Shown here: piece by piece, positions 1-64,000 of the stretch
Layout: each line of letters opens with the position of its first letter
Position numbering within the stretch: position 1 is the first letter of the stretch
Assembly (NCBI RefSeq): GCF_014656215.1
Contig: NZ_BNBZ01000005.1
Location: 186,001 to 250,000, forward strand
Reading direction: 5' to 3'
DNA from: Streptomyces zaomyceticus
Lineage (GTDB): Bacteria > Actinomycetota > Actinomycetes > Streptomycetales > Streptomycetaceae
DNA: 64,000 bases
Program-made: the position numbers and the translations under genes
The notes under the pieces: generated by a model
The model's database searches: none
What the model saw: only the letters and a program-made list of their open reading frames with translations
What the model was told of the DNA's origin: nothing

Positions 1-592
1 GGCGGCCGTCGCCGTCCTCGGGGCGGTCGCCCTCCTGATCCCCCAGGATCCGCACGCGCGCCTCTCGCCCGGCACACCCGTCGCCGCGCCCCCGGCGAGC
101 CCCGCGCCGACGACTCCACCCCCGACCCCGACGGCCACTGGTGCCACCCTCACACCGACGACGACGGCCCCCACACCCCGTCGCACCCCGCGCCCCGCGC
201 CGACCCCCGCCCCGGAGGAGCGCGTGACCGGCCTCGTCAACCGCCTCCGTGCGGAGGCGGGTTGCGCCCCGCTGCGCATCGACCCCCGGCTCACCGCGGC
301 GGCCCGCGGCTACGCCCGCGACATGGCCGCCCGCGACTACTACGGACACTCCAGCCCCGAGGGCGAGTTCGCGGACTCGCGGATCACCGCCGCCGGCTAC
401 GCCTGGAGTGCCTGGGCCGAGAACCTGGACCGGGGCGCGACCGACCCGGCGTCCGTCGTCGACGACTGGACGGACGGGTCGATGCACGAGGAGAACATGC
501 TCGACTGCCGTTACCGGGACACCGGAGTGGCCTCGGCCCCCGGCCCCCGGGGCAGGATCTGGGTCCAGAAACTGGCCACCCCCGCGTCCTGA
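1..592 (+). CDS. CAP-domain (SCP/PR-1-like) secreted protein, 5' partial
   Basis: The reading frame is open from the left window edge. It reads through a hydrophobic stretch (AVLGAVALLI, signal peptide or anchor) and a Pro/Thr-rich linker of about 55 residues into a CAP domain. The domain shows NRLRAEAGCAPL, a YGHSSPEGEF segment carrying the CAP His, and AWAENLDRG carrying the CAP Glu. The true start lies left of the window; the GTG at 224 is internal. CAP proteins are secreted and of mostly unknown function in actinobacteria. The segment usually reading PGHRxNIL is changed here to SMHEENMLDC, so the domain is slightly divergent. It faces a second CAP protein (611-1585), only 18 bp away at the 3' end; the two look like paralogues. 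Confidence 0.85.
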   Translation, partial: AAVAVLGAVALLIPQDPHARLSPGTPVAAPPASPAPTTPPPTPTATGATLTPTTTAPTPRRTPRPAPTPAPEERVTGLVNRLRAEAGCAPLRIDPRLTAAARGYARDMAARDYYGHSSPEGEFADSRITAAGYAWSAWAENLDRGATDPASVVDDWTDGSMHEENMLDCRYRDTGVASAPGPRGRIWVQKLATPAS

Positions 593-610
593 CCGCGCGG
601 AGCCGGGGTC

Positions 611-1585
611 TCAGCGCTTCACACCGAAGTTCTGGACCCACCAGGGGCCATTGGACGTGAGGGTCACCCCGACGCCGATGTCCTTGAAGGAGCAGTTGAG
701 GATGTTCGCCCGGTGGCCCGGGCTGTTCATCCAGTCCTCCATCGCCCGGGCCGGGGTGCGAGGCCCCCGGTGGATGTTCTCCCCCCAGGTCGACCACGCG
801 TATCCGGCGCCGCTCATCCGGTCGCCCGCGTCGTGGCCCTCCGGGCTGTCGTGCTCGTAGTAGTCCCGGGCCGACATGTCGTCGGCGTGCTTCTGCGCGG
901 CGGTCCGCAGACGGCTCTCCGAGTGGAGGGGCCCGCAACCGGCCTTCTCCCGCTCGGTGTTGGCGAGCGTGACGACATCCTGGACGAAGCCGACGACGTT
1001 GCCCGCCGGGGTCTGCGCCCCTGGCGCCGCACCCGGCTGCCGCACTCCCTGTTCCTGGTTCCGCCCCGGCTCCCGAGCTGGCCCCGGGGGCTGCTGTTCG
1101 GGTTCCGGTACCCGCCGCGGCTCCGATTCCGCCTTCGGCCGTGTGCTCGTGAGCGTGGCGCGGGCCGGGATGGTGCCGGCCGTGCGAGGCGCGGGTGTGG
1201 CCGTGGCCTGAGCGGCGGCGGCGGTTCCGGGGCCGGCGGCCGGGAAGGACGCCACGTACACCCCGGTGGCCACCGTCAGGACCGCGGCCGCGGCCCCGGC
1301 GGCGGTGACGGCGGTGCGGAAGGTCGGACGGCGCGCACGGCGTCGCCGTGCCCCGCCCCCCTTGCGGTGCCGGCCGCCCACGGGCTCCGCCGAGGCTCCG
1401 TCCCGTACGGATTCCCGGGAGAAGTCCCCTACAGGACCGTCGGGGTGGACGGGGTGGATGGAGTGGACGGGGACGGGGTGGATGGAGTGGATGGGCCGTT
1501 CGAGGTGGTCGGGGCGTCCGGCGTGCTCGGGGTGATCAGGGCGTTCGGGATGTTCGTGGTGGCCGGGACGGTCGTCGTGCCGCAT
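611..1585 (-). CDS. CAP-domain (SCP/PR-1-like) membrane-anchored or secreted protein
   Basis: 324 aa from the ATG at 1585, chosen because a GGAG sits 5 bases upstream; an earlier in-frame ATG at 1708 lacks support. Order: His/Pro-rich cytosolic segment with repeated HPERPDHPE-like and IHSIHPV units (residues ~1-55), a basic stretch GARRRRARRP, one membrane helix (AVTAAGAAAAVLTVATGVYVA), a Pro/Gln-rich linker, then the CAP domain. The domain has YYEHDSPEGHD, WGENIHRG and NSPGHRANIL, so the canonical CAP His/Glu residues are present, and it ends WWVQNFGVKR. It is probably exposed outside the membrane. The His/Pro-rich N-terminus is unusual and might bind metal, but that is only a compositional remark. 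Confidence 0.88.
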   Translation of the reverse strand: MRHDDRPGHHEHPERPDHPEHAGRPDHLERPIHSIHPVPVHSIHPVHPDGPVGDFSRESVRDGASAEPVGGRHRKGGGARRRRARRPTFRTAVTAAGAAAAVLTVATGVYVASFPAAGPGTAAAAQATATPAPRTAGTIPARATLTSTRPKAESEPRRVPEPEQQPPGPAREPGRNQEQGVRQPGAAPGAQTPAGNVVGFVQDVVTLANTEREKAGCGPLHSESRLRTAAQKHADDMSARDYYEHDSPEGHDAGDRMSGAGYAWSTWGENIHRGPRTPARAMEDWMNSPGHRANILNCSFKDIGVGVTLTSNGPWWVQNFGVKR

Positions 1586-1737
1586 GGAGCTCCGCTCTCT
1601 CGCCGTGGTCGCCGGGCGGTCCGGCGCTGGGGAGAGCCACCGGGGCGACGGCGATATCACTTTCCGGCCCCGGCCACCCCGACACTCCTCGTCAACATGG
1701 CGCGTCAACCCGGTGCGTCAACGCACATCGAACCCTT

Positions 1738-2610
1738 TCAGCCCTGCGGGACGACCGCCACCGGACAGGGCGCGAGGTGCAGCGCCGCGTGCGCGACGGA
1801 ACCGATGCGCCCGCCGACGGCCCCCCGCCTGGCCCTTCGGCCGACCACGAGGAGCTGGGCCGCACCCGAGGCGGAGAGCAGCACCTGGCCGGCGCTGCCC
1901 AGCTCCACGTGTTCGGTGACCGGCACGTCCGGGTAGCGCTCGCGCCAGGGCGCGAGGGCCTCGCGCAGCGTCTTCTCCTCGTACGGGACGAGCCCGCCGG
2001 CCTCGTCGGCGAGCCGCATCGAGGCCGGGCTGTACGCGTAGAGCGGAGGGAGGCTCCAGGCGCGCACGGCCCGCACCGCGGCCCCGCGTGCGGCGGCCGT
2101 CTCGAAGGCGAAGCCCAGCGTGGCGGCGCTGTCCTCCGGGGAGCCGAGCTGTCCGACGAGCACGTGCCCGGTGGGCGGTTCGGCCGGCTCGCCGTCGCGG
2201 GACCGGACGGCCACCACGGGACGGGTGGCGGAGGCGATGATCTGCCGGCCGTACGAGCCGAGCAGGAAGCCGGCCACGGCGCCGTGGCCGCGCGAGCCGA
2301 TGACGAGCATCTCGGCCCGCTCCTCGGTGCCGAGCAGTGCGGTGACCGGTGTGTCGAGCAGGACCTCGGCCGTGAGCGCCACGTCGGGGTAGCGGTCGGC
2401 GATCGTGGTCTCCGCCTCGCGCAGGACCGCCTCCGCCGCGCGTTCCTGGGTCGCGCGGTCCTGGACGAGGGGGAGGTCGATCGGTTCCCAGCGCCACGCG
2501 TGCGCGAGCCGCAACGGGAGCCCCCGGTGGAGGGCCTCGCGGGCGGCCCAGTCGGCCGCGGCGACGCTCTCCGGGGAGCCGTCCACCCCTGCGACGATCT
2601 CACGACTCAT
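1738..2610 (-). CDS. Tandem universal stress protein (UspA family)
   Basis: 290 aa with two Usp domains. The ATG at 2610 follows GGAGG by 7 bases; upstream in-frame codons are not Usp-like. Domain 1 starts IVAGVDGSPES and carries the ATP-binding signature G-2x-G-9x-G-S (GSRGHGAVAGFLLGS, about residues 120-140). In domain 2 the corresponding segment reads GRRARRGAVGGRIGS, so the second glycine is Ala and nucleotide binding there may be weakened. Tandem-domain Usps are abundant in Streptomyces and bind ATP during stress or dormancy. It is cytosolic and monocistronic. No regulatory site was recognised. Confidence 0.93.
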   Translation of the reverse strand: MSREIVAGVDGSPESVAAADWAAREALHRGLPLRLAHAWRWEPIDLPLVQDRATQERAAEAVLREAETTIADRYPDVALTAEVLLDTPVTALLGTEERAEMLVIGSRGHGAVAGFLLGSYGRQIIASATRPVVAVRSRDGEPAEPPTGHVLVGQLGSPEDSAATLGFAFETAAARGAAVRAVRAWSLPPLYAYSPASMRLADEAGGLVPYEEKTLREALAPWRERYPDVPVTEHVELGSAGQVLLSASGAAQLLVVGRRARRGAVGGRIGSVAHAALHLAPCPVAVVPQG

Positions 2611-2825
2611 CAGGCTGCCTCCATGGATGCGGTGTCGGGCCCGCCGGACGGCCGGACCCGCTCCTTCCAGCTTGGGCCCTTCGGCGGCTCGACGAGAGGG
2701 CCGGACGTCCCGACATGCCGGTCCTTCCGTCCCTTCGTCGGCACCCTTGGTCCACGGGGCCGACCGCACGGCGGCGGACCGCACGGCCGGGGGCGGCCAC
2801 GCGGCGCCCCACGGGCGTGCGCGGC

Positions 2826-4193
2826 TCAGGCCAGCAGGGTGAGCCGCGCGTGGGTGCCGTTGAGGTAGTGGTCCCCGATGTCACGGAGGCGGTGGGCCGA
2901 CTGCGTGGGGGCGGTGAGCGCGCGGGCGTTGCGCCAGAAGCGGTCGAAGCCCGGGCCTCCGCCCCGGGCGTCGGCGCCCGCCGTCCCGTCGACGAGTTCG
3001 AGGATGCGGGTGGTGATGTGGACGGCGGCCCGGCCGGTGACCGTCTCGGCCGCGGCCACCAGGACGGCGATGTCGGCCCGTTCCTCCACGCCCAGCGACC
3101 GGGCGGCGAGCAGACCGCGGGTCAGCGCGTCCGTCGCCCGTTCCACCACCGCGGCGGCGGCGTGCGCGGCGGTCGCCAGTTCCCCGTAGGCGAGGAGGAG
3201 GTAGGGATCGTCTCCGCCGCCGACCGCCCCGGAGCCGTCCGGCGTCAGGGACCCCGCCGTGCGGCGTGCCGGAGCCGGCCCCGCCTGATCGGCGCGGCTG
3301 ATGTCGCGGGCCTCGGCGAGCGCTCCCTCGGCGATGCCCAGCCCGACCTGGACCAGGAGGAGTCGCAGGGCCAGCGGGGCGAGGGTGGCGTACGGGGCGA
3401 CGGCGTGCTCGTCGTGGGGGAGTGTGCCCAGGATGTCCTCCGGCGGTACCGGGACATGGTCGAAGGTGACGGTGCCCGCTCCGGCGAGCCGCTGCCCGAC
3501 CCGCTCCGTCCCGGCGTCCGTGTACACCCCGGGCCGTGCCGGATCCACCAGGACCACCAGGAGGTCGCCGGTGCCGCCGGGACGGGCCCCGACGACGAGA
3601 CGGTCGGCCACGGTCACGGCGGAGGCGAAGGTGCGGCTCCCGTCGAGGAACCATCCGCCGCCCGACTCGGCGGGGGTGAGGGTGAGGCCGGGGTCGGCCT
3701 CGGTGCGCGGCGGTTCGACGCCGCCGGCGAGCAGCCAGTGCTCCTCGGCGGTGCGGACGTCGAGCGGGAGGGCGGCCGCGCGAGTGACGTCCGACTCCTG
3801 CGCGGGGCCGAAGAAGCGGCTGCTCCAGGACAGGGCGTAGTGGTGGGCGAGGAGTTCGCCCACGGAACTGTCGGCTGCGGAGATCTCCCGTACGACCGCA
3901 CACGCGGCCCGCCAGTCGGCGCCACGCCGGTTCGGTCCCGGCGCCGTCAGCAGGGCGGGCAGCCCGGCCTCCTGGAGCCGGGCGACCTCGTCGAACGGCG
4001 CTTTGCCGGCCCGGTCCCTGGCGAGGGCGTCGACGGCGAGGTCGTCGGCGAGTTCACGGGTGACGCGGGGCCACAACTCGTCGTCGGCGGGCCGGTCGAC
4101 GGGCCCGCCGGCCGGCCTTCCGGCGGGCCGGGCGTCCGGTGCGGAGACGGTGCGTATCGCGGGTCTCTTCGGCGATTTCCTCGGCGTACTCAC
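2826..4193 (-). CDS. Acyl-CoA dehydrogenase-fold flavoprotein, SfnB/DszC-like
   Basis: 455 aa, GTG start at 4193 after a GAGGTGA ribosome site. The fold is acyl-CoA dehydrogenase: helical N-domain (ARLQEAGLPALL), central beta domain (GGGWFLDGSRTFASAVTVAD) and helical C-domain. The C-terminal signature FDRFWRNARALTAPTQSAHRLRDIGDHYLNG matches the SfnB/DszC branch (flavin-dependent sulfone or organosulfur monooxygenases; WRNAR...H...IG...LNG) rather than beta-oxidation dehydrogenases. A role in scavenging sulfur from organosulfur compounds is therefore inferred. A 32-bp operator-like palindrome lies immediately upstream, and an Rrf2 regulator is the next gene upstream on the same strand. The substrate is unknown. 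Confidence 0.82.
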   Translation of the reverse strand: MSTPRKSPKRPAIRTVSAPDARPAGRPAGGPVDRPADDELWPRVTRELADDLAVDALARDRAGKAPFDEVARLQEAGLPALLTAPGPNRRGADWRAACAVVREISAADSSVGELLAHHYALSWSSRFFGPAQESDVTRAAALPLDVRTAEEHWLLAGGVEPPRTEADPGLTLTPAESGGGWFLDGSRTFASAVTVADRLVVGARPGGTGDLLVVLVDPARPGVYTDAGTERVGQRLAGAGTVTFDHVPVPPEDILGTLPHDEHAVAPYATLAPLALRLLLVQVGLGIAEGALAEARDISRADQAGPAPARRTAGSLTPDGSGAVGGGDDPYLLLAYGELATAAHAAAAVVERATDALTRGLLAARSLGVEERADIAVLVAAAETVTGRAAVHITTRILELVDGTAGADARGGGPGFDRFWRNARALTAPTQSAHRLRDIGDHYLNGTHARLTLLA

Positions 4194-4206
4194 GTCACCT
4201 CACATG

Positions 4207-4238
4207 ATCCCTAGTATTCCCACTGGAATAGTAGGGAT
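4207..4238. promoter_or_regulatory. 32-bp near-perfect palindrome, probable Rrf2 operator
   Basis: The arms read ATCCCTAgTATTCC and GGAATAgTAGGGAT. All outer positions are symmetric except one base pair and the 4-base centre. It lies 14 bp upstream of the flavoprotein start at 4193, downstream of the Rrf2 gene. The TATTCC/GGAATA core resembles dyads bound by Rrf2/CymR-type sulfur regulators. Assignment to the adjacent Rrf2 protein is inferred. Confidence 0.75.
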
Positions 4239-4351
4239 AGTGGCAGAGGTGACCGCGCCTGCCCAAGAGGCGTCCGCAGGGTGGACAAGGGCGTCTTGAT
4301 GTGTGAGACGGAGTCAAGTCGACGCAGGAAGAGGGCGATTGCCCCCGTCGA

Positions 4352-4807
4352 TCAGGGGTTGGTCCAGGCCTCCGGGTCGTCCGCGAGCGAGACGATCCCC
4401 TCCGGAAGCCGGGCCGCCGCCACCTCCGCGAGCGAGACCCCGAGCACCTCGCGGACACCGGCGCGGAGCGCGATCCACAGCGTGAGCAGCGACTCGGCCG
4501 GCCCGGTGTACGAGAGGTCCGGCGGGCGCTCCCCGCGCACGGAGACCAGCGGGCCCTCCACGCAGCGGATGACGTCCGCCACCGAGATCGACTCCGCGGG
4601 CCTGGCCAGCCAGTAGCCGCCGTTGCCGCCCCGCTGGCTCTGCACCAGACCGCCCTTGCGCATGTCCCCGAGGATGCCCTCGAGGAACTTGTGCGAGATG
4701 CCCTGGTCCTCGGCGATGGCCTCGGCCTTCAGCGGCCCGGCGTCCTGGGCGGCGGCGAGCTGGAGGGCGGCACGCACCGCGTAATCGGCCCTGGCTGAAA
4801 TGCGCAT
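4352..4807 (-). CDS. Rrf2 family transcriptional regulator
   Basis: 151 aa starting MRISARADYAVRAAL, the typical Rrf2 N-terminus. It has a winged helix (residues ~1-65, SHKFLEGILGDMRKGGLVQSQRGGNGGYWLARP) and a dimerisation helix. Only one Cys is present (VIRCVEG), so it lacks the three-Cys cluster site of IscR/NsrR and is more like the cluster-free CymR type, which controls sulfur metabolism. The ATG at 4807 is preferred over upstream in-frame codons because the conserved family start is there. It is transcribed towards the SfnB/DszC-like gene across a 158-bp gap holding the 32-bp palindrome, which it probably binds. Confidence 0.92.
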   Translation of the reverse strand: MRISARADYAVRAALQLAAAQDAGPLKAEAIAEDQGISHKFLEGILGDMRKGGLVQSQRGGNGGYWLARPAESISVADVIRCVEGPLVSVRGERPPDLSYTGPAESLLTLWIALRAGVREVLGVSLAEVAAARLPEGIVSLADDPEAWTNP

Positions 4808-5346
4808 GCGCGCATTATTCCGTACGCGCGTGAGCGGATCCGTGCGGCCACGACGTGACCCGTGCGCCGCGTGGGGATTCGTGCGCGCGGATCGGGTCCG
4901 GGGCCGGAGGGGAGTGAACCGGGCGCCGGGGAAGTGACCCGTACCGCACCCTTGACGCCGTACGGGACCGGTCCGAGACTCAAGGGCGGGGAAACCGAGC
5001 GAACGGGTAGGGAACCATGGGACGCAGCGGTCGAAAGGACACCTCACTCACCGCACCCCTCCCGCGTTCCCTGCCCCTCACGTCCCGCCGGCACATCGAT
5101 CTGCTGCGGGTCTGCAGTGCGGCGAGTCGAGGTTCCCGCAGGGGCGTCCACCCCGTCCGCTGACACCTACGTCCGCCGACACGCACGTCCGCCGAGACGT
5201 CGCCTCACCGCGCTCAGGCCGTCTCCTCCTTCCCGTACCTCTGCCGCCTCCGGGCCCGTCCGGCCGGTGCCGCCGTCGCGCCTCCGCGACCGGTGCCGCG
5301 CCGCGCGCCGCCCCGACCCGGCACCGAGCACCCTCCAGGGAGAAGC
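4808..5346. other. 539-bp intergenic region between Rrf2 and GST-like genes
   Basis: It contains the divergent promoters of the Rrf2 gene and the leader peptide/GST unit. The only coding feature I can support is the short leader peptide at 5017-5163. The rest, including the 183 bases between the leader stop and the GST start, shows no recognisable motif, though it is long enough to form an attenuator. Confidence 0.5.
5017..5163 (+). CDS. Putative Cys-containing leader peptide (uORF)
   Basis: 48 aa, ATG at 5017 after a TAGGGA ribosome site. The centre reads LTSRRHIDLLRVCSAAS. This TSRxHxDLLRVxSA signature is the hallmark of the short leader peptides found ahead of sulfur-metabolism and redox genes in Streptomyces and mycobacteria, where translation through Cys codons controls the downstream gene. 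Here there is a single Cys (TGC) directly after LLRV. The leader ends 183 bases before the GST-like gene. Cysteine-dependent control of that gene is inferred; the match of the signature is what the sequence shows. Confidence 0.75.
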   Translation: MGRSGRKDTSLTAPLPRSLPLTSRRHIDLLRVCSAASRGSRRGVHPVR

Positions 5347-6207
5347 ATGTCCGTCGTCCCGTCCTCGCTGCTGCCCGCCTCCGCCGTGCCCGCCTTCAGG
5401 GGCCGGATCGGCCGCGACGTGCACAGCGGCCACTACGCGGTGCCCCACCGCTATCGCCTCCACGTCGCGCCCTACGACCCCGGCTGTCTGAGCATCGCCC
5501 TCACCCACAGCCTCCTCGGAATCGACGACACGCTCCCGCTCGCCGTGCTCCCCGAGACCACCGACACGCCCGACGGCGGGTACACCGCCCTCCGCCCGCT
5601 GTACGAGGCGAGCGCGCACCTCTACGACGGTCCGGCCGCCGCGCCCGTCCTCAGCGACGGATGGACCGGACGGATCGTCAGCACCCACGTCCCCGACATC
5701 CTCCGCGACCTCGCCCTCCGCTTCCGCGGCGACGGACCCGAGCTGCTGCCGGAAGGACAGCGGGCCGAGATCGAGGCGATCGGCGACCTGTGCGAGCGGA
5801 GCATCAACAGGGCGGCCCAGCGCGCCGGTGAACTCGGACTGGACGGCGAGGCCGCCCACCGCGACCCCCTCGGCGTCCTCTTCTCGGCCCTCGGCTCCCT
5901 GGAGCGCCGCCTCGTCCGCCACCCCTACGTCCTCGGCGACGCGCCGACCGCCGCCGACGTGCAGGTCTGGGTCACCCTGGTCCAGCTCGACACCGTCCAC
6001 CGCTGGCACCTGGACGCCGCCGCCATGGAACGGGTCGCCGGATACCCGGCCCTGTGGGCCTACGCCCGGCGGCTGGCCGCGCGCCCCGAGTTCGCCCGCC
6101 GGCTCGACATCGAAGGCGTCATGCGACGCCACCGTGCCCACTGCCGGGGCCGCGAGGCCGCGGGCGCGGCGATCCGCCTCGTCGACTGGTCGGGCACGAC
6201 CCGCTGA
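5347..6207 (+). CDS. Glutathionyl-hydroquinone reductase-like (xi-class) GST protein
   Basis: 286 aa; the ATG at 5347 follows AGGGAGAAGC. The N-terminal thioredoxin-like part (residues ~25-95) has YDPGCLSIALTHSLLGI where xi-class enzymes have a CPWAHR catalytic motif. The Cys is kept but the WAHR context is lost. The C-terminal helical GST domain (residues ~115-260) is clear, with RRLVRHPYVLGDAPTAADVQVWVTLVQLD. Because actinobacteria use mycothiol instead of glutathione, the thiol co-substrate is uncertain. It sits behind a Cys-type leader peptide in a locus with other sulfur genes, which supports a role in thiol redox or quinone detoxification. Confidence 0.72.
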   Translation: MSVVPSSLLPASAVPAFRGRIGRDVHSGHYAVPHRYRLHVAPYDPGCLSIALTHSLLGIDDTLPLAVLPETTDTPDGGYTALRPLYEASAHLYDGPAAAPVLSDGWTGRIVSTHVPDILRDLALRFRGDGPELLPEGQRAEIEAIGDLCERSINRAAQRAGELGLDGEAAHRDPLGVLFSALGSLERRLVRHPYVLGDAPTAADVQVWVTLVQLDTVHRWHLDAAAMERVAGYPALWAYARRLAARPEFARRLDIEGVMRRHRAHCRGREAAGAAIRLVDWSGTTR

Positions 6208-6331
6208 ACCGACACGGCGGGCGCCCTCCGGCCGGCGCGGGCGGCGCTTCCGTGGGCGTGGGGTGACACCCCGGCCGGGGAGACGCCTCGGCGGTCCTCG
6301 GAGCCACGCCGGCCGACGCGACGGACGGCCT

Positions 6332-7369
6332 TCAGCCGATGCGGTGGCCCGCCAAGGGCCCGGTGTCGTCGCCCGTACCCGCGCGGACTCCCCGCAGGAA
6401 CGCCTCCAGCGCCTCCACGGAACTCCTCGAGGGCTCCCACTCCAGCTCCCTCCGTGCCCGCTCGGTCGCCAGCAGCGGCATGTGCCGCAGCGCGTCGAAC
6501 AGGCCGGGGGAGGCCGGCACGAGCCGGAGTCGCCAGGCCGCCGACAGGGCACCCCGTACCGTCCCCGCAGGGACCCGCACCGGCCGGGCGTTCAGCAGCT
6601 CACCCAGGACCGCCGCGTCGATCACCGGCTCGGCGGCCAGGTTGAACGCGCCGCGGACGTCCGTGAGCAGCGCCTTCCGATAGGCGTCGGCGGCGTCCTC
6701 GGTGTGCAGGACCTGGAAGCGGAGCCCCTCGAACTCCGGGAGCAGCGGCAGCAGATCGGGCCGCACCAGCTGACCGGGGAAGAACCGCCCCGCGAAGATC
6801 CGGCGCTGCCCGCTCGCCGACTCCTCCTTGAAGAGGAACGCCGGACGCATCCGGACCACCCGGATCAGGGGATGGTCCCGCTCGAAGGTGTCGAGGACCC
6901 GCTCCAGATAGGCCTTCTCCCGGGTGTACGCGGCACCCGGCCAGCCGTGCGTCGGCCACGCCTCGGACACCGGGGCACCGCCCGCCGGGCCGGGGGAGTA
7001 CGCCCCCACCGACGAGGCGTACACCAGAACGGGCACCCGCGCCGCCGCCACCGCGTCGAAGACGCGCACCGCACCCAGGACATTGGTCCGCCAGGTCTCC
7101 GCCGGATCGTGGGTCGGCCCGAAGCGCCAGGCCAGATGCACCACGGCGTCGGCGTCGGCGACATGCCGCGCGAGCAGCGGCTCGTCACCCTCCCGGGAGA
7201 GATCCACCTCGGCCCACTCCACCCCGGGGAGTTCGATCCCCGGCCGACGCCGGGCGAGCCCCAGGACCGAGCCGACGCGCGGCTCGCGCGCCAGCGCGCG
7301 GACGAGACTCGTGCCCACGTTGCCGGTGGCGCCGATGACGACCACCCGCGGAATCGTGCTCGGGTTCAT
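6332..7369 (-). CDS. NAD-dependent epimerase/dehydratase family protein (extended SDR)
   Basis: 345 aa from the ATG at 7369, preceded by GGAGGGTCGAAGGC. Rossmann motif GATGNVG at residues ~11-17. The extended-SDR catalytic residues are visible as ASSVGAYSPG (Ser region) and YTREK (Tyr-x3-Lys). The middle resembles nucleoside-sugar epimerases (TNVLGAVRVFDAVAAARV, HTEDAADAYRKAL). The substrate cannot be named. It is transcribed away from the DUF5133 and UvrA-like genes and stands alone. No regulatory site seen. Confidence 0.88.
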   Translation of the reverse strand: MNPSTIPRVVVIGATGNVGTSLVRALAREPRVGSVLGLARRRPGIELPGVEWAEVDLSREGDEPLLARHVADADAVVHLAWRFGPTHDPAETWRTNVLGAVRVFDAVAAARVPVLVYASSVGAYSPGPAGGAPVSEAWPTHGWPGAAYTREKAYLERVLDTFERDHPLIRVVRMRPAFLFKEESASGQRRIFAGRFFPGQLVRPDLLPLLPEFEGLRFQVLHTEDAADAYRKALLTDVRGAFNLAAEPVIDAAVLGELLNARPVRVPAGTVRGALSAAWRLRLVPASPGLFDALRHMPLLATERARRELEWEPSRSSVEALEAFLRGVRAGTGDDTGPLAGHRIG

Positions 7370-7533
7370 GCCTTCGACCCTCCGCCATGAGCGGCGGAAG
7401 CGCACTCCGAGCGGCGTCCCGACGGCGTACCGGCAGCCGTCGTGACCCGGGGACATCACTCACCGTGTTCGTGTCGGTCGCGAGTGCGGCCGACGACCGG
7501 GACTATGGAGCGACTCAGGAGATGGAGGACACC

Positions 7534-7773
7534 ATGCTGCTGCCCGACAGGAACACGGTCGACCGGCTGCTCCGGCACTACCGCGCACAGGAGCGGACCG
7601 TGCTGGCCAGGCCGTGCGACCTGTCGGCGCGTCGGCGCTTCGAGGACACGGCGTACACCCTGTGCGTGCTGATGGGAGAACGTACCGCCCGCGAGGCCGT
7701 CCACGCCGCCGAGCACTACGTGACCGTCGACCCCGCCGCACGGCAGGCCCTGGAGGGCCTCCCAGGGCTCTGA
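7534..7773 (+). CDS. DUF5133 family small protein
   Basis: 79 aa starting MLLPDRNTVDRLLRHY, then FEDTAYTLCVLMGERTAREAV. This is the DUF5133 pattern common in Streptomyces (MLxPxPxxLxxLLxxY ... D.aYTLCVxTGxR). The ATG at 7534 is chosen because the family begins there and GGAGG lies 5 bases upstream; the frame is open further back. It is a small soluble helical protein of unknown function. The next gene, a UvrA paralogue, is 191 bp downstream on the same strand. Confidence 0.8.
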   Translation: MLLPDRNTVDRLLRHYRAQERTVLARPCDLSARRRFEDTAYTLCVLMGERTAREAVHAAEHYVTVDPAARQALEGLPGL

Positions 7774-7964
7774 TCCGCGTGGGCAGCGGGAGTCGGCCGG
7801 GGCGCCGGGCCGAGGTCGATCCGGAGCCGATCAGGATTTGAGAAGCGTCGCCGTCCGACCCCCGCTAGCGTGGCGGGCATGGACCTGGCGACACCCCCGC
7901 GGTCGGCGACGGCGGGTCGCGCCGGTCCTCCGTGTTTCGGCCCCGCGCGACAGCTGGAGAGACG

Positions 7965-10343
7965 ATGAGCAAGGCCCCCAGGGCGGACAAGCAGCCGCAC
8001 CCGGCCGACCGGCACGACCTGATCCGTGTGCACGGCGCGCGGGAGAACAACCTCAAGGACGTCAGCATCGAGATCCCGAAGCGCCGTCTCACGGTGTTCA
8101 CGGGCGTCTCCGGCTCGGGCAAGAGCTCCCTCGTCTTCGACACGATCGCCGCGGAGTCCCAGCGGCTGATCAACGAGACGTACAGCGCCTTCGTCCAGGG
8201 CTTCATGCCGACCCTGGCACGCCCCGAGGTCGACGTCCTGGAGGGCGTCACGACCGCGATCATCGTCGACCAGCAGCGGATGGGCGCCGACCCCCGCTCC
8301 ACGGTCGGCACCGCCACCGACGCCAACGCGATGCTGCGCATCCTCTTCAGCCGGCTCGGGAAGCCGCACATCGGGCCGCCCAGCGCGTACGCCTTCAACG
8401 TCCCCTCGGTCCGTGCGGCCGGCGCGATCACCGTCGAGCGGGGCTCCAAGAAGACCGTCAAGGCGACCTTCAACCGCACCGGTGGCATGTGTCCGAGGTG
8501 CGAGGGGCGCGGCACCGTCTCCGACATCGACCTCACCCAGCTCTACGACGACTCCAAGTCGCTCGACGAGGGCGCGCTCACCATCCCCGGCTACACCCCG
8601 GGCGGCTGGAACTACCGCCTCTACAGCGAGTCGGGGCTCGTCGACCCCGCCAAGCCGATCCGCAAGTACACCAAGAAGGAACTGCAGGCCTTCCTGCACC
8701 ACGAGCCGACCCGCATGAAGATCGCGGGCATCAACATGACGTACGAAGGCCTGATCCCGCGGATCCAGAAGTCCTTCCTGGCCAAGGACAAGGAGGGCAT
8801 GCAGCCGCACATCCGCGCGTTCGTCGACCGGGCCGTCACCTTCACCACCTGTCCCGAGTGCCAGGGCACACGGCTCGCGGAGGGCGCACGCTCCTCGAAG
8901 ATCAAGCGGGTCAGCATCGCCGACGCGTGCGCGATGCAGATCAGCGACCTGGCCACCTGGGTCCGCGGGCTCGACGAGCCGTCGGTGGCACCACTCCTCA
9001 CGGCGCTCCAGCTGACCCTCGACTCGTTCGTGGAGATCGGCCTCGGCTACCTCTCCCTCGACCGGCCGGCGGGCACGCTCTCCGGCGGCGAGGCGCAGCG
9101 CGTCAAGATGATCCGCCATCTCGGCTCCTCGCTCACCGACGTCACCTACGTCTTCGACGAGCCCACCGTCGGACTGCACCCCCACGACATCCAGCGGATG
9201 AACGAACTGCTCCTGCAACTGCGCGACAAGGGCAACACGGTGCTCGTGGTGGAGCACAAGCCGGAGACCATCGCGATCGCCGACCACGTCGTCGACCTCG
9301 GCCCCGGCGCCGGTACCGGGGGCGGCACCGTCTGCTTCGAGGGCACCGTCGAGGGGCTGCGGACCGGAGGCACCGTCACCGGCCGCCATTTCGACGACCG
9401 CGCCTCCGTCAAGGACACCGTGCGGGAAGCCACCGGCACCCTGGAGATCAGGGGCGCGAAGACCCACAACCTGCGCGACGTCGACGTCGACATCCCGCTC
9501 GGGGTGCTCGCCGTCGTCACCGGAGTCGCCGGATCCGGCAAGAGCTCGCTCGTCCACGGCTCGATCCCGGTCGGCGACGACGTGGTGTCGATCGACCAGA
9601 GCCCCATCCGGGGCTCGCGCCGCAGCAACCCGGCCACCTACACCGGACTGCTCGACCCGATCCGCAAGGCCTTCGCCAAGGCCAACGGCGTGAAGCCCGC
9701 GCTGTTCAGCGCCAATTCCGAGGGCGCCTGCCCCACCTGCAACGGCGCGGGCGTCATCTACACCGACCTCGGGATGATGGCCGGCGTCTCCTCCACCTGC
9801 GAGGACTGCGAGGGCAAGCGGTTCCAGGCCTCGGTGCTCGAATACCTCCTCGGCGGCCGTGACATCAGCGAGGTGCTCGCGATGTCCGTGACCGAGGCCG
9901 TGGAGTTCTTCGGCTCGGGCGAGGCGAGCACCCCGGCCGCGCAGCGCATCCTCGCCCGGCTCGCCGACGTGGGTCTCGGCTACCTCAGTCTCGGCCAGCC
10001 GCTCACCACGCTGTCCGGCGGAGAGCGCCAGCGGCTCAAGCTGGCCACGAACATGGGCGAGAAGGGCAGCGTCTACATCCTCGACGAGCCGACCACCGGC
10101 CTGCACCTCGCCGACGTGGAGCAGTTGCTCGGGCTGCTCGACCGGCTCGTGGACTCGGGCAAGTCGGTCATCGTCGTCGAGCACCACCAGGCCGTGATGG
10201 CCCACGCCGACTGGATCATCGACCTCGGCCCTGGCGCCGGTCACGACGGCGGCACGGTCGTCTTCGAGGGCACGCCCGCGGACCTCGTGGCCGCGCGGCC
10301 CACGCTCACGGGCGAGCATCTGGCGGCGTACGTGGGGGCGTGA
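7965..10343 (+). CDS. UvrA-like ABC-type excinuclease paralogue, short class (UvrA2/DrrC type)
   Basis: 792 aa; the ATG at 7965 follows GGAGAGACG. Two ABC ATPase modules: Walker [10 protein letters not shown] (residues ~47-55) and GVAGSGKSS (~525), signatures LSGGEAQR and LSGGERQR, Walker [10 protein letters not shown] and ILDEPTTGL. Zinc-finger Cys pairs are present ([29 protein letters not shown]). True UvrA is about 950-1000 aa; this one is 150-200 aa shorter, consistent with the UvrA2/DrrC class lacking the UvrB-binding insertion. Such proteins are linked to tolerance of DNA-binding drugs rather than core repair. No biosynthetic partner is adjacent. Confidence 0.92.
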
Positions 10344-10789
10344 GGGGGCGTGAGGGGGCGCGAGGGAGCGAGCGGGCGACGGGCCGCGGCCCTTCCGGCC
10401 TGCCACTCTCCCGGGCATTCGGCCCGTCACCCTTCCGGGCAGTCGGCCCCTCACTCTCCCGGGCATTCGGCCTGTCACTCATCAGGCCCCTCGTCCCGTC
10501 ACCCTTCCGGTCCCTCGTCCCGTCACCCTTCCGGTCCCTCGTCCCGTCACCCTTCCGGTCCCTCGGCTCACGCCGCGGGGCCGGAAGGTGACGGGCGGGG
10601 CGGCCGAAGCCGGACCGTGCGGCGTCCACCGGACCGTCGCCGGCACGACCCCGGCCCGATGTCTCCAGTGACGCCGCACGACCGGCGGTCTTCTCCGGGG
10701 GGTTCACTCCCGGTGCCGCGGCACACGTCCGGGTGTTCCCTGTCGGCTCACCCGGTCCGGTGTGGTCCACTGCGGTGCGTGCTCGACGG
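10344..10789. other. 446-bp intergenic region dominated by repeats
   Basis: It lies between the convergent UvrA-like and carboxypeptidase genes. It contains a CGTGAGGGGG duplication right after the UvrA stop and a minisatellite (10395-10565). Open frames here on both strands (for example 10340-10591 +) are by-products of the repeats and show no gene-like features. Confidence 0.6.
10395..10565. repeat. Minisatellite: 24-bp unit, three perfect copies plus degenerate copies
   Basis: The unit CGTCCCGTCACCCTTCCGG followed by TCCCT occurs perfectly at 10492-10515, 10516-10539 and 10540-10563. Degenerate relatives (GGCATTCGGCCCGTCACCC, CAGTCGGCCCCTCACTCTC) extend left to about 10395. The unit length is a multiple of 3. 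It lies between convergent genes, so it may act in termination or simply be expanding neutral DNA. Confidence 0.85.
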
Positions 10790-12238
10790 TCAGTTCACCC
10801 GGTTGACCGACCGTCGCCGCCGGGCCCACAGCGCGAGGGCCGCCGCGCAGGCCGATCCCACCAGGGCGAGCGGAAGGCCGACCGACGCGCCGGAGGGCGC
10901 CGCCCCGACCGGGGAGTCCTTCCCCGGTACGGCCGCCGCCTCGGCTCCGGCGCGGGGCGCGTTCCCCGTCGCCGCGGCCTTCCCGACCGCCGCGGCCTTC
11001 CCGACCGCCTCGGCCTTTCCGGCCGCTTCCGCCTTCGCGGCCGCCTCGGCCTTCCCCGCCGCCACCACCTTCCCGGCGGCCTTCGCGGCGGCGCCTTCAC
11101 GGGGCACCGAAACGGCCCGGCTGTCCGCACCGGCCGCCGCCTTCGTGTGTACGGGCAGCAGCGAGCCCACCGGCCGGACCTGTTCCACCGCCTCGAAGCC
11201 CCAGTCGAGCAGTTCCCGCGCCTCCTCGTACACGGCGAGGCCGCCACCGCCCTGCGGGTTCATCACCGAGACGACCAGGGTCCGGTCGCCGCGCCGGGCC
11301 GCGGAGATCAGCGTGTTGCCCGCGTTGCTCGTGTAGCCGTTCTTGATCCCGAGGAGCCCCGGGTATCGGGCCACGCCGTCCTCGCCGGTCAGGAGACGGT
11401 TGGTGTTGGCGATCCCGTACGACCAGGAGCCCGCGGGGAAGTCCGCGTACCGCGTCGAGCAGTAGCGGGTGAACTCCGGGTCCTGGAGGCCGGCCCTGCC
11501 GAACACGGCCAGGTCGTACGCCGAGGACACCTGCCCCGGGGCGTCGTAACCGTCGGGGGACACCACATGGGTGTCCATGGCGCCGAGGGACCGGGCCTTG
11601 TCCTGCATCTGCCGGGACATCGACTCCCAGCCGCCGTTCATCGCGGCGAGGACGTGCACCGCGTCGTTGCCCGAGCTGAGGAACACGCCGTTCCACAGGT
11701 CGGAGACCTTGTAGGTGTACCCCTCCTTGACCCCGACCAGGCTGCTGCCGTCCCCGATCCCGGTCAGCTCGGAATCGGCCACGGTGTGCTGCTCGGAGGA
11801 TTCGTGGTGGGGGAGCGCGGTGAGGGCGAACAACGCCTTGAGGGTGCTGGCCGGCGGCAGCTTCCGGTGCGCGTTCCGCGCCGCGAGGACCTCGCCCGAG
11901 GAGGCGTCCGCCACGACCCAAGACAGGGCGGAGAGCGAGGGCACGGAGGGCGCGCCCGGCAGCGGTTGCACCTGGGTGCCCTTCCGGTCGAGCCGTGCCG
12001 GGTCGACGTGGTGCCGCACGGGCGGCGTGGGCTCCCTGAGCGAGGAGTCGGAGGTGCCGGACGCCGCTGAAGCCCCTGGTACGCCCGATACGGCGGACGC
12101 GGGCGAGGTGACGGTGACGGCCGAGGTGACGGGGACGGCCGAGGTGACGGGAGACGCCGTGGCCGCCGGAACGGGCAGCACGAACAGCACCGCCGCGGTG
12201 CCGGCGGCGGCATGACGAACAGCTGACGTGACGATCAT
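10790..12238 (-). CDS. D-alanyl-D-alanine carboxypeptidase (PBP5/S11 family), membrane anchored
   Basis: 482 aa with an N-terminal signal (HAAAGTAAVLFVLPVPAATA). Serine-peptidase motifs: S-x-x-K as STLK, SGN as SSGND, and KTG replaced by KNG (LLGIKNGYTSNAGNT). After the catalytic domain come an Ala/Lys-rich repetitive segment (AAAKAEAAGKAEAVGKAAAVGKAAA-like, ~60 residues) and a C-terminal helix LALVGSACAAALALWARRRR, a membrane anchor with a positive stop. It trims the terminal D-Ala from peptidoglycan stem peptides outside the membrane. The ribosome site is weak. The Ala/Lys segment probably spans the wall. Confidence 0.9.
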   Translation of the reverse strand: MIVTSAVRHAAAGTAAVLFVLPVPAATASPVTSAVPVTSAVTVTSPASAVSGVPGASAASGTSDSSLREPTPPVRHHVDPARLDRKGTQVQPLPGAPSVPSLSALSWVVADASSGEVLAARNAHRKLPPASTLKALFALTALPHHESSEQHTVADSELTGIGDGSSLVGVKEGYTYKVSDLWNGVFLSSGNDAVHVLAAMNGGWESMSRQMQDKARSLGAMDTHVVSPDGYDAPGQVSSAYDLAVFGRAGLQDPEFTRYCSTRYADFPAGSWSYGIANTNRLLTGEDGVARYPGLLGIKNGYTSNAGNTLISAARRGDRTLVVSVMNPQGGGGLAVYEEARELLDWGFEAVEQVRPVGSLLPVHTKAAAGADSRAVSVPREGAAAKAAGKVVAAGKAEAAAKAEAAGKAEAVGKAAAVGKAAATGNAPRAGAEAAAVPGKDSPVGAAPSGASVGLPLALVGSACAAALALWARRRRSVNRVN

Positions 12239-12373
12239 TCAGTCACCGTAGGAAGGAGGCGGGCGACGCGCAGATCGGAGTGCGCCGACCGGCGTAGCAG
12301 GTGCGGCGTACGGCGGCGAGTCGTGAGCCCGCCCGGGTGGTGACGGACCGCCGGAATCCTTGTCGGTGGGGCA

Positions 12374-14533
12374 GTGCATGCTGGTGACGTGCCCTCACAC
12401 CCGTACCAGAGCAACGCCGTTCCGGCCGACAGCGCCGGAGCGCCCCCCGCCGAACCGGCCGCCCGTCCCGTCCCTGCCCCCGCCAGGCCGTCGGGTGCCA
12501 CCGGCGGCGGTCCCTTCGGCGCACCCGCCTTCCGGACCGAGCGGCAGCCCCGCCGGGCCCCGGCCGGGCACATGATCGTCTGCGGGGACGACGCCCTCGC
12601 CCACCGCCTCGCGGGCGAGTTGCACGAGGTGTACGGAGAGCGGGTCACCCTCCTGGTGCCGGTACGGCCCGACGCCCCGCGCACGCCCACCGCCCGCACC
12701 GGCCGGGCCCTCGCGCTCTTCGGCCGGGTCACCGCGGCCGTCACCCGCACCACCGGCTCCCCGGCCGTGCCCGCTCCCGCCGCGACCGAAGCGAGCGGTG
12801 GCGACGGCGCCGAACCCACCGGAACCCTGCGCGTCGTGGAGGCCGCCGAGGCCGACGACCGGGCCCTGACGGACGCCGGGGTGGAGCGGGCCGCCGCGCT
12901 CGCCCTGGTGCACGAGGACGACGAGACCAACATCCGGGCCGCACTCACCGCCCGCCGCCTCAACCCCCGGCTGCGCCTGGTCATCCGCCTCTACAACCGC
13001 AAACTCGGCCAGCACCTCGAGACCCTCCTCGACCAGGCCGCCGCCGTCGCCGAGCCGGGCCTCGACCCCGAGAAGCTCGACGCCGCCACCACGGTCCTCT
13101 CCGATGTCGACACCGCCGCCCCCGGCCTCGCCGCGGCCGCCGTGGCGGGCACCAGCAAGGTGGTCCAGGCCGGAGGGCTGCTGCTGCACGCCGTGGAGCG
13201 CCTGCCCGCGCCCGGCGAGGCGCCCGACCCCGGCCTGTGCACGCTCGCCCTGCTCTCCGCCACGACCGGCGACCCGGCGGGCTGCGAGGGATCCGAGCGC
13301 AGCGGAGACGCGGGACCCCGGCTCCTGCCCGACGACCGGACGGTGGCCGCCGCCGTCGGCCGTGCCGCCGTCACCCTCGAAGCGGTCACCCCGGCGGGCC
13401 CCGCCCAGCCGGCCGCCCGCCTCGCCGCCTCCGCGCTGCCCGTCGCCTCCCTCTTCTCCCGCCGACTGCGCTGGTCCCTGACCGGCGCGGCCGCCGCCGT
13501 CCTCGCCCTCGCGCTCGCCTCCACCCTCACCACCGGCGACCACCCCCTGCACGCCGCCTATCTGACGCTCCTCGACATCTTCGCCATCGGCGACCCGGCC
13601 GTGGGGGAGTCGACCGGACGCCAGATCATCCAGATCCTCGCCGGGTTCGTCGGCCTGCTCCTGCTGCCGGTGATCGTCGCCGCGGTCATCGAAGGACTGG
13701 GCACCTTCCGTACGGCGACCACCCTGCGCCGCCCGCCCCGCGGACTCTCCGGGCATGTCGTGCTCCTCGGCCTCGGCAAGGTCGGCACCCGCGTCCTCGC
13801 CCGGCTGCGCAGGCTGAACATTCCCGTGGTGTGCGTCGAATCCGATCCGGAGGCCCGCGGCATCGCCGTCGCCCGCCGACTACGCGTACCCACCGTCATC
13901 GGAGACGTCACGGAGGAGGGCGTCCTGGAGGCGGCCCGGATCCACCGCGCCCACGCCCTCCTCGCCCTGACCAGCGTCGACATCACCAATCTGGAGGCCG
14001 CGCTCTCCGCCCGCGCCGTCACGCCCGACCTGAGAGTCGTTCTGCGCCTGTACGACGACGACTTCGCCACCGCCGTCTTCCGCACCCTGCGTACGGCCCA
14101 CCCCGCGGCCCTCACCCGCAGCCGCAGCGTCTCCCATCTCGCCGCGCCCGCCTTCGCCGGCGCCATGCTCGGCCGTCAGGTGCTCGGCGCCGTGCCGGTG
14201 GAGCGCCGGGTCCTCCTCTTCGCCGCGGTGGACGTCGCGGACCATCCGCTCCTGGACGGCCTGACCGTGGCCGAGGCGTTCCACCCCGGCAACTGGCGGG
14301 TCATCGCCATGGACGGGAGCGCGGCCGCGCGCTCCGCCGCCCGCACGGGTGCGGCCGCCCGCGACCAGGGCTGGCGACTGGATCCCGAACGCGTCCTCGG
14401 ACCGGGCGACCGGGTCGTCGTCGCCGCCACCCGCCGGGGCCTAGCGGAACTCCTGGGCCGCGGTGGGCGCCCACGCGGACCCGGCGACGACCTGACGCCG
14501 CCCGACAACTCCACTGGTATTGCCCGAGGTTGA
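12374..14533 (+). CDS. Two-RCK (TrkA-N) ion channel-like protein
   Basis: 719 aa. Pro/Ala-rich N-tail, a first degenerate TrkA-N domain (GHMIVCGDDALAHRLAGELHE, from residue ~65), then helix 1 (LTGAAAAVLALALASTLT, ~371-389), a re-entrant stretch (HAAYLTLLDIFAIGDPAVGES) and helix 2 (IIQILAGFVGLLLLPVIVAAVIEG, ~417-441). A canonical TrkA-N domain follows (VVLLGLGKVGTRVLARL, Rossmann GxGxxG, ~460) with a TrkA-C-like end. The architecture suggests a regulated monovalent cation channel. The K+ filter TVGYG is absent from the pore loop, so ion selectivity is unclear; it recalls CASTOR/Pollux-type proteins. The start could also be the GTG at 12389. Confidence 0.8.
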   Translation: MHAGDVPSHPYQSNAVPADSAGAPPAEPAARPVPAPARPSGATGGGPFGAPAFRTERQPRRAPAGHMIVCGDDALAHRLAGELHEVYGERVTLLVPVRPDAPRTPTARTGRALALFGRVTAAVTRTTGSPAVPAPAATEASGGDGAEPTGTLRVVEAAEADDRALTDAGVERAAALALVHEDDETNIRAALTARRLNPRLRLVIRLYNRKLGQHLETLLDQAAAVAEPGLDPEKLDAATTVLSDVDTAAPGLAAAAVAGTSKVVQAGGLLLHAVERLPAPGEAPDPGLCTLALLSATTGDPAGCEGSERSGDAGPRLLPDDRTVAAAVGRAAVTLEAVTPAGPAQPAARLAASALPVASLFSRRLRWSLTGAAAAVLALALASTLTTGDHPLHAAYLTLLDIFAIGDPAVGESTGRQIIQILAGFVGLLLLPVIVAAVIEGLGTFRTATTLRRPPRGLSGHVVLLGLGKVGTRVLARLRRLNIPVVCVESDPEARGIAVARRLRVPTVIGDVTEEGVLEAARIHRAHALLALTSVDITNLEAALSARAVTPDLRVVLRLYDDDFATAVFRTLRTAHPAALTRSRSVSHLAAPAFAGAMLGRQVLGAVPVERRVLLFAAVDVADHPLLDGLTVAEAFHPGNWRVIAMDGSAAARSAARTGAAARDQGWRLDPERVLGPGDRVVVAATRRGLAELLGRGGRPRGPGDDLTPPDNSTGIARG

Positions 14534-14711
14534 CGTAGAGTCTGGTCGCCCGGGCGACGTGTCCGCCACAATGCCCGGGCGCCGAGGAGCCGGATCACCC
14601 GGGACGCCGCCCGTGCGCGGCGCGACCGCCCCTCGCACGGTCCCGCTCCCGCCAGGCACCGCACCACAAGGGCCCGCACCGGCCACGCATCCGCAGTCAG
14701 GAGTCGCCCCA

Positions 14712-15962
14712 GTGACCACACCGCACAGCGTCGCCCCCGCCGGCCCCCCGCACCGGTTGGACCCGGCCGGCGGCTGCCCCCACGCGGTCAACGCACGGCT
14801 GCTCGCCGAGGGCGCCGTCGCCCCGGTGATCCTCCCCGGCGAGATCGAGGGCATGGTGGTGCTCGGCCACGACGCCCTCCGTGACTTCCTCGCCCACCCC
14901 GACGTCGCCAAGGGCGCCCAGCACTTCACCGCCCTGGCCGAGGGACGCATACCCGAGGGCTGGCCGCTGCGGACCTTCGCCACCGTGCCCGGCATGACCA
15001 CCGCGGACGGCGCCGACCACCGCCGGCTGCGGGCCCTGGTCAGCAGCGCCTTCACCGCCCGCCGGGTCGAGGAACTCAGGCCGCGCGTCGAGACGGTCAC
15101 CGCCGGACTGCTCGACGGGCTCGCCGAGGCGGCCGGAAGCGGCGGCGGTGTCGCGGACCTCCGCCGGCACTACGCGCTTCCGCTGCCGCTCGGCGTCATC
15201 TGTGAACTCCTCGGCGTCGACCCCGCCCACCAGGACCGGCTGCACCATCTCTCCAGCCTGGTCGTCGCGACCGACACGGAGCCCGCACGGGCCCTCGCCG
15301 CCAACCGTGAGCTCCTCGAACTCCTCGGTGCCATCGTCGGCGCCAGGGCGGCCGCCCCCGGCGACGACCTCACCAGCGCGCTCGTCGCGGCCCGGGACGA
15401 GGACGGCGACCGGCTGAGCGGGCCCGAACTGATCGGCACCCTGCTCCTGCTGATCATCGCGGGCCACGAGACCACCCTGAATCTGGTCACCAACGCGGTC
15501 CGCGCGCTCTGCACCCACCGCGACCAGCTCGCCCTCGTCGTCGAGGGCCGCGCAGGCTGGGCGGACGTGGTCGAGGAGACCCTCCGCTGGGACAGCCCGG
15601 TGAGCTATTTCCCGTTCCGCTACCCCACCCGCGACCTGACGGTCGACGGCACGCTCATCCCACGGGGCACCCCCGTCCTGGCCGGATACTCGGCGGCGGG
15701 CCGGGACCAGAAGGCACACGGCCCGGACGCCGACCGCTTCGACCTCGCCCGTGCCGCGGGGCCGAAGCACCTCTCGCTCGGCCACGGCCCCCACTACTGC
15801 CTGGGCGCGCCGCTCGCCCGGATGGAGGCCGCCATCGCCCTGGAGGCGCTCTTCACCCGCTTCCCCGACCTTGACCTGGCGGTCCCGGAATCCGAGCTGC
15901 CCCGCCACGCCGGCTTCGTCGGCAACAGCGTTCGAACACTCCCCGTCCGTCTGGCAGGCTGA
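14712..15962 (+). CDS. Cytochrome P450
   Basis: 416 aa from the GTG at 14712 (AGGAG 8 bases upstream). The frame is open back to 14520, but that stretch is Pro-rich, and 416 aa is the usual size for Streptomyces class I P450s. I-helix AGHETT, K-helix E-x-x-R as EETLR, and the heme loop LGHGPHYCLGAPLARME with the axial Cys at about residue 363. The usual first Phe of the heme loop is Leu. It needs an external ferredoxin and reductase; none is adjacent. The substrate is unknown. It follows the channel-like gene by 178 bp. Confidence 0.95.
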   Translation: MTTPHSVAPAGPPHRLDPAGGCPHAVNARLLAEGAVAPVILPGEIEGMVVLGHDALRDFLAHPDVAKGAQHFTALAEGRIPEGWPLRTFATVPGMTTADGADHRRLRALVSSAFTARRVEELRPRVETVTAGLLDGLAEAAGSGGGVADLRRHYALPLPLGVICELLGVDPAHQDRLHHLSSLVVATDTEPARALAANRELLELLGAIVGARAAAPGDDLTSALVAARDEDGDRLSGPELIGTLLLLIIAGHETTLNLVTNAVRALCTHRDQLALVVEGRAGWADVVEETLRWDSPVSYFPFRYPTRDLTVDGTLIPRGTPVLAGYSAAGRDQKAHGPDADRFDLARAAGPKHLSLGHGPHYCLGAPLARMEAAIALEALFTRFPDLDLAVPESELPRHAGFVGNSVRTLPVRLAG

Positions 15963-16062
15963 CCGCCCCCGGACCCAGGCCCGCCACGCCCCGGGCCCCC
16001 CAGGCCGCCGGCCCCGCCCGGCCCCCAGGCCGGGAGGGGCGCGGGGGCGCCCTCTCACCACC

Positions 16063-16311
16063 TCATCCGGCGCGCCCCCGCGCGGTCGTCGCGGGGGAGG
16101 CCCGCAGGGACGAGACGAGCCGCAGCAGCCGGTCCTCGTTCCCCGAGAGGCCCGCGGCGCGGAGCGCCTCGTCCGCCTCGGCCATCGGACTGGTCAGCAT
16201 CACCCCCGCGTACGGGGCGAGCTGCGGGTCGGTCAGCACGGCCTGGGTGGATTCGAGCAGCCGCAGGTACGCCTGGGCGGCCGCGCGCTCGCTGGCGGTG
16301 ATCGTGGTCAT
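16063..16311 (-). CDS. Hypothetical small protein
   Basis: 82 aa starting MTTITASERAAAQAYLRLLES; the ATG at 16311 has GGGAG 7 bases upstream. It is predicted mostly helical, soluble, with no Cys and no membrane segment. I do not recognise a family. It follows the NUDIX gene by 41 bp on the same strand and is probably cotranscribed with it. Confidence 0.6.
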   Translation of the reverse strand: MTTITASERAAAQAYLRLLESTQAVLTDPQLAPYAGVMLTSPMAEADEALRAAGLSGNEDRLLRLVSSLRASPATTARGRAG

Positions 16312-16352
16312 GTCGGGCTCCCTCTCGACAGTTCGGCGCTCACCACCCTCTC

Positions 16353-16850
16353 CTACGGGTCTGACAATCGACCTCGGCCGTGTCCGCCGAGCTGTTCCTC
16401 CAGCCGTTCCAGGAAGACCCGCTGCCCCTCGACGAGCAGCGGCGCGGCCGCCTCCGGGGTGAACCAGCCCACCCGGTCGATCTCCGGGAACTCCCCCTGG
16501 ACGCCGGACCGGGGCGGCCACTCCATGGTGAAGGTGCCCGGCACGATGGCGGCCGGGTCGAGGGTGCCCTCGACGGCCCAGACGGTGACGAGTTTTCCGT
16601 TGCGCTGCCGGGCCTCACCGAGGTCCAGCCACGCGCCCTCCGGAGCCGGTAGGCCCAGCTCCTCCAGGAACTCGCGGCTCGCCGCGGCCTCCGGAGCCTC
16701 GTCCGGCTCGTACTCCCCCTTGGGGATCGACCAGGCGGCCTGCTCGCGGGAGGCCCAGAAGGGCCCGCCCATATGGCCGATGAGAACCTCGACACCACCG
16801 TCCGCCGTACGGCGGAAGACCAGAAGACCCGCGCTGCGCTTGACCGACAT
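16353..16850 (-). CDS. NUDIX hydrolase
   Basis: 165 aa. The NUDIX box is complete: G-x5-E-x7-R-E-U-x-E-E-x-G-U, seen as GEYEPDEAPEAAASREFLEELGL at residues ~45-67. N-terminus SAGLLVFRRTADGGVEVLIGHMGGPFWA resembles the MutT/diadenosine-polyphosphate hydrolase branch (WSIPKGE). It hydrolyses a nucleoside diphosphate linked to some moiety; the exact substrate cannot be told. The ribosome site is poor (GGGCGGC). Confidence 0.92.
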   Translation of the reverse strand: MSVKRSAGLLVFRRTADGGVEVLIGHMGGPFWASREQAAWSIPKGEYEPDEAPEAAASREFLEELGLPAPEGAWLDLGEARQRNGKLVTVWAVEGTLDPAAIVPGTFTMEWPPRSGVQGEFPEIDRVGWFTPEAAAPLLVEGQRVFLERLEEQLGGHGRGRLSDP

Positions 16851-16920
16851 GCCGCCCAGTCTGGCCGAAGGGCCCGGCCGCCGCAGCCGCGCGAGCCCTC
16901 GCCCGCACGCCCTCGGCGCG

Positions 16921-18126
16921 TCAGTCCTCCGAACCGACCACCACGGGGCCGCCCGTGAGGTCCACGCCGCTCGTCCAGTGGAGCGGAAGCCGGACCGAAC
17001 GCCACGGGGCGAGCGACCCGCTCAGCCGCTCCCGCCGCAGCGGGACGCCGTCCTGGGTGACGGTCAGGACCGGGCGTACCAGCCTGCGGTCCGCCCGGAG
17101 GATCAGCGGCGCGGCCACCGGACCGAGAAGGCCGGGCGTCACCCACCGCAGCGGTCCCGATGCCGTCACCGGCACCCCGCCTCCGGGCCAGGGACGTCCG
17201 TCGAGACGGTCGAGCACGGCGGCCGCCGCCGCCCGTCCCTCGGCGGCGGCCACCAGCGCCGGCTCCCCGCCCCGCAGCAGGTTGCCGACGGCGAAGATCC
17301 CGGGTTCGGCGGTACGGAACGAACCGTCCGTCGCGGGGCCCCGGGTGCCCGGCACGAGCGGAAGCCCGCGGGCCCGGGCGAGTTCGTGGTCCGGGATCCA
17401 GTCGCCGGTGAACACCACGGTGTCGCAGCGCAGCGTCGCTGTGCGGCCGTCCCCGCCCCGGACCGCGACCCCGGTCAGCCGGCCGCGCCCGACGAGCTCG
17501 GTCACGACCGTGCCGCCGAGTACCGGGACCGCGCCGAACGCGTGCCGTCCCACCGGCGGTTCGGCCACGACCGCCGCCACCTCCACCCCGGCGCGGCGAA
17601 GCGTCCGCACGGCGTCGCGGGCCACCGGGTCGCCGCCCACGACCACGGCCCGTCGCCCGAGGTGCTCGCGCCGGGCGCCGAACCGGAGGACCAGCCGCTG
17701 GAGCTCGCCCGTCGTGAGCACTCCGGCGGGCCGCGAGCCGGGCACGAGCCGTGCGCTGCGTGGCCGTTCGCGGGCCCCGGTGGCGAGGACCACCGCGCGG
17801 GCCCGGATGCGTTCGAGTCCGCTCGGGGCGGTGACGTCCAGGGTGAGCGGCCCGGCCCAGCCGGTGGCCGACACGCCGGCACGGACGGTGGCCCCGGCCC
17901 GCAGCGCCGCTCGGACCGCGCGTCGCGCGTACGCGGGGCCGTCCAGCGGCAGGCCCCGGGCGTCCGCGCCGAATCCCGGGCGGGCGCAGTGCCGTGGGAC
18001 CCCGCCCGCGGCCCGCTCCCGTTCCAGGACCTCGACACGGCCCGCGCCCGAGGCCGCGAGCCGGGCGGCCGCGGCGAGCCCGGCCGGTCCGGCGCCGACC
18101 ACGAGGACGTCGACCGTACGGTTCAC
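16921..18126 (-). CDS. NAD(P)/FAD-dependent oxidoreductase, third gene of a glp-type operon
   Basis: 401 aa, GTG start overlapping the upstream stop by 4 bases (GTGA, 18123-18126). FAD-binding GAGPAGLAAA at residues ~11-20; second dinucleotide motif around VVVGGDPVARDAV; the FAD C-terminal site TAEPGIFAVGNLLRGG. This pyridine-nucleotide-disulfide reductase fold without a CxxxxC pair is what accompanies a GlpA-like dehydrogenase carrying a BFD-type cluster (compare GlpB, or opine/sarcosine oxidase subunits). It probably forms a complex with the product of 18123-19556 and passes electrons to NAD(P) or a quinone. Exact partner not proven. Confidence 0.82.
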   Translation of the reverse strand: MNRTVDVLVVGAGPAGLAAAARLAASGAGRVEVLERERAAGGVPRHCARPGFGADARGLPLDGPAYARRAVRAALRAGATVRAGVSATGWAGPLTLDVTAPSGLERIRARAVVLATGARERPRSARLVPGSRPAGVLTTGELQRLVLRFGARREHLGRRAVVVGGDPVARDAVRTLRRAGVEVAAVVAEPPVGRHAFGAVPVLGGTVVTELVGRGRLTGVAVRGGDGRTATLRCDTVVFTGDWIPDHELARARGLPLVPGTRGPATDGSFRTAEPGIFAVGNLLRGGEPALVAAAEGRAAAAAVLDRLDGRPWPGGGVPVTASGPLRWVTPGLLGPVAAPLILRADRRLVRPVLTVTQDGVPLRRERLSGSLAPWRSVRLPLHWTSGVDLTGGPVVVGSED

Positions 18127-19556
18127 CGGGCGCCCCTTCCTTTCTTCTCGGGGCCGTACTCCTCGAACAACGCCCGTACCTCCGCGCCGCAGTGGTGCCC
18201 CTGGCAGCGACCGCCCCGGGCGCGTGTCCTGCGCCGCAGACCGTCGAGGCCTCCCGGCGGGATCGTGGAGGTGAGCGCGGCCCGGATCTCGCCCTCGGTG
18301 ACCCGCTCGCAGTGGCAGACGATCGCTCCGAACTCCGGGTTCCCGGCGATGAGCCGGGCATCCCGGTAGGGGCGGGAGAAGGCTTCGCCGAGGTTCGGCA
18401 TCCGGAGCCGGGCGAGCGGGCGCTCGGGCCCCGGATCCAGCCCGCAGTCGGCGAGCAGTCCGCGGACGTGCTCGGCGACGGCCAGGGAGGCGGTGAGCCC
18501 GGTGGACCGGATCCCGCCCACCGTGACGTAGCGGAGCCCGGGGTGGGCGGCGATCCGGTAGTCCTCCTGTCCGGTGGCGGCCCGAAGCCCCGCGTAGACG
18601 GCCGTGACCTCCTCGTCGAGCAGCGCCGGGAGGATCCGGCCGCCCTGCTCGCGAAGACCGGCGAGCCCCTCCGCCGTCGTGCCGGTGGCGGTCTTGTCGT
18701 CCAGGTCCTCGGCGGTGGGCCCGAGCATGACGTTCCCGTACACCGTCGGTGTGATGAGCACGCCCTTGCCGAGCGGGCCGGGGACGGGGAGCAGGATGTG
18801 ACGCACCAGGTCGCGTGCGAACTTGTCGAAGACCAGCAGCTGCCCCCTACGGGGGGTGACGACGAAGTCCTCGCGGCCGACCAGCGCGTCGAACGCGTCC
18901 GCGTGGAGTCCGCAGGCGTTCACGAGATGACGGGTCCGCAGAACCCCCCGGCGGGTGACGAGCCGGTGGTACGGATCGCCCGGACGCACCTGCTCCACCG
19001 AGCAGTTGAGGTGCAGGTCGACGCCGGAGCGGACGGCCTGCGTGGCGTACGCGAGGGTGGTCGTCCAGGGGCAGATCACCGCCTCGCCCGGTACCTCCAG
19101 CGCGCCGAGACCACCCGGCCCCAGGTGCGGTTCCCGGGCGCGGAGTTCGGCGGCGGTGAGCAGCCGGGTCGTGCGGTGTCCGTTGCGCTCGGCCTTCTCC
19201 GCGAGACGGGGGAGGGCGGCGCGCTGCCCCTCGTCCCAGGCGACGAGCAGAGCGCCCAGGGGCTCCACGGGGATGCCTGTCTCCCGCGCGTACGCGGACA
19301 GCAGCCGGTGGCCCTCGCGGACGAGCCGTGCCTCCAGGGTGCCGGGCGCGGCGTCGAAGCCGGTGTGCAGGATGGCGGTGTTGGCCTTCGACGTACCGTC
19401 GCCGACGTCGTTGGACGCCTCCACGAGCGCGATCCGCAGCGGGTGGCGGGCCAGGGTCCGGGCGATCGCGGAGCCGACGACTCCCGCTCCGACGACCACG
19501 ACGTCGTAGGCCGCGTCGGCGCCGACTGGGAGGGCGCCCGTGCGGGTGACGCTCAT
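18123..19556 (-). CDS. FAD-dependent glycerol-3-phosphate dehydrogenase-like protein with C-terminal BFD [2Fe-2S] domain
   Basis: 477 aa. FAD motif VVVVGAGVVGSAIARTLA at residues ~19-36, then the DAO fold (TSKANTAILHTGFDA; GGIRSTGLTASLAVAEHV). The C-terminal ~90 residues carry a BFD-type iron-sulfur site: VCHCERVTEGEI and GGRCQGHHCGAEV (C-x-C ... C-x4-C). This arrangement is that of GlpA-like/LhgO-type dehydrogenases. The ATG at 19556 overlaps the kinase stop by 4 bases (ATGA), and its ribosome site GGAACCGG is made by the repeat at the end of the kinase gene. Likely oxidises glycerol 3-phosphate or another 2-hydroxyacid or polyol. Confidence 0.82.
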   Translation of the reverse strand: MSVTRTGALPVGADAAYDVVVVGAGVVGSAIARTLARHPLRIALVEASNDVGDGTSKANTAILHTGFDAAPGTLEARLVREGHRLLSAYARETGIPVEPLGALLVAWDEGQRAALPRLAEKAERNGHRTTRLLTAAELRAREPHLGPGGLGALEVPGEAVICPWTTTLAYATQAVRSGVDLHLNCSVEQVRPGDPYHRLVTRRGVLRTRHLVNACGLHADAFDALVGREDFVVTPRRGQLLVFDKFARDLVRHILLPVPGPLGKGVLITPTVYGNVMLGPTAEDLDDKTATGTTAEGLAGLREQGGRILPALLDEEVTAVYAGLRAATGQEDYRIAAHPGLRYVTVGGIRSTGLTASLAVAEHVRGLLADCGLDPGPERPLARLRMPNLGEAFSRPYRDARLIAGNPEFGAIVCHCERVTEGEIRAALTSTIPPGGLDGLRRRTRARGGRCQGHHCGAEVRALFEEYGPEKKGRGAR

Positions 19557-21124
19557 CCGGTTCCGGTTCCGGTGCCGGTGCCGGTGCCGGTGCCGGTGGT
19601 GCCAGGGCCGGCGGCAGCGCCGGAGGCGGCGTCCACCTCCGTTCCGGGACCCGCCGTCGTTCCCGGCGCCCCGCCGCCGACCCCGGCGTCGGCGCGTTCG
19701 ACCAGCGCCGACACCTCTCCCCGGAAGCGCGCCAGACGTTCGGCCGCCTCGTCGCCCGAGATCCGGGGCTCGTACACGACGGAAGGCTTCCATTCGGGTA
19801 CCGCCTCGCGGAGCGTGAGCCGCGGGTCGTGGCCGAGCCGGGCCACCGCGCCCACCCCGAGCGCCGTGGCGTCGGGCAGCGAGGAGACCTCGACCGGCAG
19901 TTGCAGCAGGTCCGCCTGGGTCTGCATGAGCAGCGCGGACCGGGTGAGGCCGCCGTCTGCGCGCAGCGAGGTCAGCGGCGCCCCGCGGTCCGCCGCGACG
20001 GCCGAGGAGAGCTCCACCACCTGTGCGGCGATGCCCTCGCACAGGGCCCGGACCAGATGGCCCGGCGTGGTGTCGAGACCGAGGCCGGTGAGCGAACCGC
20101 GTACGTCGCCGCGCCACCAGGGCGCGGCGAGCCCCGCGAGCGCGGGAACGAAGGTCACCCCACCGGCGTCCGCGACTTCGCCGCCGACCGGGTCGAGTTC
20201 CTCGGCCCCGGCGATGACGCCGAGGTCGGTGAGCCAGCGCACGGCCGATGCGACCGTGTACACCTGACCGTCGAGACAGTGGGACACCTGCCCGCCGAGC
20301 CGCCAGGCGACACAGCTGACCAGGCCGGAAGAGGTGCGCCGTGGCTCGGGGCCGGTCTGGGCGAGGAGGAAGGCCCCGGTGCCGTAGGTGCACTTGGCGG
20401 CGGACGGGCGGTCGGCGCTCTGGGTGAGCAGCGCCGCCTGCTGGTCCACCAGGAGACCGGTGAGCGGCAGGGGCGGTCCGAAGGCGGTCGTGGTGCCGAC
20501 GGGTGTGTCGCAGTCGACGACACGGGGGAGCCGCTCGCCGCCGAGACCGTACAGATCGAGCGCCGTCTCCGACCAGGCGAGGGTGTCGAGGTCGAGCAGT
20601 CCGGTCCGCCCGGCGGTCGCCGCGTCGGTGACGAAGGCGCCCGTGAGCCGGTGGACGAGCCAGGCGTCGCTGGTGGTGACGACGCCCGCGCCGGTGGCGT
20701 GGCGGCGGATCCAGGCCATCTTCGGAGCGGCGAAGTAGGGGTCGAGGGGGAGACCGGTCAGTTGCCTCAACCGCTCTGCATGGGAGTTGAGTTCGGCGCA
20801 GACGGAGGCGGCCCTGCGGTCCTGCCACACGAGGGCGTCGGTGAGCGGAAGGCCGGTGGCGGGGTCCCAGGCGAGGACGGTCTCCCCCTGGTTGGCGAGG
20901 CCCACCGCCACCACCGGGGTGCCGGCCTCGGCGAGCGCCGCCCGGCCCGCGCTGACGACGGAGTCGTACAGCTCACGCGGGTCCACCTCGACCAGGCCGC
21001 CCGGCAGGTAGCGGGGACGGACCGGGGCCGTACCGCTGCCGATGACGCCGCGCTCGGGGCAGAGGACGAGCGCCTTGGTGCCCGAGGTGCCCTGGTCGAC
21101 GGCGAGTACCGGGCCGCCCGTCAT
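19553..21124 (-). CDS. FGGY family carbohydrate kinase (glycerol kinase-like)
   Basis: 523 aa; the ATG at 21124 follows AGGAGCAGCGCG. FGGY signatures: LAVDQGTSGTKALVL (phosphate 1 loop), ALVWQDRRAA, CTYGTGAFLLAQTG and LRADGGLTRSALLMQTQADLLQLPVEV. Catalytic Asp lies in LLVDQQAALL. It phosphorylates a polyol, plausibly glycerol, giving the substrate for the dehydrogenase encoded next. The last ~35 residues are a Gly/Thr tail ending in seven GT pairs encoded by a hexanucleotide repeat, not part of the FGGY fold. Confidence 0.88.
   Translation of the reverse strand: MTGGPVLAVDQGTSGTKALVLCPERGVIGSGTAPVRPRYLPGGLVEVDPRELYDSVVSAGRAALAEAGTPVVAVGLANQGETVLAWDPATGLPLTDALVWQDRRAASVCAELNSHAERLRQLTGLPLDPYFAAPKMAWIRRHATGAGVVTTSDAWLVHRLTGAFVTDAATAGRTGLLDLDTLAWSETALDLYGLGGERLPRVVDCDTPVGTTTAFGPPLPLTGLLVDQQAALLTQSADRPSAAKCTYGTGAFLLAQTGPEPRRTSSGLVSCVAWRLGGQVSHCLDGQVYTVASAVRWLTDLGVIAGAEELDPVGGEVADAGGVTFVPALAGLAAPWWRGDVRGSLTGLGLDTTPGHLVRALCEGIAAQVVELSSAVAADRGAPLTSLRADGGLTRSALLMQTQADLLQLPVEVSSLPDATALGVGAVARLGHDPRLTLREAVPEWKPSVVYEPRISGDEAAERLARFRGEVSALVERADAGVGGGAPGTTAGPGTEVDAASGAAAGPGTTGTGTGTGTGTGTG
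19557..19600. repeat. Hexanucleotide repeat at the kinase/dehydrogenase junction
   Basis: Seven near-identical hexamers (CCGGTT x2, CCGGTG x5 on the + strand) encode the Gly-Thr tail of the FGGY kinase. Copy changes are frame-neutral. On the coding strand the copies nearest the end (GGAACCGG) also serve as the ribosome site for the dehydrogenase start at 19556. Confidence 0.85.
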
Positions 21125-21151
21125 CGCGCTGCTCCTGTCCTTGGACGTTCA

Positions 21152-21167
21152 GTGATCATCCGATCAC
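21152..21167. promoter_or_regulatory. Inverted repeat GTGATC-N4-GATCAC, candidate operator
   Basis: Perfect 6-bp arms around ATCC, 28 bp upstream of the FGGY kinase start. A related dyad lies at 21330-21342. Which regulator binds is unknown. Confidence 0.6.
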
Positions 21168-21324
21168 CGAAAAGGGTCAGGGTGCCGTCGTCGGGGTGCT
21201 CCGTCAAGCCTCCGCCGACGATCACGTCAGGTCCGTCGGCATACCTGAGAGTAAGTCAAATTCGGTCGTTGGCTTAATAGTTGCCGTCACAAAAGAAAGT
21301 GGACCGGTCGCGTCCAGAGCCCTC

Positions 21325-21342
21325 TATAGTGATCGCCGATCA
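21325..21342 (+). promoter_or_regulatory. -10-like hexamer TATAGT with overlapping dyad TGATC-GCC-GATCA
   Basis: TATAGT at 21325-21330 is followed directly by TGATCGCCGATCA (21330-21342), sharing half-sites with the dyad near the kinase start. A repressor here would block a rightward promoter for the 21426 gene. No convincing -35 box is seen. Confidence 0.5.
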
Positions 21343-21396
21343 ACGGCCGGGACGCCCGCCGGGGGACTGACCACCCCCTCCATCCACCGAGGACCC

Positions 21397-21426
21397 ATGT
21401 CATCCACACCACGCCCCACCCCCTGA
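21397..21426 (+). CDS. Nine-codon upstream ORF coupled to the next gene
   Basis: ATG at 21397 with a GAGGA ribosome site reads MSSTPRPTP and stops in TGATG, sharing an A with the ATG of the 21426 gene. The 21426 gene has no good ribosome site of its own, so translation through this mini-ORF probably delivers ribosomes to it. Alternatively the ribosome site simply serves a poorly placed start. Confidence 0.4.
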   Translation: MSSTPRPTP

Positions 21427-22400
21427 TGGCCGGACACGGCTTCCGCCCCGTCTACCATCCCGCGGGCCACGACCACGCCCTGCGCAACGCCGCCCAGGAC
21501 TTACGCACCGGCCGCTGGGTGGCGATGGCCCGACTCCTCGACGAGACGACGGGCTGGGACGCCTGGACCCGCCGCACCCAGGTCCTCGCCGCCGTCGCCG
21601 CCGGCACCGACGTCGTCCACACCTGGCGGACCGAGCAGCCCGAGAGCCTCGCCGCCGGAGTGATGCACAGCCGGGTCGCCGTCGAGCGGGCCGTACGCGC
21701 CCACCGCGCCGGCCACACCCGCACCCGGGAACTCTGGCAGGAGGCCTGGACCGCCTGCCGCGAGGCCGCCGACCTGGCCCCCGCCGACCCGGTTCCCTGG
21801 GTGGGCCTGATCGCCCTCGCCACCCTCGACGGCCGCCAGCGCATGGCCGAGCACCGGATCTCCCCGCCCGCCCCCATGCTGCCGCCCGGCCCCTGGGGCC
21901 TGCTCGCCGAGGCGGAGAAACGCGACCCGCACAACCGCGAGGCGCACCACCGGATGCTGCAGTTCGTCTACGCCCGACGCCCCGGACCCCTCTCCGAGGC
22001 CGTCAACTACGCCCACTGGGCGGCCTCCTCGGCCCCCGTCGGCTCCGCCCTGCACGTCCTCCCGCTCTACGTCCGCGTCGAACGCTACCGGCGCGAGCGG
22101 GGCCACGAGCGCGCCCTCGACCTCCACTGGGTCGCCGAGGACGCCCTGCGCGACGCCCAGCGCGCCCTGGACACCTGGTTCCTCTTCTGCGCCACCGACG
22201 AGGCCTCCCTGCTCGACCTCAACCACCTGGCGCACGCCCTCTTCGGGGCCCTGCGCTTCACCGAGGCGGCCCGGGTCTTCGAGGCGCTCGGCCCGTACTA
22301 CACGACCCTGCCGTGGGCGTACCGGACCCCTCACCCCGACGACCGCGTGCTCGCCGAAGAGGTCTTCCTGCGCGCCCGCGCGCGCTGTCTCGGCGACTGA
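21426..22400 (+). CDS. Hypothetical helical-repeat protein
   Basis: 324 aa, soluble, no signal peptide, rich in Ala, Arg, His and Trp. Segments such as TRELWQEAWTACREAADLAPADPVPWVGLIALATLDGR and EAHHRMLQFVYARRPGPLSEAVNYAHWAASSAP look like TPR-type paired helices. No catalytic motif is recognised. Its start overlaps the stop of a nine-codon ORF. An APC permease gene follows after 112 bp on the same strand. A role as a scaffold or in protein interaction is only suggested by the helical repeats. Confidence 0.75.
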   Translation: MAGHGFRPVYHPAGHDHALRNAAQDLRTGRWVAMARLLDETTGWDAWTRRTQVLAAVAAGTDVVHTWRTEQPESLAAGVMHSRVAVERAVRAHRAGHTRTRELWQEAWTACREAADLAPADPVPWVGLIALATLDGRQRMAEHRISPPAPMLPPGPWGLLAEAEKRDPHNREAHHRMLQFVYARRPGPLSEAVNYAHWAASSAPVGSALHVLPLYVRVERYRRERGHERALDLHWVAEDALRDAQRALDTWFLFCATDEASLLDLNHLAHALFGALRFTEAARVFEALGPYYTTLPWAYRTPHPDDRVLAEEVFLRARARCLGD

Positions 22401-22512
22401 GGCCCTCCGCCCGCCCTCCCGCCGCCCCCGCCCGCAGCACGCCCCGCCCCCGACCCGACGCACCCCCGTTCACCCCCACTCGCCCCGCTCACTCCCGTCC
22501 CCGGAGGAACCG

Positions 22513-24045
22513 ATGTCCCGCACGACCGCCCCCACCGACGCGATACGCAAGCCGCCCCCCGCCCAGGACGAGGAGGCGCGGCTGAGAGAACTCGGCTACC
22601 AGCCGGTCCTCGCCCGGCGCATGGGCGGCTTCGGCAACTTCGCGATCAGCTTCTCGGTCATCTCCGTCCTCTCCGGATGCATGACCCTGTACGGCTTCGG
22701 CATGGGCACCGGCGGACCCGCCGTCATGCTGTGGGGCTGGGCCGGTGTCGGTCTCTTCGTGCTGTGCGTGGGACTCGCCCTCGCCGAGGTGACCAGCGCC
22801 TACCCGACGTCCGGCGCCCTCTACTACATGGCGGACCGGCTCGGCGGGCGCCGCTGGGGCTGGTACACCGGCTGGCTGAATCTGCTCGGTCTGCTCGGCG
22901 CCATCGCCGGTATCGACTACGGCGCGGCACTCTTCACCGGGGCCTTCCTCAACCTCCAGTGGGGCTTCGTCCCCACACCGGAGTCCACCTTCCTGATCTT
23001 CCTGGCGATCCTGCTGCTCCACGCCGTCCTGAACCTCTTCGGAGTGCGCCTGGTCAGCGTGCTCAACTCGGTCAGCGTCTGGTGGCACCTGGCGGGCGTG
23101 GCGGTCATCGTCGGCGCCCTGGCGTTCATCCCCGACCGGCACCAGTCCGCCGAGTTCGTGTTCACCGAGTTCGTCAACGACACCGGCTGGGCCAACCCCT
23201 TCTACGTCGCCGCCATCGGCCTGCTCCTCGCCCAGTACACCTTCTCCGGCTACGACGCCTCGGCCCATCTCTCCGAGGAGACCTCCAACGCCTCCGTCGC
23301 CGCCGCCAAGGGCATCGTGCGGGCCATCTGGGTCTCCTGGATCGCCGGCTTCGCCCTGCTCGCCGGACTGAGCTTCGCCATCCAGGACTACGCGGCCACA
23401 CAGAACAGCGCCACCGGAGTTCCGCCCGCCCAGATCCTCCTGGACGCGCTCGGTTCCGGCGGCGCCACGGCCCTGCTCCTCGTGGTGATCGTCGCCCAGC
23501 TCTTCTGCGGCAACGCCGAGGTGGCCGCCGCCAGCCGGATGGTCTTCGCCTTCAGCCGCGACAACGCCCTGCCCGGCTCCGCGATCTGGCGCAAGGTCAG
23601 CGGCCGCACCCAGACCCCGGTCCCCGCCGTCTGGCTCGCGGTGGCGGTGGCAGCCCTGCTCGCCGTGCCCTCGCTGTACTCCGCCACCGCCTACGGCGCC
23701 GTCACCGCGATCAACGTCATCGGCATCACGCCCGCCTACGCCATCCCGATCTATCTGCGCCTGCGCGCCGGGAACCGCTTCACTCCCGGCCCGTGGAGCC
23801 TGGGCCGCTGGAGCAAGCCGATCGGCTGGACCGCCGTCGTCTGGGTGGCGATCGTGACCGTGCTGTTCTGCCTGCCCCAGAAGTCCCCCGTCACGGTCGA
23901 CACCATGAACTACGCGGTGATCGCGCTCGCCGTCGTGCTCGTGCTGGCCAGCGTCTGGTGGTACGTCGCCCGCCGCTCGTACGGCACGCCGACGGCGTAC
24001 GGCACGGCCCGCGAGGAGGCGGAGATCGCGGAGGGCATCGTCTGA
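22513..24045 (+). CDS. APC superfamily amino acid permease
   Basis: 510 aa; the ATG at 22513 follows GGAGGAACCG. About 12 membrane helices with the APC start FGNFAISFSVISVLSG (helix 1, unwound region) and AEVTSAYPTSGALYYMADRLGG (helix 3 start). YTFSGYDASAHLSEETSNASVAAAKGI is the conserved loop of the amino acid/choline (GABA permease-like, BAT1) branch. It imports an amino acid, amine or GABA-like solute with H+ or Na+. A convergent GntR regulator follows, separated by a hairpin. Confidence 0.92.
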   Translation: MSRTTAPTDAIRKPPPAQDEEARLRELGYQPVLARRMGGFGNFAISFSVISVLSGCMTLYGFGMGTGGPAVMLWGWAGVGLFVLCVGLALAEVTSAYPTSGALYYMADRLGGRRWGWYTGWLNLLGLLGAIAGIDYGAALFTGAFLNLQWGFVPTPESTFLIFLAILLLHAVLNLFGVRLVSVLNSVSVWWHLAGVAVIVGALAFIPDRHQSAEFVFTEFVNDTGWANPFYVAAIGLLLAQYTFSGYDASAHLSEETSNASVAAAKGIVRAIWVSWIAGFALLAGLSFAIQDYAATQNSATGVPPAQILLDALGSGGATALLLVVIVAQLFCGNAEVAAASRMVFAFSRDNALPGSAIWRKVSGRTQTPVPAVWLAVAVAALLAVPSLYSATAYGAVTAINVIGITPAYAIPIYLRLRAGNRFTPGPWSLGRWSKPIGWTAVVWVAIVTVLFCLPQKSPVTVDTMNYAVIALAVVLVLASVWWYVARRSYGTPTAYGTAREEAEIAEGIV

Positions 24046-24157
24046 CGGAGGGCACCGGGATCGCCCGGTTCACCTCGTTCGACGGGCGCACCTGGCGCAC
24101 CGGGCTCGTCGAGGACGCCCGTGGCGCCGGGAGCGCCGACAGGGCGGAGGGCCTGGC

Positions 24158-24180
24158 TCCTGTCCCCGTACCGGACAGGA
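24158..24180. terminator. Hairpin between convergent permease and GntR genes
   Basis: An 8-bp perfect stem (TCCTGTCC / GGACAGGA) around a 7-base loop, 112 bp after the permease stop and 33 bp after the end of the GntR gene on the other strand. No U-run, as usual in Streptomyces. It may serve both directions. Confidence 0.55.
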
Positions 24181-24212
24181 ACCGGGCCCTCCAGGGCACC
24201 CGAGGGTCGTCG

Positions 24213-24968
24213 TCAGGCGCTGAACTCGTAGGTCCAGGCCGCCGACTGGGCCGAGAAATCGATGTCAGTGATCTCCAGGGCGTGCCCGTGCTGATCGCTC
24301 ACCACCCGGTGGACGATCAGCCGGGCCGCGCCGCCGGCTGTCGTCGTGGCCGGGCCGGGCGGCACGCCGACCGACTCCCGGTGGGTGATCCGAAGCCCCG
24401 CCTGGTGCATCCAGTGGTAGAGCAGCCGCAGGTCGGGCTGTTGCCTGCAGTCCCGGCCCCTGCGGTAGCGGGCCAGTTGGGGGATCTCGGTCAGCGCGGG
24501 CCGGGAGAACCACGACACCGCCCGCTGGAGCGCGGTTCCGTGCGGTCCGAGCACGACGTGCCGGTGGACGAGCGTCGGCTCGCCCGGGGCGAGCTGGAGC
24601 CGCGCCGTCAGGGGAGTCGGCGGCGGTTCCCAGGTGAGCGTGGCCCGCACCAGCGCCTCGGCCGCGCGGGGCCCGCCCGGGAAGGTCGGCCGGCGGGCCG
24701 TCAGCGCCGGGACGGCGGGCTCGCCCCCGGCTCCGGCGGCGGCGAAGGTGCCGCGCCGGTCGGTGACCACGAGCCGTTCGTCGCGCAGGAGCTGGAGCGC
24801 GCTGCGTACGGTCTGCCGGTTGACGTGGTACCGCATGGACAGGGATCGTTCCGAAGGGAGCCGACTGCCGGGTGAGATGCGCCGGTGGGCGAGGTCCTCG
24901 CGCAGTGCGGCGGCGACCCGGAGATAGAGCGGCGCTTCTGCCGCCGCCTCGGTTTCGGGCTCGGCCAT
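24213..24968 (-). CDS. GntR family regulator with UTRA-type effector domain (HutC/DasR subfamily)
   Basis: 251 aa; the ATG at 24968 follows GAGAGGGTCTGATC. N-terminal winged helix: YLRVAAALREDLAHRRISPGSRLPSERSLSMRYHVNRQTVRSALQLLRDERLV (residues ~14-66). The C-terminal ~160 residues have the UTRA pattern (LHRHVVLGPHGTALQRAVSWFSRPALTEIPQLA; HALEITDIDFSAQSAAWTYEF). Such regulators sense sugars, amino acids or their phosphates. A DasR-like box lies 61 bp upstream in the divergent region shared with DUF2252, so autoregulation and control of that gene are likely. Confidence 0.92.
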   Translation of the reverse strand: MAEPETEAAAEAPLYLRVAAALREDLAHRRISPGSRLPSERSLSMRYHVNRQTVRSALQLLRDERLVVTDRRGTFAAAGAGGEPAVPALTARRPTFPGGPRAAEALVRATLTWEPPPTPLTARLQLAPGEPTLVHRHVVLGPHGTALQRAVSWFSRPALTEIPQLARYRRGRDCRQQPDLRLLYHWMHQAGLRITHRESVGVPPGPATTTAGGAARLIVHRVVSDQHGHALEITDIDFSAQSAAWTYEFSA

Positions 24969-25029
24969 GATCAGACCCTCTCTTCGCTCAGCGTGACCGC
25001 GTGGGTCGTGTGGGTGATCAATTCCTATC

Positions 25030-25045
25030 ATTGGTCTAAACCATT
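25030..25045. promoter_or_regulatory. DasR-like (dre-type) GntR operator
   Basis: ATTGGTCTAAACCATT matches the known dre consensus ACTGGTCTAGACCACT at 13 of 16 positions and is itself an inverted repeat. It lies in the divergent region between the GntR gene and the DUF2252 gene. It could be bound by the local GntR protein or by global DasR. Confidence 0.7.
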
Positions 25046-25153
25046 TCGCTAGGCCGGTCCGTCAGAGTGGCCGAAACGAGCGTCGCCCCTTGTAATGAGG
25101 TACCAGGTGAACGGGTACGAGACCGCGGCGGCGGAAGAGGCGGGTGAGGCCGG

Positions 25154-26494
25154 ATGCTGACACCATCTGAGCGCGCCGAGCGGGGCAGGGCGGCCCGTAA
25201 GCGCGTCCCCCGCTCCTCCCACGGCCGCTGGATACCCAGCTCCCAGCGGCCCGACCCGGTCGGCGTGCTGGAACGCCAGTCCGAGGGCCGGGTGCCCGAA
25301 CTCGTACCACTCCGGTACGGCCGGATGGCCGTGTCCCCCTTCGCCTTCTTCCGCGGCGCCGCCGCCGTCATGGCCGCCGACCTCGCCGCCCAGCAGCACA
25401 CCGGCCTGACCGTCCAGCTCTGCGGCGACGCCCACCTCCTCAACTTCGGGGTCTACGCCTCACCCGAACGGACGCTTCTCTTCGATGTGAACGATTTCGA
25501 CGAGACGCTCCCCGGTCCCTTCGAATGGGACGTGAAAAGGCTCGCCGCCAGCGTCACCGTCGCGGCCCTCCAGAACGGCAGCACCAAGCCCAAGGCCCAC
25601 CGCGCGGCCCTGGTCGCCGCCGAGGCGTACCGGACGGCCGTGCGCCGCCTCGCGGGCCTCGGCGAACTGGCCGTCTGGTACGAGCGGATCGCCGCCGACG
25701 AGCTCGTCCCCCTCGTCCGCCGCGAGGACCGTGCCCGCTTCGTGAACCGGCTCGCCCGCGCCCGTCGCCGCACCAGCCTCCAGGCCTTCACCAAGCTCAC
25801 CGAGGCCGACGCGAGCGGAGCCCGCCACATCGTCGACGACCCGCCACTCCTCCAACGCGCCACCGACCTCGACCGGGTCACCCTCGGCAAGATCTTCAGC
25901 GACTACCGCAGCTCGCTCGCCGAGGAACGCCGGATCCTGCTCGACCGCTACCGCTTCCTCGACGCCGCCCGCAAGGTGGTCGGCGTCGGCAGTGTCGGCA
26001 CCCGCTGCTTCGTCCTCCTCCTCGAAGGCCGTGACGACACGGACCCGCTCATCCTCCAGATCAAGGAGGCCGGCCCGTCCGTCCTGGAGCCCTACCTGAC
26101 GCCGAGCGTGTACCCCCATCAGGGCCGCCGTGTCGTCTCGGGCCAGCGCCTCACGCAGGCGTCGAGCGACATCTTCCTCGGCTGGATGACCGGCCCCGAG
26201 CAGCGGCACTTCTACTGGCGCCAACTGCGCGACATGAAGGGCTCCGCGGAGGTGGAGTCCATGTCCCCGTCCCTGCTGCGGGACTACGCCCGGCTCTGCG
26301 GACGGGCACTGGCCCGCGCCCACGCCCGCTCCGGCGACCGGATCGCGATAGCGGCCTATCTCGGAGGTTCGGACGTCTTCGACCGGGCGATGGCCGACTT
26401 CGCCCTCGCCTACGCGCGACAGAACGCCGACGACTACGCGGCGCTCGGCGGCGCGATCGCCGCGGGAGTGGTCGCGGCGGCACCGGGAGCCTGA
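25154..26494 (+). CDS. DUF2252 family protein
   Basis: 446 aa. Typical DUF2252 features: MAVSPFAFFRGAAAVMAADLA, LCGDAHLLNFGVYASPERTLLFDVNDFDETLPGPFEWDVKRLAAS, and late SSDIFLGWM and RALARAHARSGD. The GDAHLxNFG and DFDE segments recall the catalytic and metal-binding loops of small-molecule kinases of aminoglycoside-phosphotransferase fold, so a kinase-like activity is possible. Function unproven. It starts 108 bp after the DasR-like box and is transcribed divergently from the GntR regulator. GTGAGG serves as ribosome site. Confidence 0.93.
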   Translation: MLTPSERAERGRAARKRVPRSSHGRWIPSSQRPDPVGVLERQSEGRVPELVPLRYGRMAVSPFAFFRGAAAVMAADLAAQQHTGLTVQLCGDAHLLNFGVYASPERTLLFDVNDFDETLPGPFEWDVKRLAASVTVAALQNGSTKPKAHRAALVAAEAYRTAVRRLAGLGELAVWYERIAADELVPLVRREDRARFVNRLARARRRTSLQAFTKLTEADASGARHIVDDPPLLQRATDLDRVTLGKIFSDYRSSLAEERRILLDRYRFLDAARKVVGVGSVGTRCFVLLLEGRDDTDPLILQIKEAGPSVLEPYLTPSVYPHQGRRVVSGQRLTQASSDIFLGWMTGPEQRHFYWRQLRDMKGSAEVESMSPSLLRDYARLCGRALARAHARSGDRIAIAAYLGGSDVFDRAMADFALAYARQNADDYAALGGAIAAGVVAAAPGA

Positions 26495-26561
26495 GCCGCC
26501 CCTGCCGGAGGCCGGACACCCGGCTCGATCCCTGGCGGGGGCCCGACGCCGGGCCCTCGCT

Positions 26562-26652
26562 CCCTGCCCGGGCCCTAAGACGGATCCGCCCCCTGCCCGG
26601 GACCCGAAGACGGACCCGCCCCCCTGCCCGGGACCCGAAGACGGACTCCGCC
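26562..26652. repeat. Tandem repeat, about 30 bp x 3
   Basis: Three copies of a unit CCCTGCCCGGGACCCGAAGA + CGGACCCGCC start at 26562, 26591 and 26622. The first is slightly diverged (GGGCCCTAAGACGGATCC). Each unit contains a CCCGGG core able to fold. It lies between the convergent DUF2252 and FAD-oxidoreductase genes, a likely termination zone. Confidence 0.8.
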
Positions 26653-26720
26653 CCCGCCGGCCCCCGGCCGGCCCCGAGCACGACGGCTCGGGCCCGACCG
26701 GGGCGGCGGCGCGGGGCTTG

Positions 26721-28112
26721 CTACGGTTCGCGCCGCAGCGGGGGTCCCGCCGGCGATTCGGCCGGGGGTCCGAACAGCACCGCCCGTGCCACCGGGGGCG
26801 CGAAGAGGCTCGTCAGCGGGGCGGTCAGGGTCAGGGCCGCACGGAACGACTCGCCCACGACCGGATCACCCGCGGCCCGCTGCTGGACCCGGCTCAGATA
26901 CCAGCCGACCGCCTTGTCCGCGGGACCCGTACGGGCCGCGTCCCCGGTCGCGCCCGGCATCTTCTTGTCGGCGCCCGCCGAGATGTCCCAGGCCTGCCGG
27001 GAGGCGTCGAGCAGTGCGCGCTGCACCGTGCGCGTGGTCGCGGTGCGCCGGGGATCGGCGAGCGCCTTGCGCAGGGCGACAGCGCTGAGCGCGGCGACGG
27101 CCATGCCCTGCCCGTAGATGGGGTTGAACGCGCACAGCGCGTCGCCGGTGGCGAGGAAGCCGGCCGGGCGCCGGCCCGGACGGTCGTACCGGCGCCGGAT
27201 GTTCGCGGTCTTGCGGAAGCCGTACACCGGGGACACCGGCTCGGCCCGCGCCAGCCAGTCGCTGATCACCGGATGCGGCAGCCGCTTGGCGTACTCCTCG
27301 AACTCGCCCTCGTCGGTGGGCGGTTCGTCCCCGCGCAGCCCGGAGAGGGTCACGAGGTGGTGTCCGTCGCCGAGGGGCAGGACGACACCGCCGTACACCT
27401 GGGCGGGGTTGGGCACGATGTAGTAGCCGGTCGCGTCGGTGCCGGGGTCCTCGTCCGGCGCGCGGTAGACGCGGGTGCCGTATGCGAGACCGGTGTCGAG
27501 GGTCTCCTCGTGCGGGGCCTCCGCGCCGATGTCCGCCAGCCAGTCGGCGGACTTCGTGGACCGCCCGGAGGCGTCCACCACCAGATCGGCCGCGAGGGTA
27601 CGGGGCTGCTTGTCGGCCCCCGCACCGCGCTCACGCACCCGCACCCCACGCACCCGCGAGGAGTCACCCGTCAGGCCCACGGTCTCGGTGCCCTCGATCA
27701 GCTCGATCCGCGGGTCGGCGAGCACCCGCTGCCGCACCAGCCACTCCAGCTGGGGGCGTGCGCCGGTGAAGAAGCTGACGGTCGCGGGCGTACGGCGGTA
27801 CCACCGGCCGTTCTGCCACTGGACCATGTCCTCGGGGACGCCCACCTTGGGCGCGCCGAGCTCGGCCAGCTCGTCCATGAACCCGGGAAGCAGCTCGTCG
27901 AAGGCCTGCTGGCCACCCGCGATCAGCACGTGCAGATGCCGCCCCTGCGGGACACCCGGCCGCGCCTCCGGCCCCTCGGGAAGCCGGTCGCGCTCGACGA
28001 CCGTCACCTTCTCCGCGTGCTCGGCGAGCACCCGGGCCGCCAGCAGCCCGGCGAGACTTCCCCCGATGACCACCGCGTGACGTGTCGCGCGGTGCCCCAA
28101 GTCGTCGGCCAT
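26721..28112 (-). CDS. FAD-dependent oxidoreductase (aromatic hydroxylase / geranylgeranyl reductase-like)
   Basis: 463 aa from the ATG at 28112 (GAAAGGGCGGGT upstream). FAD motif AVVIGGSLAGLLAARVLAEHAEKVTVVERDRLP at residues ~13-45. A second conserved block DLVVDASGRSTKSADWL and the third FAD contact GFLATGDALCAFNPIYGQGMAVAALSAVAL (GD motif) are present. The family includes monooxygenases, prenyl reductases and halogenase relatives; the halogenase WxWxIP motif is not seen. A PadR regulator lies upstream on the same strand, suggesting induction by an aromatic or drug-like compound. Confidence 0.85.
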   Translation of the reverse strand: MADDLGHRATRHAVVIGGSLAGLLAARVLAEHAEKVTVVERDRLPEGPEARPGVPQGRHLHVLIAGGQQAFDELLPGFMDELAELGAPKVGVPEDMVQWQNGRWYRRTPATVSFFTGARPQLEWLVRQRVLADPRIELIEGTETVGLTGDSSRVRGVRVRERGAGADKQPRTLAADLVVDASGRSTKSADWLADIGAEAPHEETLDTGLAYGTRVYRAPDEDPGTDATGYYIVPNPAQVYGGVVLPLGDGHHLVTLSGLRGDEPPTDEGEFEEYAKRLPHPVISDWLARAEPVSPVYGFRKTANIRRRYDRPGRRPAGFLATGDALCAFNPIYGQGMAVAALSAVALRKALADPRRTATTRTVQRALLDASRQAWDISAGADKKMPGATGDAARTGPADKAVGWYLSRVQQRAAGDPVVGESFRAALTLTAPLTSLFAPPVARAVLFGPPAESPAGPPLRREP

Positions 28113-28227
28113 ACCCGCCCTTTCGTGTCGTGGATTCCGAACCACCCAGTATCCACTGCGCCGGGCGCCGGGCGGGGGTATCGCCGTACGGTTTCGGCCT
28201 CTCCGGGGCGATGTCACGCCCCGGACG

Positions 28228-28764
28228 TCACTCCGTTCCGAGTTCCGCCAGTGCGCCCGTCAGCCATTCCACCCAGAAGCGCTCCATCTCGATCCCGCCC
28301 CGCAGGACGAGATGGCGCAGCCGGTCGGGTTCGGAGTGGCGGCGGTCGGCCGGGAAGTCGCGGGACTCGATGGCCAGGTACTCGTCCAGCTGTTCCTGGT
28401 GCAGGGCGAGATGGCGGGACAGCTCGGCGCGGAGGCCGGTCGCGCCGACCACGGCGGCCGCCCGCATCCTCAGCAGCAGGGCGGCCCGCATCGGCTTGGG
28501 GTCCTCGGACCTGGCGACCCAGGTGCCCAGCTCGGCGCGGCCCGCGGGCAGCACCTCGTACTCCTTGCGCTGCCCCCGTACGGGCACCGGGGCGGGCAGG
28601 GCACGGATGTGCCCCGCCTGCTCCAGCTTGCCCAGCTCGCGGTAGATCTGCTGGTGCGTGGCCGACCAGAAGTAGCCGATCGACTTGTCGAAGCGGCGCG
28701 TCAGTTCGAGGCCGGAGGACGGCTTTTCGAGCAGCGCGGTGAGGATCGCGTGCGGGAGGGACAT
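28228..28764 (-). CDS. PadR family transcriptional regulator
   Basis: 178 aa starting MSLPHAILTALLEKPSSGLELTRRFDKSIGYFWSATHQQIYRELGKLEQAG, the PadR winged helix (residues ~1-75). A C-terminal coiled helix pair follows (LSRHLALHQEQLDEYLAIE). PadR proteins repress detoxification or phenolic-acid genes and are released by the compound. It lies 115 bp upstream of the FAD-oxidoreductase gene on the same strand, and 32 bp downstream of the FadH gene. Confidence 0.92.
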   Translation of the reverse strand: MSLPHAILTALLEKPSSGLELTRRFDKSIGYFWSATHQQIYRELGKLEQAGHIRALPAPVPVRGQRKEYEVLPAGRAELGTWVARSEDPKPMRAALLLRMRAAAVVGATGLRAELSRHLALHQEQLDEYLAIESRDFPADRRHSEPDRLRHLVLRGGIEMERFWVEWLTGALAELGTE

Positions 28765-28796
28765 GCACGCATCCTAGAAGTGGCCGGCCACGGCGA

Positions 28797-30842
<2,046 letters not shown>

Positions 30843-30866
30843 TCAGTTCTAAGGGACCCCCTCTGG

Positions 30867-30886
30867 TTCTGCAACTAGTTGCAGAA
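30867..30886. promoter_or_regulatory. 20-bp perfect palindrome upstream of fadH
   Basis: TTCTGCAACTAGTTGCAGAA is a perfect dyad 54 bp upstream of the FadH start. The size and TTGCAACTAGTTG-type core suit a MarR or TetR dimer. The neighbouring PadR is a less likely binder because it lies downstream. Confidence 0.7.
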
Positions 30887-30929
30887 GATTCGGGACGTGA
30901 TGTCTACTACTCGGTAGCAAAGGCTCGGC

Positions 30930-31811
30930 TCAGGACCCGGTGCGGGCGCTCGCCGCCCCCGTCCCGGTCCACGCGTCCAGGTCCTCCGGGGTACGCGGCT
31001 CCCTGGCGTCCGCGGTGAGCAGGCCGTGGGCGCGTAGCAGACGCGCCACCGTCGTACCCCAGGGACGGCGCAGCCGGGCCTCCTCCAGGAGCACGTCGTC
31101 CGCGAGGAGCTCCGCGACCGGACCGGTGCGCAGGCCCGAGGGCGCCAGAACCGCCGCCTCGTCCGCCCACCGGAGTGCCAGGTCCACGTCGTGCGTCGCC
31201 ATCAGCACGGTCGTACCCGCCTCCCGCAGCCGCTGGAGCGCGTCGAGCAGCCGCTCCTGCCCGTGCGGGTCGAGCCCCGCCGTCGGCTCGTCCATGATCA
31301 GGACCCGGGGCCGCATCGCCATCGCGCCGGCGATCGCCGCCCGCTTGCGCTGCCCGTACGACAGCAGATGCGTCGGACGGTCCGCGAGGGCCACGATGTC
31401 CAGCGCCTCCAGCGCCTCCCGCACCCGGAGCCGTACCTCCTCCTCCGGCAGCCCCAGGTTCATCGGACCGAACGACACGTCCTGACCGACCGACGCCGCG
31501 AACAGCTGGTCGTCCGGATCCTGCACCACCAGCTGCACGGTGGTCCGCAGGCGCGTCAACCCCTTCCGGTCGTACGCCACCTCCGCCCCGTCGAGGAGCA
31601 GCGACCCGCTCCCGCACCGCAGCCCGCCGCTGAGCAGCCGCAGCAGTGTCGTCTTCCCACTGCCGTTCCGACCGAGCAGCGCGACCGCCCGGCCCTCCGC
31701 CACGGCGAAGTCCACACCCGAGAGGACCGCGGGCCCGTCCTCGTAGGCGAAGCCCGCGCCCACCAGTTCCACGACGGGGGCAGGACGGGGAGGAGGCGTC
31801 GTAGACGTCAC
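30930..31811 (-). CDS. cbiO: Cobalt ECF transporter ATPase CbiO
   Basis: 293 aa; the GTG at 31811 overlaps the CbiQ stop by 4 bases. Walker A LLGRNGSGKTTLLRLL (residues ~45-60), Q-loop VQDPDDQLFAASVGQDVSFGPMNLGL typical of ECF ATPases, signature LSYGQRKRAAIAGA, Walker B VLIMDEPTAGLDP, and switch ATHDVDLAL. It powers cobalt uptake with CbiQ, CbiM and CbiN. It is the last gene of the riboswitch-controlled operon. Confidence 0.94.
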   Translation of the reverse strand: MTSTTPPPRPAPVVELVGAGFAYEDGPAVLSGVDFAVAEGRAVALLGRNGSGKTTLLRLLSGGLRCGSGSLLLDGAEVAYDRKGLTRLRTTVQLVVQDPDDQLFAASVGQDVSFGPMNLGLPEEEVRLRVREALEALDIVALADRPTHLLSYGQRKRAAIAGAMAMRPRVLIMDEPTAGLDPHGQERLLDALQRLREAGTTVLMATHDVDLALRWADEAAVLAPSGLRTGPVAELLADDVLLEEARLRRPWGTTVARLLRAHGLLTADAREPRTPEDLDAWTGTGAASARTGS

Positions 31812-32557
31812 GGAAGAGACCTTTCCAGTACGAGAGTGAGGGCGACGAGCCCCGCGAGCAGCGCGGCCGACACGGCGAGGAACCGGCGGGAGACCGCCGA
31901 CACGGGAACCAGGACCCGCAGCGTCCCGTCGTACCCCCGGCCCGCGAGCCCCGAGTGCAGCCGCTGCGCCCGGTCGAAGGCCCGCACGAACGTGGTCGCG
32001 CCGAGGCCGGCGAGCGAACGCCAGGTCGCGGCCCGTGAGGTGTGCCCGAGCCGTGCCGCCTGGGCCTGCCGGATCTTGGACAGCGAGTCGAGCAGCAGGA
32101 AGATGATCCGGTACATCACGAGTGCCACGTCCACCACCGGCGCCGGCACCCCGGCCCGGACGAGCCGGGGCAGGACGTCCGACACCGGCGTGGTGAAGGC
32201 GAAGAGGAGCACTCCGAGCGACGCCGACGCCGTCCGCAGCAGCAGCTCGCCCGCCTGCGCCGGACCGCCCGGCGCGAGTGCCACGACCCCCCGGGCGCCG
32301 CCCACCTCGAAGAGCAGGGGAATCGCCCCCGTGACACAGAAGCCGAGCGGGATCCGGAACGCCCGCCACAGTGCCCGGCCCGGCACACCCGCCGGCCCGA
32401 GCAGGACCGTGAGCGTCGCCGCCGCCACGAGGACCGCACCGGGCCAGGGCGGCAGGCTCACCGCGCACAACGTGAGACCGAAGCCGAGCAGCGCCTTCTC
32501 GGCGGGATGGCGGCGGCGCCAGCGACTGCTGTGCGCCGCCGCGTCGATCGGCAGCAT
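31808..32557 (-). CDS. cbiQ: Cobalt ECF transporter T component CbiQ
   Basis: 249 aa, about five membrane helices. The family couples through Ala-Arg-Gly motifs: SKIRQAQAARLGH and QRLHSGLAGRGYDG (A-x-x-x-R-G type) are present at residues ~155 and ~200. It ends in GTGA shared with CbiO; CbiN ends 6 bp upstream. It links the ATPase to the substrate-binding CbiM. Confidence 0.92.
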   Translation of the reverse strand: MLPIDAAAHSSRWRRRHPAEKALLGFGLTLCAVSLPPWPGAVLVAAATLTVLLGPAGVPGRALWRAFRIPLGFCVTGAIPLLFEVGGARGVVALAPGGPAQAGELLLRTASASLGVLLFAFTTPVSDVLPRLVRAGVPAPVVDVALVMYRIIFLLLDSLSKIRQAQAARLGHTSRAATWRSLAGLGATTFVRAFDRAQRLHSGLAGRGYDGTLRVLVPVSAVSRRFLAVSAALLAGLVALTLVLERSLP

Positions 32558-32563
32558 CGGCGG

Positions 32564-33004
32564 CTACGCGTCCTGCCCGTCGACGGACGCTCCGGCCCGG
32601 GACTCGGCGGTGCCGGTGCCGGTGCCGGTGCCGCTGTCCGCCTCGGCCGTGGCACCGCCGTCGCCCCCGCCCGCCACCGCGGACTTCGCCCCGGCGGCCT
32701 CCGCTCGGGCCGCCCCCTGCCGACGCCCGCGCCGCACCCCGAAGTAGTACGCGAGCACCCCGGCGCCGAGAGCCGCCTGGAGGGCGAACAGCGCGGACTC
32801 GATCTCCCCGGACGGCGGTTCGTACAGCGGGCTGAACCACGGTTCGTAGTCCGGCCGGAGCTCCGTGATCGCGGTCTCCGCCTCCGCGTCCGCCCCGGTG
32901 AACGGCTCTTCCTTGTGGTCTCCGAGACCCAGCGCGAGCGGCAGGACCGCCAGCGCGGCGACGATGAGCAGCAGCAGGGTGTTGATCTTCGCGTTCCGGC
33001 TCAT
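32564..33004 (-). CDS. cbiN: Cobalt transporter accessory protein CbiN, with repeat-encoded tail
   Basis: 146 aa with two membrane helices ([19 protein letters not shown], residues ~7-25; [19 protein letters not shown], ~70-88) flanking the [14 protein letters not shown]...[21 protein letters not shown] segment typical of CbiN. After the second helix is a cytosolic Ala/Gly tail with a GTGTGTGT run coded by a hexanucleotide repeat; standard CbiN ends near residue 100. The ATG at 33004 overlaps the CbiM stop by 4 bases. Confidence 0.9.
32609..32634. repeat. Hexanucleotide repeat in the cbiN tail
   Basis: Four to five GTGCCG units encode the Gly-Thr run of the CbiN tail. The unit is the same sequence type as that at the end of the FGGY kinase gene (19557-19600). 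Confidence 0.75.
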
Positions 33005-33702
33005 CGCGCGGCCGCCTCCTCGCGTCGCTCCGTCTTGTCGCGCCCGGCGAAGATGCCGAGCCGGGTCAGCTCTCCCTTGCTCGACTGGGTCAGCAGCCGC
33101 ATCACGAGCACGGTGAGCAGGCCCTCGCTGACCGCCAGCGGAATCTGCGTCACGGCGAAGATCCCGCCGAACTTGGCGAGCGCGCCGGGAATGCCGCTCC
33201 CCGGATCCGGGAAGGCGAGCGCCAGCTGCACACTGGTCACGCAGTACGTGGACAGGTCGGCGACAAAGGCGCCGAAGAAGACGGCGACCATCAGCGGCGC
33301 GCCGAAGCGGCGGAACAGCCGATACGCCCCGTACCCCGCCCAGGGCCCGACGATCGCCATCGAGAAGGCGTTCGCGCCGAGCGTGGTCAGCCCGCCGTGG
33401 GCGAGCAGCAGGGCCTGGAAGAGCAGGGTGATCGTGCCCAGGACCGCCATGATCGGCGGCCGGAACAGGATCGCGCCCAGCCCCGTCCCGGTGGGATGGG
33501 AGCAACTGCCGGTCACGGAAGGCAGCTTGAGCGCCGACAGGACGAACGTGAAGGCGCCGGAGGCGCCGAGCAACAGAGTGGACTCAGGATTCGACCGCAC
33601 CTCGCGGGTCAGCGCGCGGACCCCGTGGACGACGAACGGCGCGGACGCGACGCCCCAGGCGGCGGCGTGCACAGGGGGTAGATACCCCTCGGCTATATGC
33701 AT
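33001..33702 (-). CDS. cbiM: Cobalt transporter substrate-binding membrane component CbiM
   Basis: 233 aa starting [10 protein letters not shown]. The His at position 2 forms the N-terminal metal-binding site typical of CbiM/NikM, which fixes the ATG at 33702 as the start. The second metal His lies in [13 protein letters not shown] (residue ~70). About six to seven membrane helices. First gene of the cbiMNQO operon, behind a cobalamin riboswitch: high cobalamin should shut the operon down. Confidence 0.95.
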
Positions 33703-33734
33703 GGTTGGGAGACCCTCTCCAGCACCTCGTGGAT

Positions 33735-33930
33735 GGACAACGCACCCTGGCCGGTCTCCTGGCTGACGGTCATGCGCCCGGACTCCGCCTTCCCACACCA
33801 CGGCGGTCTCCCGTCGTGGTCCAGTGGCTTCCCCGTGGGTGTCTCCCGCGGGGGTGGAGCCGGACCTCCCGATCACAGTGGCGAGGGCCGCACCGGTACT
33901 TCACCGGTTTCCCGTACACCAAGGCCCTGC
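33735..33930 (-). promoter_or_regulatory. Cobalamin riboswitch
   Basis: Read on the minus strand, the region has GAAACCGGTGAAGTACCGG, then GCCACTGTGA, a long stem-loop region with a GAAGCCACTGG copy, and a clear B12 box AGCCAGGAGACCGGCC (33749-33764). These are the conserved blocks of adenosylcobalamin riboswitches. It lies 30-40 bp upstream of cbiM. Boundaries are approximate. Confidence 0.92.
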
Positions 33931-34003
33931 GACATTAGTGCGTTGACCTGCTGGATCACAACACGGTCGCCACCCGGTGCGGCCCCGCGCTCACTGCGCG
34001 CAG

Positions 34004-34450
34004 TCACTCCTTGCGGTAGGCGTACGCCTCCGAGGCCGCCGCCGCCACGGCGTCGAGGTCGCCGCCCGCGCTCGCGGTGACCAGTGCGGCGACCGCGCCC
34101 TCGACGAACGGCGCGTCCACCAGTCGAGACGACTCGGGCAGGTCGTCGCCCTCGGCGAGCAAGGCCTTCACGGTGAGCACGGCGCTTCCCAGGTCCACGA
34201 GGATCGCGACTCCGGCACCCCGGTCGACGCCCTTCGCCGCCGCGCAGATCAGTTCGGAACTCGTCCCCAGCCCGCCGTCCGGGGTCCCGCCGGCCGGCAG
34301 GACCGGTGCGAGATCACCTCCTCCGGCAAGCCCCCGGGCCAGCTCGGCCACGGCCGTGGCGACGGCGGAGCTGTGCGAGACGAGCACGATGCCGACGGGC
34401 TGGGAGCCACCACCGTTCCCGGCCCCGGCACTCCCCGCCGCCCCGCTCAT
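34004..34450 (-). CDS. dhaM: Dihydroxyacetone kinase phosphotransfer subunit DhaM
   Basis: 148 aa, EIIA-Man-type fold. IVLVSHSSAVATAVAELARGL holds the phosphorylated His (residue ~26); ILVDLGSAVLTVKALL is conserved. Only the EIIA domain is present, so it must take phosphate from PTS HPr encoded elsewhere. The ATG at 34450 overlaps the DhaL stop by 4 bases. The first ~17 residues are a Gly/Ala tail. Confidence 0.92.
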   Translation of the reverse strand: MSGAAGSAGAGNGGGSQPVGIVLVSHSSAVATAVAELARGLAGGGDLAPVLPAGGTPDGGLGTSSELICAAAKGVDRGAGVAILVDLGSAVLTVKALLAEGDDLPESSRLVDAPFVEGAVAALVTASAGGDLDAVAAAASEAYAYRKE

Positions 34451-35094
34451 GACGCCCCCTCGGTTCGCCCGGCCTCGGCGAGCGCCGTCTCGTCCAGCGC
34501 GGCGAAGAGCAGCGCAGAGGACGTCGCCCCCGGATCCTGGTGCCCCACCGACCGCTCGCCCAGATAACTGGCCCTGCCCTTGCGGGCCCGCAGGGGTACG
34601 GTCGCGAGGGCGCCCTCCTCGGCGGCGGCGCGGGCCGCCGCGAACGACTCCCTCAGACCCTGCACGGCGGGGACCAGCGCGTCCAGCATCGTCTTGTCCC
34701 CCACCTGGGCGCCGCCCAGCTGCGCCACGGCGGCCACGCCGGAGCCGAGTGCCTCCGCCAACTGCTCCCGGGTCACCCGGTCGCCGTCGCCCAGCGTCTT
34801 TCCCGTACGGCGCAGAAGCGTGCCGTACAGCGGCCCCGACGCGCCGCCCACGGTGGAGATCAGCTGCCGCCCGGCGGAGGCCAGCACCGCGCCGGGCGTC
34901 GCCGGCGGTTCCTTGGCCAAGGTCTCGGTCACGGCGGCGAACCCCCGAGTGAGGTTGGCGCCGTGGTCGGCGTCGCCGATCGCCGAGTCCAGCTCGGTGA
35001 GGTGCTCGGCCTCACGGTCGACGGCCTCGGCCACCGCGGCCAGCCAGCGCACCAGGAAATCCGCGCCGAAGGTCCCTGTCATGTCGATCCCCAT
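34447..35094 (-). CDS. dhaL: Dihydroxyacetone kinase ADP-binding subunit DhaL
   Basis: 215 aa. AIGDADHGANLTRGF carries the Mg/ADP-binding Asp triad (GDADHG), and STVGGASGPLYGTLLRRTG the nucleotide loop. It passes phosphate from DhaM to dihydroxyacetone bound on DhaK. The ATG at 35094 and a second at 35082 (with GGGGAT 5 bases upstream) are both possible starts; the second gives 211 aa. Confidence 0.93.
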   Translation of the reverse strand: MGIDMTGTFGADFLVRWLAAVAEAVDREAEHLTELDSAIGDADHGANLTRGFAAVTETLAKEPPATPGAVLASAGRQLISTVGGASGPLYGTLLRRTGKTLGDGDRVTREQLAEALGSGVAAVAQLGGAQVGDKTMLDALVPAVQGLRESFAAARAAAEEGALATVPLRARKGRASYLGERSVGHQDPGATSSALLFAALDETALAEAGRTEGAS

Positions 35095-35155
35095 TCCCGT
35101 CCCACGTCCTCTGCCGAGTCCCGAGCCCTGTCCAGGTATCGCGTTCGTTCGCGTC

Positions 35156-36148
35156 TCAGCGGCCCCAGCGCAGCGCGGCCGTCTGCACGGGCGCGTCCCA
35201 GAGCCGCAGGAGCTCCTCGTCCACCGCGCACAGGGTCACCGAGCAGCCGGCCATGTCGAGCGAGGTCACGTAGTTCCCGACGAGCGTCCGGGCCACCGGC
35301 ACCTTCCGCTCGCCGAGCACGCGCTGCACCTCGGCGTTGAATCCGTACAGTTCGAGGAGCGGGGTCGCGCCCATCCCGTTCACCAGGGCGATGACCGGCC
35401 CGGAGGGGCGGAGATCCTCGAGGACGGCGTCGACGGCGAAGTCCGCGATCTCCCGGGACGTCATCATGGGACGCCGCTCGCGGCCCGGTTCGCCGTGGAT
35501 GCCGACGCCCAGCTCCAGTTCACCCGCGGGGAGATCGAAGGTGGGGCTGCCCTTGGCGGGGGTGGTGCACGCGCTGAGGGCCACGCCGAAGGAGCGGGAG
35601 CGCTCGTTGACCCGGCGGGCGATCGCCTCCACGCGCTCCAGCGGAGCGCCCTCCTCCGCGGCGGCGCCCGCGATCTTCTCCACGAAGAGCGTGGCACCGG
35701 TCCCGCGCCGGCCCGCCGTGTACAGACTGTCCTTGACGGCGACGTCGTCGTCGACGAGGACCTTGGCGACCTGGATGCCCTCGTCCTCGGCGAGCTCCGC
35801 GGCCATCTCGAAGTTCAGTACGTCGCCGGTGTAGTTCTTGACGACGAACAGGACGCCGGCACCGCTGTCGACGGCGGCCGCGGCCCGCACCATCTGATCG
35901 GGCACGGGCGAGGTGAACACCTCACCGGGACACGCGGCCGCCAGCATCCCGGGCCCCACGAAGCCCCCGTGCAAGGGCTCGTGCCCCGACCCACCGCCGG
36001 AGACCAGCGCCACCTTGCCCGCCACGGGCGCGTCCCGCCGCACCACGACCCGGCGCTCCACGTCCACGGTGAGCTCGGGATGAGCGGCGGCCATCCCACG
36101 CAGCGCATCGGCGACGACGGTCTCGGGGACGTTGATGAGCATCCTCAC
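35156..36148 (-). CDS. dhaK: Dihydroxyacetone kinase subunit DhaK
   Basis: 330 aa; the GTG at 36148 follows AAGGAGATACCC, and MLINVPETVV starts two codons later. SGGGSGHEPLHGGFVG forms the substrate pocket. The His that covalently binds dihydroxyacetone is at position 218 in LGVGIHGEPG, as in the family. VKNYTGDVLNFEMA is conserved. First gene of the dhaKLM operon; it makes dihydroxyacetone phosphate from dihydroxyacetone at the expense of PEP. Confidence 0.95.
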   Translation of the reverse strand: MRMLINVPETVVADALRGMAAAHPELTVDVERRVVVRRDAPVAGKVALVSGGGSGHEPLHGGFVGPGMLAAACPGEVFTSPVPDQMVRAAAAVDSGAGVLFVVKNYTGDVLNFEMAAELAEDEGIQVAKVLVDDDVAVKDSLYTAGRRGTGATLFVEKIAGAAAEEGAPLERVEAIARRVNERSRSFGVALSACTTPAKGSPTFDLPAGELELGVGIHGEPGRERRPMMTSREIADFAVDAVLEDLRPSGPVIALVNGMGATPLLELYGFNAEVQRVLGERKVPVARTLVGNYVTSLDMAGCSVTLCAVDEELLRLWDAPVQTAALRWGR

Positions 36149-36532
36149 GGGTATCTCCTTGCGGTTTCAGCGGAAGGGCCTTGGGCTGGTGTCTTCGCAG
36201 ATCAGGTGGCGTTCCCGAGTGAGATGATCTTGGCGCTGTGTGGCGGCTGGAAGCGCCTCCTGTCGGTTCTGGTACTGACCTGATGCCGACGTACATGATG
36301 ATGTGTCAGATCGAAGTGCTGCCTTGATGGGTGGCGATGGAGACTCCCGGCTCGGACGATATCGACATTGCCGCCGCCAAGGCCATGTGGGCAAGGCTGA
36401 TTCCAGCGAGTCGTCGGGCACGCTCGTCGACCTGGTCGCCGCCGACTCGATGCCGTGCCCGGCCGGCGTCGCGCTCTACCGGACGGGCCCGGGACGCGTC
36501 GCGCGCCCGGGCCCGTCCCGTATCGGTGCAGG
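36149..36532. other. 384-bp intergenic stretch, lower GC than its surroundings
   Basis: Between dhaK (divergent side) and the end of the MmpS-like gene. Positions ~36190-36350 are visibly less GC-rich than neighbouring DNA, and short frames (36167-36421 -) lack gene-like features. It may hold a decayed gene; I cannot identify one. Confidence 0.4.
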
Positions 36533-37618
36533 TCAGCGGACCTGGACGGATGCGACCAGAGTGTTCAGGTCCGGCCAGAGCTTCTTGTTCGTCTCCGGCA
36601 GTACGACCCACAGCACCGAGGGGCGGACCCGCCCGGTGTCGACCACGAGGACCGCGTTCAGGTCCATCGTGGACGGCACCCCGCGTTTGTGGAAGTGGAT
36701 CTCGCTGACCAGCAGCCAGGCGTCATGTCCGTCGACCTTCAGCGGCTGCGAGGCGACGTCGACCAGGATCGCCTGGTCACGCGGGTACTCGTAGCGCCGC
36801 CGCTCGTCCATCACCGCGCCCGCCACGCCCCGCAGCTCCCCGGTGCCGCCGGCCGCGGCCATGATGTCCTCGTCGACCTGCGTGGACTTCACGAGTGCGC
36901 GCTGGCGCCCCTCCTGCTTGCGGGTGAAGCCGTCGAAGATCGGATCCAGCGTCTTGCTCCGGTCCCACGTGCCGCCCAGCTCCGCGTACTCCAGGGAGGA
37001 GTCCGTGACGGTGCCGATGACCGGCGAGCCCTCGCCCGGGTAGTCCGGCACCTTGGCGGTCCCGGTGAGCCGCCGCTCCTCGGGCAGCGGGGATGCGCCG
37101 GGGGTGAGAGTGGGCACGGGGATGCCCCGCTGCGGGGCGTCCGCGGTGCTGCCCGCGCAGGTGGCGGACGAGGAGTCCGGTGTGCTGTGCGCCTGCTGGA
37201 CCACCTTGCCGCCGACCAGCACGGTGCACGTGAGAGTGCCCCCTTCCTGGTCCTCGCGGCTTCTGACGTCCAGGTAGAAGTCGGCGCCCGCCTCCAGCTC
37301 GACGGTCTTGCGGTACGGCAGGATGACGACCTTGTGGGGCTCGTGGTTGCCGTTCGCCTCCCCGACGGTGAGGTTCACCGAGGGGTGGTCGCCCGTCGCG
37401 ATGTAGGTGACCTCGACCCGCCGGGATTCCTTGTCCGGGGATGCCCCGTCGTCGCTCGGGTCGCCGACGGCCAGGGCCAGGCCCACCGCGCCGAGCGTGA
37501 CCACCTCGAAGAGGATCACCAGGGCGCCGACCAGGTAGAACCCGCCCGGGATCCGGTCGAAGATCTTCTTGCCACGGCCGGAGTGGAACTCGCGTCTCGG
37601 CCGGGATGTCTGCGTCAT
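36533..37618 (-). CDS. Single-pass membrane protein with an MmpS-like beta domain
   Basis: 361 aa; the ATG at 37618 follows GGGGAGG. One helix (GGFYLVGALVILFEVVTLGAVGLALA, residues ~25-50), then an extracytoplasmic beta domain (~65-160). Its pattern VEVTYIATGDHPSVNLTVG, VVILPYRKTVEL and GGTLTCTVLVGGKVVQ...C resembles MmpS/MmpS-like accessory proteins (Ig-like sandwich with a Cys pair). The C-terminal ~200 residues are unrecognised, with LDPIFDGFTRKQEGRQRALV and DAWLLVSEIHFHKRG. It is 13 bp downstream of the frameshifted membrane gene and probably cotranscribed. Confidence 0.7.
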   Translation of the reverse strand: MTQTSRPRREFHSGRGKKIFDRIPGGFYLVGALVILFEVVTLGAVGLALAVGDPSDDGASPDKESRRVEVTYIATGDHPSVNLTVGEANGNHEPHKVVILPYRKTVELEAGADFYLDVRSREDQEGGTLTCTVLVGGKVVQQAHSTPDSSSATCAGSTADAPQRGIPVPTLTPGASPLPEERRLTGTAKVPDYPGEGSPVIGTVTDSSLEYAELGGTWDRSKTLDPIFDGFTRKQEGRQRALVKSTQVDEDIMAAAGGTGELRGVAGAVMDERRRYEYPRDQAILVDVASQPLKVDGHDAWLLVSEIHFHKRGVPSTMDLNAVLVVDTGRVRPSVLWVVLPETNKKLWPDLNTLVASVQVR

Positions 37619-37631
37619 GTCGTCCTCCCCC

Positions 37632-38652
37632 TCACGCCCGGCCGCTGTCGCCGGACCGGCGGTCGGCCGGCTCGTCGGCGAACCGCGTGGCCAGCAGCCC
37701 CGCCTCCCGCGCCTCGTCCAGCATCCGGTGCAGGTCATGGAGCCGGGACCGGTCGGCGAGCCCCTCGATCTCGGCGACGGCCAGCTCGTCCCGCACCGTG
37801 TTCACCACCAGCTCGTGCATGTCCTCGCCGAGTTGCTCCAGCTCTCGTACGGCCTCCCACTCGCGGTACGCCGCGTCCGCCGCGCGGGTGTTCTCGGCGT
37901 ACCGCTCCAGCGCCTCCACCCGCTCCTCCAGCGCGCTCGACGACAGCCGCAGCGCCTGCCGCTGAGTCCGCAGCACCTCCTCCACCCGCGAGCCGGAGGC
38001 GTCCCCGGCAGCGGTGCGCACCTTCCGCGCCAGCCCGGGTCAGCTCGGCCAGGCGCTGGGCGATCTCGTACTGTTGGGTCGGCAGCGTCACGTCGTTGGC
38101 GATGTCGTCCAGCAGCCCGTCCCGGTCGACCTGCGACTGGAGTACCGCCGTCACGGCGGCCTGGGCGCGCTCCATCCGGCGCAGCGGCGAGTGGCCCAGC
38201 AGCTCGCGCAGGGAGTCGTCGCCGAAGTCCTCGGCCAGGTAGTAGCGGCCGTGGCGCAGCCGGGCCACCCGCTGCCGCTCGTCGGTCCCGCAGCCGAGGA
38301 CGACGATCAGCAGCCAGGCCAGCAGGTGCACGCCCACGACGGTCAGGATGAACGCCTCGAACCCGAACTGGACCCCGACCCAGATCAGCCCCGCCTGCGC
38401 CGCGAGCCCGACGGCCAGGCCGGGCCACACGCCGATCAGCGCCCACAGGATCGTCACCGGCAGTAGCGCGCACACCGCGGAGGCCCCCAGAGCCGTCCAG
38501 ATGTCCGCCTTGGTACGGCCGCCCAGCCCCGGCTCCTCGGGCAGCGGCAGGGTGGCCGGGAAGAGACCGTCGGCGGACTTCTCCAGCAGCGCGCGCTCCG
38601 CGTCCTCGAGGGCCGGATCCACCACCGGCCGCAGCGCAATGTCCTGCGCCAT
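37632..38652 (-). pseudogene. Membrane protein with coiled-coil C-terminus, broken by a frameshift
   Basis: The N-part (from the ATG at 38652) has three membrane helices (ALGASAVCALLPVTILWALIG and two following) and a helical region ending IAQRLAELTR. Then the frame turns into out-of-frame Gly/Arg-rich sequence. The natural continuation ARKVRTAAGDASGSRVEEVL...LEERVEALERYAENTRAADAAYREW is found in another frame down to 37632. Removing one G from the GGG at 38034-38036 restores a 339-aa protein (ELTR-LARKV). It is a real mutation, a programmed slip or a sequencing error. Function unknown; operon partner of the MmpS-like gene. Confidence 0.75.
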
Positions 38653-39193
38653 TCAGCAACACCCCCCACAGGTTGGGGAGATCGTGACACACGCCGGAGG
38701 GGCTGCCCACGCCACCCCTGTTCCCGGCCGCCGACTGAGACGGCGCGAACCCGAAGACAAACTGTCTTCGACCCTTGGCCTGATGCCGCTGAGGCCGACG
38801 GGGTGCGACGCGCAGCCAGAGGCGCGAGAGGCGCCCCTGTCCGGTAGCCGGCGCCCCCCCGTGACGGGCAGGTCTTGCGCAGTCCCCGGTCGATCTCGAC
38901 CAGCGTTCGCTGCTCAGTGAAGGGCCGTGAACTCAGTGCTCACTGAACGGTCCGCACTCCGGTCTCCTCGACCTGAGGCAGGGCGCGGACGATTTCCAGA
39001 GTGACCTCGGCTACGAGTGCGCATCCTGGCACGTCACCCTCAGGGCGGATCAAGCCAGCCTTAAGGGAACGTTAAGTCGCTGGCGCATGGGGAAAACCGC
39101 AGGTCAGAGACGCGTAAGGGTTGAAGCCCGATGTTGCCATGTGCATTACACCTCCGCAATACTCACTGGCCGCGGGTGACGCCGCGTCACCCT

Positions 39194-39207
39194 TGAGAGC
39201 GCTCTCA
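39194..39207. promoter_or_regulatory. LacI-type operator TGAGAGCGCTCTCA
   Basis: A perfect 14-bp palindrome with the central CG of LacI/GalR-family boxes; close to the CebR box TGGGAGCGCTCCCA (12 of 14). It lies 72 bp upstream of the GH16 glucanase start, suggesting repression lifted by an oligosaccharide. Confidence 0.75.
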
Positions 39208-39233
39208 CAGGACAGTCGGACGGTTTGTCCTGC

Positions 39234-39245
39234 GAAAACGCTTTC
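39234..39245. promoter_or_regulatory. Second LacI-like box GAAAACGCTTTC
   Basis: An imperfect 12-bp dyad with central CG, 33 bp upstream of the GH16 start and 26 bp after the first box. It resembles cre-like LacI-family sites. Confidence 0.5.
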
Positions 39246-39278
39246 TCGTCCCCCTCCCTCGGAAAAGGATGACTGCCC

Positions 39279-40538
39279 ATGGCTGCTGCTCATCGAGCGA
39301 GACGTTGGTCCTTCGGTGGACTGGTGCTCGTCGTCACCGCCGGACTGGTGGTGGCGGTGTTCATGTCCTTCGTCGGTTCGGGCGCTTCGCGGGCCGGTGC
39401 CGCCGCGGTCGCCGCGCAGACCTGGTCCGACGAGTTCGACGGACCGGCGGGTCGCGGACCCGATTCCGCGAAGTGGACGCTGGAGACCGGTGGTTCGGGA
39501 TTCGGGAACCACGAGTTGCAGTACTACACCAACAGCACGTCGAACGCCGCGCTCGACGGTCAGGGCCACCTGGTCCTCACCGCGCGGAAGAACGGCGATG
39601 CCGGACTGCAGTGCTGGTACGGGCAGTGTCAGTACACATCGGCGCGGCTGAACACCGCCAAGACGTTCACGCAGACGTACGGACGTTTCGAGGCGCGGAT
39701 CAAGATCCCGCGGGGACAGGGGATTTGGCCCGCGTTCTGGATGCTGGGCAATGATCTCGGCACCGTCGGGTGGCCCAACAGCGGCGAGATCGACATCATG
39801 GAGAACATCGGACGCGAGCCCCATACGGTGCACGGAACCGTGCACGGACCGGGGTACTCGGGAGCGGGCGGCCTGGGGGCGTCGTACAACCTGCCCGGTG
39901 GACGGGCTTTCGCCGACGACTTCCATGTGTTCGCCGTGGACTGGAGCCCGAACTCGATCGTCTGGTCGGTGGACGGCACGACGTACAAGACGCTCACCCC
40001 GGCCGGCACCAACGGCAACAAGTGGGTCTTCGACCACCCGTTCTTCCTCATCCTCAACGTGGCGGTCGGCGGCGACTGGCCCGGTAGCCCCGATGCCTCC
40101 TCGGCCTTCCCGCAGACGATGGTCGTCGACTACGTACGTGCCTCCGGCAGCGCCACCGCCGCACGTCCGATCCGCGGCATCGGCGGAATGTGCGTCGACG
40201 TCGCGGGCGGTTCGAACGCCGACCGTACGCCGATCCAGCTGCACAACTGCACCGGGAACGCGGCCCAGCAGTGGACCATCGGCGGCGACGGCACCGTTCG
40301 CGCTCTCGGCAAGTGCCTCGATGTGGCGGGTGGTTCCACCGCGGATGGCGCCGTGGTCCAGCTCTACACCTGCAACGGCACCAACGCCCAGAAATGGACG
40401 TACACGGGCGCCCGCGACCTCACCAACATCGGCGCCGGCAAGTGCCTGGACGCCAAGGGCAACTCCTCGGCCGACGGAACCCGGCTGCAGACCTGGGCCT
40501 GCACCGGCGGCGCCAATCAGAAGTGGACGGTCGGCTGA
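39279..40538 (+). CDS. Secreted GH16 endo-beta-1,3-glucanase with CBM13 (ricin-type) domain
   Basis: 419 aa. Signal/anchor helix SFGGLVLVVTAGLVVAVFMSFVG (residues ~11-33). GH16 catalytic domain ~45-285: active site GEIDIMEN with nucleophile E170, D172 and acid/base E175; also WPAFWMLG and NHELQYYT. The C-terminal ~130 residues form a CBM13 beta-trefoil with three repeats ending QQW, QKW and QKW. It hydrolyses beta-1,3-glucan (laminarin, fungal wall). The GH64 glucanase follows 104 bp downstream. LacI-type boxes upstream suggest induction by glucan oligosaccharides. Confidence 0.94.
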   Translation: MAAAHRARRWSFGGLVLVVTAGLVVAVFMSFVGSGASRAGAAAVAAQTWSDEFDGPAGRGPDSAKWTLETGGSGFGNHELQYYTNSTSNAALDGQGHLVLTARKNGDAGLQCWYGQCQYTSARLNTAKTFTQTYGRFEARIKIPRGQGIWPAFWMLGNDLGTVGWPNSGEIDIMENIGREPHTVHGTVHGPGYSGAGGLGASYNLPGGRAFADDFHVFAVDWSPNSIVWSVDGTTYKTLTPAGTNGNKWVFDHPFFLILNVAVGGDWPGSPDASSAFPQTMVVDYVRASGSATAARPIRGIGGMCVDVAGGSNADRTPIQLHNCTGNAAQQWTIGGDGTVRALGKCLDVAGGSTADGAVVQLYTCNGTNAQKWTYTGARDLTNIGAGKCLDAKGNSSADGTRLQTWACTGGANQKWTVG

Positions 40539-40642
40539 TCGATGCACGGAGTCGGCAGCGCCCTGCCGCGGCTGATTCCCGACTCCGGCTCCGCCCCCGT
40601 ACCCGGCTCTCCCTCAACCCCTCGCAGAACGGACCCCCCACC

Positions 40643-42331
40643 GTGACGGCTCGCCACCAGCGAACGATGTCCCGCAGAAAACTCCTCACCGCGACCGCGG
40701 GCCTGGCCCTGGCGGTGCCCGCCGCGGCGACCTGGCTCGAGGTCGACGCCGACGCTTCGACCGCCCCGACGCTCCCTCTGGATCTGGTCAACACCACCGG
40801 CGGAAATACGGTGTACGCCTATGTGCTCGGCCGCGACCCGGCAGCCGGTGGCAACTGGGCCTTCATCCAGGCGGACGGCTCCAGCCTGCACCACCCGCCG
40901 TCCCCGGCCGCTGACCAGACCCCGCTCGGCGTCGACTGCGCGATCGCGCTCAACGCGTCCGGCGCCGGGGCGCGGAGGGTGACCCTGCCGCGGCTGTACA
41001 GCGGACGCATCTACTTCTCCGTCGGAGCGAAGCTCACCTTCCTGATGAACCGCGGCGGCGGCCTGGCCCTGCCCTCGGTGAGCAACCCGACCGACCCCAA
41101 CGTGAACGTCCACCACGACTTCTGCGAATTCACCTTCAACAGCGACCAGTTGTACGCCAACATCACGTTCGTCGACATGGTCTCGCTGCCGATCGCCTTC
41201 CAGCTGGAGACCGGACAGGGTCCCCAGACGGTGCGTGGACTGCCCGCCGACGGGCTGTCCCGGGTCGCCGCAGCACTCCGGGCCCAGTCCGCCGCCGACG
41301 GCAGCGACTGGAGCAGGCTGATCGTCACCAAGGGCGGCGCCGACCTGCGCGTAGTCAGCCCCAACCTGGCCATCCGGGGCGACAACGCCCTGTTCCGCGG
41401 TTACTTCGACAGCTACGTCGACGAGGTGTGGAACAAGTACCGCTCCACCGACCTGCGCATCGACACCCAGTTCACCTGGGGCACCGTCACCGGCCGCGTG
41501 AACGGCGACACGCTCACCTTCCCGGGAGTGGGCAGCTTCGCCAAGCCGTCCACCCTCTCCATCTTCTCCTGCAGCGACGCCCCCTTCACCACGGGCAACG
41601 ACCTCATGGGCAACCTCAGCGCACGACTCGCCGCCGCCTTCAACCGCACCACCCTGCTGGACAACCCCCACCAGCCGACCGCCGAGAACCCGGCCTCCTT
41701 CTACACCCGGCCGCGGACCAACCACTACGCCCGCATCCTGCACGACACCACCCCCGACCACCTCGGGTACGCCTTCCCCTACGACGACGTCCACCCGGCC
41801 GGAGTGGACTTCGAGGGCAAGGTCCAGTCCGGCAGCCCCGGCCGCTGGACCATCACCGTGGGGGGAACCACCGGCGGCGGGGGCGGTACGCCGACGCCGA
41901 CCGCCACCGCCACGAGCGGCGGGGTCAGCGCCTTCGCCACCATCCAGGCCGAGGCGTTCAGCTCCCAGACGGGAACCCAGGTGGAGGTCTGCTCCGACAC
42001 CGGCGGCGGTTCCGACGTCGGCTGGCTGTCCAACGGCGACTGGCTCAAGTACTCCTCCGTCGCCTTCGGCACCCGCGGCGCCACCCGCTTCACCGCCCGC
42101 GTCGCATCCGGCGCCGCCACGGGTGTCAGCGGCCTGGTCCAGGTCCGCCTCGGCAGCCCCACCGCCACCCCGATCGGCAGCTTCGCCGTCGCCGGCACCG
42201 GGGGCTGGCAGACCTGGCGCACCGTGCCCGCCGACATCAGCCCCACCACAGGCACCCACGACGTCTACCTGACCTTCACCAGCGGTCAGCCCGCCGACTT
42301 CGTCAACCTCAACTGGTTCACCTTCGCCTAG
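40643..42331 (+). CDS. Secreted GH64 beta-1,3-glucanase with CBM6 domain, Tat-type signal
   Basis: 562 aa from the GTG at 40643; the ATG at 40667 gives the core signal MSRRKLLTATAGLALAVPAAA, a twin-arginine type. GH64 (thaumatin-like) domain ~35-410: PLDLVNTTGGNTVYAYVLG, HHDFCEFTFN, ANITFVDMVSLPIAFQLE, CSDAPF and HYARILHDTTPDHLGYAFPYDDVHP. A Gly/Thr linker follows, then CBM6 (~430-562; IQAEAFSSQTGTQVE, DWLKYSSVAF, FVNLNWFTF). GH64 enzymes release laminaripentaose from beta-1,3-glucan, complementing the GH16 endoenzyme next door; likely one regulon. Confidence 0.94.
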   Translation: MTARHQRTMSRRKLLTATAGLALAVPAAATWLEVDADASTAPTLPLDLVNTTGGNTVYAYVLGRDPAAGGNWAFIQADGSSLHHPPSPAADQTPLGVDCAIALNASGAGARRVTLPRLYSGRIYFSVGAKLTFLMNRGGGLALPSVSNPTDPNVNVHHDFCEFTFNSDQLYANITFVDMVSLPIAFQLETGQGPQTVRGLPADGLSRVAAALRAQSAADGSDWSRLIVTKGGADLRVVSPNLAIRGDNALFRGYFDSYVDEVWNKYRSTDLRIDTQFTWGTVTGRVNGDTLTFPGVGSFAKPSTLSIFSCSDAPFTTGNDLMGNLSARLAAAFNRTTLLDNPHQPTAENPASFYTRPRTNHYARILHDTTPDHLGYAFPYDDVHPAGVDFEGKVQSGSPGRWTITVGGTTGGGGGTPTPTATATSGGVSAFATIQAEAFSSQTGTQVEVCSDTGGGSDVGWLSNGDWLKYSSVAFGTRGATRFTARVASGAATGVSGLVQVRLGSPTATPIGSFAVAGTGGWQTWRTVPADISPTTGTHDVYLTFTSGQPADFVNLNWFTFA

Positions 42332-42779
42332 GACGGCAACGGTGTTGCAGTGACGCTTGTTTGCTTTCGGGCAGGAGGTCACCGACGGCAGTGCGGATCG
42401 CGCCGCGGCCGACACGGTGGTCGCGGGCGAGGGCGGTGACGGAACGCCTTCCAGGTACGCGGTGCGCACGTCGCCGACCTCCGCGGCCGCCACGGCGAGG
42501 TGGCGTCCGCCGTTGCCGCCCTTGGCCGCGGCGTCGCGTTGTCCGTCGTGGCCGTGGGCGGCATCACCGCCAGGTGCACGAGGCTCCCCGCCGCTCGGCA
42601 GGGCTCCGCCTCGACCCTCCATCCATCGGTCTCGACCCGCTCGAGATCCGGCGCGAGGCCTGGCATGTCGCTTTCGGCCGTGGGGTCCGGCCTTCCGTGG
42701 TAAGAGTGGCTCAGGCCGTCGGGAACGATGTGGCATCTACGTCAGCGACCTCGGGGCCACAGGGCAGGGGAGCGCGGGG
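42332..42779. other. 448-bp region without a recognised gene
   Basis: Open frames exist on both strands (for example 42379-42666 -, containing VETDGWRVEAEPCRAAGSLVHLAV), but none has a start and length I can support. The minus-strand stretch could be the remnant of a gene. The kinase promoter must lie here. Confidence 0.4.
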
Positions 42780-44426
42780 GTGGCATTGTTCGAGGACCTG
42801 AAGCCGGAGGATCCGCGGCGGGTCGGGCGATACCGTCTCGTCGCACGGCTTGGCGCGGGTGGCATGGGCCGCGTGTATCTGGCGCGTTCGCCGGGTGGCC
42901 GCCCGGTCGCGGTGAAGGTGGTTCGCCCGGAGCTGGCCGAAGACAGCGAGTTCCGGCGCCGCTTCGCCCGTGAGGTGACCGCCGCCCGCAGGGTGAACGG
43001 GGCTTTCACCGCCGGTGTGGTGGACGCCGATCCGGAGGGCTTCCCGGCCTGGCTGGCCACCGTCTACGTCCCCGGCGTCTCCCTGGGGGAGGCGATCACC
43101 GAGCACGGCCCCTGGCCCGCCCGCCCCGTCCTCGCCCTGGGCGCCGGGCTGGCTGAGGCGCTGGAGGCGATTCATGCCGTCGGCGTCGTCCACCGCGACC
43201 TCAAACCCTCCAACATCCTCCTGGCCGCCGACGGCCCGAGAGTGATCGACTTCGGCATCTCGATCGCGAGCGGGGCCGGCGCGCTGACCCGCACCGGTAC
43301 GACCATCGGCACTCCCGGCTTCATGTCCCCCGAACAGCTCACCGGCCGGCCGGTCGGACCCGCCGGCGACGTCTTCGCCCTCGGTGCGGTGCTTGCCTAC
43401 ATCGGCACCGGCACCGGACCGTTCGGCACCGGCACCCCTGACGTTTTGCACTACCGAGCCGTCCACGAACCCCCCGACATCACCTCCCTGTCGTCGGAGC
43501 TGCGCGAGGTGGTGGCCGCCTGCCTGGCCAAGGATCCCGACCGGCGCCCCTCCGTCGCCCAACTCCTCGACCGGCTCGCCTCCGCGGCCGGATCCGGCAG
43601 TGGCGCGGACACGGCCACAGTCGAGCTGCTGGCCGAACCCGGCTGGATGCCCGACCGGATCGCCCAGCTGGTCCAGGCACAGACCGCCGGCGACCTGCCC
43701 GACACCCCGTCGGGCGAACCGTCCGGCCCCACAACGCCCACCGACACGCCACCCGCCCCCGGGCCGCACCGGACACCGTCCCGGACCGCGGAACAGCACC
43801 AGCCCGTCACCCTTGCCCTGCGGCAGCCCGAACCCACCGGGCCCGCCCCGGCGACAGGGCCGCCGGTCGTCATGCCACCGCCGGGAGACGCTCCCGAACC
43901 GGGGCGCCGCCCTGATGCCCGGCGCCGTACCGTGCTCGGCCTGGCAGGCACCGCCCTCACCGCGGGAGCCGGCCTCACCGGGTGGAAGATGCTCACCGAC
44001 GACACCGCGGACTCCGGCGCCGGGCCTTCGAAGTCGCCCAGCGAGTCCCCCTCACCGAACTCCACCGGTTCCTCGGAAGCCGGCAGCGCCGGCAGCGGAG
44101 ATTCCAGCGGTTCGAGTGGCGACAAGGACGCGGGCTCGGGCGCTGAGCTCGCGAAGACCACCGACATCCCGGAGGGCGGAGGCAAGGTCTTCAAGAGCGA
44201 GGGCGTGGTGGTCACCCAGCCCGAGGAGGGCACGTTCAAGGCGTTCACGGCCGTGTGCACCCACCAGGGCTGTGCCGTGACGAGCATCGTCAACGGCGTC
44301 ATCATGTGCCCCTGCCACGGCAGCAAGTTCTCGATCGCCGACGGCAGCGTGCAGAGCGGACCGGCGACGCAGGCGCTGCCCGAGAAGCGGATCTCGGTGG
44401 ACGGCGACGCGATCACACTGGCCTGA
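42780..44426 (+). CDS. Hanks-type Ser/Thr protein kinase fused to an extracytoplasmic Rieske [2Fe-2S] domain
   Basis: 548 aa; the GTG at 42780 has AGGGGAG 8 bases upstream. Kinase domain ~17-280: GAGGMGRVY loop, VAVKVV (K46), HRDLKPSN (D140), DFG 157-159, GTPGFMSPEQ. A Pro/Thr linker (~300-375) leads to RRRTVLGLAGTALTAGAGLTG (~381-401), a single helix with a twin-arginine motif. A Ser/Gly linker and a C-terminal Rieske domain follow: CTHQGC (C493, H495, C498) and CPCHGS (C510, C512, H513). All four cluster ligands and both disulfide Cys are present. Streptomyces has free-standing Tat-exported Rieske proteins with this end; here one takes the place of PASTA sensors. A redox-sensing kinase is inferred. 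Confidence 0.9.
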   Translation: MALFEDLKPEDPRRVGRYRLVARLGAGGMGRVYLARSPGGRPVAVKVVRPELAEDSEFRRRFAREVTAARRVNGAFTAGVVDADPEGFPAWLATVYVPGVSLGEAITEHGPWPARPVLALGAGLAEALEAIHAVGVVHRDLKPSNILLAADGPRVIDFGISIASGAGALTRTGTTIGTPGFMSPEQLTGRPVGPAGDVFALGAVLAYIGTGTGPFGTGTPDVLHYRAVHEPPDITSLSSELREVVAACLAKDPDRRPSVAQLLDRLASAAGSGSGADTATVELLAEPGWMPDRIAQLVQAQTAGDLPDTPSGEPSGPTTPTDTPPAPGPHRTPSRTAEQHQPVTLALRQPEPTGPAPATGPPVVMPPPGDAPEPGRRPDARRRTVLGLAGTALTAGAGLTGWKMLTDDTADSGAGPSKSPSESPSPNSTGSSEAGSAGSGDSSGSSGDKDAGSGAELAKTTDIPEGGGKVFKSEGVVVTQPEEGTFKAFTAVCTHQGCAVTSIVNGVIMCPCHGSKFSIADGSVQSGPATQALPEKRISVDGDAITLA

Positions 44427-44479
44427 CGGAGCCGGGACCGCCGAAGGATGCGACAGCTTCAGCGTTTCTGATCGAGCAG

Positions 44480-45745
44480 CTACCGGGCGTCACGCCGTCG
44501 TCGTCGCGCGCGCTCGAACTCGGCGACGTCGGACATCCAGGGACCGTGCTGTGCGAGTGCGGCGTAGCCACCGCGGACGAAGGCACTCACCAGGTTCCGG
44601 TACCCGGCGATCCCGTCGACCAGGCTGTACTCGACCCGGTACTCCGGATCCGACCTGCCATCGCCCTCGCGCAGCGTCATGATCCGGGCGATGGAGTCCG
44701 TGTAGAAGTGGAGCTGGATCCCTTCGCCCCTCTTCTCGTCCTCGATGGTGAACACTTCGTTGTCCCCGGCGGAGCGATCGCCGACGAACTCCCAGAACTC
44801 CGCGGCGGCGGTGCGGGGACCGTCCTGCAGCCACTTCTTCTCGACGCCCTTGTCGTCGGTGAACGTCAGGGCTGTCTTCCTCGCACTCCTGTCGAAGTCG
44901 GCGCCGTGGCCGGCGGCCTCCTCGTCGTCCTCCATGGGTGTGCTCCTGGAGCGGGCCGCGGCCTCCGAGCACATGAGGAAGCTCACGGTACGCACCGCGT
45001 CATCGACGAGCTCCGGGTGTGCACGGCGCACGGCCGCTCCGACCGCCGTCTCCATCCGAGCCCAGTCGTGCTTGTCCGTGGCGCGGTTTCCCCGTCGCGG
45101 ATCGCGGCCGATCCGCATTCCGGCGCACGCCCGCTCCGCGGTGCCGATCACCCGCGTGACCGCGGGCAGCAGTGAGGGGTCGACGGCATCGGGGATCCGC
45201 TTCGGCACCGTCGCTCCGTGCAGATACTGGCCCGTGTATCTCAGAATCGCGGCGTCGAGTGGACCGAGTACCGCTCCGCGCTCGGCGCGACGGCGGTCCG
45301 CGTGGTGCTCCTGAGCCCGCTTCTCGTTCGGCGTCTCCGTCGCCGTGCGCATCGCCGCGTACACCTGACCGCGTTCGAGCAGACCGCTGTCGGCGCCGTG
45401 GGCGATGAGCCGGCTCCTGTCCCACGGGATGCGCCGGAAGATCGTGTCGACGTCTGCGGGCGCGGCGAGGAGGATCGGATCCAGGAGCGCGACGGCACCG
45501 TTCTCGTCGAGCCGGCCACGGGTTCCGGCGGCGTCGCACAGCGGAAGGACCGCACTCCACAGCAGCAGGTGTCTGGCCAGGTCCTCCTGGATCACCCCGA
45601 GATGGGCTTCGCTGATCGAGAACGTGAACGTGCGAGGCTCGTGGTTGGCGTCCGCCCCGGCACCGAGCAACAGCTTCAGCTCGCCGTCCTCGCTGACGAC
45701 GCTGGGGATCCAGCCGCTGTTGCGTGTGAAAACGATGTCTCTCAT
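44480..45745 (-). CDS. Hypothetical protein
   Basis: 421 aa from the ATG at 45745 (MRDIVFTRNSGWIPSVVSEDGELKLLLG); GGGAAAG lies 10 bases upstream. Soluble, no signal or membrane helix. N-terminal beta-rich part, long charged helical middle (TETPNEKRAQEHHADRRRAERG) and a C-terminal beta/alpha part (EYRVEYSLVDGIAGYRNLVSAFVRGGYAAL). I cannot name the family with confidence. Next gene upstream on the same strand is 72 bp away; the pair may be an operon. Confidence 0.7.
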   Translation of the reverse strand: MRDIVFTRNSGWIPSVVSEDGELKLLLGAGADANHEPRTFTFSISEAHLGVIQEDLARHLLLWSAVLPLCDAAGTRGRLDENGAVALLDPILLAAPADVDTIFRRIPWDRSRLIAHGADSGLLERGQVYAAMRTATETPNEKRAQEHHADRRRAERGAVLGPLDAAILRYTGQYLHGATVPKRIPDAVDPSLLPAVTRVIGTAERACAGMRIGRDPRRGNRATDKHDWARMETAVGAAVRRAHPELVDDAVRTVSFLMCSEAAARSRSTPMEDDEEAAGHGADFDRSARKTALTFTDDKGVEKKWLQDGPRTAAAEFWEFVGDRSAGDNEVFTIEDEKRGEGIQLHFYTDSIARIMTLREGDGRSDPEYRVEYSLVDGIAGYRNLVSAFVRGGYAALAQHGPWMSDVAEFERARRRRRDAR

Positions 45746-45817
45746 GGAATCAGTCTTTCCCGGGGCGGCACCGGCCGGCATCACGGCGATGCTGCAGCCC
45801 CGCCTCGCACCGTCCGT

Positions 45818-46471
45818 TCACGACCACCGTGCACATTCGACGTCGAGGCGTGGGTCGGTGCGCACCCAGACTTCGCCCCCGGCGGCCCCGGCCGGGGCCT
45901 CGACCCGTTCGATACCGAGGAACTCGATCAACTTGAGCAGTGCGGCTCGTTCGGCTCGGTCGTCGTCGACGCCGTGCGAGTCGAAGAAGACGTAGTACTG
46001 GTCGCTCGGGTCCACGTAGCCGGAATCGGCCCAGATCCGGGCGACCTCTTCGATCGCGGCCGCTTCCGTCGTGATCGCGGCGGCGCGGGCGGCACCACGA
46101 GTCTCCGGCGACGCGTCGAGATCGGCGAGGTCGGAGAACCACTGGCCGAAGCGGTCCAGGCCGGCGTATCCGTTCTCGAAGAACAGCATCGCGCTCGGAA
46201 GGTAGCGATTGCCCCTGTCGACCTGGAGGTATTCGGAGCGAGGCTGGTCCGTATCCCTGATCCGGGAGATCACACCCTGCTCCGGCATGAGGACCAGACT
46301 CTGCCCCGACGGTTCATCAGTGATGACGTAGGTGTCGGACTCCCGACCACGGAAGAACGCGGAGAACGCCACGTAGGCCTCCTGAGGGTCGCCCACGGAG
46401 ACCTGCTGGTCGTTGCCGTCCCCGACAGCGAAGACGAACTGCTTCGGTCCGGGGTTGTAGGGGCGAGCCAT
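45818..46471 (-). CDS. Hypothetical protein
   Basis: 217 aa; the ATG at 46471 follows AAGGACGCAT. Soluble, acidic. Segments QFVFAVGDGNDQQVSVGDPQEAYVAFSAFF and YLPSAMLFFENGYAGLDRFGQWFSDLADL. Family unrecognised. The three genes at 44480-47478 share strand and spacing; the set recalls contact-toxin or immunity neighbourhoods, but no toxin domain is seen. Confidence 0.7.
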   Translation of the reverse strand: MARPYNPGPKQFVFAVGDGNDQQVSVGDPQEAYVAFSAFFRGRESDTYVITDEPSGQSLVLMPEQGVISRIRDTDQPRSEYLQVDRGNRYLPSAMLFFENGYAGLDRFGQWFSDLADLDASPETRGAARAAAITTEAAAIEEVARIWADSGYVDPSDQYYVFFDSHGVDDDRAERAALLKLIEFLGIERVEAPAGAAGGEVWVRTDPRLDVECARWS

Positions 46472-46605
46472 ATGCGTCCTTCGTTCACGGGTGATGGCTC
46501 CACCAGCGTAGACGAGCCGAACCGGAGCGGACGGGCCGTCCCCATGCCACTCGCTCCCTGCACACCGAGGCCCTGGCCGGCGCCCGACAGGTCGGCGACC
46601 TCGCC

Positions 46606-47478
46606 TCAAGGCCTCATGCCTGCCCCTCCTGGCGCCCACACGACCCGGGCGCGGTTGCGGGCCCGGAGCGCCAGGCGCTCCGCGGCCTCGGCGAGTACCG
46701 CGGATCTGGTCTCCTCTCCGGTGCCGAACGCCGCCGGGGAGAAACGGTCGCTGACTTTCGCGTGTCGTTCCCAGTCGTCCTGCCAGAACTCCACCGTCCA
46801 GCCCGGCCACGACTCCGCTACCTGGTAGGCCTGCGGCGAGGAGTAGAGGGACCACCAGCCCAGCCGGCGGTGTTCCGGGTCGAGGTGGATGCCGGCGTTG
46901 ACGTGCAGGTGGCAGCGTCCGTGCTCCGGGGCGTCTGCCAGGCGGTCGAGCAGGGCGGCGCCCTCGTGGACAGGGTGGTCGAAGGCGTCGGAGGCGACGT
47001 GGCAGCGGCCGGTGCCGACCGTGATCACCACACCGCCCGGGTCGGGCCCGGTCAAGTCCTCGTCGTCGGGGGCGAGGAACGGGGTCGAAGCAGGGGCCGC
47101 ATCGCGACAGCGGACGTACTCCGGGTCCAGCCCCACGTACGCACGCAGTTCGGCCGGGCCGTCGTACAGCCGGCGGACCTCCCAGCCCGGCCACGCGGCT
47201 CGGATCAGCTCGAACACGGCCGCGCGGTGGCGGAGCTCAGTGCTGGGCCCTTCCCAGGCGAAGAACAGCAGCACCTTCCGGCCGAGGTCGAGCAGGATTC
47301 CGCCCTGGGCCATGGTGTCGTCCAACCACCAGCCGTCCTGCCGGAGTTCGGGAAGCATGGCGAGAACCGGCGTCGGCCCTTCCAGCAGGTCGAGGTCGAT
47401 GCCGACCGCCCAGCCGGTCCGGTACAGCTCATGCGCGCCGTTCTCGCGCACCACGACGACGTTGGCTCTGTCTCCCAT
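46606..47478 (-). CDS. Hypothetical protein
   Basis: 290 aa starting MGDRANVVVVRENGAHELYRTGWAVGIDLDLLEGP. Trp-rich (WWLDDTM, WPGWEVRRLYDGP, WPGWTVEFWQDDW), soluble; two halves look similar, each with a WPGWxVxxxxDxxxxH/R segment, so it may be an internal duplication. Family not recognised. Upstream spacer of 134 bp to the next same-strand gene. Confidence 0.7.
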   Translation of the reverse strand: MGDRANVVVVRENGAHELYRTGWAVGIDLDLLEGPTPVLAMLPELRQDGWWLDDTMAQGGILLDLGRKVLLFFAWEGPSTELRHRAAVFELIRAAWPGWEVRRLYDGPAELRAYVGLDPEYVRCRDAAPASTPFLAPDDEDLTGPDPGGVVITVGTGRCHVASDAFDHPVHEGAALLDRLADAPEHGRCHLHVNAGIHLDPEHRRLGWWSLYSSPQAYQVAESWPGWTVEFWQDDWERHAKVSDRFSPAAFGTGEETRSAVLAEAAERLALRARNRARVVWAPGGAGMRP

Positions 47479-47717
47479 CGGGTCAGGATGACCGGCCGGG
47501 TAGGCCGTCGGCCACCCGATTCCGCGGCTCCCGGCCTCCGGCCTCCGGCCTCCGGTGTCCGGAGAACCTGTTTCCCTTCGGGCGAAGAGTTGGGCGCGCG
47601 CCGAGGAGACAGAGCTGCTCCACGATCAGCGGTCCGCTCTCCGCGGCACCGTGAATCGCGCCGGGACGACGCGCTCGACACGGTGATTTCCTGCGGGGCA
47701 ACTCGGGTCAACTCGGG

Positions 47718-48704
47718 TCAGCGCGGCTCGATGGCCGGCCAGGCTCGGGGGTGGGGCACGCGCAGCGTCTCGGGCGTCACGGGGGTGTGTTCGGCGGCGG
47801 CGTGGACGCGGCCGTCGCGCAGGACGACGGCGCCGCTGCCGAGCATGTTCGCGACCAGGTCGGCGGCGAGGATCTCGGGTTTCACGTTCAGGAGACGCGC
47901 GGCGTCGGCCAGCCAGTCACGGGCGTGGAGGTACGGCTCGACCTCGGCCGCCGGGATGCCGTCGCGGATCATCAGGGCGAAGGAGAGAATCCGGCGGGCG
48001 CCGTACCAGACCGCTCCGGCCGGGTCGTCGACGAGCCGCTGCGCCCGGCGCAGAGCGGCGGCGAACGCGGCTGCGGGGTCGGTGGGGATCGGACCGTGGG
48101 AGGGGAGGATCAGGCGGGGGCCGAGGTCGGCCATCCGTGTGAGGGAGGCGAGCGCGGTACCGGCCGCGCCGGGGCCGTCGAGGGCGAGGTTGACCCAGCC
48201 GACGTCGTAGTCCGACAGCGCGTCGCCGACCACGAGCAGCCGCTCCTCCGGCTGCCACAACGCCAGATGGCCCGGAGTGTGGCCGGGGGTGCGGACGACC
48301 TCCCAGTCGGCATCGCCCAGCCTGAGGACCTGGTGGTCGTCGAGCGGGACCTCCACGGTGTACGGGGCGACGGGCTGGTCCAGGTACTCGGCGGCGCAGC
48401 AGCCAGGGTCCCGGCGGGTGATCGCGTCGGCCTCCGGGGTTCCGGCGGCGACGGCGGCGCCCTGGGCCTGGAGGAGGGCGTTGCCGCCGACGTGGTCCGA
48501 GTGCCAGTGGGTGTTGACGACCAGGTCGATGCTCCCGGCGTGCGCGCGTGCCCAGGCGGCGGTCTCGTCGGCGTGTCCGACGAAGCCCGTGTCGACCAGG
48601 GCCGGGTGCCGTCCGGGCAGCAGGAGGGTGTTGGCGTCGGGGAAGGGACGCTGCCACCACGTCAGCCACGAAGGCAGGTCCGGAGCCGACCGCTGGGGGC
48701 TCAT
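47718..48704 (-). CDS. MBL-fold metallo-hydrolase
   Basis: 328 aa. Metal motif THWHSDHVGG (HxHxDH) at residues ~68-77; further ligands VRTPGHTPGHLALW (His), VVGDALSDYDVG (Asp) and LILPSHGPIP (His). The C-terminal helical ~100 residues fit the lactonase/glyoxalase II-like hydrolases. Its ATG at 48704 overlaps the thioesterase stop by 4 bases. Together the pair could hydrolyse an acyl or lactone substrate. The substrate is unknown. Confidence 0.9.
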   Translation of the reverse strand: MSPQRSAPDLPSWLTWWQRPFPDANTLLLPGRHPALVDTGFVGHADETAAWARAHAGSIDLVVNTHWHSDHVGGNALLQAQGAAVAAGTPEADAITRRDPGCCAAEYLDQPVAPYTVEVPLDDHQVLRLGDADWEVVRTPGHTPGHLALWQPEERLLVVGDALSDYDVGWVNLALDGPGAAGTALASLTRMADLGPRLILPSHGPIPTDPAAAFAAALRRAQRLVDDPAGAVWYGARRILSFALMIRDGIPAAEVEPYLHARDWLADAARLLNVKPEILAADLVANMLGSGAVVLRDGRVHAAAEHTPVTPETLRVPHPRAWPAIEPR

Positions 48705-49159
48705 GCGGCGGGCCTGTTCACCCGGATCAGGGTCTGCTGCCCGTTGGCGACGAGCTTCCGGGCGCCGTCGGCCTGGACGCCGTAGACCTCCAGTTGGCAG
48801 ACGGTCAGGGTGCGTCCGGGCTTGAGGACGGTGCCGATCGCTTCGAGGTGGTCGCCGGAGGCGGGCGCGAGGAGGTTGATCTTGTACTCGACGGTGAGGA
48901 CCTCGGAGTCCTCGTCGAACAGCGTGAGCGCGGCATAGCCGCCGGCGCTGTCGGCGATGGCGCTGGTGGCACCGGCGTGGACGTAGCCGTGCTGCTGGGT
49001 CACCTCGGGGCGAGCCGGGAGCACGATGTGGACCCGGCCGGGGCCGATGTGGGCGAGTCTCGCGCCGAGGTGGGACATCAGGCCCTGGAGGTCGAAGCTG
49101 TCCTGGATGCGCTTCCGCACCGCGGGGCCCGCCTGTTCCTGCCGCGTCCCGTCTTCCAC
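48701..49159 (-). CDS. PaaI-type hotdog thioesterase
   Basis: 152 aa, GTG at 49159 after AAGGAG. Hotdog pattern: QQHGYVHAGATSAIADSAGGYAALTLF (HGGxxxxxxD-like, residues ~55-82) and VEYKINLLAPASGDHLEAIGTVLKPGRTLTVCQLEVY. PaaI-like enzymes hydrolyse acyl- or aryl-CoA thioesters. Coupled to the MBL hydrolase by ATGA; LysE lies 48 bp downstream of the GTG on the same strand. Confidence 0.88.
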   Translation of the reverse strand: MEDGTRQEQAGPAVRKRIQDSFDLQGLMSHLGARLAHIGPGRVHIVLPARPEVTQQHGYVHAGATSAIADSAGGYAALTLFDEDSEVLTVEYKINLLAPASGDHLEAIGTVLKPGRTLTVCQLEVYGVQADGARKLVANGQQTLIRVNRPAA

Positions 49160-49207
49160 GGGCGTGCTCTCCTTCGGGTGCGTGTCGGGTGGAGCAGGAC
49201 GGGTGCC

Positions 49208-49825
49208 TCAGCCGGCCAGACGTTCCGCCAGCAGGAAGACGCCGATGGCGATCATCATGGCACCGCTGACGCGGGTGACGGCCAGAGCGGCCGAGGGCCG
49301 GGTGCTCAGAACCGTGCGGGCCAGAACACCGACGGCGAGGTAGACGACGGCGCACGCGGTCAGATGCATCGTGCTGAGCAGACTGGTCTGCGCGGCGACC
49401 GGCCAGCCCGTCGCGGGGTCGATGAACTGCGGGAACAGCGAGAAGTACAGCAGTAGCGCCTTGGGGTTCAGGCTGCTGATCCCCGCACCCTTGAGCAGTA
49501 CCTGCAGGCTGGAGCTGTCCGCCTGCTCCCCTGCGGCCGTCGGCACGGCCGGGCGCCGCAGGACGCCCCAGCCCAGCCACAGCAGGTATCCGGCCCCCAC
49601 CACGGTCAGGGCGGTGAGAGCGGCCGGGGAGCGCGCCACGATCACGGCCAGGCCCGCGACGGCCACCAGCGCATAGGCCGCGTGCCCGGCGATCAGCCCG
49701 GTGACGGCCGGGACGACCGAGCGTCCCCGTACCCCGGCGGAGATCGCGTAGGCCCAGTCCGCACCCGGGGTGACCACCAGCAGCAGATCCACAGCCAGGA
49801 AGGCCGCCAGCGTCGTCGTATCCAT
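49208..49825 (-). CDS. LysE family amino acid exporter
   Basis: 205 aa, about six membrane helices. LysE/RhtB start AAFLAVDLLLVVTPGADWAYAISAGVRGR and the GAGYLLWLGWGVLR and GISSLNPKALLLYFSLFPQFIDP segments are diagnostic. It exports an amino acid or derivative. Divergent from an Lrp regulator, the standard arrangement for LysE exporters; the shared 111-bp gap should carry the operator. The thioesterase and MBL hydrolase genes follow on the same strand. Confidence 0.93.
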   Translation of the reverse strand: MDTTTLAAFLAVDLLLVVTPGADWAYAISAGVRGRSVVPAVTGLIAGHAAYALVAVAGLAVIVARSPAALTALTVVGAGYLLWLGWGVLRRPAVPTAAGEQADSSSLQVLLKGAGISSLNPKALLLYFSLFPQFIDPATGWPVAAQTSLLSTMHLTACAVVYLAVGVLARTVLSTRPSAALAVTRVSGAMMIAIGVFLLAERLAG

Positions 49826-49936
49826 CGATCGTTCCCTCTCACATGTCGTGCTCCGGTGGGAAGGCTAGGTCGGAAATGCCCGAAAGTGTTTGCGTCCTTA
49901 CCCCGTGATCGCACGATGTGAGGGAGAATCTTCTCC

Positions 49937-50389
49937 ATGGACGCCCTGGACCGGAAGATTCTTACCGAGCTGCAGCTCGACGGCCGCCTGACGGTCACCG
50001 AGCTGGCCGCTCGCGTGCAGCTCAGCGTCTCGCCCTGCCACCGCCGGCTGCGCGATCTCGAACGCGAGGGCGCCATCCGCGGCTACCGTGCCGTCGTCGA
50101 CCCCGGCGCCGTCGGCCTGCACTTCGAGGCCCTTGTCTTCGCCACCCTGCGCTGGGAGAGCCCCGACACCGTCACCGCCTTCGAAGAGGCCGTGGCCGCC
50201 GTCCCGCACGTGCTGCAGGCGCAGCGCCTGTTCGGCGAGCCCGACTATCTCCTGCGGGTCGCCACCGCCGACCTCGCCGCCTTCCAGCTGCTCTACGACC
50301 AGCAGCTCGCCCGGCTGCCCGGCGTCCAACGCCTGACGTCGACCCTTGTCATGAAGAACGTCGTCCAGGACAGACCGCTGCCCGAATAG
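49937..50389 (+). CDS. Lrp/AsnC family transcriptional regulator
   Basis: 150 aa starting MDALDRKILTELQLDGRLTVTELAARVQLSVSPCHRRLRDLEREGAIRGY (helix-turn-helix, residues ~1-50), followed by the RAM effector domain with FATLRWESPDTVTAFEEAVAAVPHVLQAQRLFGEPDYLLRV. It probably senses an amino acid and activates the divergent lysE gene. Confidence 0.95.
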   Translation: MDALDRKILTELQLDGRLTVTELAARVQLSVSPCHRRLRDLEREGAIRGYRAVVDPGAVGLHFEALVFATLRWESPDTVTAFEEAVAAVPHVLQAQRLFGEPDYLLRVATADLAAFQLLYDQQLARLPGVQRLTSTLVMKNVVQDRPLPE

Positions 50390-50596
50390 CCCGCGCTCCC
50401 GATCTTCGAGGTCCCGCCCGCCGGTCGCGTTCGGCTCGGTCACGGCCGGTCCGCAGGTCGGGGAAGCGTCCAGGGGCTTCCTCAGGTTTGCCGGTCGGTA
50501 TGCTGGTCAGAACCTCATATGTGCGGGTATCTCCGGCCTCGCGCCCAAGGACATGGGGCGAACGGCGGCGGCCGAACGAGAAGCGGCGGTGGCTGA

Positions 50597-51718
50597 ATGA
50601 GAAGCGTCGGCGTGGAAGAAGAGCTGCTTCTCGTGCACGCCCGCACGGGGGAGCCCCTCGCTCTGGCCAGTGCCGTCCTCGCGGCCGCGGACCGGTCCGC
50701 CGAACAGAGGCCGCACGGGGACGGCGCGCCAGGACACGCCTTCGAGAAGGAACTGCAGAAGGAGCAGGTGGAGTTCGCCACCAAACCGGTCACGGAGATG
50801 GGCGAACTCGGGGACGAGGTCACGCGATGGCGCGCCGAGGCCGGTCGGCACGCCGCCTCCGCGGGCGCCCTGGTGGCCGCCCTCGCCACGTCGCCGCTCC
50901 CCGCCCAGCCCTCGCTGAACCCGGGCAGGCGATACGCGTGGCTGGGCGAACAGTTCGGCCTGACCGCACAGGAACAACTCACCTGCGGCTGCCATGTCCA
51001 CGTCTCGGTCGAGTCGGACGAGGAAGGTGTCGCCGTACTCGACAGGATCCGGCCCTGGCTCGCCGTTCTGACCGCGATGAGCGCGAACTCGCCCTTCTGG
51101 CAGGGGCAGGACAGTAAGTACGCGAGCTATCGAAGCCGGGTGTGGAACAGGCTGCCCTCCGCCGGCCCGTTGCACGTCTTCGGCTCCGCCGATCGCTACC
51201 ACGAGCAGGTCCGCGCCATGCTCGACACCGGAGTCCTGCGCGACGAGGGGATGATCTACTTCGACGCCCGGCTGTCGGCCACCTACCCCACGGTGGAGGT
51301 CAGGGTGGCGGACGTATGCCTCGAAGCGTCGACGCCCGTACTCCTCGCCGCCTTGGTGCGCGCCCTCGTCGAAACGGCCGCCAGGGCCTGGCGCGCAGGG
51401 GATCCTCCCTCCCGCGTCAACACGGGTCTCCTTCGACTGGCCGCATGGCAGGCCGGCCGGTCGGGCCTGGACGGCCCTCTCCTCCACCCCGAAACCATGG
51501 CTGCGGCACCGGCGGCGGAGGTCGTCCGGGCCCTGTACGCCCATGTCCGAGAGGCTCTGGTCGAGAGCGGCGACGACGAACGGGTCCGTGAGGGCGTCGA
51601 CGGTCTGCTGGAACGGGGCAACGGAGCCCGCATCCAGCGCGAACTGCTGCGTGCCCACGGCAGTCTCACCTCGGTGGTCACCCGATGCGCGCGCATCACG
51701 ATCGACTCCCGAGCCTGA
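50597..51718 (+). CDS. Carboxylate-amine ligase, glutamate-cysteine ligase family 2 (YbdK type)
   Basis: 373 aa starting MRSVGVEEELLLVHARTGEP, the YbdK/GCS2 start. EQLTCGCHVHVSV, SANSPFWQGQDSKYASYRSRVWNRLP and EVRVADVC match the family core. It would join a carboxylate to an amine with ATP; the true substrate is unknown (weak gamma-Glu-Cys ligase activity is known for YbdK). Monocistronic. Confidence 0.9.
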   Translation: MRSVGVEEELLLVHARTGEPLALASAVLAAADRSAEQRPHGDGAPGHAFEKELQKEQVEFATKPVTEMGELGDEVTRWRAEAGRHAASAGALVAALATSPLPAQPSLNPGRRYAWLGEQFGLTAQEQLTCGCHVHVSVESDEEGVAVLDRIRPWLAVLTAMSANSPFWQGQDSKYASYRSRVWNRLPSAGPLHVFGSADRYHEQVRAMLDTGVLRDEGMIYFDARLSATYPTVEVRVADVCLEASTPVLLAALVRALVETAARAWRAGDPPSRVNTGLLRLAAWQAGRSGLDGPLLHPETMAAAPAAEVVRALYAHVREALVESGDDERVREGVDGLLERGNGARIQRELLRAHGSLTSVVTRCARITIDSRA

Positions 51719-51888
51719 GGCGCGCCGGCCGGGAGGTGTGAAAGGGGGGTGGATACCGCTTTCGCCCGGGCAGGCCTGATCAGCGTGTCGATGATGTCCA
51801 CACCGGCGGGCATTGTAATTTGTCAGCAGTCCGCCCGCCGAAACCGGCACACATGAGAGCGGATACAGACGGAAAAGGAGAGAATTCA

Positions 51889-52128
51889 GTGGGCGAAGAG
51901 TCGAAGTCCAGGTCACCCATCTCCGCCAGAGTTTCGCTCAGCGACCCCGCCGCCGTTTCCACGCTCGTGTCGTCGCTTCAGGGCGTCGACGGGTTGACGG
52001 ATTCCGCCGTAATCTCGGTCCGTGGCTCGAAGGAAATGGTCGTCGGTCTCCTGTCGGAACTCGGCGACCGGGCCGGTGACATCTCCGCCGACATCTCTCT
52101 GATGGGGAATCGCCCTGCCCAGCGATAA
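51889..52128 (+). CDS. Small hypothetical protein, first gene of the 52-64 kb cluster
   Basis: 79 aa, GTG at 51889 after AAGGAG (8 bases). The pattern SARVSLSDPAAVSTLVSSLQGVDGLTDSAVISVRGSKEMVVGLLSELGDRAGDISADISLM suggests a beta-alpha-beta-beta-alpha-beta (ACT/ferredoxin-like) fold rather than a RiPP precursor; no Cys or leader-core look. The nucleotidyltransferase start is 4 bases downstream of its stop, so they are coupled. Function unknown; codon use is ordinary for the genome. Confidence 0.65.
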   Translation: MGEESKSRSPISARVSLSDPAAVSTLVSSLQGVDGLTDSAVISVRGSKEMVVGLLSELGDRAGDISADISLMGNRPAQR

Positions 52129-52132
52129 GAAG

Positions 52133-53242
52133 GTGTCGAACGCGGAAGCGGCGTTTCGGCTCCTGCAATGGTGCGCCGATCGCGCGACGCCCGCGGACTT
52201 CGACCTGGCCGGCGCCGGCGCGGATGAGGGGGTCCGATCGTTCCTGAAGTCGAGGAACATCGACTCCCTGGCAGCTCTGGCCTCGGGCGGGGCGGAGGTC
52301 CGGCAGGCGGCGTACGACATCGTCTGGCAGCACCAGCTCGCCGCTCTGCTGCAGGTGCTGGAGGCGTTCGAGGGCGCCGGAGTGCGCACGCTCACCTTCA
52401 AGGGAGGAGAGCTGCTTCCGCGGCATTTCCCCGGTCGCTCCATCGGTCTCGTCGGGGATGCCGACGTACTCGTGCCGCGCGACGAGATCGAGACGGCCAA
52501 GTCGATCCTGTACTCCCTCGGGTTTCGCCATGCGTACTTCGATGCGGACCAGGGCGCCATGCGGAACCGTGACCTGCGGAATGTGGCGGACATCGAGCTT
52601 CGGCATTACGAGCTCGCTCCGTTCGTCAAGACCGTCGAAGTCACCGATCCGGTGGTCGTGCAGGTGGCGAAGACGTCCGAGGCCGATCCGCTCCGATTCG
52701 TTGAGGATCGAGCTCTCGTCGTCATCGCGATCGACGTTCACCACAATGTGGCGTCGGACGCCGACCCGTCGATGCTCTTCGAGCGCGCGGTGCCGAGTTC
52801 GCTCGGGGTGGGGGAGACGCTCTCCTCCGCCGATCACGTCTGGCTCAATCTCAGCAGGTACTACAACGAAGTGGCCATTCACGGTGGGCTCTCGTTGCGA
52901 CCCTTCGCTTACACGATTCCCGAGGTGGCCGCGGGAACCGTGGACTGGGGCGTCGTCGAGCAGGCCGCACGCGATCTCGAACTCGGCCCGACACTGTCGT
53001 ACTTCCTGCGGTTCTGCGACCGGATCGCCCCGGACCGGATTCCCGCATCCACCCTCCGGGCGGTCGAGGCATCGACGAACACCCGGATCCGGGACTGGGG
53101 TTGGCAGCTCGGCAAACTGTTCGACTTCCACGAGCGTTTCCCGGACTACGCGTTCGAACCGTCGGCGTTCGCGTCGATGGTCGACATCGGTCCTCCGGGA
53201 CCGAAGCGCGACGATCGCGAGTCGATCGGCAACCGGCGGTGA
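52133..53242 (+). CDS. Nucleotidyltransferase-fold protein (PF14907-like)
   Basis: 369 aa, GTG at 52133. The active-site pattern FKGGELLPRHFPGRSIGLVGDADVLVPRDEIE (residues ~85-120) matches the uncharacterised nucleotidyltransferase family (FKG...R..GD.D.LV); a later acidic position lies in VVIAIDVHHNV. Such proteins occur in natural-product clusters including some lasso peptide loci. No lasso genes are present here. Substrate unknown. Convergent with the iron-sulfur protein gene across a terminator. Confidence 0.75.
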   Translation: MSNAEAAFRLLQWCADRATPADFDLAGAGADEGVRSFLKSRNIDSLAALASGGAEVRQAAYDIVWQHQLAALLQVLEAFEGAGVRTLTFKGGELLPRHFPGRSIGLVGDADVLVPRDEIETAKSILYSLGFRHAYFDADQGAMRNRDLRNVADIELRHYELAPFVKTVEVTDPVVVQVAKTSEADPLRFVEDRALVVIAIDVHHNVASDADPSMLFERAVPSSLGVGETLSSADHVWLNLSRYYNEVAIHGGLSLRPFAYTIPEVAAGTVDWGVVEQAARDLELGPTLSYFLRFCDRIAPDRIPASTLRAVEASTNTRIRDWGWQLGKLFDFHERFPDYAFEPSAFASMVDIGPPGPKRDDRESIGNRR

Positions 53243-53246
53243 CCAG

Positions 53247-53278
53247 CGGCGCGGCAGACCCGAAGGGATGCCGCGCCG
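53247..53278. terminator. Strong hairpin between convergent operons
   Basis: A 10-bp perfect stem CGGCGCGGCA / TGCCGCGCCG with a 12-base loop, starting 4 bases after the nucleotidyltransferase stop and ending just before the stop of the BFD gene on the other strand. Followed by TT. Bidirectional terminator. Confidence 0.8.
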
Positions 53279-53280
53279 TT

Positions 53281-53484
53281 CTACGTCGCCGGTTCGGCAG
53301 CGGATTCCTGGTCGAGGATCTCCTCGAGATCCGTCAGACAGTCGCCGCAGCCGGCGTTGGCCCCGGTGGCCCGGCGGAGGGACGCGATGTCGCGGATCCC
53401 CGAGGCCTTCGCCGCCAGGACGACGCTCTCCAGGACCCGTCCGCACAGGCAGATCAGTGGGTCTTCCACGGGGCCCGAGCTCAT
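53281..53484 (-). CDS. Stand-alone BFD-type [2Fe-2S] protein
   Basis: 67 aa; the ATG at 53484 overlaps the aminotransferase stop by 4 bases. LICLCGRVLES (C-x-C) and GANAGCGDCLTDLEEIL (C-x-x-C) give the four ligands of bacterioferritin-associated-ferredoxin-type domains, spaced ~33 residues. Last gene of the leftward operon. It probably delivers electrons or a cluster to an enzyme of the pathway; the partner is unknown. Confidence 0.85.
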   Translation of the reverse strand: MSSGPVEDPLICLCGRVLESVVLAAKASGIRDIASLRRATGANAGCGDCLTDLEEILDQESAAEPAT

Positions 53485-54809
53485 GAGCGAGCCTCCTGAC
53501 TCTCCCGGAGGAGGCCCAGGGCGCGGTCGAGGACCGTTGTCATGACATCCAGGTCCCGCTCCTCGACGACCAGGGGCGGATGGATGTTGATCACGTCGGG
53601 GGCCATCCCCGTCGACGCGACGACGAGGCCGACGTCCGGGTCGGCCGTCAGGCACAGCGAACGCAACTCGGGTGCGTGGTCGCCGGTCAGCACGAGACGA
53701 GCGGCGGCCCCGAAGGCCTGGTGGCCGCTCACCAGGTCGGGGTGGGCGGTCCGGAGCTGCTTCAGGCGGCTCGTCAGCCGGCCCGCGAGCAGCTCCATGT
53801 CCGTCGTCGGATCGGCCCAGGCGTCCCACCGGTCCAGGACGGCCCGCGTGACACCCAGCGCGTGCGGGATGCCGATGTAGGTCGAGGAATGGCTGCCTGG
53901 ACGGTAGGTCCCCGGAGCCGCCAGTGGATCGCGTGCCCAGACGGCGCTGAGTGCCGCGGCGCCGTTGGTCAGGGCCTTGCTGGCCACGACCACGTCGGGG
54001 GTGACCCCGGATCGCTGAAAACCCCAGCGCGGGCCGGTCCTGTGCATACCGGTGAAGATCTCGTCGGCGATGACCACCGCGCCGTTCCTCCGGGCGTGGT
54101 CGACGGCTGCGCGCAGCAGGGTGGGATCGGGTTCGCACATGCCGCCCACGTTCTGCACGGATTCGAAGACGAAGGCGCTCACCTTCCTCGCGAAACCGGC
54201 GCCGCCGACCCCGGAGAGCTCGGACCCCCAGTTGGTGGCTGCCGCGACGCATCCCTTCCCGCAGGCGGTGTCCGGCGCGGGGGCGTGCGGGCACCGTCCG
54301 CAGTCGGGGCTGGGCAGCCGTACGACCTCGAGGCCCCACGCTGCCAGCAGTTCGCGGTAGCGGGGGCTGCAACTGAGCATGCCGGTCACCCCGGACCTGC
54401 CGTGGAAGGCGCCTTCGAACACCACCACGGTGCCGGGGCCGACGGCGCTGAAGGCGATCCGCAGGGCCGTCTCCATGCCCTGGGCGCCGCCGAGGTCCAG
54501 CTCGACGCGGCCCGGGGTGCCCGTGGCTTCGCCGAAGAGCCGCTCCAGTCGCTGGAGCACGTCCAGGCGCAGGTCGGATTCGCAGAACGACGGCAGCGCG
54601 GGCAGGTTCTCGCAGTAGGCGAGGGCGTCGTGCAGGATCCGCTTGTCGTAGCCCCAGGCGACCGTGCCGTTGGCTGCCTCGGCATCGAGGTAACGGCGCC
54701 CGTCGGCGGATTCCAGGTAGCTTCCTTCGGCGCTGACGAAACGCGGCACCCGGTCGGCACGGTAGATGAGGTTGCCGGCTCCCGCGAACGGGGGAATGGC
54801 TGTGGTCAT
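53481..54809 (-). CDS. Class III PLP-dependent aminotransferase with a Cys-rich insert
   Basis: 442 aa. N-terminus NLIYRADRVPRFVSAEGSYLESADGRRYLDAEA; PLP pocket EGAFHGRSG, VIADEIFTGMHRTG and the Schiff-base Lys in VVASKALTNG. An insert at residues ~170-195 has four Cys (CGRCPHAPAPDTACGKGC), as in aminotransferases that carry a Zn or [Fe-S] site. It would add an amino group to a keto or aldehyde intermediate (or remove one). Start and stop both overlap neighbours by 4 bases (ATGA). Confidence 0.9.
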   Translation of the reverse strand: MTTAIPPFAGAGNLIYRADRVPRFVSAEGSYLESADGRRYLDAEAANGTVAWGYDKRILHDALAYCENLPALPSFCESDLRLDVLQRLERLFGEATGTPGRVELDLGGAQGMETALRIAFSAVGPGTVVVFEGAFHGRSGVTGMLSCSPRYRELLAAWGLEVVRLPSPDCGRCPHAPAPDTACGKGCVAAATNWGSELSGVGGAGFARKVSAFVFESVQNVGGMCEPDPTLLRAAVDHARRNGAVVIADEIFTGMHRTGPRWGFQRSGVTPDVVVASKALTNGAAALSAVWARDPLAAPGTYRPGSHSSTYIGIPHALGVTRAVLDRWDAWADPTTDMELLAGRLTSRLKQLRTAHPDLVSGHQAFGAAARLVLTGDHAPELRSLCLTADPDVGLVVASTGMAPDVINIHPPLVVEERDLDVMTTVLDRALGLLRESQEARS

Positions 54810-55771
54810 GCGTAGGTCACTTCCTGCGTCGCTACGTGCGCCGTCCCGGTGCGCCAGGCGTCGGCCGTTCCGGTGGCGAGGATCGGGAGGACCCCTTCCT
54901 CGTTGCAGTCGATCCAGCTGGTGAGGACCGTCAGGACGTCCCAGCGGGCACTGCCGTCGGGAAGAGGTGTACGGCGCAGCAGGCCGAGCCAGTCCTCGAC
55001 GTGACCGGGCTCCGGCCAGTCGCGGGCGCACGCTCCCCACGGTCCCGGCCGCTGGGCGAGTCGGCGGATGCAGGCCGCGAGGTCCAGGTCATGGGCGGGG
55101 GTCTCGGCCTCCAGTTCGGCGAGCAGTGACATCACCTTCTCCCGGGGGTCGGCCGTGCTCGCCGCCGTGCCGAAGAGGGGATCCGCGCACCAGTCCCATC
55201 CCGACTGGTACGAGAAGAGCTGCAACTCGCGCACCACGTCGGCGGGTTCATCGGCGGTGTGCATGAAGTTGAACAGGCCGTTGATCCGGCCGATCCTGGT
55301 GCGCAGGTCACCGCTGTGTGCGGCGGATGGCTCTGCCGAGCCCTTGGCCGCGGTCAGGCGGACGCTGGCGGGCAGCCAGGTCGGCCGGTTGCGGTCCTCG
55401 AGCAGGATGAGCAGACTGCGGCCCGAGGACAGCAACGGGTCCACGACGGCGATGCGTTGTGCGGACGCGGCGTTGAACTGGTAGCGCCACAGTTCGCGGA
55501 CGAGCAGCGGGTCGAAGCGCACGGTGGTCGCCGCGACCGGATGCCAGCCCTTCGACCGCAGGATTCCGAGGATGAGTTCGCAACGGCGTCCGGCGACGGC
55601 GTCGGGCTTCAGGACGACGAAGGTGTACCGGTTGAGCACGTCGGGGTCATGCATCCGGGCCAGCGAGCCGAGCCCCTCACGCATGTAGGGGTCGAGGCGG
55701 TAGGCGTCGGCCTTCCGGGGATCGCGTGTCAGGGGATCCAGGACCTGACTTCCGATCGCGGTGTACAGCAC
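54806..55771 (-). CDS. Nucleoside diphosphate kinase-like protein with extra C-terminal domain
   Basis: 321 aa, GTG at 55771 after GGAGGGGATGGGAAGCC. Residues ~47-200 resemble NDK: RYTFVVLKPDAVAGRRCELILGILRSKGWHPVA aligns to the NDK start, and GDLRTRIGRINGLFNFMHTADEPADVVRELQLF to the active-site region (NxxHGSDS) with the catalytic His kept in FMHTAD. The last ~120 residues are unrelated to NDK and helical. NDKs are ~140 aa, so this is an unusual enlarged relative, perhaps acting on a phosphorylated pathway intermediate. If the GTG is right, it overlaps the formyltransferase by 95 bp; the ATG at 55684 would leave an 8-bp overlap but has no ribosome site. Confidence 0.75.
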   Translation of the reverse strand: MLYTAIGSQVLDPLTRDPRKADAYRLDPYMREGLGSLARMHDPDVLNRYTFVVLKPDAVAGRRCELILGILRSKGWHPVAATTVRFDPLLVRELWRYQFNAASAQRIAVVDPLLSSGRSLLILLEDRNRPTWLPASVRLTAAKGSAEPSAAHSGDLRTRIGRINGLFNFMHTADEPADVVRELQLFSYQSGWDWCADPLFGTAASTADPREKVMSLLAELEAETPAHDLDLAACIRRLAQRPGPWGACARDWPEPGHVEDWLGLLRRTPLPDGSARWDVLTVLTSWIDCNEEGVLPILATGTADAWRTGTAHVATQEVTYA

Positions 55772-56609
55772 GGCTTCCCATCCCCTCCGGGGGTGTTGCT
55801 TCTGCGGTGAGTTGTCTGCCGCCCAGTGGCGTGGGGACGCCGTCGACCAGGACGGTGCGGCTTCCGTCGGGGTGGGTGGTTCCGGCGAGCGCGAGTGATC
55901 CGGCGGCGAAGGCCCGTACCGTCCACTCCAGACACGGGCGGTCGCTGAGGCTCTTCTGCTCCCGTTCCTGTGCCCGGGAATCCACGGCGCGCCGGACGGG
56001 GACGGGAGGTCCCTGGCACAGCACCGCCCCGCCGTCGTGGCTCTCGTCGACGAGGAAGCAGGAGGTTCGGGTGGTGGTGTGCCCGAGCTCCATCGCCGTC
56101 GTCACCGGGTCGTTGCCGACCAGTACCCGGCGGTGCGCGTCGTCGAGCACGGTCAGATCACCGGGGTGCTGATTGATCATCCGACCGTGGTAGCGGCTGA
56201 GCAGCTCGCCCTCGATCCAGCGGTGGTACGCCAGGACGACGAGGTCCAGAGGGTCGTTGTCCCTCTCCCAGGCGGCGATCCGGGCGTTCAGTCCGTCGTG
56301 CCACTGCCGGGCCCGGCGCCGGTACTCGGCGCGTTCGGTGACACCGGTCGCGCGCGAGGCCGTTCCGCAGCGGGCGTCGAAGTCGCCGGGCCAGCTCTCG
56401 ATACCGTGGTCGCCGGCGACGTCGAGCGCCTGGGACCTGGTGCCGTGCGAGGCGACGAGGGTGACCCGGTAGCGGTCGGGTTCCGTGTGCTGCATGTCGA
56501 TGAGCGTGCGGAGATTGGCGCCGGTGGCCGAGACGAGGACGCCGATCCGCAGAGGCCCGTCGGAGCCGGTCCGGCGCAGGGGGAGCACATCGTGACCGGT
56601 GTCGTTCAT
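55677..56609 (-). CDS. PurN-like formyltransferase
   Basis: 310 aa; the ATG at 56609 overlaps the amidohydrolase stop by 4 bases. Formyltransferase fold: IGVLVSATGANLRTLIDMQ (substrate phosphate loop, GxGSNL-like), catalytic Asn-x-His-Pro in GRMINQHPGDLTVLDD, and DESHDGGAVLCQGPPVPV with the conserved Asp. It should formylate an amine with 10-formyltetrahydrofolate. PurN is ~200 aa; this has an insert (RAEYRRRARQWHDGLNARIAAW) and a longer C-terminus that overlaps the NDK-like gene. Probably a pathway enzyme, not purine synthesis. Confidence 0.8.
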   Translation of the reverse strand: MNDTGHDVLPLRRTGSDGPLRIGVLVSATGANLRTLIDMQHTEPDRYRVTLVASHGTRSQALDVAGDHGIESWPGDFDARCGTASRATGVTERAEYRRRARQWHDGLNARIAAWERDNDPLDLVVLAYHRWIEGELLSRYHGRMINQHPGDLTVLDDAHRRVLVGNDPVTTAMELGHTTTRTSCFLVDESHDGGAVLCQGPPVPVRRAVDSRAQEREQKSLSDRPCLEWTVRAFAAGSLALAGTTHPDGSRTVLVDGVPTPLGGRQLTAEATPPEGMGSRAVHRDRKSGPGSPDTRSPEGRRLPPRPLHA

Positions 56610-57817
56610 GCGACCGGTGCCTGTTGCCCCGCGGTGTCCTCGGCGTCGAGGAACGCCCATGCCTCGTGGTGTGCCGCGATCATGGCGTCGGGGAGCTGGT
56701 CGGCCCGGAGAGCGGTGAGGCCGAAGGCGCGGTGGGCCGTGCCGGAGGCCAGGTCCCGGAGCGGTCCGCCCTCGATGCCGCAACCCGTCGCGTTGCGCAT
56801 CTGCCGGGCCAGGGGCTGGGAGCCGGCGGCGACGATGCCGCCCGGCTGGTACCAGAGGCCGTTCTCCTCGCCCCGGGTCAGCTCCTGGCCGCCGAGCCGC
56901 GCGGAGTCGCAGCGGTCGGTCATCATCATCGAGTTCTCCGGGCCCATCAGGCTGACGGCGCGGCCGGCGATGGCCAGGTCGACGTGCTCACCGTCGAAGT
57001 TGACGCAGGCGGCGATCCGGCCCGCGGCCGCCTCGCGCATGATGGCCGCCGGTACCGGACCGGCGATCTCGTCCATGGCGTCCAGCGTCCAGCCCGGCAG
57101 GTCGTACGAGGCGAGCGTGGCCTCACGTGTCGAGCGGGCCCGTGTGGTGCGAAAGGCGTGGCGGATGAGGAGCGGCATGTCGTTGAACAGGTGGTCGGTC
57201 ACCACCCGGGTCCCCAGGCCCTGCCACTCGGAGTCCCAGGCGATGTCGACGATGTCCTCGACCGACCGGGCGCTGAGGAGGGGGTCGGCGCGGTTGAAGT
57301 GTCCCAGCGCGGGACGGACACCGTGACCGAGCAGCATCGGCACGATCCACTCGAAGCCGGGGTGGCGGTCGAAGGTCTGGCCGTGGAAGTGGGAGGCCGG
57401 AGAGAAGGCGTCGGGGGAGACGACCATGTAGCAGAGGCCGTGCTCCCCGAGGCGGGCCAGCCGCTCCCACTCGGAACGGGTCGGCGCCCACACGGTGTCG
57501 GCGGGGGTGCCACCGTGGCTGGAGAGCAGCGGCCCCTCCAGGGCGACACCCACGACGTGCGGCACGCGTCCGGCGCGGCGCATCGCGTCGTAGCGGTGCA
57601 TGAATTTCTCGAACTCGCCCAGCCGGTCGTGGTGCAGGTACAGGGTCGGGATGCTCAGCACTCCCTCCCGCGCGCAGACCCGCTCCAGGAGTTCGAGGTC
57701 GAGCAGGGAGAACTCGGAGAAGTCGACGCCCGCGAAGCCATGGCAGTGGACCTCCACGGGGAGCAGGGGGGTGCGAATCTGCTCGCGCGAGCCGGACGGG
57801 CTCTCCATCTCATTCAT
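56606..57817 (-). CDS. NagA-like metal-dependent amidohydrolase/deacetylase
   Basis: 403 aa. Amidohydrolase motifs: VEVHCHGFAGVDF (HxH), VALEGPLLSSHGGTPAD (metal Glu), ALGHFNRAD (His), TDHLFNDMPLLIRHAF, NFDGEHVDLAI (DGxH) and SMMMTDRCDS (catalytic Asp). These match N-acetylglucosamine-6-phosphate deacetylase in order. First gene of the leftward operon; several in-frame ATGs exist (57829, 57817, 57808), and 57817 is placed 4 bases after GGAG. It may deacetylate an acylamino sugar phosphate on the pathway. Confidence 0.85.
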   Translation of the reverse strand: MNEMESPSGSREQIRTPLLPVEVHCHGFAGVDFSEFSLLDLELLERVCAREGVLSIPTLYLHHDRLGEFEKFMHRYDAMRRAGRVPHVVGVALEGPLLSSHGGTPADTVWAPTRSEWERLARLGEHGLCYMVVSPDAFSPASHFHGQTFDRHPGFEWIVPMLLGHGVRPALGHFNRADPLLSARSVEDIVDIAWDSEWQGLGTRVVTDHLFNDMPLLIRHAFRTTRARSTREATLASYDLPGWTLDAMDEIAGPVPAAIMREAAAGRIAACVNFDGEHVDLAIAGRAVSLMGPENSMMMTDRCDSARLGGQELTRGEENGLWYQPGGIVAAGSQPLARQMRNATGCGIEGGPLRDLASGTAHRAFGLTALRADQLPDAMIAAHHEAWAFLDAEDTAGQQAPVA

Positions 57818-58057
57818 CTCTCTCCACATTTCTGCCAGGATGCGAGAAATTACGATTACCGGAATTCAACGAATTGAAGGCGGATATCGACGATACCATC
57901 GGGGTCGCCCGGGGGAAGGGGCTCCAAGTCGATCCGATTAAGTGATGAGCGGAGATGTGGATGTTATTCGCGAGAGGGGTCGAGTAATTCTTGACACGGA
58001 TTTCCGCGATACTTATGTTGGGCCGGGCGAATCCAGTCGACTGAGCCGGAGGGCCGG
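57818..58057. promoter_or_regulatory. AT-richer divergent promoter region of the cluster
   Basis: 240 bp between the two divergent operons, clearly less GC-rich than the rest of the window. It holds the rightward promoter listed below; the leftward promoter should be near 57840-57900 (segment GAATTCAACGAATTGAAGG, containing an imperfect GAATTC-AAC-GAATTG repeat at 57862-57876). Confidence 0.65.
57991..58019 (+). promoter_or_regulatory. Sigma-70/HrdB-type promoter of the rightward operon
   Basis: TTGACA at 57991-57996, 17-bp spacer, TATGTT at 58014-58019 (perfect -35, 4/6 -10). It lies 38 bp upstream of the first HAD gene. Transcription should start near 58026. Confidence 0.75.
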
Positions 58058-58738
58058 GTGGAGCACGAGCTGGTCATCTTCGACAACAGCGGTGTGCTGG
58101 TGGACAGCGAGGCGCTCGGCAACCTCCTCCTCGCCAGGATGCTGACCGACGAGGTGGTGCCGACGGCGTTCGCCGACGCCGTCGAGCACTACATGGGGAA
58201 GTCGTTCGCGGATGTGGTCGAAACCGTCCACCGGCGCACGGGCGCGGTCCTCCCCGCCGGCTTCGCCGACCGGTTCCACGCCCGGCTCTACCGGACGTTC
58301 GAGCGCGAACTCACGGCGGTGGAGGGGGCGCACGACGTGCTGGACGGACTCGATGTGCGGGGCATCCCCTACTGCGTCGCCTCCAACGACACCGCGGACC
58401 GGGTGGCCCTCTCGCTCGAACTGACCGGCCTGGCACCGCGGTTGGCCGGCCGGATCTTCGGTGTGGACCAGGTGGCCCGCCCGAAACCCGCGCCGGACCT
58501 CTTCCTCCTCGCGGCACGACGCTCCGGTGTCGCACCCGGGGCATGCCTGGTCGTGGAGGACAGCGCACGGGGAGTGGCCGCCGCCCGGGCCGCGGGTATG
58601 ACAGTGTTCGGGCTGGCTGCCCTCACGCCCCGCGCGCGTCTGGGGGACGCCCACCGGATCCTCGGTTCCCTGGCGGAGTTGAGCGAACTGATTCCCACCC
58701 TCTTCCCGCAGAGGTTCCCGACGGAGGCCTGCCGATGA
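58058..58738 (+). CDS. HAD-superfamily protein with altered motif I (DNSG)
   Basis: 226 aa; the GTG at 58058 follows GGAGG. Motif I reads VIFDNSGVLVDSE, so the nucleophile Asp9 is kept but the second Asp (general acid/base of phosphatases and phosphomutases) is Ser11. Motif II CVASND, motif III Lys in RPKPAPDLF, and motif IV VVEDSARGVAAARAAGM are intact, with a beta-phosphoglucomutase/CbbY-like cap. A change in reaction type is possible. Its stop overlaps the next start by ATGA. Confidence 0.88.
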   Translation: MEHELVIFDNSGVLVDSEALGNLLLARMLTDEVVPTAFADAVEHYMGKSFADVVETVHRRTGAVLPAGFADRFHARLYRTFERELTAVEGAHDVLDGLDVRGIPYCVASNDTADRVALSLELTGLAPRLAGRIFGVDQVARPKPAPDLFLLAARRSGVAPGACLVVEDSARGVAAARAAGMTVFGLAALTPRARLGDAHRILGSLAELSELIPTLFPQRFPTEACR

Positions 58739-59625
58739 ACCACGACCGCCGCGACGGCCTGCACGTCTTCGATCTCGACGGAACGCTCCTGCGTTCCGAC
58801 GCCACACTCAGCCGCTACGCCCGGGAGGGGCTCAACAAGCTGGTGGACGAGGGCACACCGCTCTCCGTGGCCAGTGCGCGAAGCGCCGTCGCCATCCGCA
58901 CCCTGCTGGCCGGAGTGCGGCTGACGCTGCCCGTCATCGAGCTCAACGGCGCGTTCCTCACCGACCTCGCCTCGGGCCGTCACCTGGCCCATCGGACGCT
59001 GGACCCGGCGGTGGCGGTCATCGCGCTGGACGCGTTCGGGCGACTCGCCGCCGAACCGGTGCTGACCACGTGGGACGGCACCAACGACCGCGTCCTGTAC
59101 GGTCCCTGCGGCAACCCCGCCCTCGCCTGGTACGTGGACGAGAAACGAGCGTACGGCGACCCCCGGCTGAGCCCCTACGCCGATCCGTACGCCGAGGTCG
59201 CCGGCACACGCACCGCCGCCGTGATCGGGTTCGTCCCCGACGAGGAGGCGAAGGCCGCGGTGGTCGTCCTCGAAGCCGCCCTCGGCGACACGGCTCATGT
59301 GCTGGCGGCCGCCAATGCCTATGTGCCGGGCTGGAGCGAGATCCAGGTCGCCCATCCGAAGGCCGAGAAGGGAGTCGCCGTACGCGAGCTCGCGCAGACC
59401 GCCGGACTCGGGGACGCGCGGCTGACGGTGTACGGCGACCACCTCAACGACCTGCCCATGTTCGCGGTGGCAGACCGTGCCGTCGCCCCCGCCAACGCCC
59501 ATCCGGACGTCCGTGCCCGGGCCGCCGCCGTCACGGCCGCCAATGACGAGGACGGAGTCGTCCGCTACCTCCTCGACGGGGACACTCCGTCGGGGGCGGG
59601 CGCGCCCCGAATTCCGGGAGACTGA
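58735..59625 (+). CDS. Cof-type HAD-IIB phosphatase
   Basis: 296 aa, ATG in the 4-base overlap. Motif I LHVFDLDGTLLRSDATLS (both Asp present), motif II SVASARS (S/T region), motif III EKGVAVREL, motif IV YGDHLNDLPMF, with the C2B cap between. Cof-type enzymes dephosphorylate sugar phosphates and cofactor phosphates. Together with the altered HAD it would handle phosphorylated intermediates of the cluster. Confidence 0.93.
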   Translation: MNHDRRDGLHVFDLDGTLLRSDATLSRYAREGLNKLVDEGTPLSVASARSAVAIRTLLAGVRLTLPVIELNGAFLTDLASGRHLAHRTLDPAVAVIALDAFGRLAAEPVLTTWDGTNDRVLYGPCGNPALAWYVDEKRAYGDPRLSPYADPYAEVAGTRTAAVIGFVPDEEAKAAVVVLEAALGDTAHVLAAANAYVPGWSEIQVAHPKAEKGVAVRELAQTAGLGDARLTVYGDHLNDLPMFAVADRAVAPANAHPDVRARAAAVTAANDEDGVVRYLLDGDTPSGAGAPRIPGD

Positions 59626-59797
59626 CCCAGAGAGGTGAATTCTTCCGGCCCTCGCGTCCGAGCCGACAACCGTGCGTCCGGACTGTATGGAATCGTCGCC
59701 GTGGGCCGTGACAGATGAATGGCCGTGTGCACCGATTCATTGCCGCCGCGGCATCGCCGGCGGAATGGAATGCAACGCAGGCAGAACAGGATGCCCC

Positions 59798-60502
59798 ATG
59801 TTCATCGTGATCGAAGGCATTGACGGCAGCGGAAAGACGACCGCGGCGCGGCTTGTCGCGCAGCGTCTCAACGGTGCGGAATTCCCTTTCCGTGGAAAGT
59901 CGGAGATCGCGGCCGACGACGAGGAGACCCTCGCGCGAGCCGGCAGGCTGCGCGACCTCATCTGGGCCTCACCCGAGTCGGCGGGCGACACGTTCGGCGC
60001 GACCCACTGGATCCTGCTGATCGCCTCCTGGTACGCGGGCCTTGCCCGACTGCGCCGGGACCTGACGTCGGGGCACGGCGAAGTGACCGTCATGGACGGC
60101 TGGTACTACCGCAACATCGCCAAGACACTGATCCGTGAGCCGCTCGATCCGCTGTGGGTCGAATCCTTGTTCGCGCCCGTCCCGGAACCGGACCTCACCG
60201 TTCTGCTGGACACGCCGCCCGAGATCGCCTGGCAGCGGCGTGAGGGGTTCAAGGACACCGAACTCGGCCGCTGGGACGGATTCCACGGACCGCCCGCCGA
60301 GTCGTTCCACGCCTATCAGTCCGTCGTGCGCGAGCACCTTCGACGCATGGCGCGGGAGCGCGGCTGGCTCGTCCTGTCGCCCGACCCGACCCGATCCCCC
60401 GAGGAGATCGCGGACGCCGTCGTGAGCGAGTTCCGGGCGCGGTCGGCCCGGCTGCCCGCCGCCTCGGACGGCCCCGGCCTCCAACCGGTCACGACGGGTT
60501 AG
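59798..60502 (+). CDS. Thymidylate kinase-like P-loop kinase
   Basis: 234 aa; the ATG at 59798 starts MFIVIEGIDGSGKTTAARLVAQRL (P-loop, dTMP kinase style). Lid and acceptor regions differ from housekeeping Tmk: the usual DRY/DRF-xxS is DGWYYRNIAK, and DTPPEIAWQRREGFK replaces the DVPPExxLxR region. It probably phosphorylates a pathway nucleotide or sugar-like substrate, not dTMP. The 172-bp gap to the HAD gene might hold a promoter; none was recognised. Confidence 0.88.
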   Translation: MFIVIEGIDGSGKTTAARLVAQRLNGAEFPFRGKSEIAADDEETLARAGRLRDLIWASPESAGDTFGATHWILLIASWYAGLARLRRDLTSGHGEVTVMDGWYYRNIAKTLIREPLDPLWVESLFAPVPEPDLTVLLDTPPEIAWQRREGFKDTELGRWDGFHGPPAESFHAYQSVVREHLRRMARERGWLVLSPDPTRSPEEIADAVVSEFRARSARLPAASDGPGLQPVTTG

Positions 60503-60562
60503 ACGCGGGGCGCGGCGCCGGGCGCCGCACCCTCTTCACCTCACGGACAAGGAGGCACCACG

Positions 60563-61264
60563 GTGCTCGACCACCTGGACCGGCTCACCGTCGACTGGAG
60601 CGACTTCGAGGACGCCGGAGAGATCACCCGCGATCTCGTGCACAAGCTCGCCGACGACAAGGAATCCCTGCGCAAACTGGTCTACGACGTCGAGCACAGG
60701 CCGGAACTGCTCGCCATGTGCGAGCGTCACCAGCTGCTGGACTACATCGTCCTGTACGACGCGCTCGACAGGGGCTTCCGTCTGCGGCTGCACCTCTCCA
60801 CGGAGGACCACCACGACCGTCCGCACGACCACAGGTTCTCGTTCTCCAGCCGAATCGTCGCGGGCGGATACACGCACACGTGGTACCACCTGGACGGCGA
60901 GCTCTACGAGGGTCCCGACCCGGAAGCCCGCCAGTACCTCAGCAGGCACCACCCCGACCCGCGCGGCGCGTCCCACCTGGACCGGCTGACCCCGCACCTC
61001 ACGCGCTGGGAAGGGCCGGGCAACTGCTACACCCTCCACCACAGCGCGATCCACACGACGTTCACGACACCCGACACCGTTTCGCTGTTCCTGCGGGGGC
61101 CGGTGGAGAAGGACCGTTCCGTGATCATGGACCCGGCCGAGGGCACCCTCTGGTGGCGCTTCGGACGACAGGACGAGCCGGAGCAGCGGCGTCGGCAGAA
61201 GTCCATGGGCACCGAGGCGTACCGCCGGATCCGTGAGCGTCTGGAGGAGCTGGACGTCATCTGA
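60563..61264 (+). CDS. Cupin-like protein A (paralogue of the next gene)
   Basis: 233 aa, GTG at 60563 after AAGGAG. A helical N-part (LVHKLADDKESLRKLVYDVEHRPEL) is followed by a beta barrel with candidate metal ligands HDHRFSFSSRIVAGGYTHTWYH (H-x-H ... H) and a second block CYTLHHSAIHTTF, then VSLFLRGP. It shares this layout with the next gene. The His-rich motifs suggest a non-haem Fe or other metal enzyme of cupin type; the reaction is unknown. Confidence 0.75.
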   Translation: MLDHLDRLTVDWSDFEDAGEITRDLVHKLADDKESLRKLVYDVEHRPELLAMCERHQLLDYIVLYDALDRGFRLRLHLSTEDHHDRPHDHRFSFSSRIVAGGYTHTWYHLDGELYEGPDPEARQYLSRHHPDPRGASHLDRLTPHLTRWEGPGNCYTLHHSAIHTTFTTPDTVSLFLRGPVEKDRSVIMDPAEGTLWWRFGRQDEPEQRRRQKSMGTEAYRRIRERLEELDVI

Positions 61265-61323
61265 CGTCAGGTGGCAGACACCGCATCTCAACCACGGGGT
61301 CCGACAGAGTAAGGATGCATCGC

Positions 61324-62109
61324 ATGGCCTTGGACACAGTCGACCGGGTCCACGTCACCAACACCCGGGTGGAGCTGTTCGAGAGTATCGAAGGGATCGA
61401 CTGGGAGGACCTGCCGGCCGCGGCCGCACTGACCCAGCCCCTGATTCGCAGGTTCGCGCAGGACAAGGCCCTCTTCCGACGGCTGCTGCTCGCGGTCGAG
61501 CACGACCCCTATCTGTGGGCCAAGTGCGAGGAGGACGTCGTCGAGGACAAGATCGTCCTCTGGGACGACATCGAGAAGGGCCTGCGCATCCGACTCCGGA
61601 TGTCCACCGACCACCAGCAGCAACTCGCCCACAACCACCGGTTCTCGTTCACCAATCTGGTGCTGCGGGGCACGTACCTGCACCGCAACTACCTGGCCCG
61701 GGGCGGCTTCGACGAGAACACGCTGCCCGAGGACGTGCAGCCGGTCATGCTGCACGAGGACCGGGCCGGGGACTGTTTCACCATCCACCACAACGCCCTG
61801 CACTCGACGCCGTTCACCGAGCTGGGCACCATCTCGCTCGTCCTTCGCGGCAACCCCGTCAAAGAGCGGGCCCCCGTGATGTTCAAGGAGGCCCGCGGCC
61901 GGGACGAAGCGCTGCGCCGGATCCGGACGGGCGGTGCCGGAAGCCGTGGTGAGCTGTCCGAGACCGAGCCCGACACCGCCGAGGTGGGCACGATGTTCTG
62001 GCGGGTCGGCGAGGACCGCGAATCCTCCGAGCGGCGTGCCGAACGGCAGATGTCCCTCGAGAAGTACCACTACTGGTGCGGCCGACTGGAAGAACTGGGG
62101 ATCCTCTGA
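61324..62109 (+). CDS. Cupin-like protein B (paralogue of the preceding gene)
   Basis: 261 aa; the ATG at 61324 is 8 bases after TAAGG (an in-frame ATG at 61315 is too close). Layout as in protein A: LIRRFAQDKALFRRLLLAVEHDPYLWAKC, HNHRFSFTNLVLRGTYLH (H-x-H ... H), CFTIHHNALHSTPF and ISLVLRGNP. It has an extra loop (~25 residues; REARGRDEALRRIRTG) before the conserved end GTMFWRVGEDRESSERRAERQMS. Similar but diverged, so the two may act on consecutive intermediates or form a heterodimer. Its stop abuts the next ATG. Confidence 0.75.
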   Translation: MALDTVDRVHVTNTRVELFESIEGIDWEDLPAAAALTQPLIRRFAQDKALFRRLLLAVEHDPYLWAKCEEDVVEDKIVLWDDIEKGLRIRLRMSTDHQQQLAHNHRFSFTNLVLRGTYLHRNYLARGGFDENTLPEDVQPVMLHEDRAGDCFTIHHNALHSTPFTELGTISLVLRGNPVKERAPVMFKEARGRDEALRRIRTGGAGSRGELSETEPDTAEVGTMFWRVGEDRESSERRAERQMSLEKYHYWCGRLEELGIL

Positions 62110-63135
62110 ATGCTCCTGCAACCGCCCGCGTCCGCGACCGCGACCCTGCGCTTCGGACTCGTGGGCCCTGGTGAGCACGCGCAGGAGAATCTGCTCCCGG
62201 CGCTGGCCGGGCTGGAAGGAGCACGGCTGACCGCCGTGGCGGCCCGCACCATGGACGCCGCGGCCGCCGCCGCGCGGCGCTGGAACGCCGAAGGCTGCAC
62301 CGACGACTGGCGGACGCTCGTGACGAACGGCGACGTCGACGCCCTCGTCGTGGCCGCCTCGCCCGCCCTGCACGCCGAAGTGGTGGACCACGCCCTGGCC
62401 CACGGGGTCAGCGTCTTCGTCGAGAAGCCGCCCGCACCGGACACGGCGACACTGGAGGGACTGGTCGCCCGCGAGCGGAACGCGGCCGACGGCGCGATCG
62501 CCTTCGTCGGGTTCAACTTCCCCTACGGCGACTCGTACCGCACCCTGCGCACGGCCCTGGGCCGGCACGGGCAGCTGCGCGGCATCGAGGTGCGCATGGT
62601 CTCCTCCAAGCCGACCAGCCCGGTCTGGGGCTGTGCCACGGTCGTGGAGAGCCTGCTGCAGGGACTCGGCACCCATGTCGTCGACATGGCCCTGCGGGAG
62701 ATGGGGCCGCCGGAGGGCGTCAGCGCGTACCGGACGGTCATCGACGCGCGGCGGTGCGCGATCCGGATCCTGCTCACCTACGCCGACGGACGGACGGCCG
62801 CGCTGCTGATCGGCAATTTCTCCAACCGCCTCGAGTACCGCTGCGAACTGGTCACGGACGAGGCCGTCGTCGGCGTACTCGACCAGCACAACTCGCTCAC
62901 CCTCGGCCGGCCGTCGGACGCACCGGGAGCCGGGCTCCTCGACGGCAAGGAAACCCTCCGCTACGACTGGCCCAGCCGCCGCGGCGGTTACGGGCGCACC
63001 GGATACGCCACCGCACTCGCCTCGTTCCGGGACTCCGTCGTCCACCGCCGGCCCAACTCCTCGCCGCTGTCGGCCTGCCTGGACGTCTACCGGGTCCTTG
63101 ACCAGGTGCGGCGCCAGGTGGAGGAGCAGCCGTGA
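62110..63135 (+). CDS. Gfo/Idh/MocA family oxidoreductase
   Basis: 341 aa, starting directly after the previous stop (TGAATG). Rossmann segment LRFGLVGPGEHAQENLLPAL, and EKPPA (the conserved EKP) at residues ~99-103. Catalytic-region GLGTHVVDMALREMG holds the conserved Lys/His neighbourhood (GTHVVD). Substrates are sugars or cyclitols, fitting a sugar or cyclitol pathway. Coupled to the SDR gene by GTGA. Confidence 0.92.
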   Translation: MLLQPPASATATLRFGLVGPGEHAQENLLPALAGLEGARLTAVAARTMDAAAAAARRWNAEGCTDDWRTLVTNGDVDALVVAASPALHAEVVDHALAHGVSVFVEKPPAPDTATLEGLVARERNAADGAIAFVGFNFPYGDSYRTLRTALGRHGQLRGIEVRMVSSKPTSPVWGCATVVESLLQGLGTHVVDMALREMGPPEGVSAYRTVIDARRCAIRILLTYADGRTAALLIGNFSNRLEYRCELVTDEAVVGVLDQHNSLTLGRPSDAPGAGLLDGKETLRYDWPSRRGGYGRTGYATALASFRDSVVHRRPNSSPLSACLDVYRVLDQVRRQVEEQP

Positions 63136-63902
63136 GCGGCACACGGCACCAGCCCCTCGCCGGGCGGACGGCGCTGGTCACGGGAGGGGCCACCGGCATC
63201 GGCAGGGCGGCGGTGGAGACGCTGGCGGCACTCGGCGCGCGGGTCGCGGTGAACCGCCCGCCGGACACCGGTCCCGCGGCGCGCTCCACGCCGGAGCACG
63301 CGCCGGACCGGCTTCCCGAGGGCTGCTTCTTCATCGACGCGGACATCCGCGACCCCGAGCGGGTGCGCGACCTCTTCTCCCGGCTGGACCGTCACTGGAC
63401 ACGCCTGGACGTGCTGGTCAACAACGCGGGAGTGTTCCCCCGGGCCGAGGTGCTCGACATCGACGAGGAGACCTGGGACCTGGCCCTCGACACCAACCTC
63501 AAGGGCGCGTTCTTCTGCGCGCAGCAGGCCGCCGCCCGCATGATCCCGCAGGGCTCCGGACGCATCGTCAACGTGGCGTCGACGGCCGCGTTCAAGGGCT
63601 CGCGGCTCGGCGTCCACTACGCCGCCAGCAAGGCCGGTCTCGTGGCCATGAGCAAGTCGCTGGCACGCGCGCTGGCCCGGCACGGAATCACGGTGAACGC
63701 GGTGGCCCCCGGGGTGACCGAGACCGCCCAGCCCGGACTGGACGCGGACGGGTTCGCCGCCGAGGGGCGGGAGATCCCGCTGGGCCGGGTGGCCCGGCCG
63801 CAGGACGTCGCGGATGCCGTGGCGTTCCTCGCCTCGGACGCCGCGGGCTACATCACCGGGCAGACCATCGGGGTCAACGGAGGGGCCGTGATGCTGCCAT
63901 GA
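63132..63902 (+). CDS. Short-chain dehydrogenase/reductase (FabG-like)
   Basis: 256 aa, GTG overlapping the previous stop by 4 bases. TGGATGIGRAA (NAD(P) loop), NNAGVFPRAE, IVNVASTAAFKG (catalytic Ser region), YAASKAGLVAMS (Tyr-x3-Lys), and PG-linked GYITGQTIGVNGG. It reduces a ketone or oxidises an alcohol on the pathway. Its stop overlaps the next start by ATGA. Confidence 0.94.
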   Translation: MSGTRHQPLAGRTALVTGGATGIGRAAVETLAALGARVAVNRPPDTGPAARSTPEHAPDRLPEGCFFIDADIRDPERVRDLFSRLDRHWTRLDVLVNNAGVFPRAEVLDIDEETWDLALDTNLKGAFFCAQQAAARMIPQGSGRIVNVASTAAFKGSRLGVHYAASKAGLVAMSKSLARALARHGITVNAVAPGVTETAQPGLDADGFAAEGREIPLGRVARPQDVADAVAFLASDAAGYITGQTIGVNGGAVMLP

Positions 63903-64000
63903 GCGGTCGAGCGCGGACACCGGCCCGGGCTCCGGAGTCGGCTCCGGCCGGCGAATCGGTCCACGAGCTGGTGACCGTGCGATCCGGACCCCCGCTCGAC
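63899..64000 (+). CDS. Last gene, 3' truncated by the window edge
   Basis: ATG in the 4-base overlap with the SDR stop. Only 34 residues are visible (MSGRARTPARAPESAPAGES, then VHELVTVRSGPPLD). A low-complexity N-tail is followed by a possible domain start. No family can be named. The operon therefore continues beyond the window. Confidence 0.65.
   Translation, partial: MSGRARTPARAPESAPAGESVHELVTVRSGPPLD

Follow-up and report, generated by a model that had tools for sequence, protein, structure and literature searches.

A short ORF upstream of a GST gene in Streptomyces zaomyceticus appears, from comparison across related loci, to be a real regulatory leader that is conserved, linked to sulfur and akin, as a variant, to leader families already described. 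It lies in a 64,000-nucleotide stretch of DNA (NZ_BNBZ01000005.1, positions 186,001 to 250,000; here called the window), and the features of the locus are collected in Table 1. In the reading that we prefer, to which we assign a probability of about 0.5, the ORF would be translated as a cis-acting regulatory leader with relatives among the sulfur leader peptides of Actinobacteria, and the nascent L-T-x-R-x-H-I-D-L-x-R-V-(C/S)-S-A stretch would cause the ribosome to pause near codons 10-14, the pause setting the amount of GST mRNA that is completed or translated. Where a Cys codon is present, its being hungry would lengthen the pause, with the peptide as the essential part and the Cys as an option. 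The likely read-out would be Rho-dependent termination within the C-rich spacer. Transcription would proceed from a conserved promoter. An operator-like site overlaps it, and the neighbouring Rrf2-type regulator probably binds there and would likewise control an SfnB-like gene. Sequence comparison supports the leader itself, selection at the peptide level, tolerance of Cys loss, the promoter-like and operator-like conservation, the C-rich spacer and the sulfur context; we infer translation, pausing, the read-out, Rrf2 binding and the signal.

Table 1. Features of the leader and GST locus, in window coordinates.
Feature	Position	Strand	Basis
Gene for an SfnB/DszC-like flavoprotein, scoring under both curated cut-offs	2826..4193	-	model matches
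More palindromic copy of the operator-like element, 5' of the SfnB-like gene	4217..4237	+	element scan, strict pattern
Divergent Rrf2-family regulator, CymR-like	4352..4807	-	model matches
Promoter-like pair TTGACG-N17-GAGACT (GACACT in most relatives)	4952..4980	+	alignment of 44 upstream regions
Operator-like element AAACCGAGCGAACGGGTAGGGAA	4992..5014	+	conserved, between promoter-like boxes and ATG
Leader ORF, 48 aa, ATG start	5017..5163	+	motif upstream of GST relatives; ATG and frame conserved in alignment
Conserved peptide core LTSRRHIDLLRVCSAAS	5077..5127	+	codon conservation, pN/pS
Cys codon of the leader core; Ser14 AGT codon	5113-5115; 5125-5127	+	
C-rich, G-poor spacer, leader stop to GST	5164..5346	+	base composition, terminator scan
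Xi-class-fold GST, 286 aa, with DPGC replacing the CPWA of xi enzymes	5347..6207	+	sequence, predicted structure

The leader ORF and its GST

The original prediction had placed a leader ORF 183 bases ahead of the GST gene, and this is borne out: the ORF at 5017-5163, whose peptide contains TSRRHIDLLRVCSA, ends with its stop at 5163 and the GST ORF begins at 5347, leaving a gap of 183 nt. In a first sampling, built on relatives of the GST, the leader motif was found 5' of GST in 44 of 49 Streptomyces loci; one of the other five is interrupted by a sequence gap (L053) and four have no such ORF (L039, L046, L048 and L051). A profile search of whole genomes recovered the GST from 91 of the 199 Streptomyces genomes searched, with 93 matches. 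The upstream DNA of 80 of these matches formed a second sampling, which left out the window's own match, three genomes already sampled, fragments, a second copy and two matches at contig ends, and the motif was present at 73 of the 80 loci. The two samplings overlap and pool to 118 leaders, 112 of them distinct after removal of six duplicates, among which the position of the stop codon varies. Scanning the pattern T-x-R-x-H-[IVLM]-D-x-x-R over 1,005,482 six-frame residues from the 49 loci returned 44 matches, all of them GST leaders; because nothing else matched, the motif exceeds what chance would give. Among the publications listed from a limited literature collection, none concerned this GST leader, and the one RRHIDL match was unrelated.

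The predicted kinship with actinobacterial sulfur leaders also holds, at a distance. The window leader carries the R-x-H-[IV]-D-x-x-R core, a motif as seen in these loci and not a published family definition, and scores 29.3 bits against NF042936 (leader_Ms4527A; cut-off 45) and 25.6 bits against NF042934 (cis_reg_atten; cut-off 27), which makes it a relative below both curated lines. Searched with the cis_reg_atten model, the S. zaomyceticus genome matched at 13 leader loci with E values of 0.01 or lower, the window included. At least 12 other leader-like ORFs (within L090-L102) occur here, mostly 5' of sulfur genes and several of them below the NCBIfam cut-off. The genes 3' of these siblings, assigned by Pfam or by eye, include a cysteine dioxygenase, transporters, a flavin reductase and a luciferase-like monooxygenase and, by eye, a sulfur-carrier/cysteine-synthase pair, a sulfite reductase and a thiosulfate sulfurtransferase; a few have no clear sulfur link (ROK, DUF1684, 2OG oxygenase and dicarboxylate symporter). 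In a class-wide search with the Ms4527A model, R1-x-H3-[IV]4-D5-x-x-R8 was present in 30 of 30 loci read, with one to four Cys after R8; the reading pattern itself fixed R1, [VILM]4, D/E5 and R/K8 and left H3 free.

Sequence and predicted structure (pLDDT 76) agree that the window GST is xi-class-like, as first proposed: in a fold search with the model, the 16 best entries (Z 21.6-23.7) were xi-class or close putative GSTs, and the next class followed at 18.3. The protein shares both fold class and sequence family with the xi-class mycothiol transferase MstX of Corynebacterium glutamicum, through the matched C. glutamicum entry 3m1g, which we take to be MstX. The catalytic motif CPWA is absent from the N-terminal region (5449-5526), where DPGC stands instead. 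MstX requires Cys67 of CPWA according to the accessible part of PMC6815410, and DPGC occupies that place in the window GST. Since this copy is without the xi-class catalytic Cys, the 'thiol chemistry' ascribed to it is unproven. At the catalytic position the window has Asp and closer relatives have Asp, Gly, Thr, Asn or Ala; most of the distant relatives carry CPxC or CPxS. The first Cys is kept in about half of the relatives, which form two groups, one DPxC-like and one CPxC-like. In other species the genes next to the GST include sulfatase-like, SsuA/SsuC/TauC-like transporter and MetX genes, and also a glucosidase.

Selection on the peptide and the Cys codon

Purifying selection acts on the peptide core but not on its flanks. 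In the 97 leaders with Cys at codon 10, pN/pS is 0.08 in the core (0.13 with the positions fixed by the search pattern excluded), and in the two flanking parts of the ORF it is about 1.0; core codons change freely at synonymous sites and keep their amino acids. Outside the search pattern, L-2, T-1 and L6 are invariant in all 112 leaders, and S11 and A12 are kept in 109. The conserved stretch spans only about 15 codons, with the N- and C-termini of the peptide free, and residues far 5' of the Cys are constrained at least as strongly as the Cys itself.

Codon usage within the core is also uneven. Of 34 first-set leaders, 33 encode Ser14 by the rare codon AGT (3.5% of Ser codons in the neighbouring called genes), and the Asp5 codon is GAT in 65 of the 112 leaders, against a usage of about 7%. 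Across the pool Ser14 is AGT in 45 of 67 cases and AGC in 21, the latter weakening the idea that AGU serves every leader as the slow codon at position 14.

The original prediction took the Cys codon to be the sensor, a role that the relatives do not sustain. The window leader has a single Cys codon and lacks the Cys run of polycysteine leader attenuators. Codon 10 encodes Cys in 97 of the 112 distinct leaders, Ser in 13 and Arg in two, with the rest of the motif kept, and six changes at this codon map onto the GST tree (111 tips). Seven leaders read LTRRLHIDL(L/Q)RVSSAY and then stop where sibling leaders place a Cys codon; in this SSAY class (n = 7) core pN/pS is 0.057 (0.11 at positions that the pattern leaves unfixed), a constraint equal to that of the Cys class. 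Two additional leaders, L217 and L218, are also Cys-less, and L219 comes from the same genome as L212. If starts near the core are taken, the majority of the 15 ORFs without Cys10 contain no Cys at all; L194, L201, L202 and L208 have one elsewhere in the ORF, and L200, L209, L210 and L215 only far 5' of the core. Taken jointly, the 15 show weaker constraint than the Cys class (pN/pS 0.28; 0.45 at unfixed positions), as would be expected of mixed or partly decaying sets, and therefore some may be drifting. No member of the Cys-less class was found outside Streptomyces: out of 394 genomes in the taxonomic class, its query matched four, each a Streptomyces, and one of these matches (L220) has a Cys.

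Peptide-level selection and natural Cys loss together favour a role for the nascent chain. Because some relatives keep the peptide without its sole Cys, the peptide sequence, and not just the Cys codon, probably regulates; we favour a Cys that is dispensable for the motif and acts as an optional modulator. The Ser-for-Cys leaders amount to a natural version of the Cys-to-Ser replacement proposed with the original prediction, and naturally Cys-less members could separate peptide-sensor from Cys-codon models.

The strongest competitor is plain Cys-codon attenuation of the kind reported for mycobacterial polycysteine leaders: a shortage of Cys-tRNA would stall the ribosome at codon 10, and nothing more would be needed to raise GST expression. 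Homology to Ms4527A-type leaders, the sulfur context and the prevalence of Cys10 agree with it, and given that the accessible parts of PMC9031893 and PMC13236596 describe the experimentally studied relatives from mycobacteria as responsive to Cys, the GST leaders too may as a rule sense Cys. A lone Cys codon, its replacement in 15 otherwise intact motifs and the constraint far 5' of it argue the other way. So does folding prediction: with a ribosome placed at the Cys in silico, the GST Shine-Dalgarno had a mean unpaired probability of 0.141, against 0.151 when free, over 39 of 45 loci (those excluded had no called start, a core-to-start distance above 400 nt or too little upstream sequence), and we rejected its unmasking by a ribosome at the Cys. 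We regard the Cys-codon model as plausible and incomplete, and its sufficiency as doubtful. Attenuation through the GST translation start loses ground on the same predictions, and no intrinsic terminator was found in 4800-5400. Of the interpretation first proposed, the sulfur-linked leader and the xi-class-like GST are supported; the Cys-codon sensor and control at the GST translation start are not.

The spacer and the control region

The spacers at the GST loci are rich in C and poor in G (C 0.50, G 0.29, n = 43) relative to 148 control upstream regions (0.36 and 0.33), a comparison in which the controls include promoter DNA and the statistic ignores relatedness. Those of 10 other leaders in this genome are likewise C-rich and G-poor, and in the SSAY class the C bias is weaker (0.33-0.40 in five of seven). 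Leader translation might merely gate the access of Rho to such a spacer, with no peptide-specific stalling, a scheme in keeping with the base composition at both sets of loci, the missing terminator and the Rho proposal made for mycobacterial cys leaders in the accessible part of PMC1262725. We consider it improbable: it leaves the conservation of the peptide sequence unexplained, and both the variable stop position and the weaker C bias of the SSAY class tell against it. No conserved RNA element was seen by eye 3' of the core, where the sequences diverge right after codon 14, and Rfam gave just one chance miRNA match (E 3.8).

Upstream of the leader, the alignment identified a promoter-like pair (4952..4980) that a general promoter scan did not report. 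An inverted repeat, CCCTTGA...TCAAGGG, was discarded as a candidate because the repeat itself is not conserved; conservation falls on the promoter-like pair and the operator-like site. The operator-like element is retained in leaderless loci L046, L048, L051, L143, L157 and L162, of which L143 apparently has the same sequence as L048; L046, L048 and L051, where the leader is lost and the site kept, have short 5' regions. An element scan returned more palindromic copies beside SfnB-like genes, the strict pattern lying near the SfnB-like start in 26 of the 32 loci that have such a gene. In L161 the GST apparently follows the SfnB-like gene directly, judged by eye. The divergently encoded regulator scores 102.2 against TIGR00738, above the cut-off of 73.3, and 83.5 against the CymR equivalog, below the cut-off of 195. 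Operator-like sites at both genes suggest one regulator, the simplest candidate being the Rrf2 protein encoded between them, and on these sequence grounds 4217-4237 and 4992-5014 probably belong to one Rrf2-type regulon. As an obligatory partner of the leader Rrf2 was rejected, with a match in only 34 of 49 loci, in flanks of about 5 kb. If the preferred reading is true, a xi-class GST whose catalytic Cys is lost in some copies would join a sulfur response together with the SfnB-like gene.

Could the peptide instead act in trans, as a microprotein that binds, for example, the Rrf2 regulator? Conservation at the amino-acid level would be expected of it, but the short conserved stretch with both termini free, the separate, cis-element-like copies 5' of many genes in one genome and the retention of the leader where the fetched flanks show no Rrf2 match make it very unlikely. 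Less probable still is a vestigial or untranslated ORF conserved only through DNA or RNA elements, at which the Ser14 AGT bias (a hint of some nucleotide-level constraint) and the strong DNA conservation immediately upstream might point, and to which the confinement of codon-type conservation to the core and the persistence of the operator-like site without the ORF are opposed.

Comparison with known leader peptides

Seliverstov et al. (2005) predicted leader peptides for cys operons of Actinobacteria and suggested Rho (PMC1262725). As far as the accessible part of that source goes, these leaders resemble the GST leader in having no terminator and a pyrimidine-rich spacer and in the suggested involvement of Rho, and differ in their runs of Cys codons near the stop, in their cys and cbs targets and in their hosts (Mycobacterium, Propionibacterium and Bifidobacterium).

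Closer in sequence are the Cys-rich leaders of the mycobacterial Ms4527A family (NF042936), treated in the accessible parts of PMC9031893, PMC13236596 and PMC9094748. They share with the GST leader the core R-R-H-[IV]-D-x-x-R-V-C-S and the arrangement of a short ORF 5' of a sulfur-linked gene. The GST leader, in contrast, has one Cys or none where they have a Cys run, mostly Ser or a stop at position 14, a longer and variable N-terminus, and a GST as its target. For a polycysteine leader, Canestrari et al. in 2020 reportedly described a stalled ribosome exposing a downstream Shine-Dalgarno. The 'putative leader peptide' domain of cis_reg_atten (NF042934) has the RRHxDLxR motif in common with the GST leader; its siblings read here place Cys at 14 (in L101 just past the matched stretch), whereas the GST leader has Cys10 and Ser14.

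If the peptide is the sensor, widespread leaders thought to count Cys codons become a candidate arrest-peptide family. More tentatively, the RRHxDLxR sulfur leaders of Actinobacteria in general may be arrest peptides: the nascent motif would itself stall the ribosome while a slow codon, be it Cys, a stop or AGU, stands around position 14, and would sense a sulfur metabolite or the thiol state in the exit tunnel. We think this extension possible and on balance unlikely; Cys codons would then be a further means of tuning that GST leaders can do without, and the polycysteine reading of the family would be incomplete. The comparison here is with nascent-chain arrest peptides such as TnaC and SecM, which the GST leader would resemble in short conserved residues that, during the pause proposed here, would occupy the upper part of the exit tunnel.

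Follow-up and report, generated by a model that had tools for sequence, protein, structure and literature searches.

One gene in the window – the whole 64,000-nucleotide stretch that was analysed, on contig 5 of an 8.3 Mb draft genome of Streptomyces type – encodes a Hanks-type Ser/Thr kinase fused to a Rieske domain. The domain order is kinase, proline-rich linker, one weak membrane segment and Rieske domain; the kinase chassis is of a known type, and the combination of domains is new. The architecture, the cluster ligands, the homologies of both parts, the weak twin-arginine anchor and the exchanged sensor are plain, and redox sensing by the predicted protein is plausible. The reading proposed here, given about an even chance of being correct, is an AfsK-like receptor Ser/Thr kinase in which a Tat-exported Rieske redox domain replaces the PQQ propeller.

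The open frame spans 42357–44426, and the coding part makes up 548 codons of it (Table 1). The GTG start at 42780 matches the starts of homologues (VGAFETLEPEDP.. / MEALKPTDPRQVGRY). GC3 lies between 0.80 and 0.97 in this frame, across both junctions, and there are no stops. Other Streptomyces proteins show clear homology to the kinase part and, separately, to the Rieske part, so the frame is not open by mere chance. A sequence-only reading of the region had described one uninterrupted frame joining the two domains; this holds, with continuous GC3, no stops and both Pfam domains above their cut-offs, and the residues it named (K46, D140, D157-F158-G159, C493, H495, C498, C510, C512 and H513) are each at the position claimed.

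Table 1. Features of the kinase-Rieske gene (positions in the window)
Feature	Position	Strand	Notes
Purine-rich ribosome-binding-like sequence GGGGAG, 5' of GTG	42765..42779	+	sequence
Kinase-Rieske fusion gene	42780..44426	+	548 aa, GTG start, apparently monocistronic
Hanks-type Ser/Thr kinase domain, residues 18-264	42831..43571	+	PF00069 E 1.2e-38; catalytic motifs complete
Post-kinase tail LLAEPGWMPDRIAQLVQ	43626..43679	+	motif also in L001, L045, L046, L047
Pro-rich linker, predicted cytoplasmic	43686..43919	+	sequence
Twin-arginine weak anchor RRRTVLGLAGTALTAGAGLTGW, residues 381-402	43920..43985	+	Tat-signal-like, lipobox Cys absent
Ser/Gly-rich linker, predicted extracytoplasmic, as in free Rieske lipoproteins	43986..44141	+	sequence
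Rieske [2Fe-2S] domain (cluster predicted)	44142..44423	+	PF00355; ligands C493 H495 C510 H513, disulphide C498-C512

The gene begins about 450 bases 3' of a GH64 glucanase gene, and its 3' neighbour is a DUF6357 gene on the opposite strand, in convergent orientation. No operon partner was found at the locus, and no gene for a redox partner or substrate lies beside the kinase-Rieske gene (the neighbours are GH16, GH64 and DUF6357). The two upstream genes are of the secreted beta-1,3-glucanase type (39324–42331, forward strand), one with GH16 and a ricin-type lectin domain and the other with GH64 and CBM6. The N-terminus of the GH64 protein, MSRRKLLTATAGLALAV, is also Tat-like. DUF6357 occurs in two adjacent genes on the reverse strand (44480–46471), full-length in 44480–45745 and as a partial, weak match in 45818–46471, which suggests a duplicated gene.

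The fusion was taken as real, and a misassembly is unlikely, since the genome has no second copy of the Rieske part that could have been its source – other Rieske loci in the genome are at most 50–53% identical to the fused part among the matches listed. The sequence-only reading had allowed that an error might have joined two genes. The assembly is a draft in 80 contigs, which leaves some room for this, but the locus is internal to its contig, the junction is in frame with a continuous coding signal, and the anchor runs into the Rieske part unbroken, with no interruption of the frame in the anchor or in the linkers on either side of it. An artefact of this kind is considered extremely improbable.

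The kinase part scores 133 bits against the Pkinase model (cut-off 31.7) and has the lysine, HRD and DFG residues (K46, D140, D157); by domain score and catalytic residues it is predicted to be a Hanks-type Ser/Thr kinase. The closest solved structures are those of PknB (E 1e-41). Matches to defence kinases from PADLOC were only generic matches to the kinase domain and were set aside. In a tree of 75 kinase domains, the fusion falls in a firmly supported clade of seven (starred in the tree) together with G024/L013, G013/L014, L045, L046, L047 and L001. G024/L013 and G013/L014 are chromosomal, and L045–L047 are from plasmids. G024/L013 has a kinase, a twin-arginine (RR) anchor and a PQQ beta-propeller; L045–L047 have a kinase and a PQQ beta-propeller without any membrane segment, and would therefore be soluble; and G013/L014 has several membrane segments. 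The contig of L001, from Streptomyces sp. ERV7, ends just past the kinase, and a free Rieske gene lies elsewhere in that genome. Two further plasmid relatives differ again at the C-terminus – L198 has a propeller and an ordinary hydrophobic membrane helix, and L199 a C-terminal domain of no assigned family. L045 and L046 have a recombinase or transposase gene nearby, on Streptomyces plasmids. The clade relative in S. oryzae (L002, 5992–6929) is a frameshifted, broken gene that ends at an integrase-like sequence.

These comparisons point to an AfsK-like chassis with an exchangeable C-terminal module, in which the PQQ propeller has here been replaced by a Rieske domain. A sensor swap is indicated because the other members of the clade mostly carry PQQ propellers and the Rieske part is similar to free Tat lipoproteins. 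The earlier reading drew a comparison with PASTA kinases; AfsK-like kinases with PQQ propellers are the nearer relatives.

The Rieske domain matches its Pfam model over residues 458–534 (E 8e-13, 48.5 bits, cut-off 20.3), and all six of its cysteines and histidines are invariant in 43 aligned relatives; the ligands and disulphide cysteines noted in the earlier reading are thus confirmed as intact by position, Pfam match and alignment. An AlphaFold model has a pLDDT of 94.9 and a pTM of 0.86, and its best PDB matches by Foldseek are soluble Rieske proteins. By its CxH..C / CxCH ligands, Pfam score and modelled fold this is a Rieske domain, and the cluster itself is predicted. F517 takes the place of the Tyr that is usual at this position, which predicts a redox potential lower than in bc1 Rieske proteins. 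Its nearest relatives are free Streptomyces Rieske lipoproteins with a Tat signal and lipobox (RRAVVAAAGAAGLSVALTACG), at most 74% identical over 97 residues among the matches listed. In the Rieske tree the fused domain also lies among free lipoproteins, though its placement is not firm. The genome matches support the earlier view that in Streptomyces such Rieske proteins otherwise occur as free Tat lipoproteins or as QcrA. Among the relatives found, the fused domain is at least 26% divergent from its nearest kin with all invariant positions kept; retention of the six cysteines and histidines despite this divergence argues against decay.

The earlier reading described a single helix between the two domains. 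One membrane segment is present, but it is not an ordinary helix: the best 19-residue Kyte-Doolittle mean of the anchor (RRRTVLGL..GW) is 1.1, against 1.49 for the third transmembrane segment (TMD3) of QcrA in the same genome, and it is led by RRR in the manner of a Tat signal. Tat signals were called by a simple rule, an RR pair immediately followed by a weak segment without charges, and the fusion anchor conforms to this rule for an internal Tat signal. It is read as a Tat signal and not as an ordinary membrane helix because it is unusually weak and led by RRR. An Fe-S domain with its cluster cannot pass Sec unfolded. As an Fe-S domain folded inside the cell needs Tat for its exit, the segment is most naturally read as an internal Tat signal, and a route outside the membrane, assumed in the earlier reading, is thus predicted for the Rieske domain. 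For actinobacterial Rieske proteins it is reported that a weakly hydrophobic TMD3 favours release from Sec, so that the segment can be inserted by Tat (PMC5449189). The lipobox cysteine is replaced in the fusion (LTGW), so signal peptidase II should spare the link between kinase and anchor.

The origin of the anchor was also considered. The anchor may derive from a free Rieske lipoprotein, with the lipobox cysteine changed to tryptophan (LTGW, codon TGG); an origin on the kinase side is at least as likely, because the related propeller kinase L013 has an RR..GW anchor. The RR anchor is not found across the clade – L045–L047 have no segment, and the plasmid relative L198 has an ordinary hydrophobic one.

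Similar anchors are found in other kinases. A set of 137 kinases was drawn from the source genome, relatives and plasmids, and 107 of these had a detectable anchor. Many of the 137 have RR-type anchors such as SRRRFLTGAAVGVAVLGTGGG, NPGRRRMLAGIAGAVAVAASGGGAW and SRRRLLVLGAAGAVAGTGGLTAW, and those RR-anchor kinases that were checked have a PQQ propeller or Peripla_BP_6 domain attached. Of the 107, 64 have an RR immediately ahead of the anchor, and the anchor is weak (hydropathy below 1.85) in 27 of them, against 2 of the 43 that lack the RR (Fisher P 1e-5). When similar kinases were thinned out, the counts were 17 of 39 and 2 of 28 (P 0.001). The association of RR with weak anchors in kinases is suggestive only, because the cut-off of 1.85 was chosen post hoc with the data seen, the L013 anchor was a manual addition, the kinases are related in sequence, and positive residues are common ahead of membrane helices.

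In Streptomycetales, many kinases, among them L076 (1700–6096, anchor SRRRFL), L075, L139, L174 and L195, have their PQQ propeller or Peripla_BP_6 sensor joined to the kinase domain through a Tat-like RR and a weak segment rich in Ala and Gly. The anchor of L174 weakly matches the Pfam 'Fe-S subunit TAT signal' model of the bc1 complex (E 6e-4, below cut-off). A wider proposal is made tentatively, at somewhat less than an even chance: a class of Streptomycetales receptor kinases may rely on an internal Tat signal, placed after the cytoplasmic kinase domain, to export their outer sensors (propeller, periplasmic-binding-type or Rieske), and the present protein, with a [2Fe-2S] input, would be the first case of a receptor kinase that senses through a Tat-exported metal cluster. 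A limited search of the open-licence literature found no reports of a kinase-Rieske protein or of a kinase with a Tat signal.

Tat insertion, cluster incorporation, redox input and coupling to kinase activity are the steps that we infer for the fusion. The kinase domain would remain in the cytoplasm, and the Rieske domain would fold and acquire its [2Fe-2S] cluster there. The Tat translocase would recognise the internal RR segment and move the folded Rieske domain across, and the segment would stay as an uncleaved membrane anchor, the lipobox cysteine being absent. Once outside, the cluster could exchange electrons with quinol, with small oxidants or with a redox partner protein, and its state, or docking to that partner, may alter how the kinase molecules cluster in the membrane and, through this, their autophosphorylation and output. 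The two linkers, of about 80 (Pro-rich) and 50 (Ser/Gly-rich) residues, are of low complexity and flexible. Linkers so long and flexible are unlikely to transmit movement rigidly from the cluster to the kinase, and redox-dependent clustering or partner docking is more likely than direct mechanical coupling.

The fusion is known from one genome so far, within the sampled genomes and plasmids. The searches covered about 90 further Streptomyces genomes, a sample of the genus, together with some 60 genomes of other actinobacteria. They gave no second fusion among 60 relatives with the whole protein as query, among the matches listed, down to about E 3e-29, for the Rieske query in 150 genomes (91 Streptomyces including the source, with long frames re-examined for a kinase), in 90 genomes with the kinase end and Rieske part as query, in 72,556 plasmid records, or in viral contigs and genome contigs. 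The check proposed in the earlier reading, a search for conservation as one protein, thus gave no further case in the Streptomyces, other actinobacterial and plasmid sequences covered. Kinase and Rieske domain are separate in every other genome examined, so no conservation backs a selected function. Separate homologues elsewhere, which the earlier reading had named as evidence against itself, lower the functional claim; they do not make the fusion an error.

This distribution bears on a recent accidental fusion in one strain, in which the kinase works as before or is inactive and the Rieske domain is carried along as a passenger, with no function under selection. Restriction to one genome among those searched is what this would predict, and the clade swaps its sensor modules freely (propeller, polytopic, other) and includes the broken S. 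oryzae gene. However, the Rieske part has diverged from all the relatives found yet retains the invariant positions, and the frame is open with intact codon bias; both points argue against a passenger, and an accident is judged unlikely. The Rieske domain could instead be a docking or localisation module that keeps the kinase close to a redox complex, respiratory or of another kind, outside the membrane, with kinase activity governed otherwise. Rieske proteins do function through docking to partners, and long flexible linkers flank the Rieske domain and anchor here. On the other hand, we know of no docking partner for the free Streptomyces Rieske lipoproteins, and the cluster ligands are all kept although docking alone would not require them; this explanation is also judged improbable. 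The gene might also give two products, a full-length kinase and a separate Tat-Rieske protein made from the internal ATG at 43872 (MPPPGDAPEPGRRPDARRRTVLG..) or by proteolysis. This ATG is in frame, 16 codons ahead of the RRR, and would give a normal-looking Tat signal peptide, but it has no clear ribosome-binding sequence, and a short product lacking the lipobox cysteine would be processed differently from the free proteins. Two products are considered very unlikely.

The best-known bacterial receptor kinases sense cell-wall fragments or other ligands. If the reading of an AfsK-like kinase with an exported Rieske domain is true, the redox state outside the membrane would be linked directly to Ser/Thr phosphorylation, and an internal, uncleaved Tat signal would tether a cytoplasmic enzyme to a Tat-exported domain; other AfsK-like kinases with such anchors would do likewise. 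The layout of a one-span receptor kinase is shared with PknB and other PASTA kinases, but the fusion has no PASTA domains (194 bits against the NF033483 cut-off of 450) and its anchor is weak and RR-led. With the free Tat Rieske lipoproteins it has in common the ALAKTxDIPEGGGK start and the Ser/Gly linker. Those proteins are small and have a lipobox (..LTACG), whereas the fusion has LTGW, is presumably uncleaved and has a kinase in front. QcrA (Sco2149) is an actinobacterial membrane Rieske protein that uses both Sec and Tat (PMC5449189); like the fusion as predicted, it has its Rieske domain outside and an internal RR ahead of a weakly hydrophobic last segment, but it crosses the membrane three times and is a subunit of the bc1 complex, while the fusion has one weak segment and scores 45 bits against the QcrA equivalog cut-off of 275. 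The closest comparison on the kinase side is AfsK of Streptomyces coelicolor, which has C-terminal PQQ/beta-propeller repeats (PMC1262709). The AfsK model NF053615 aligns to residues 5–431 of the fusion, over the kinase domain and the region after it (E 1e-90), but the score of 305 bits falls well short of the equivalog cut-off of 1300, and the fusion has a Rieske domain and no propeller.
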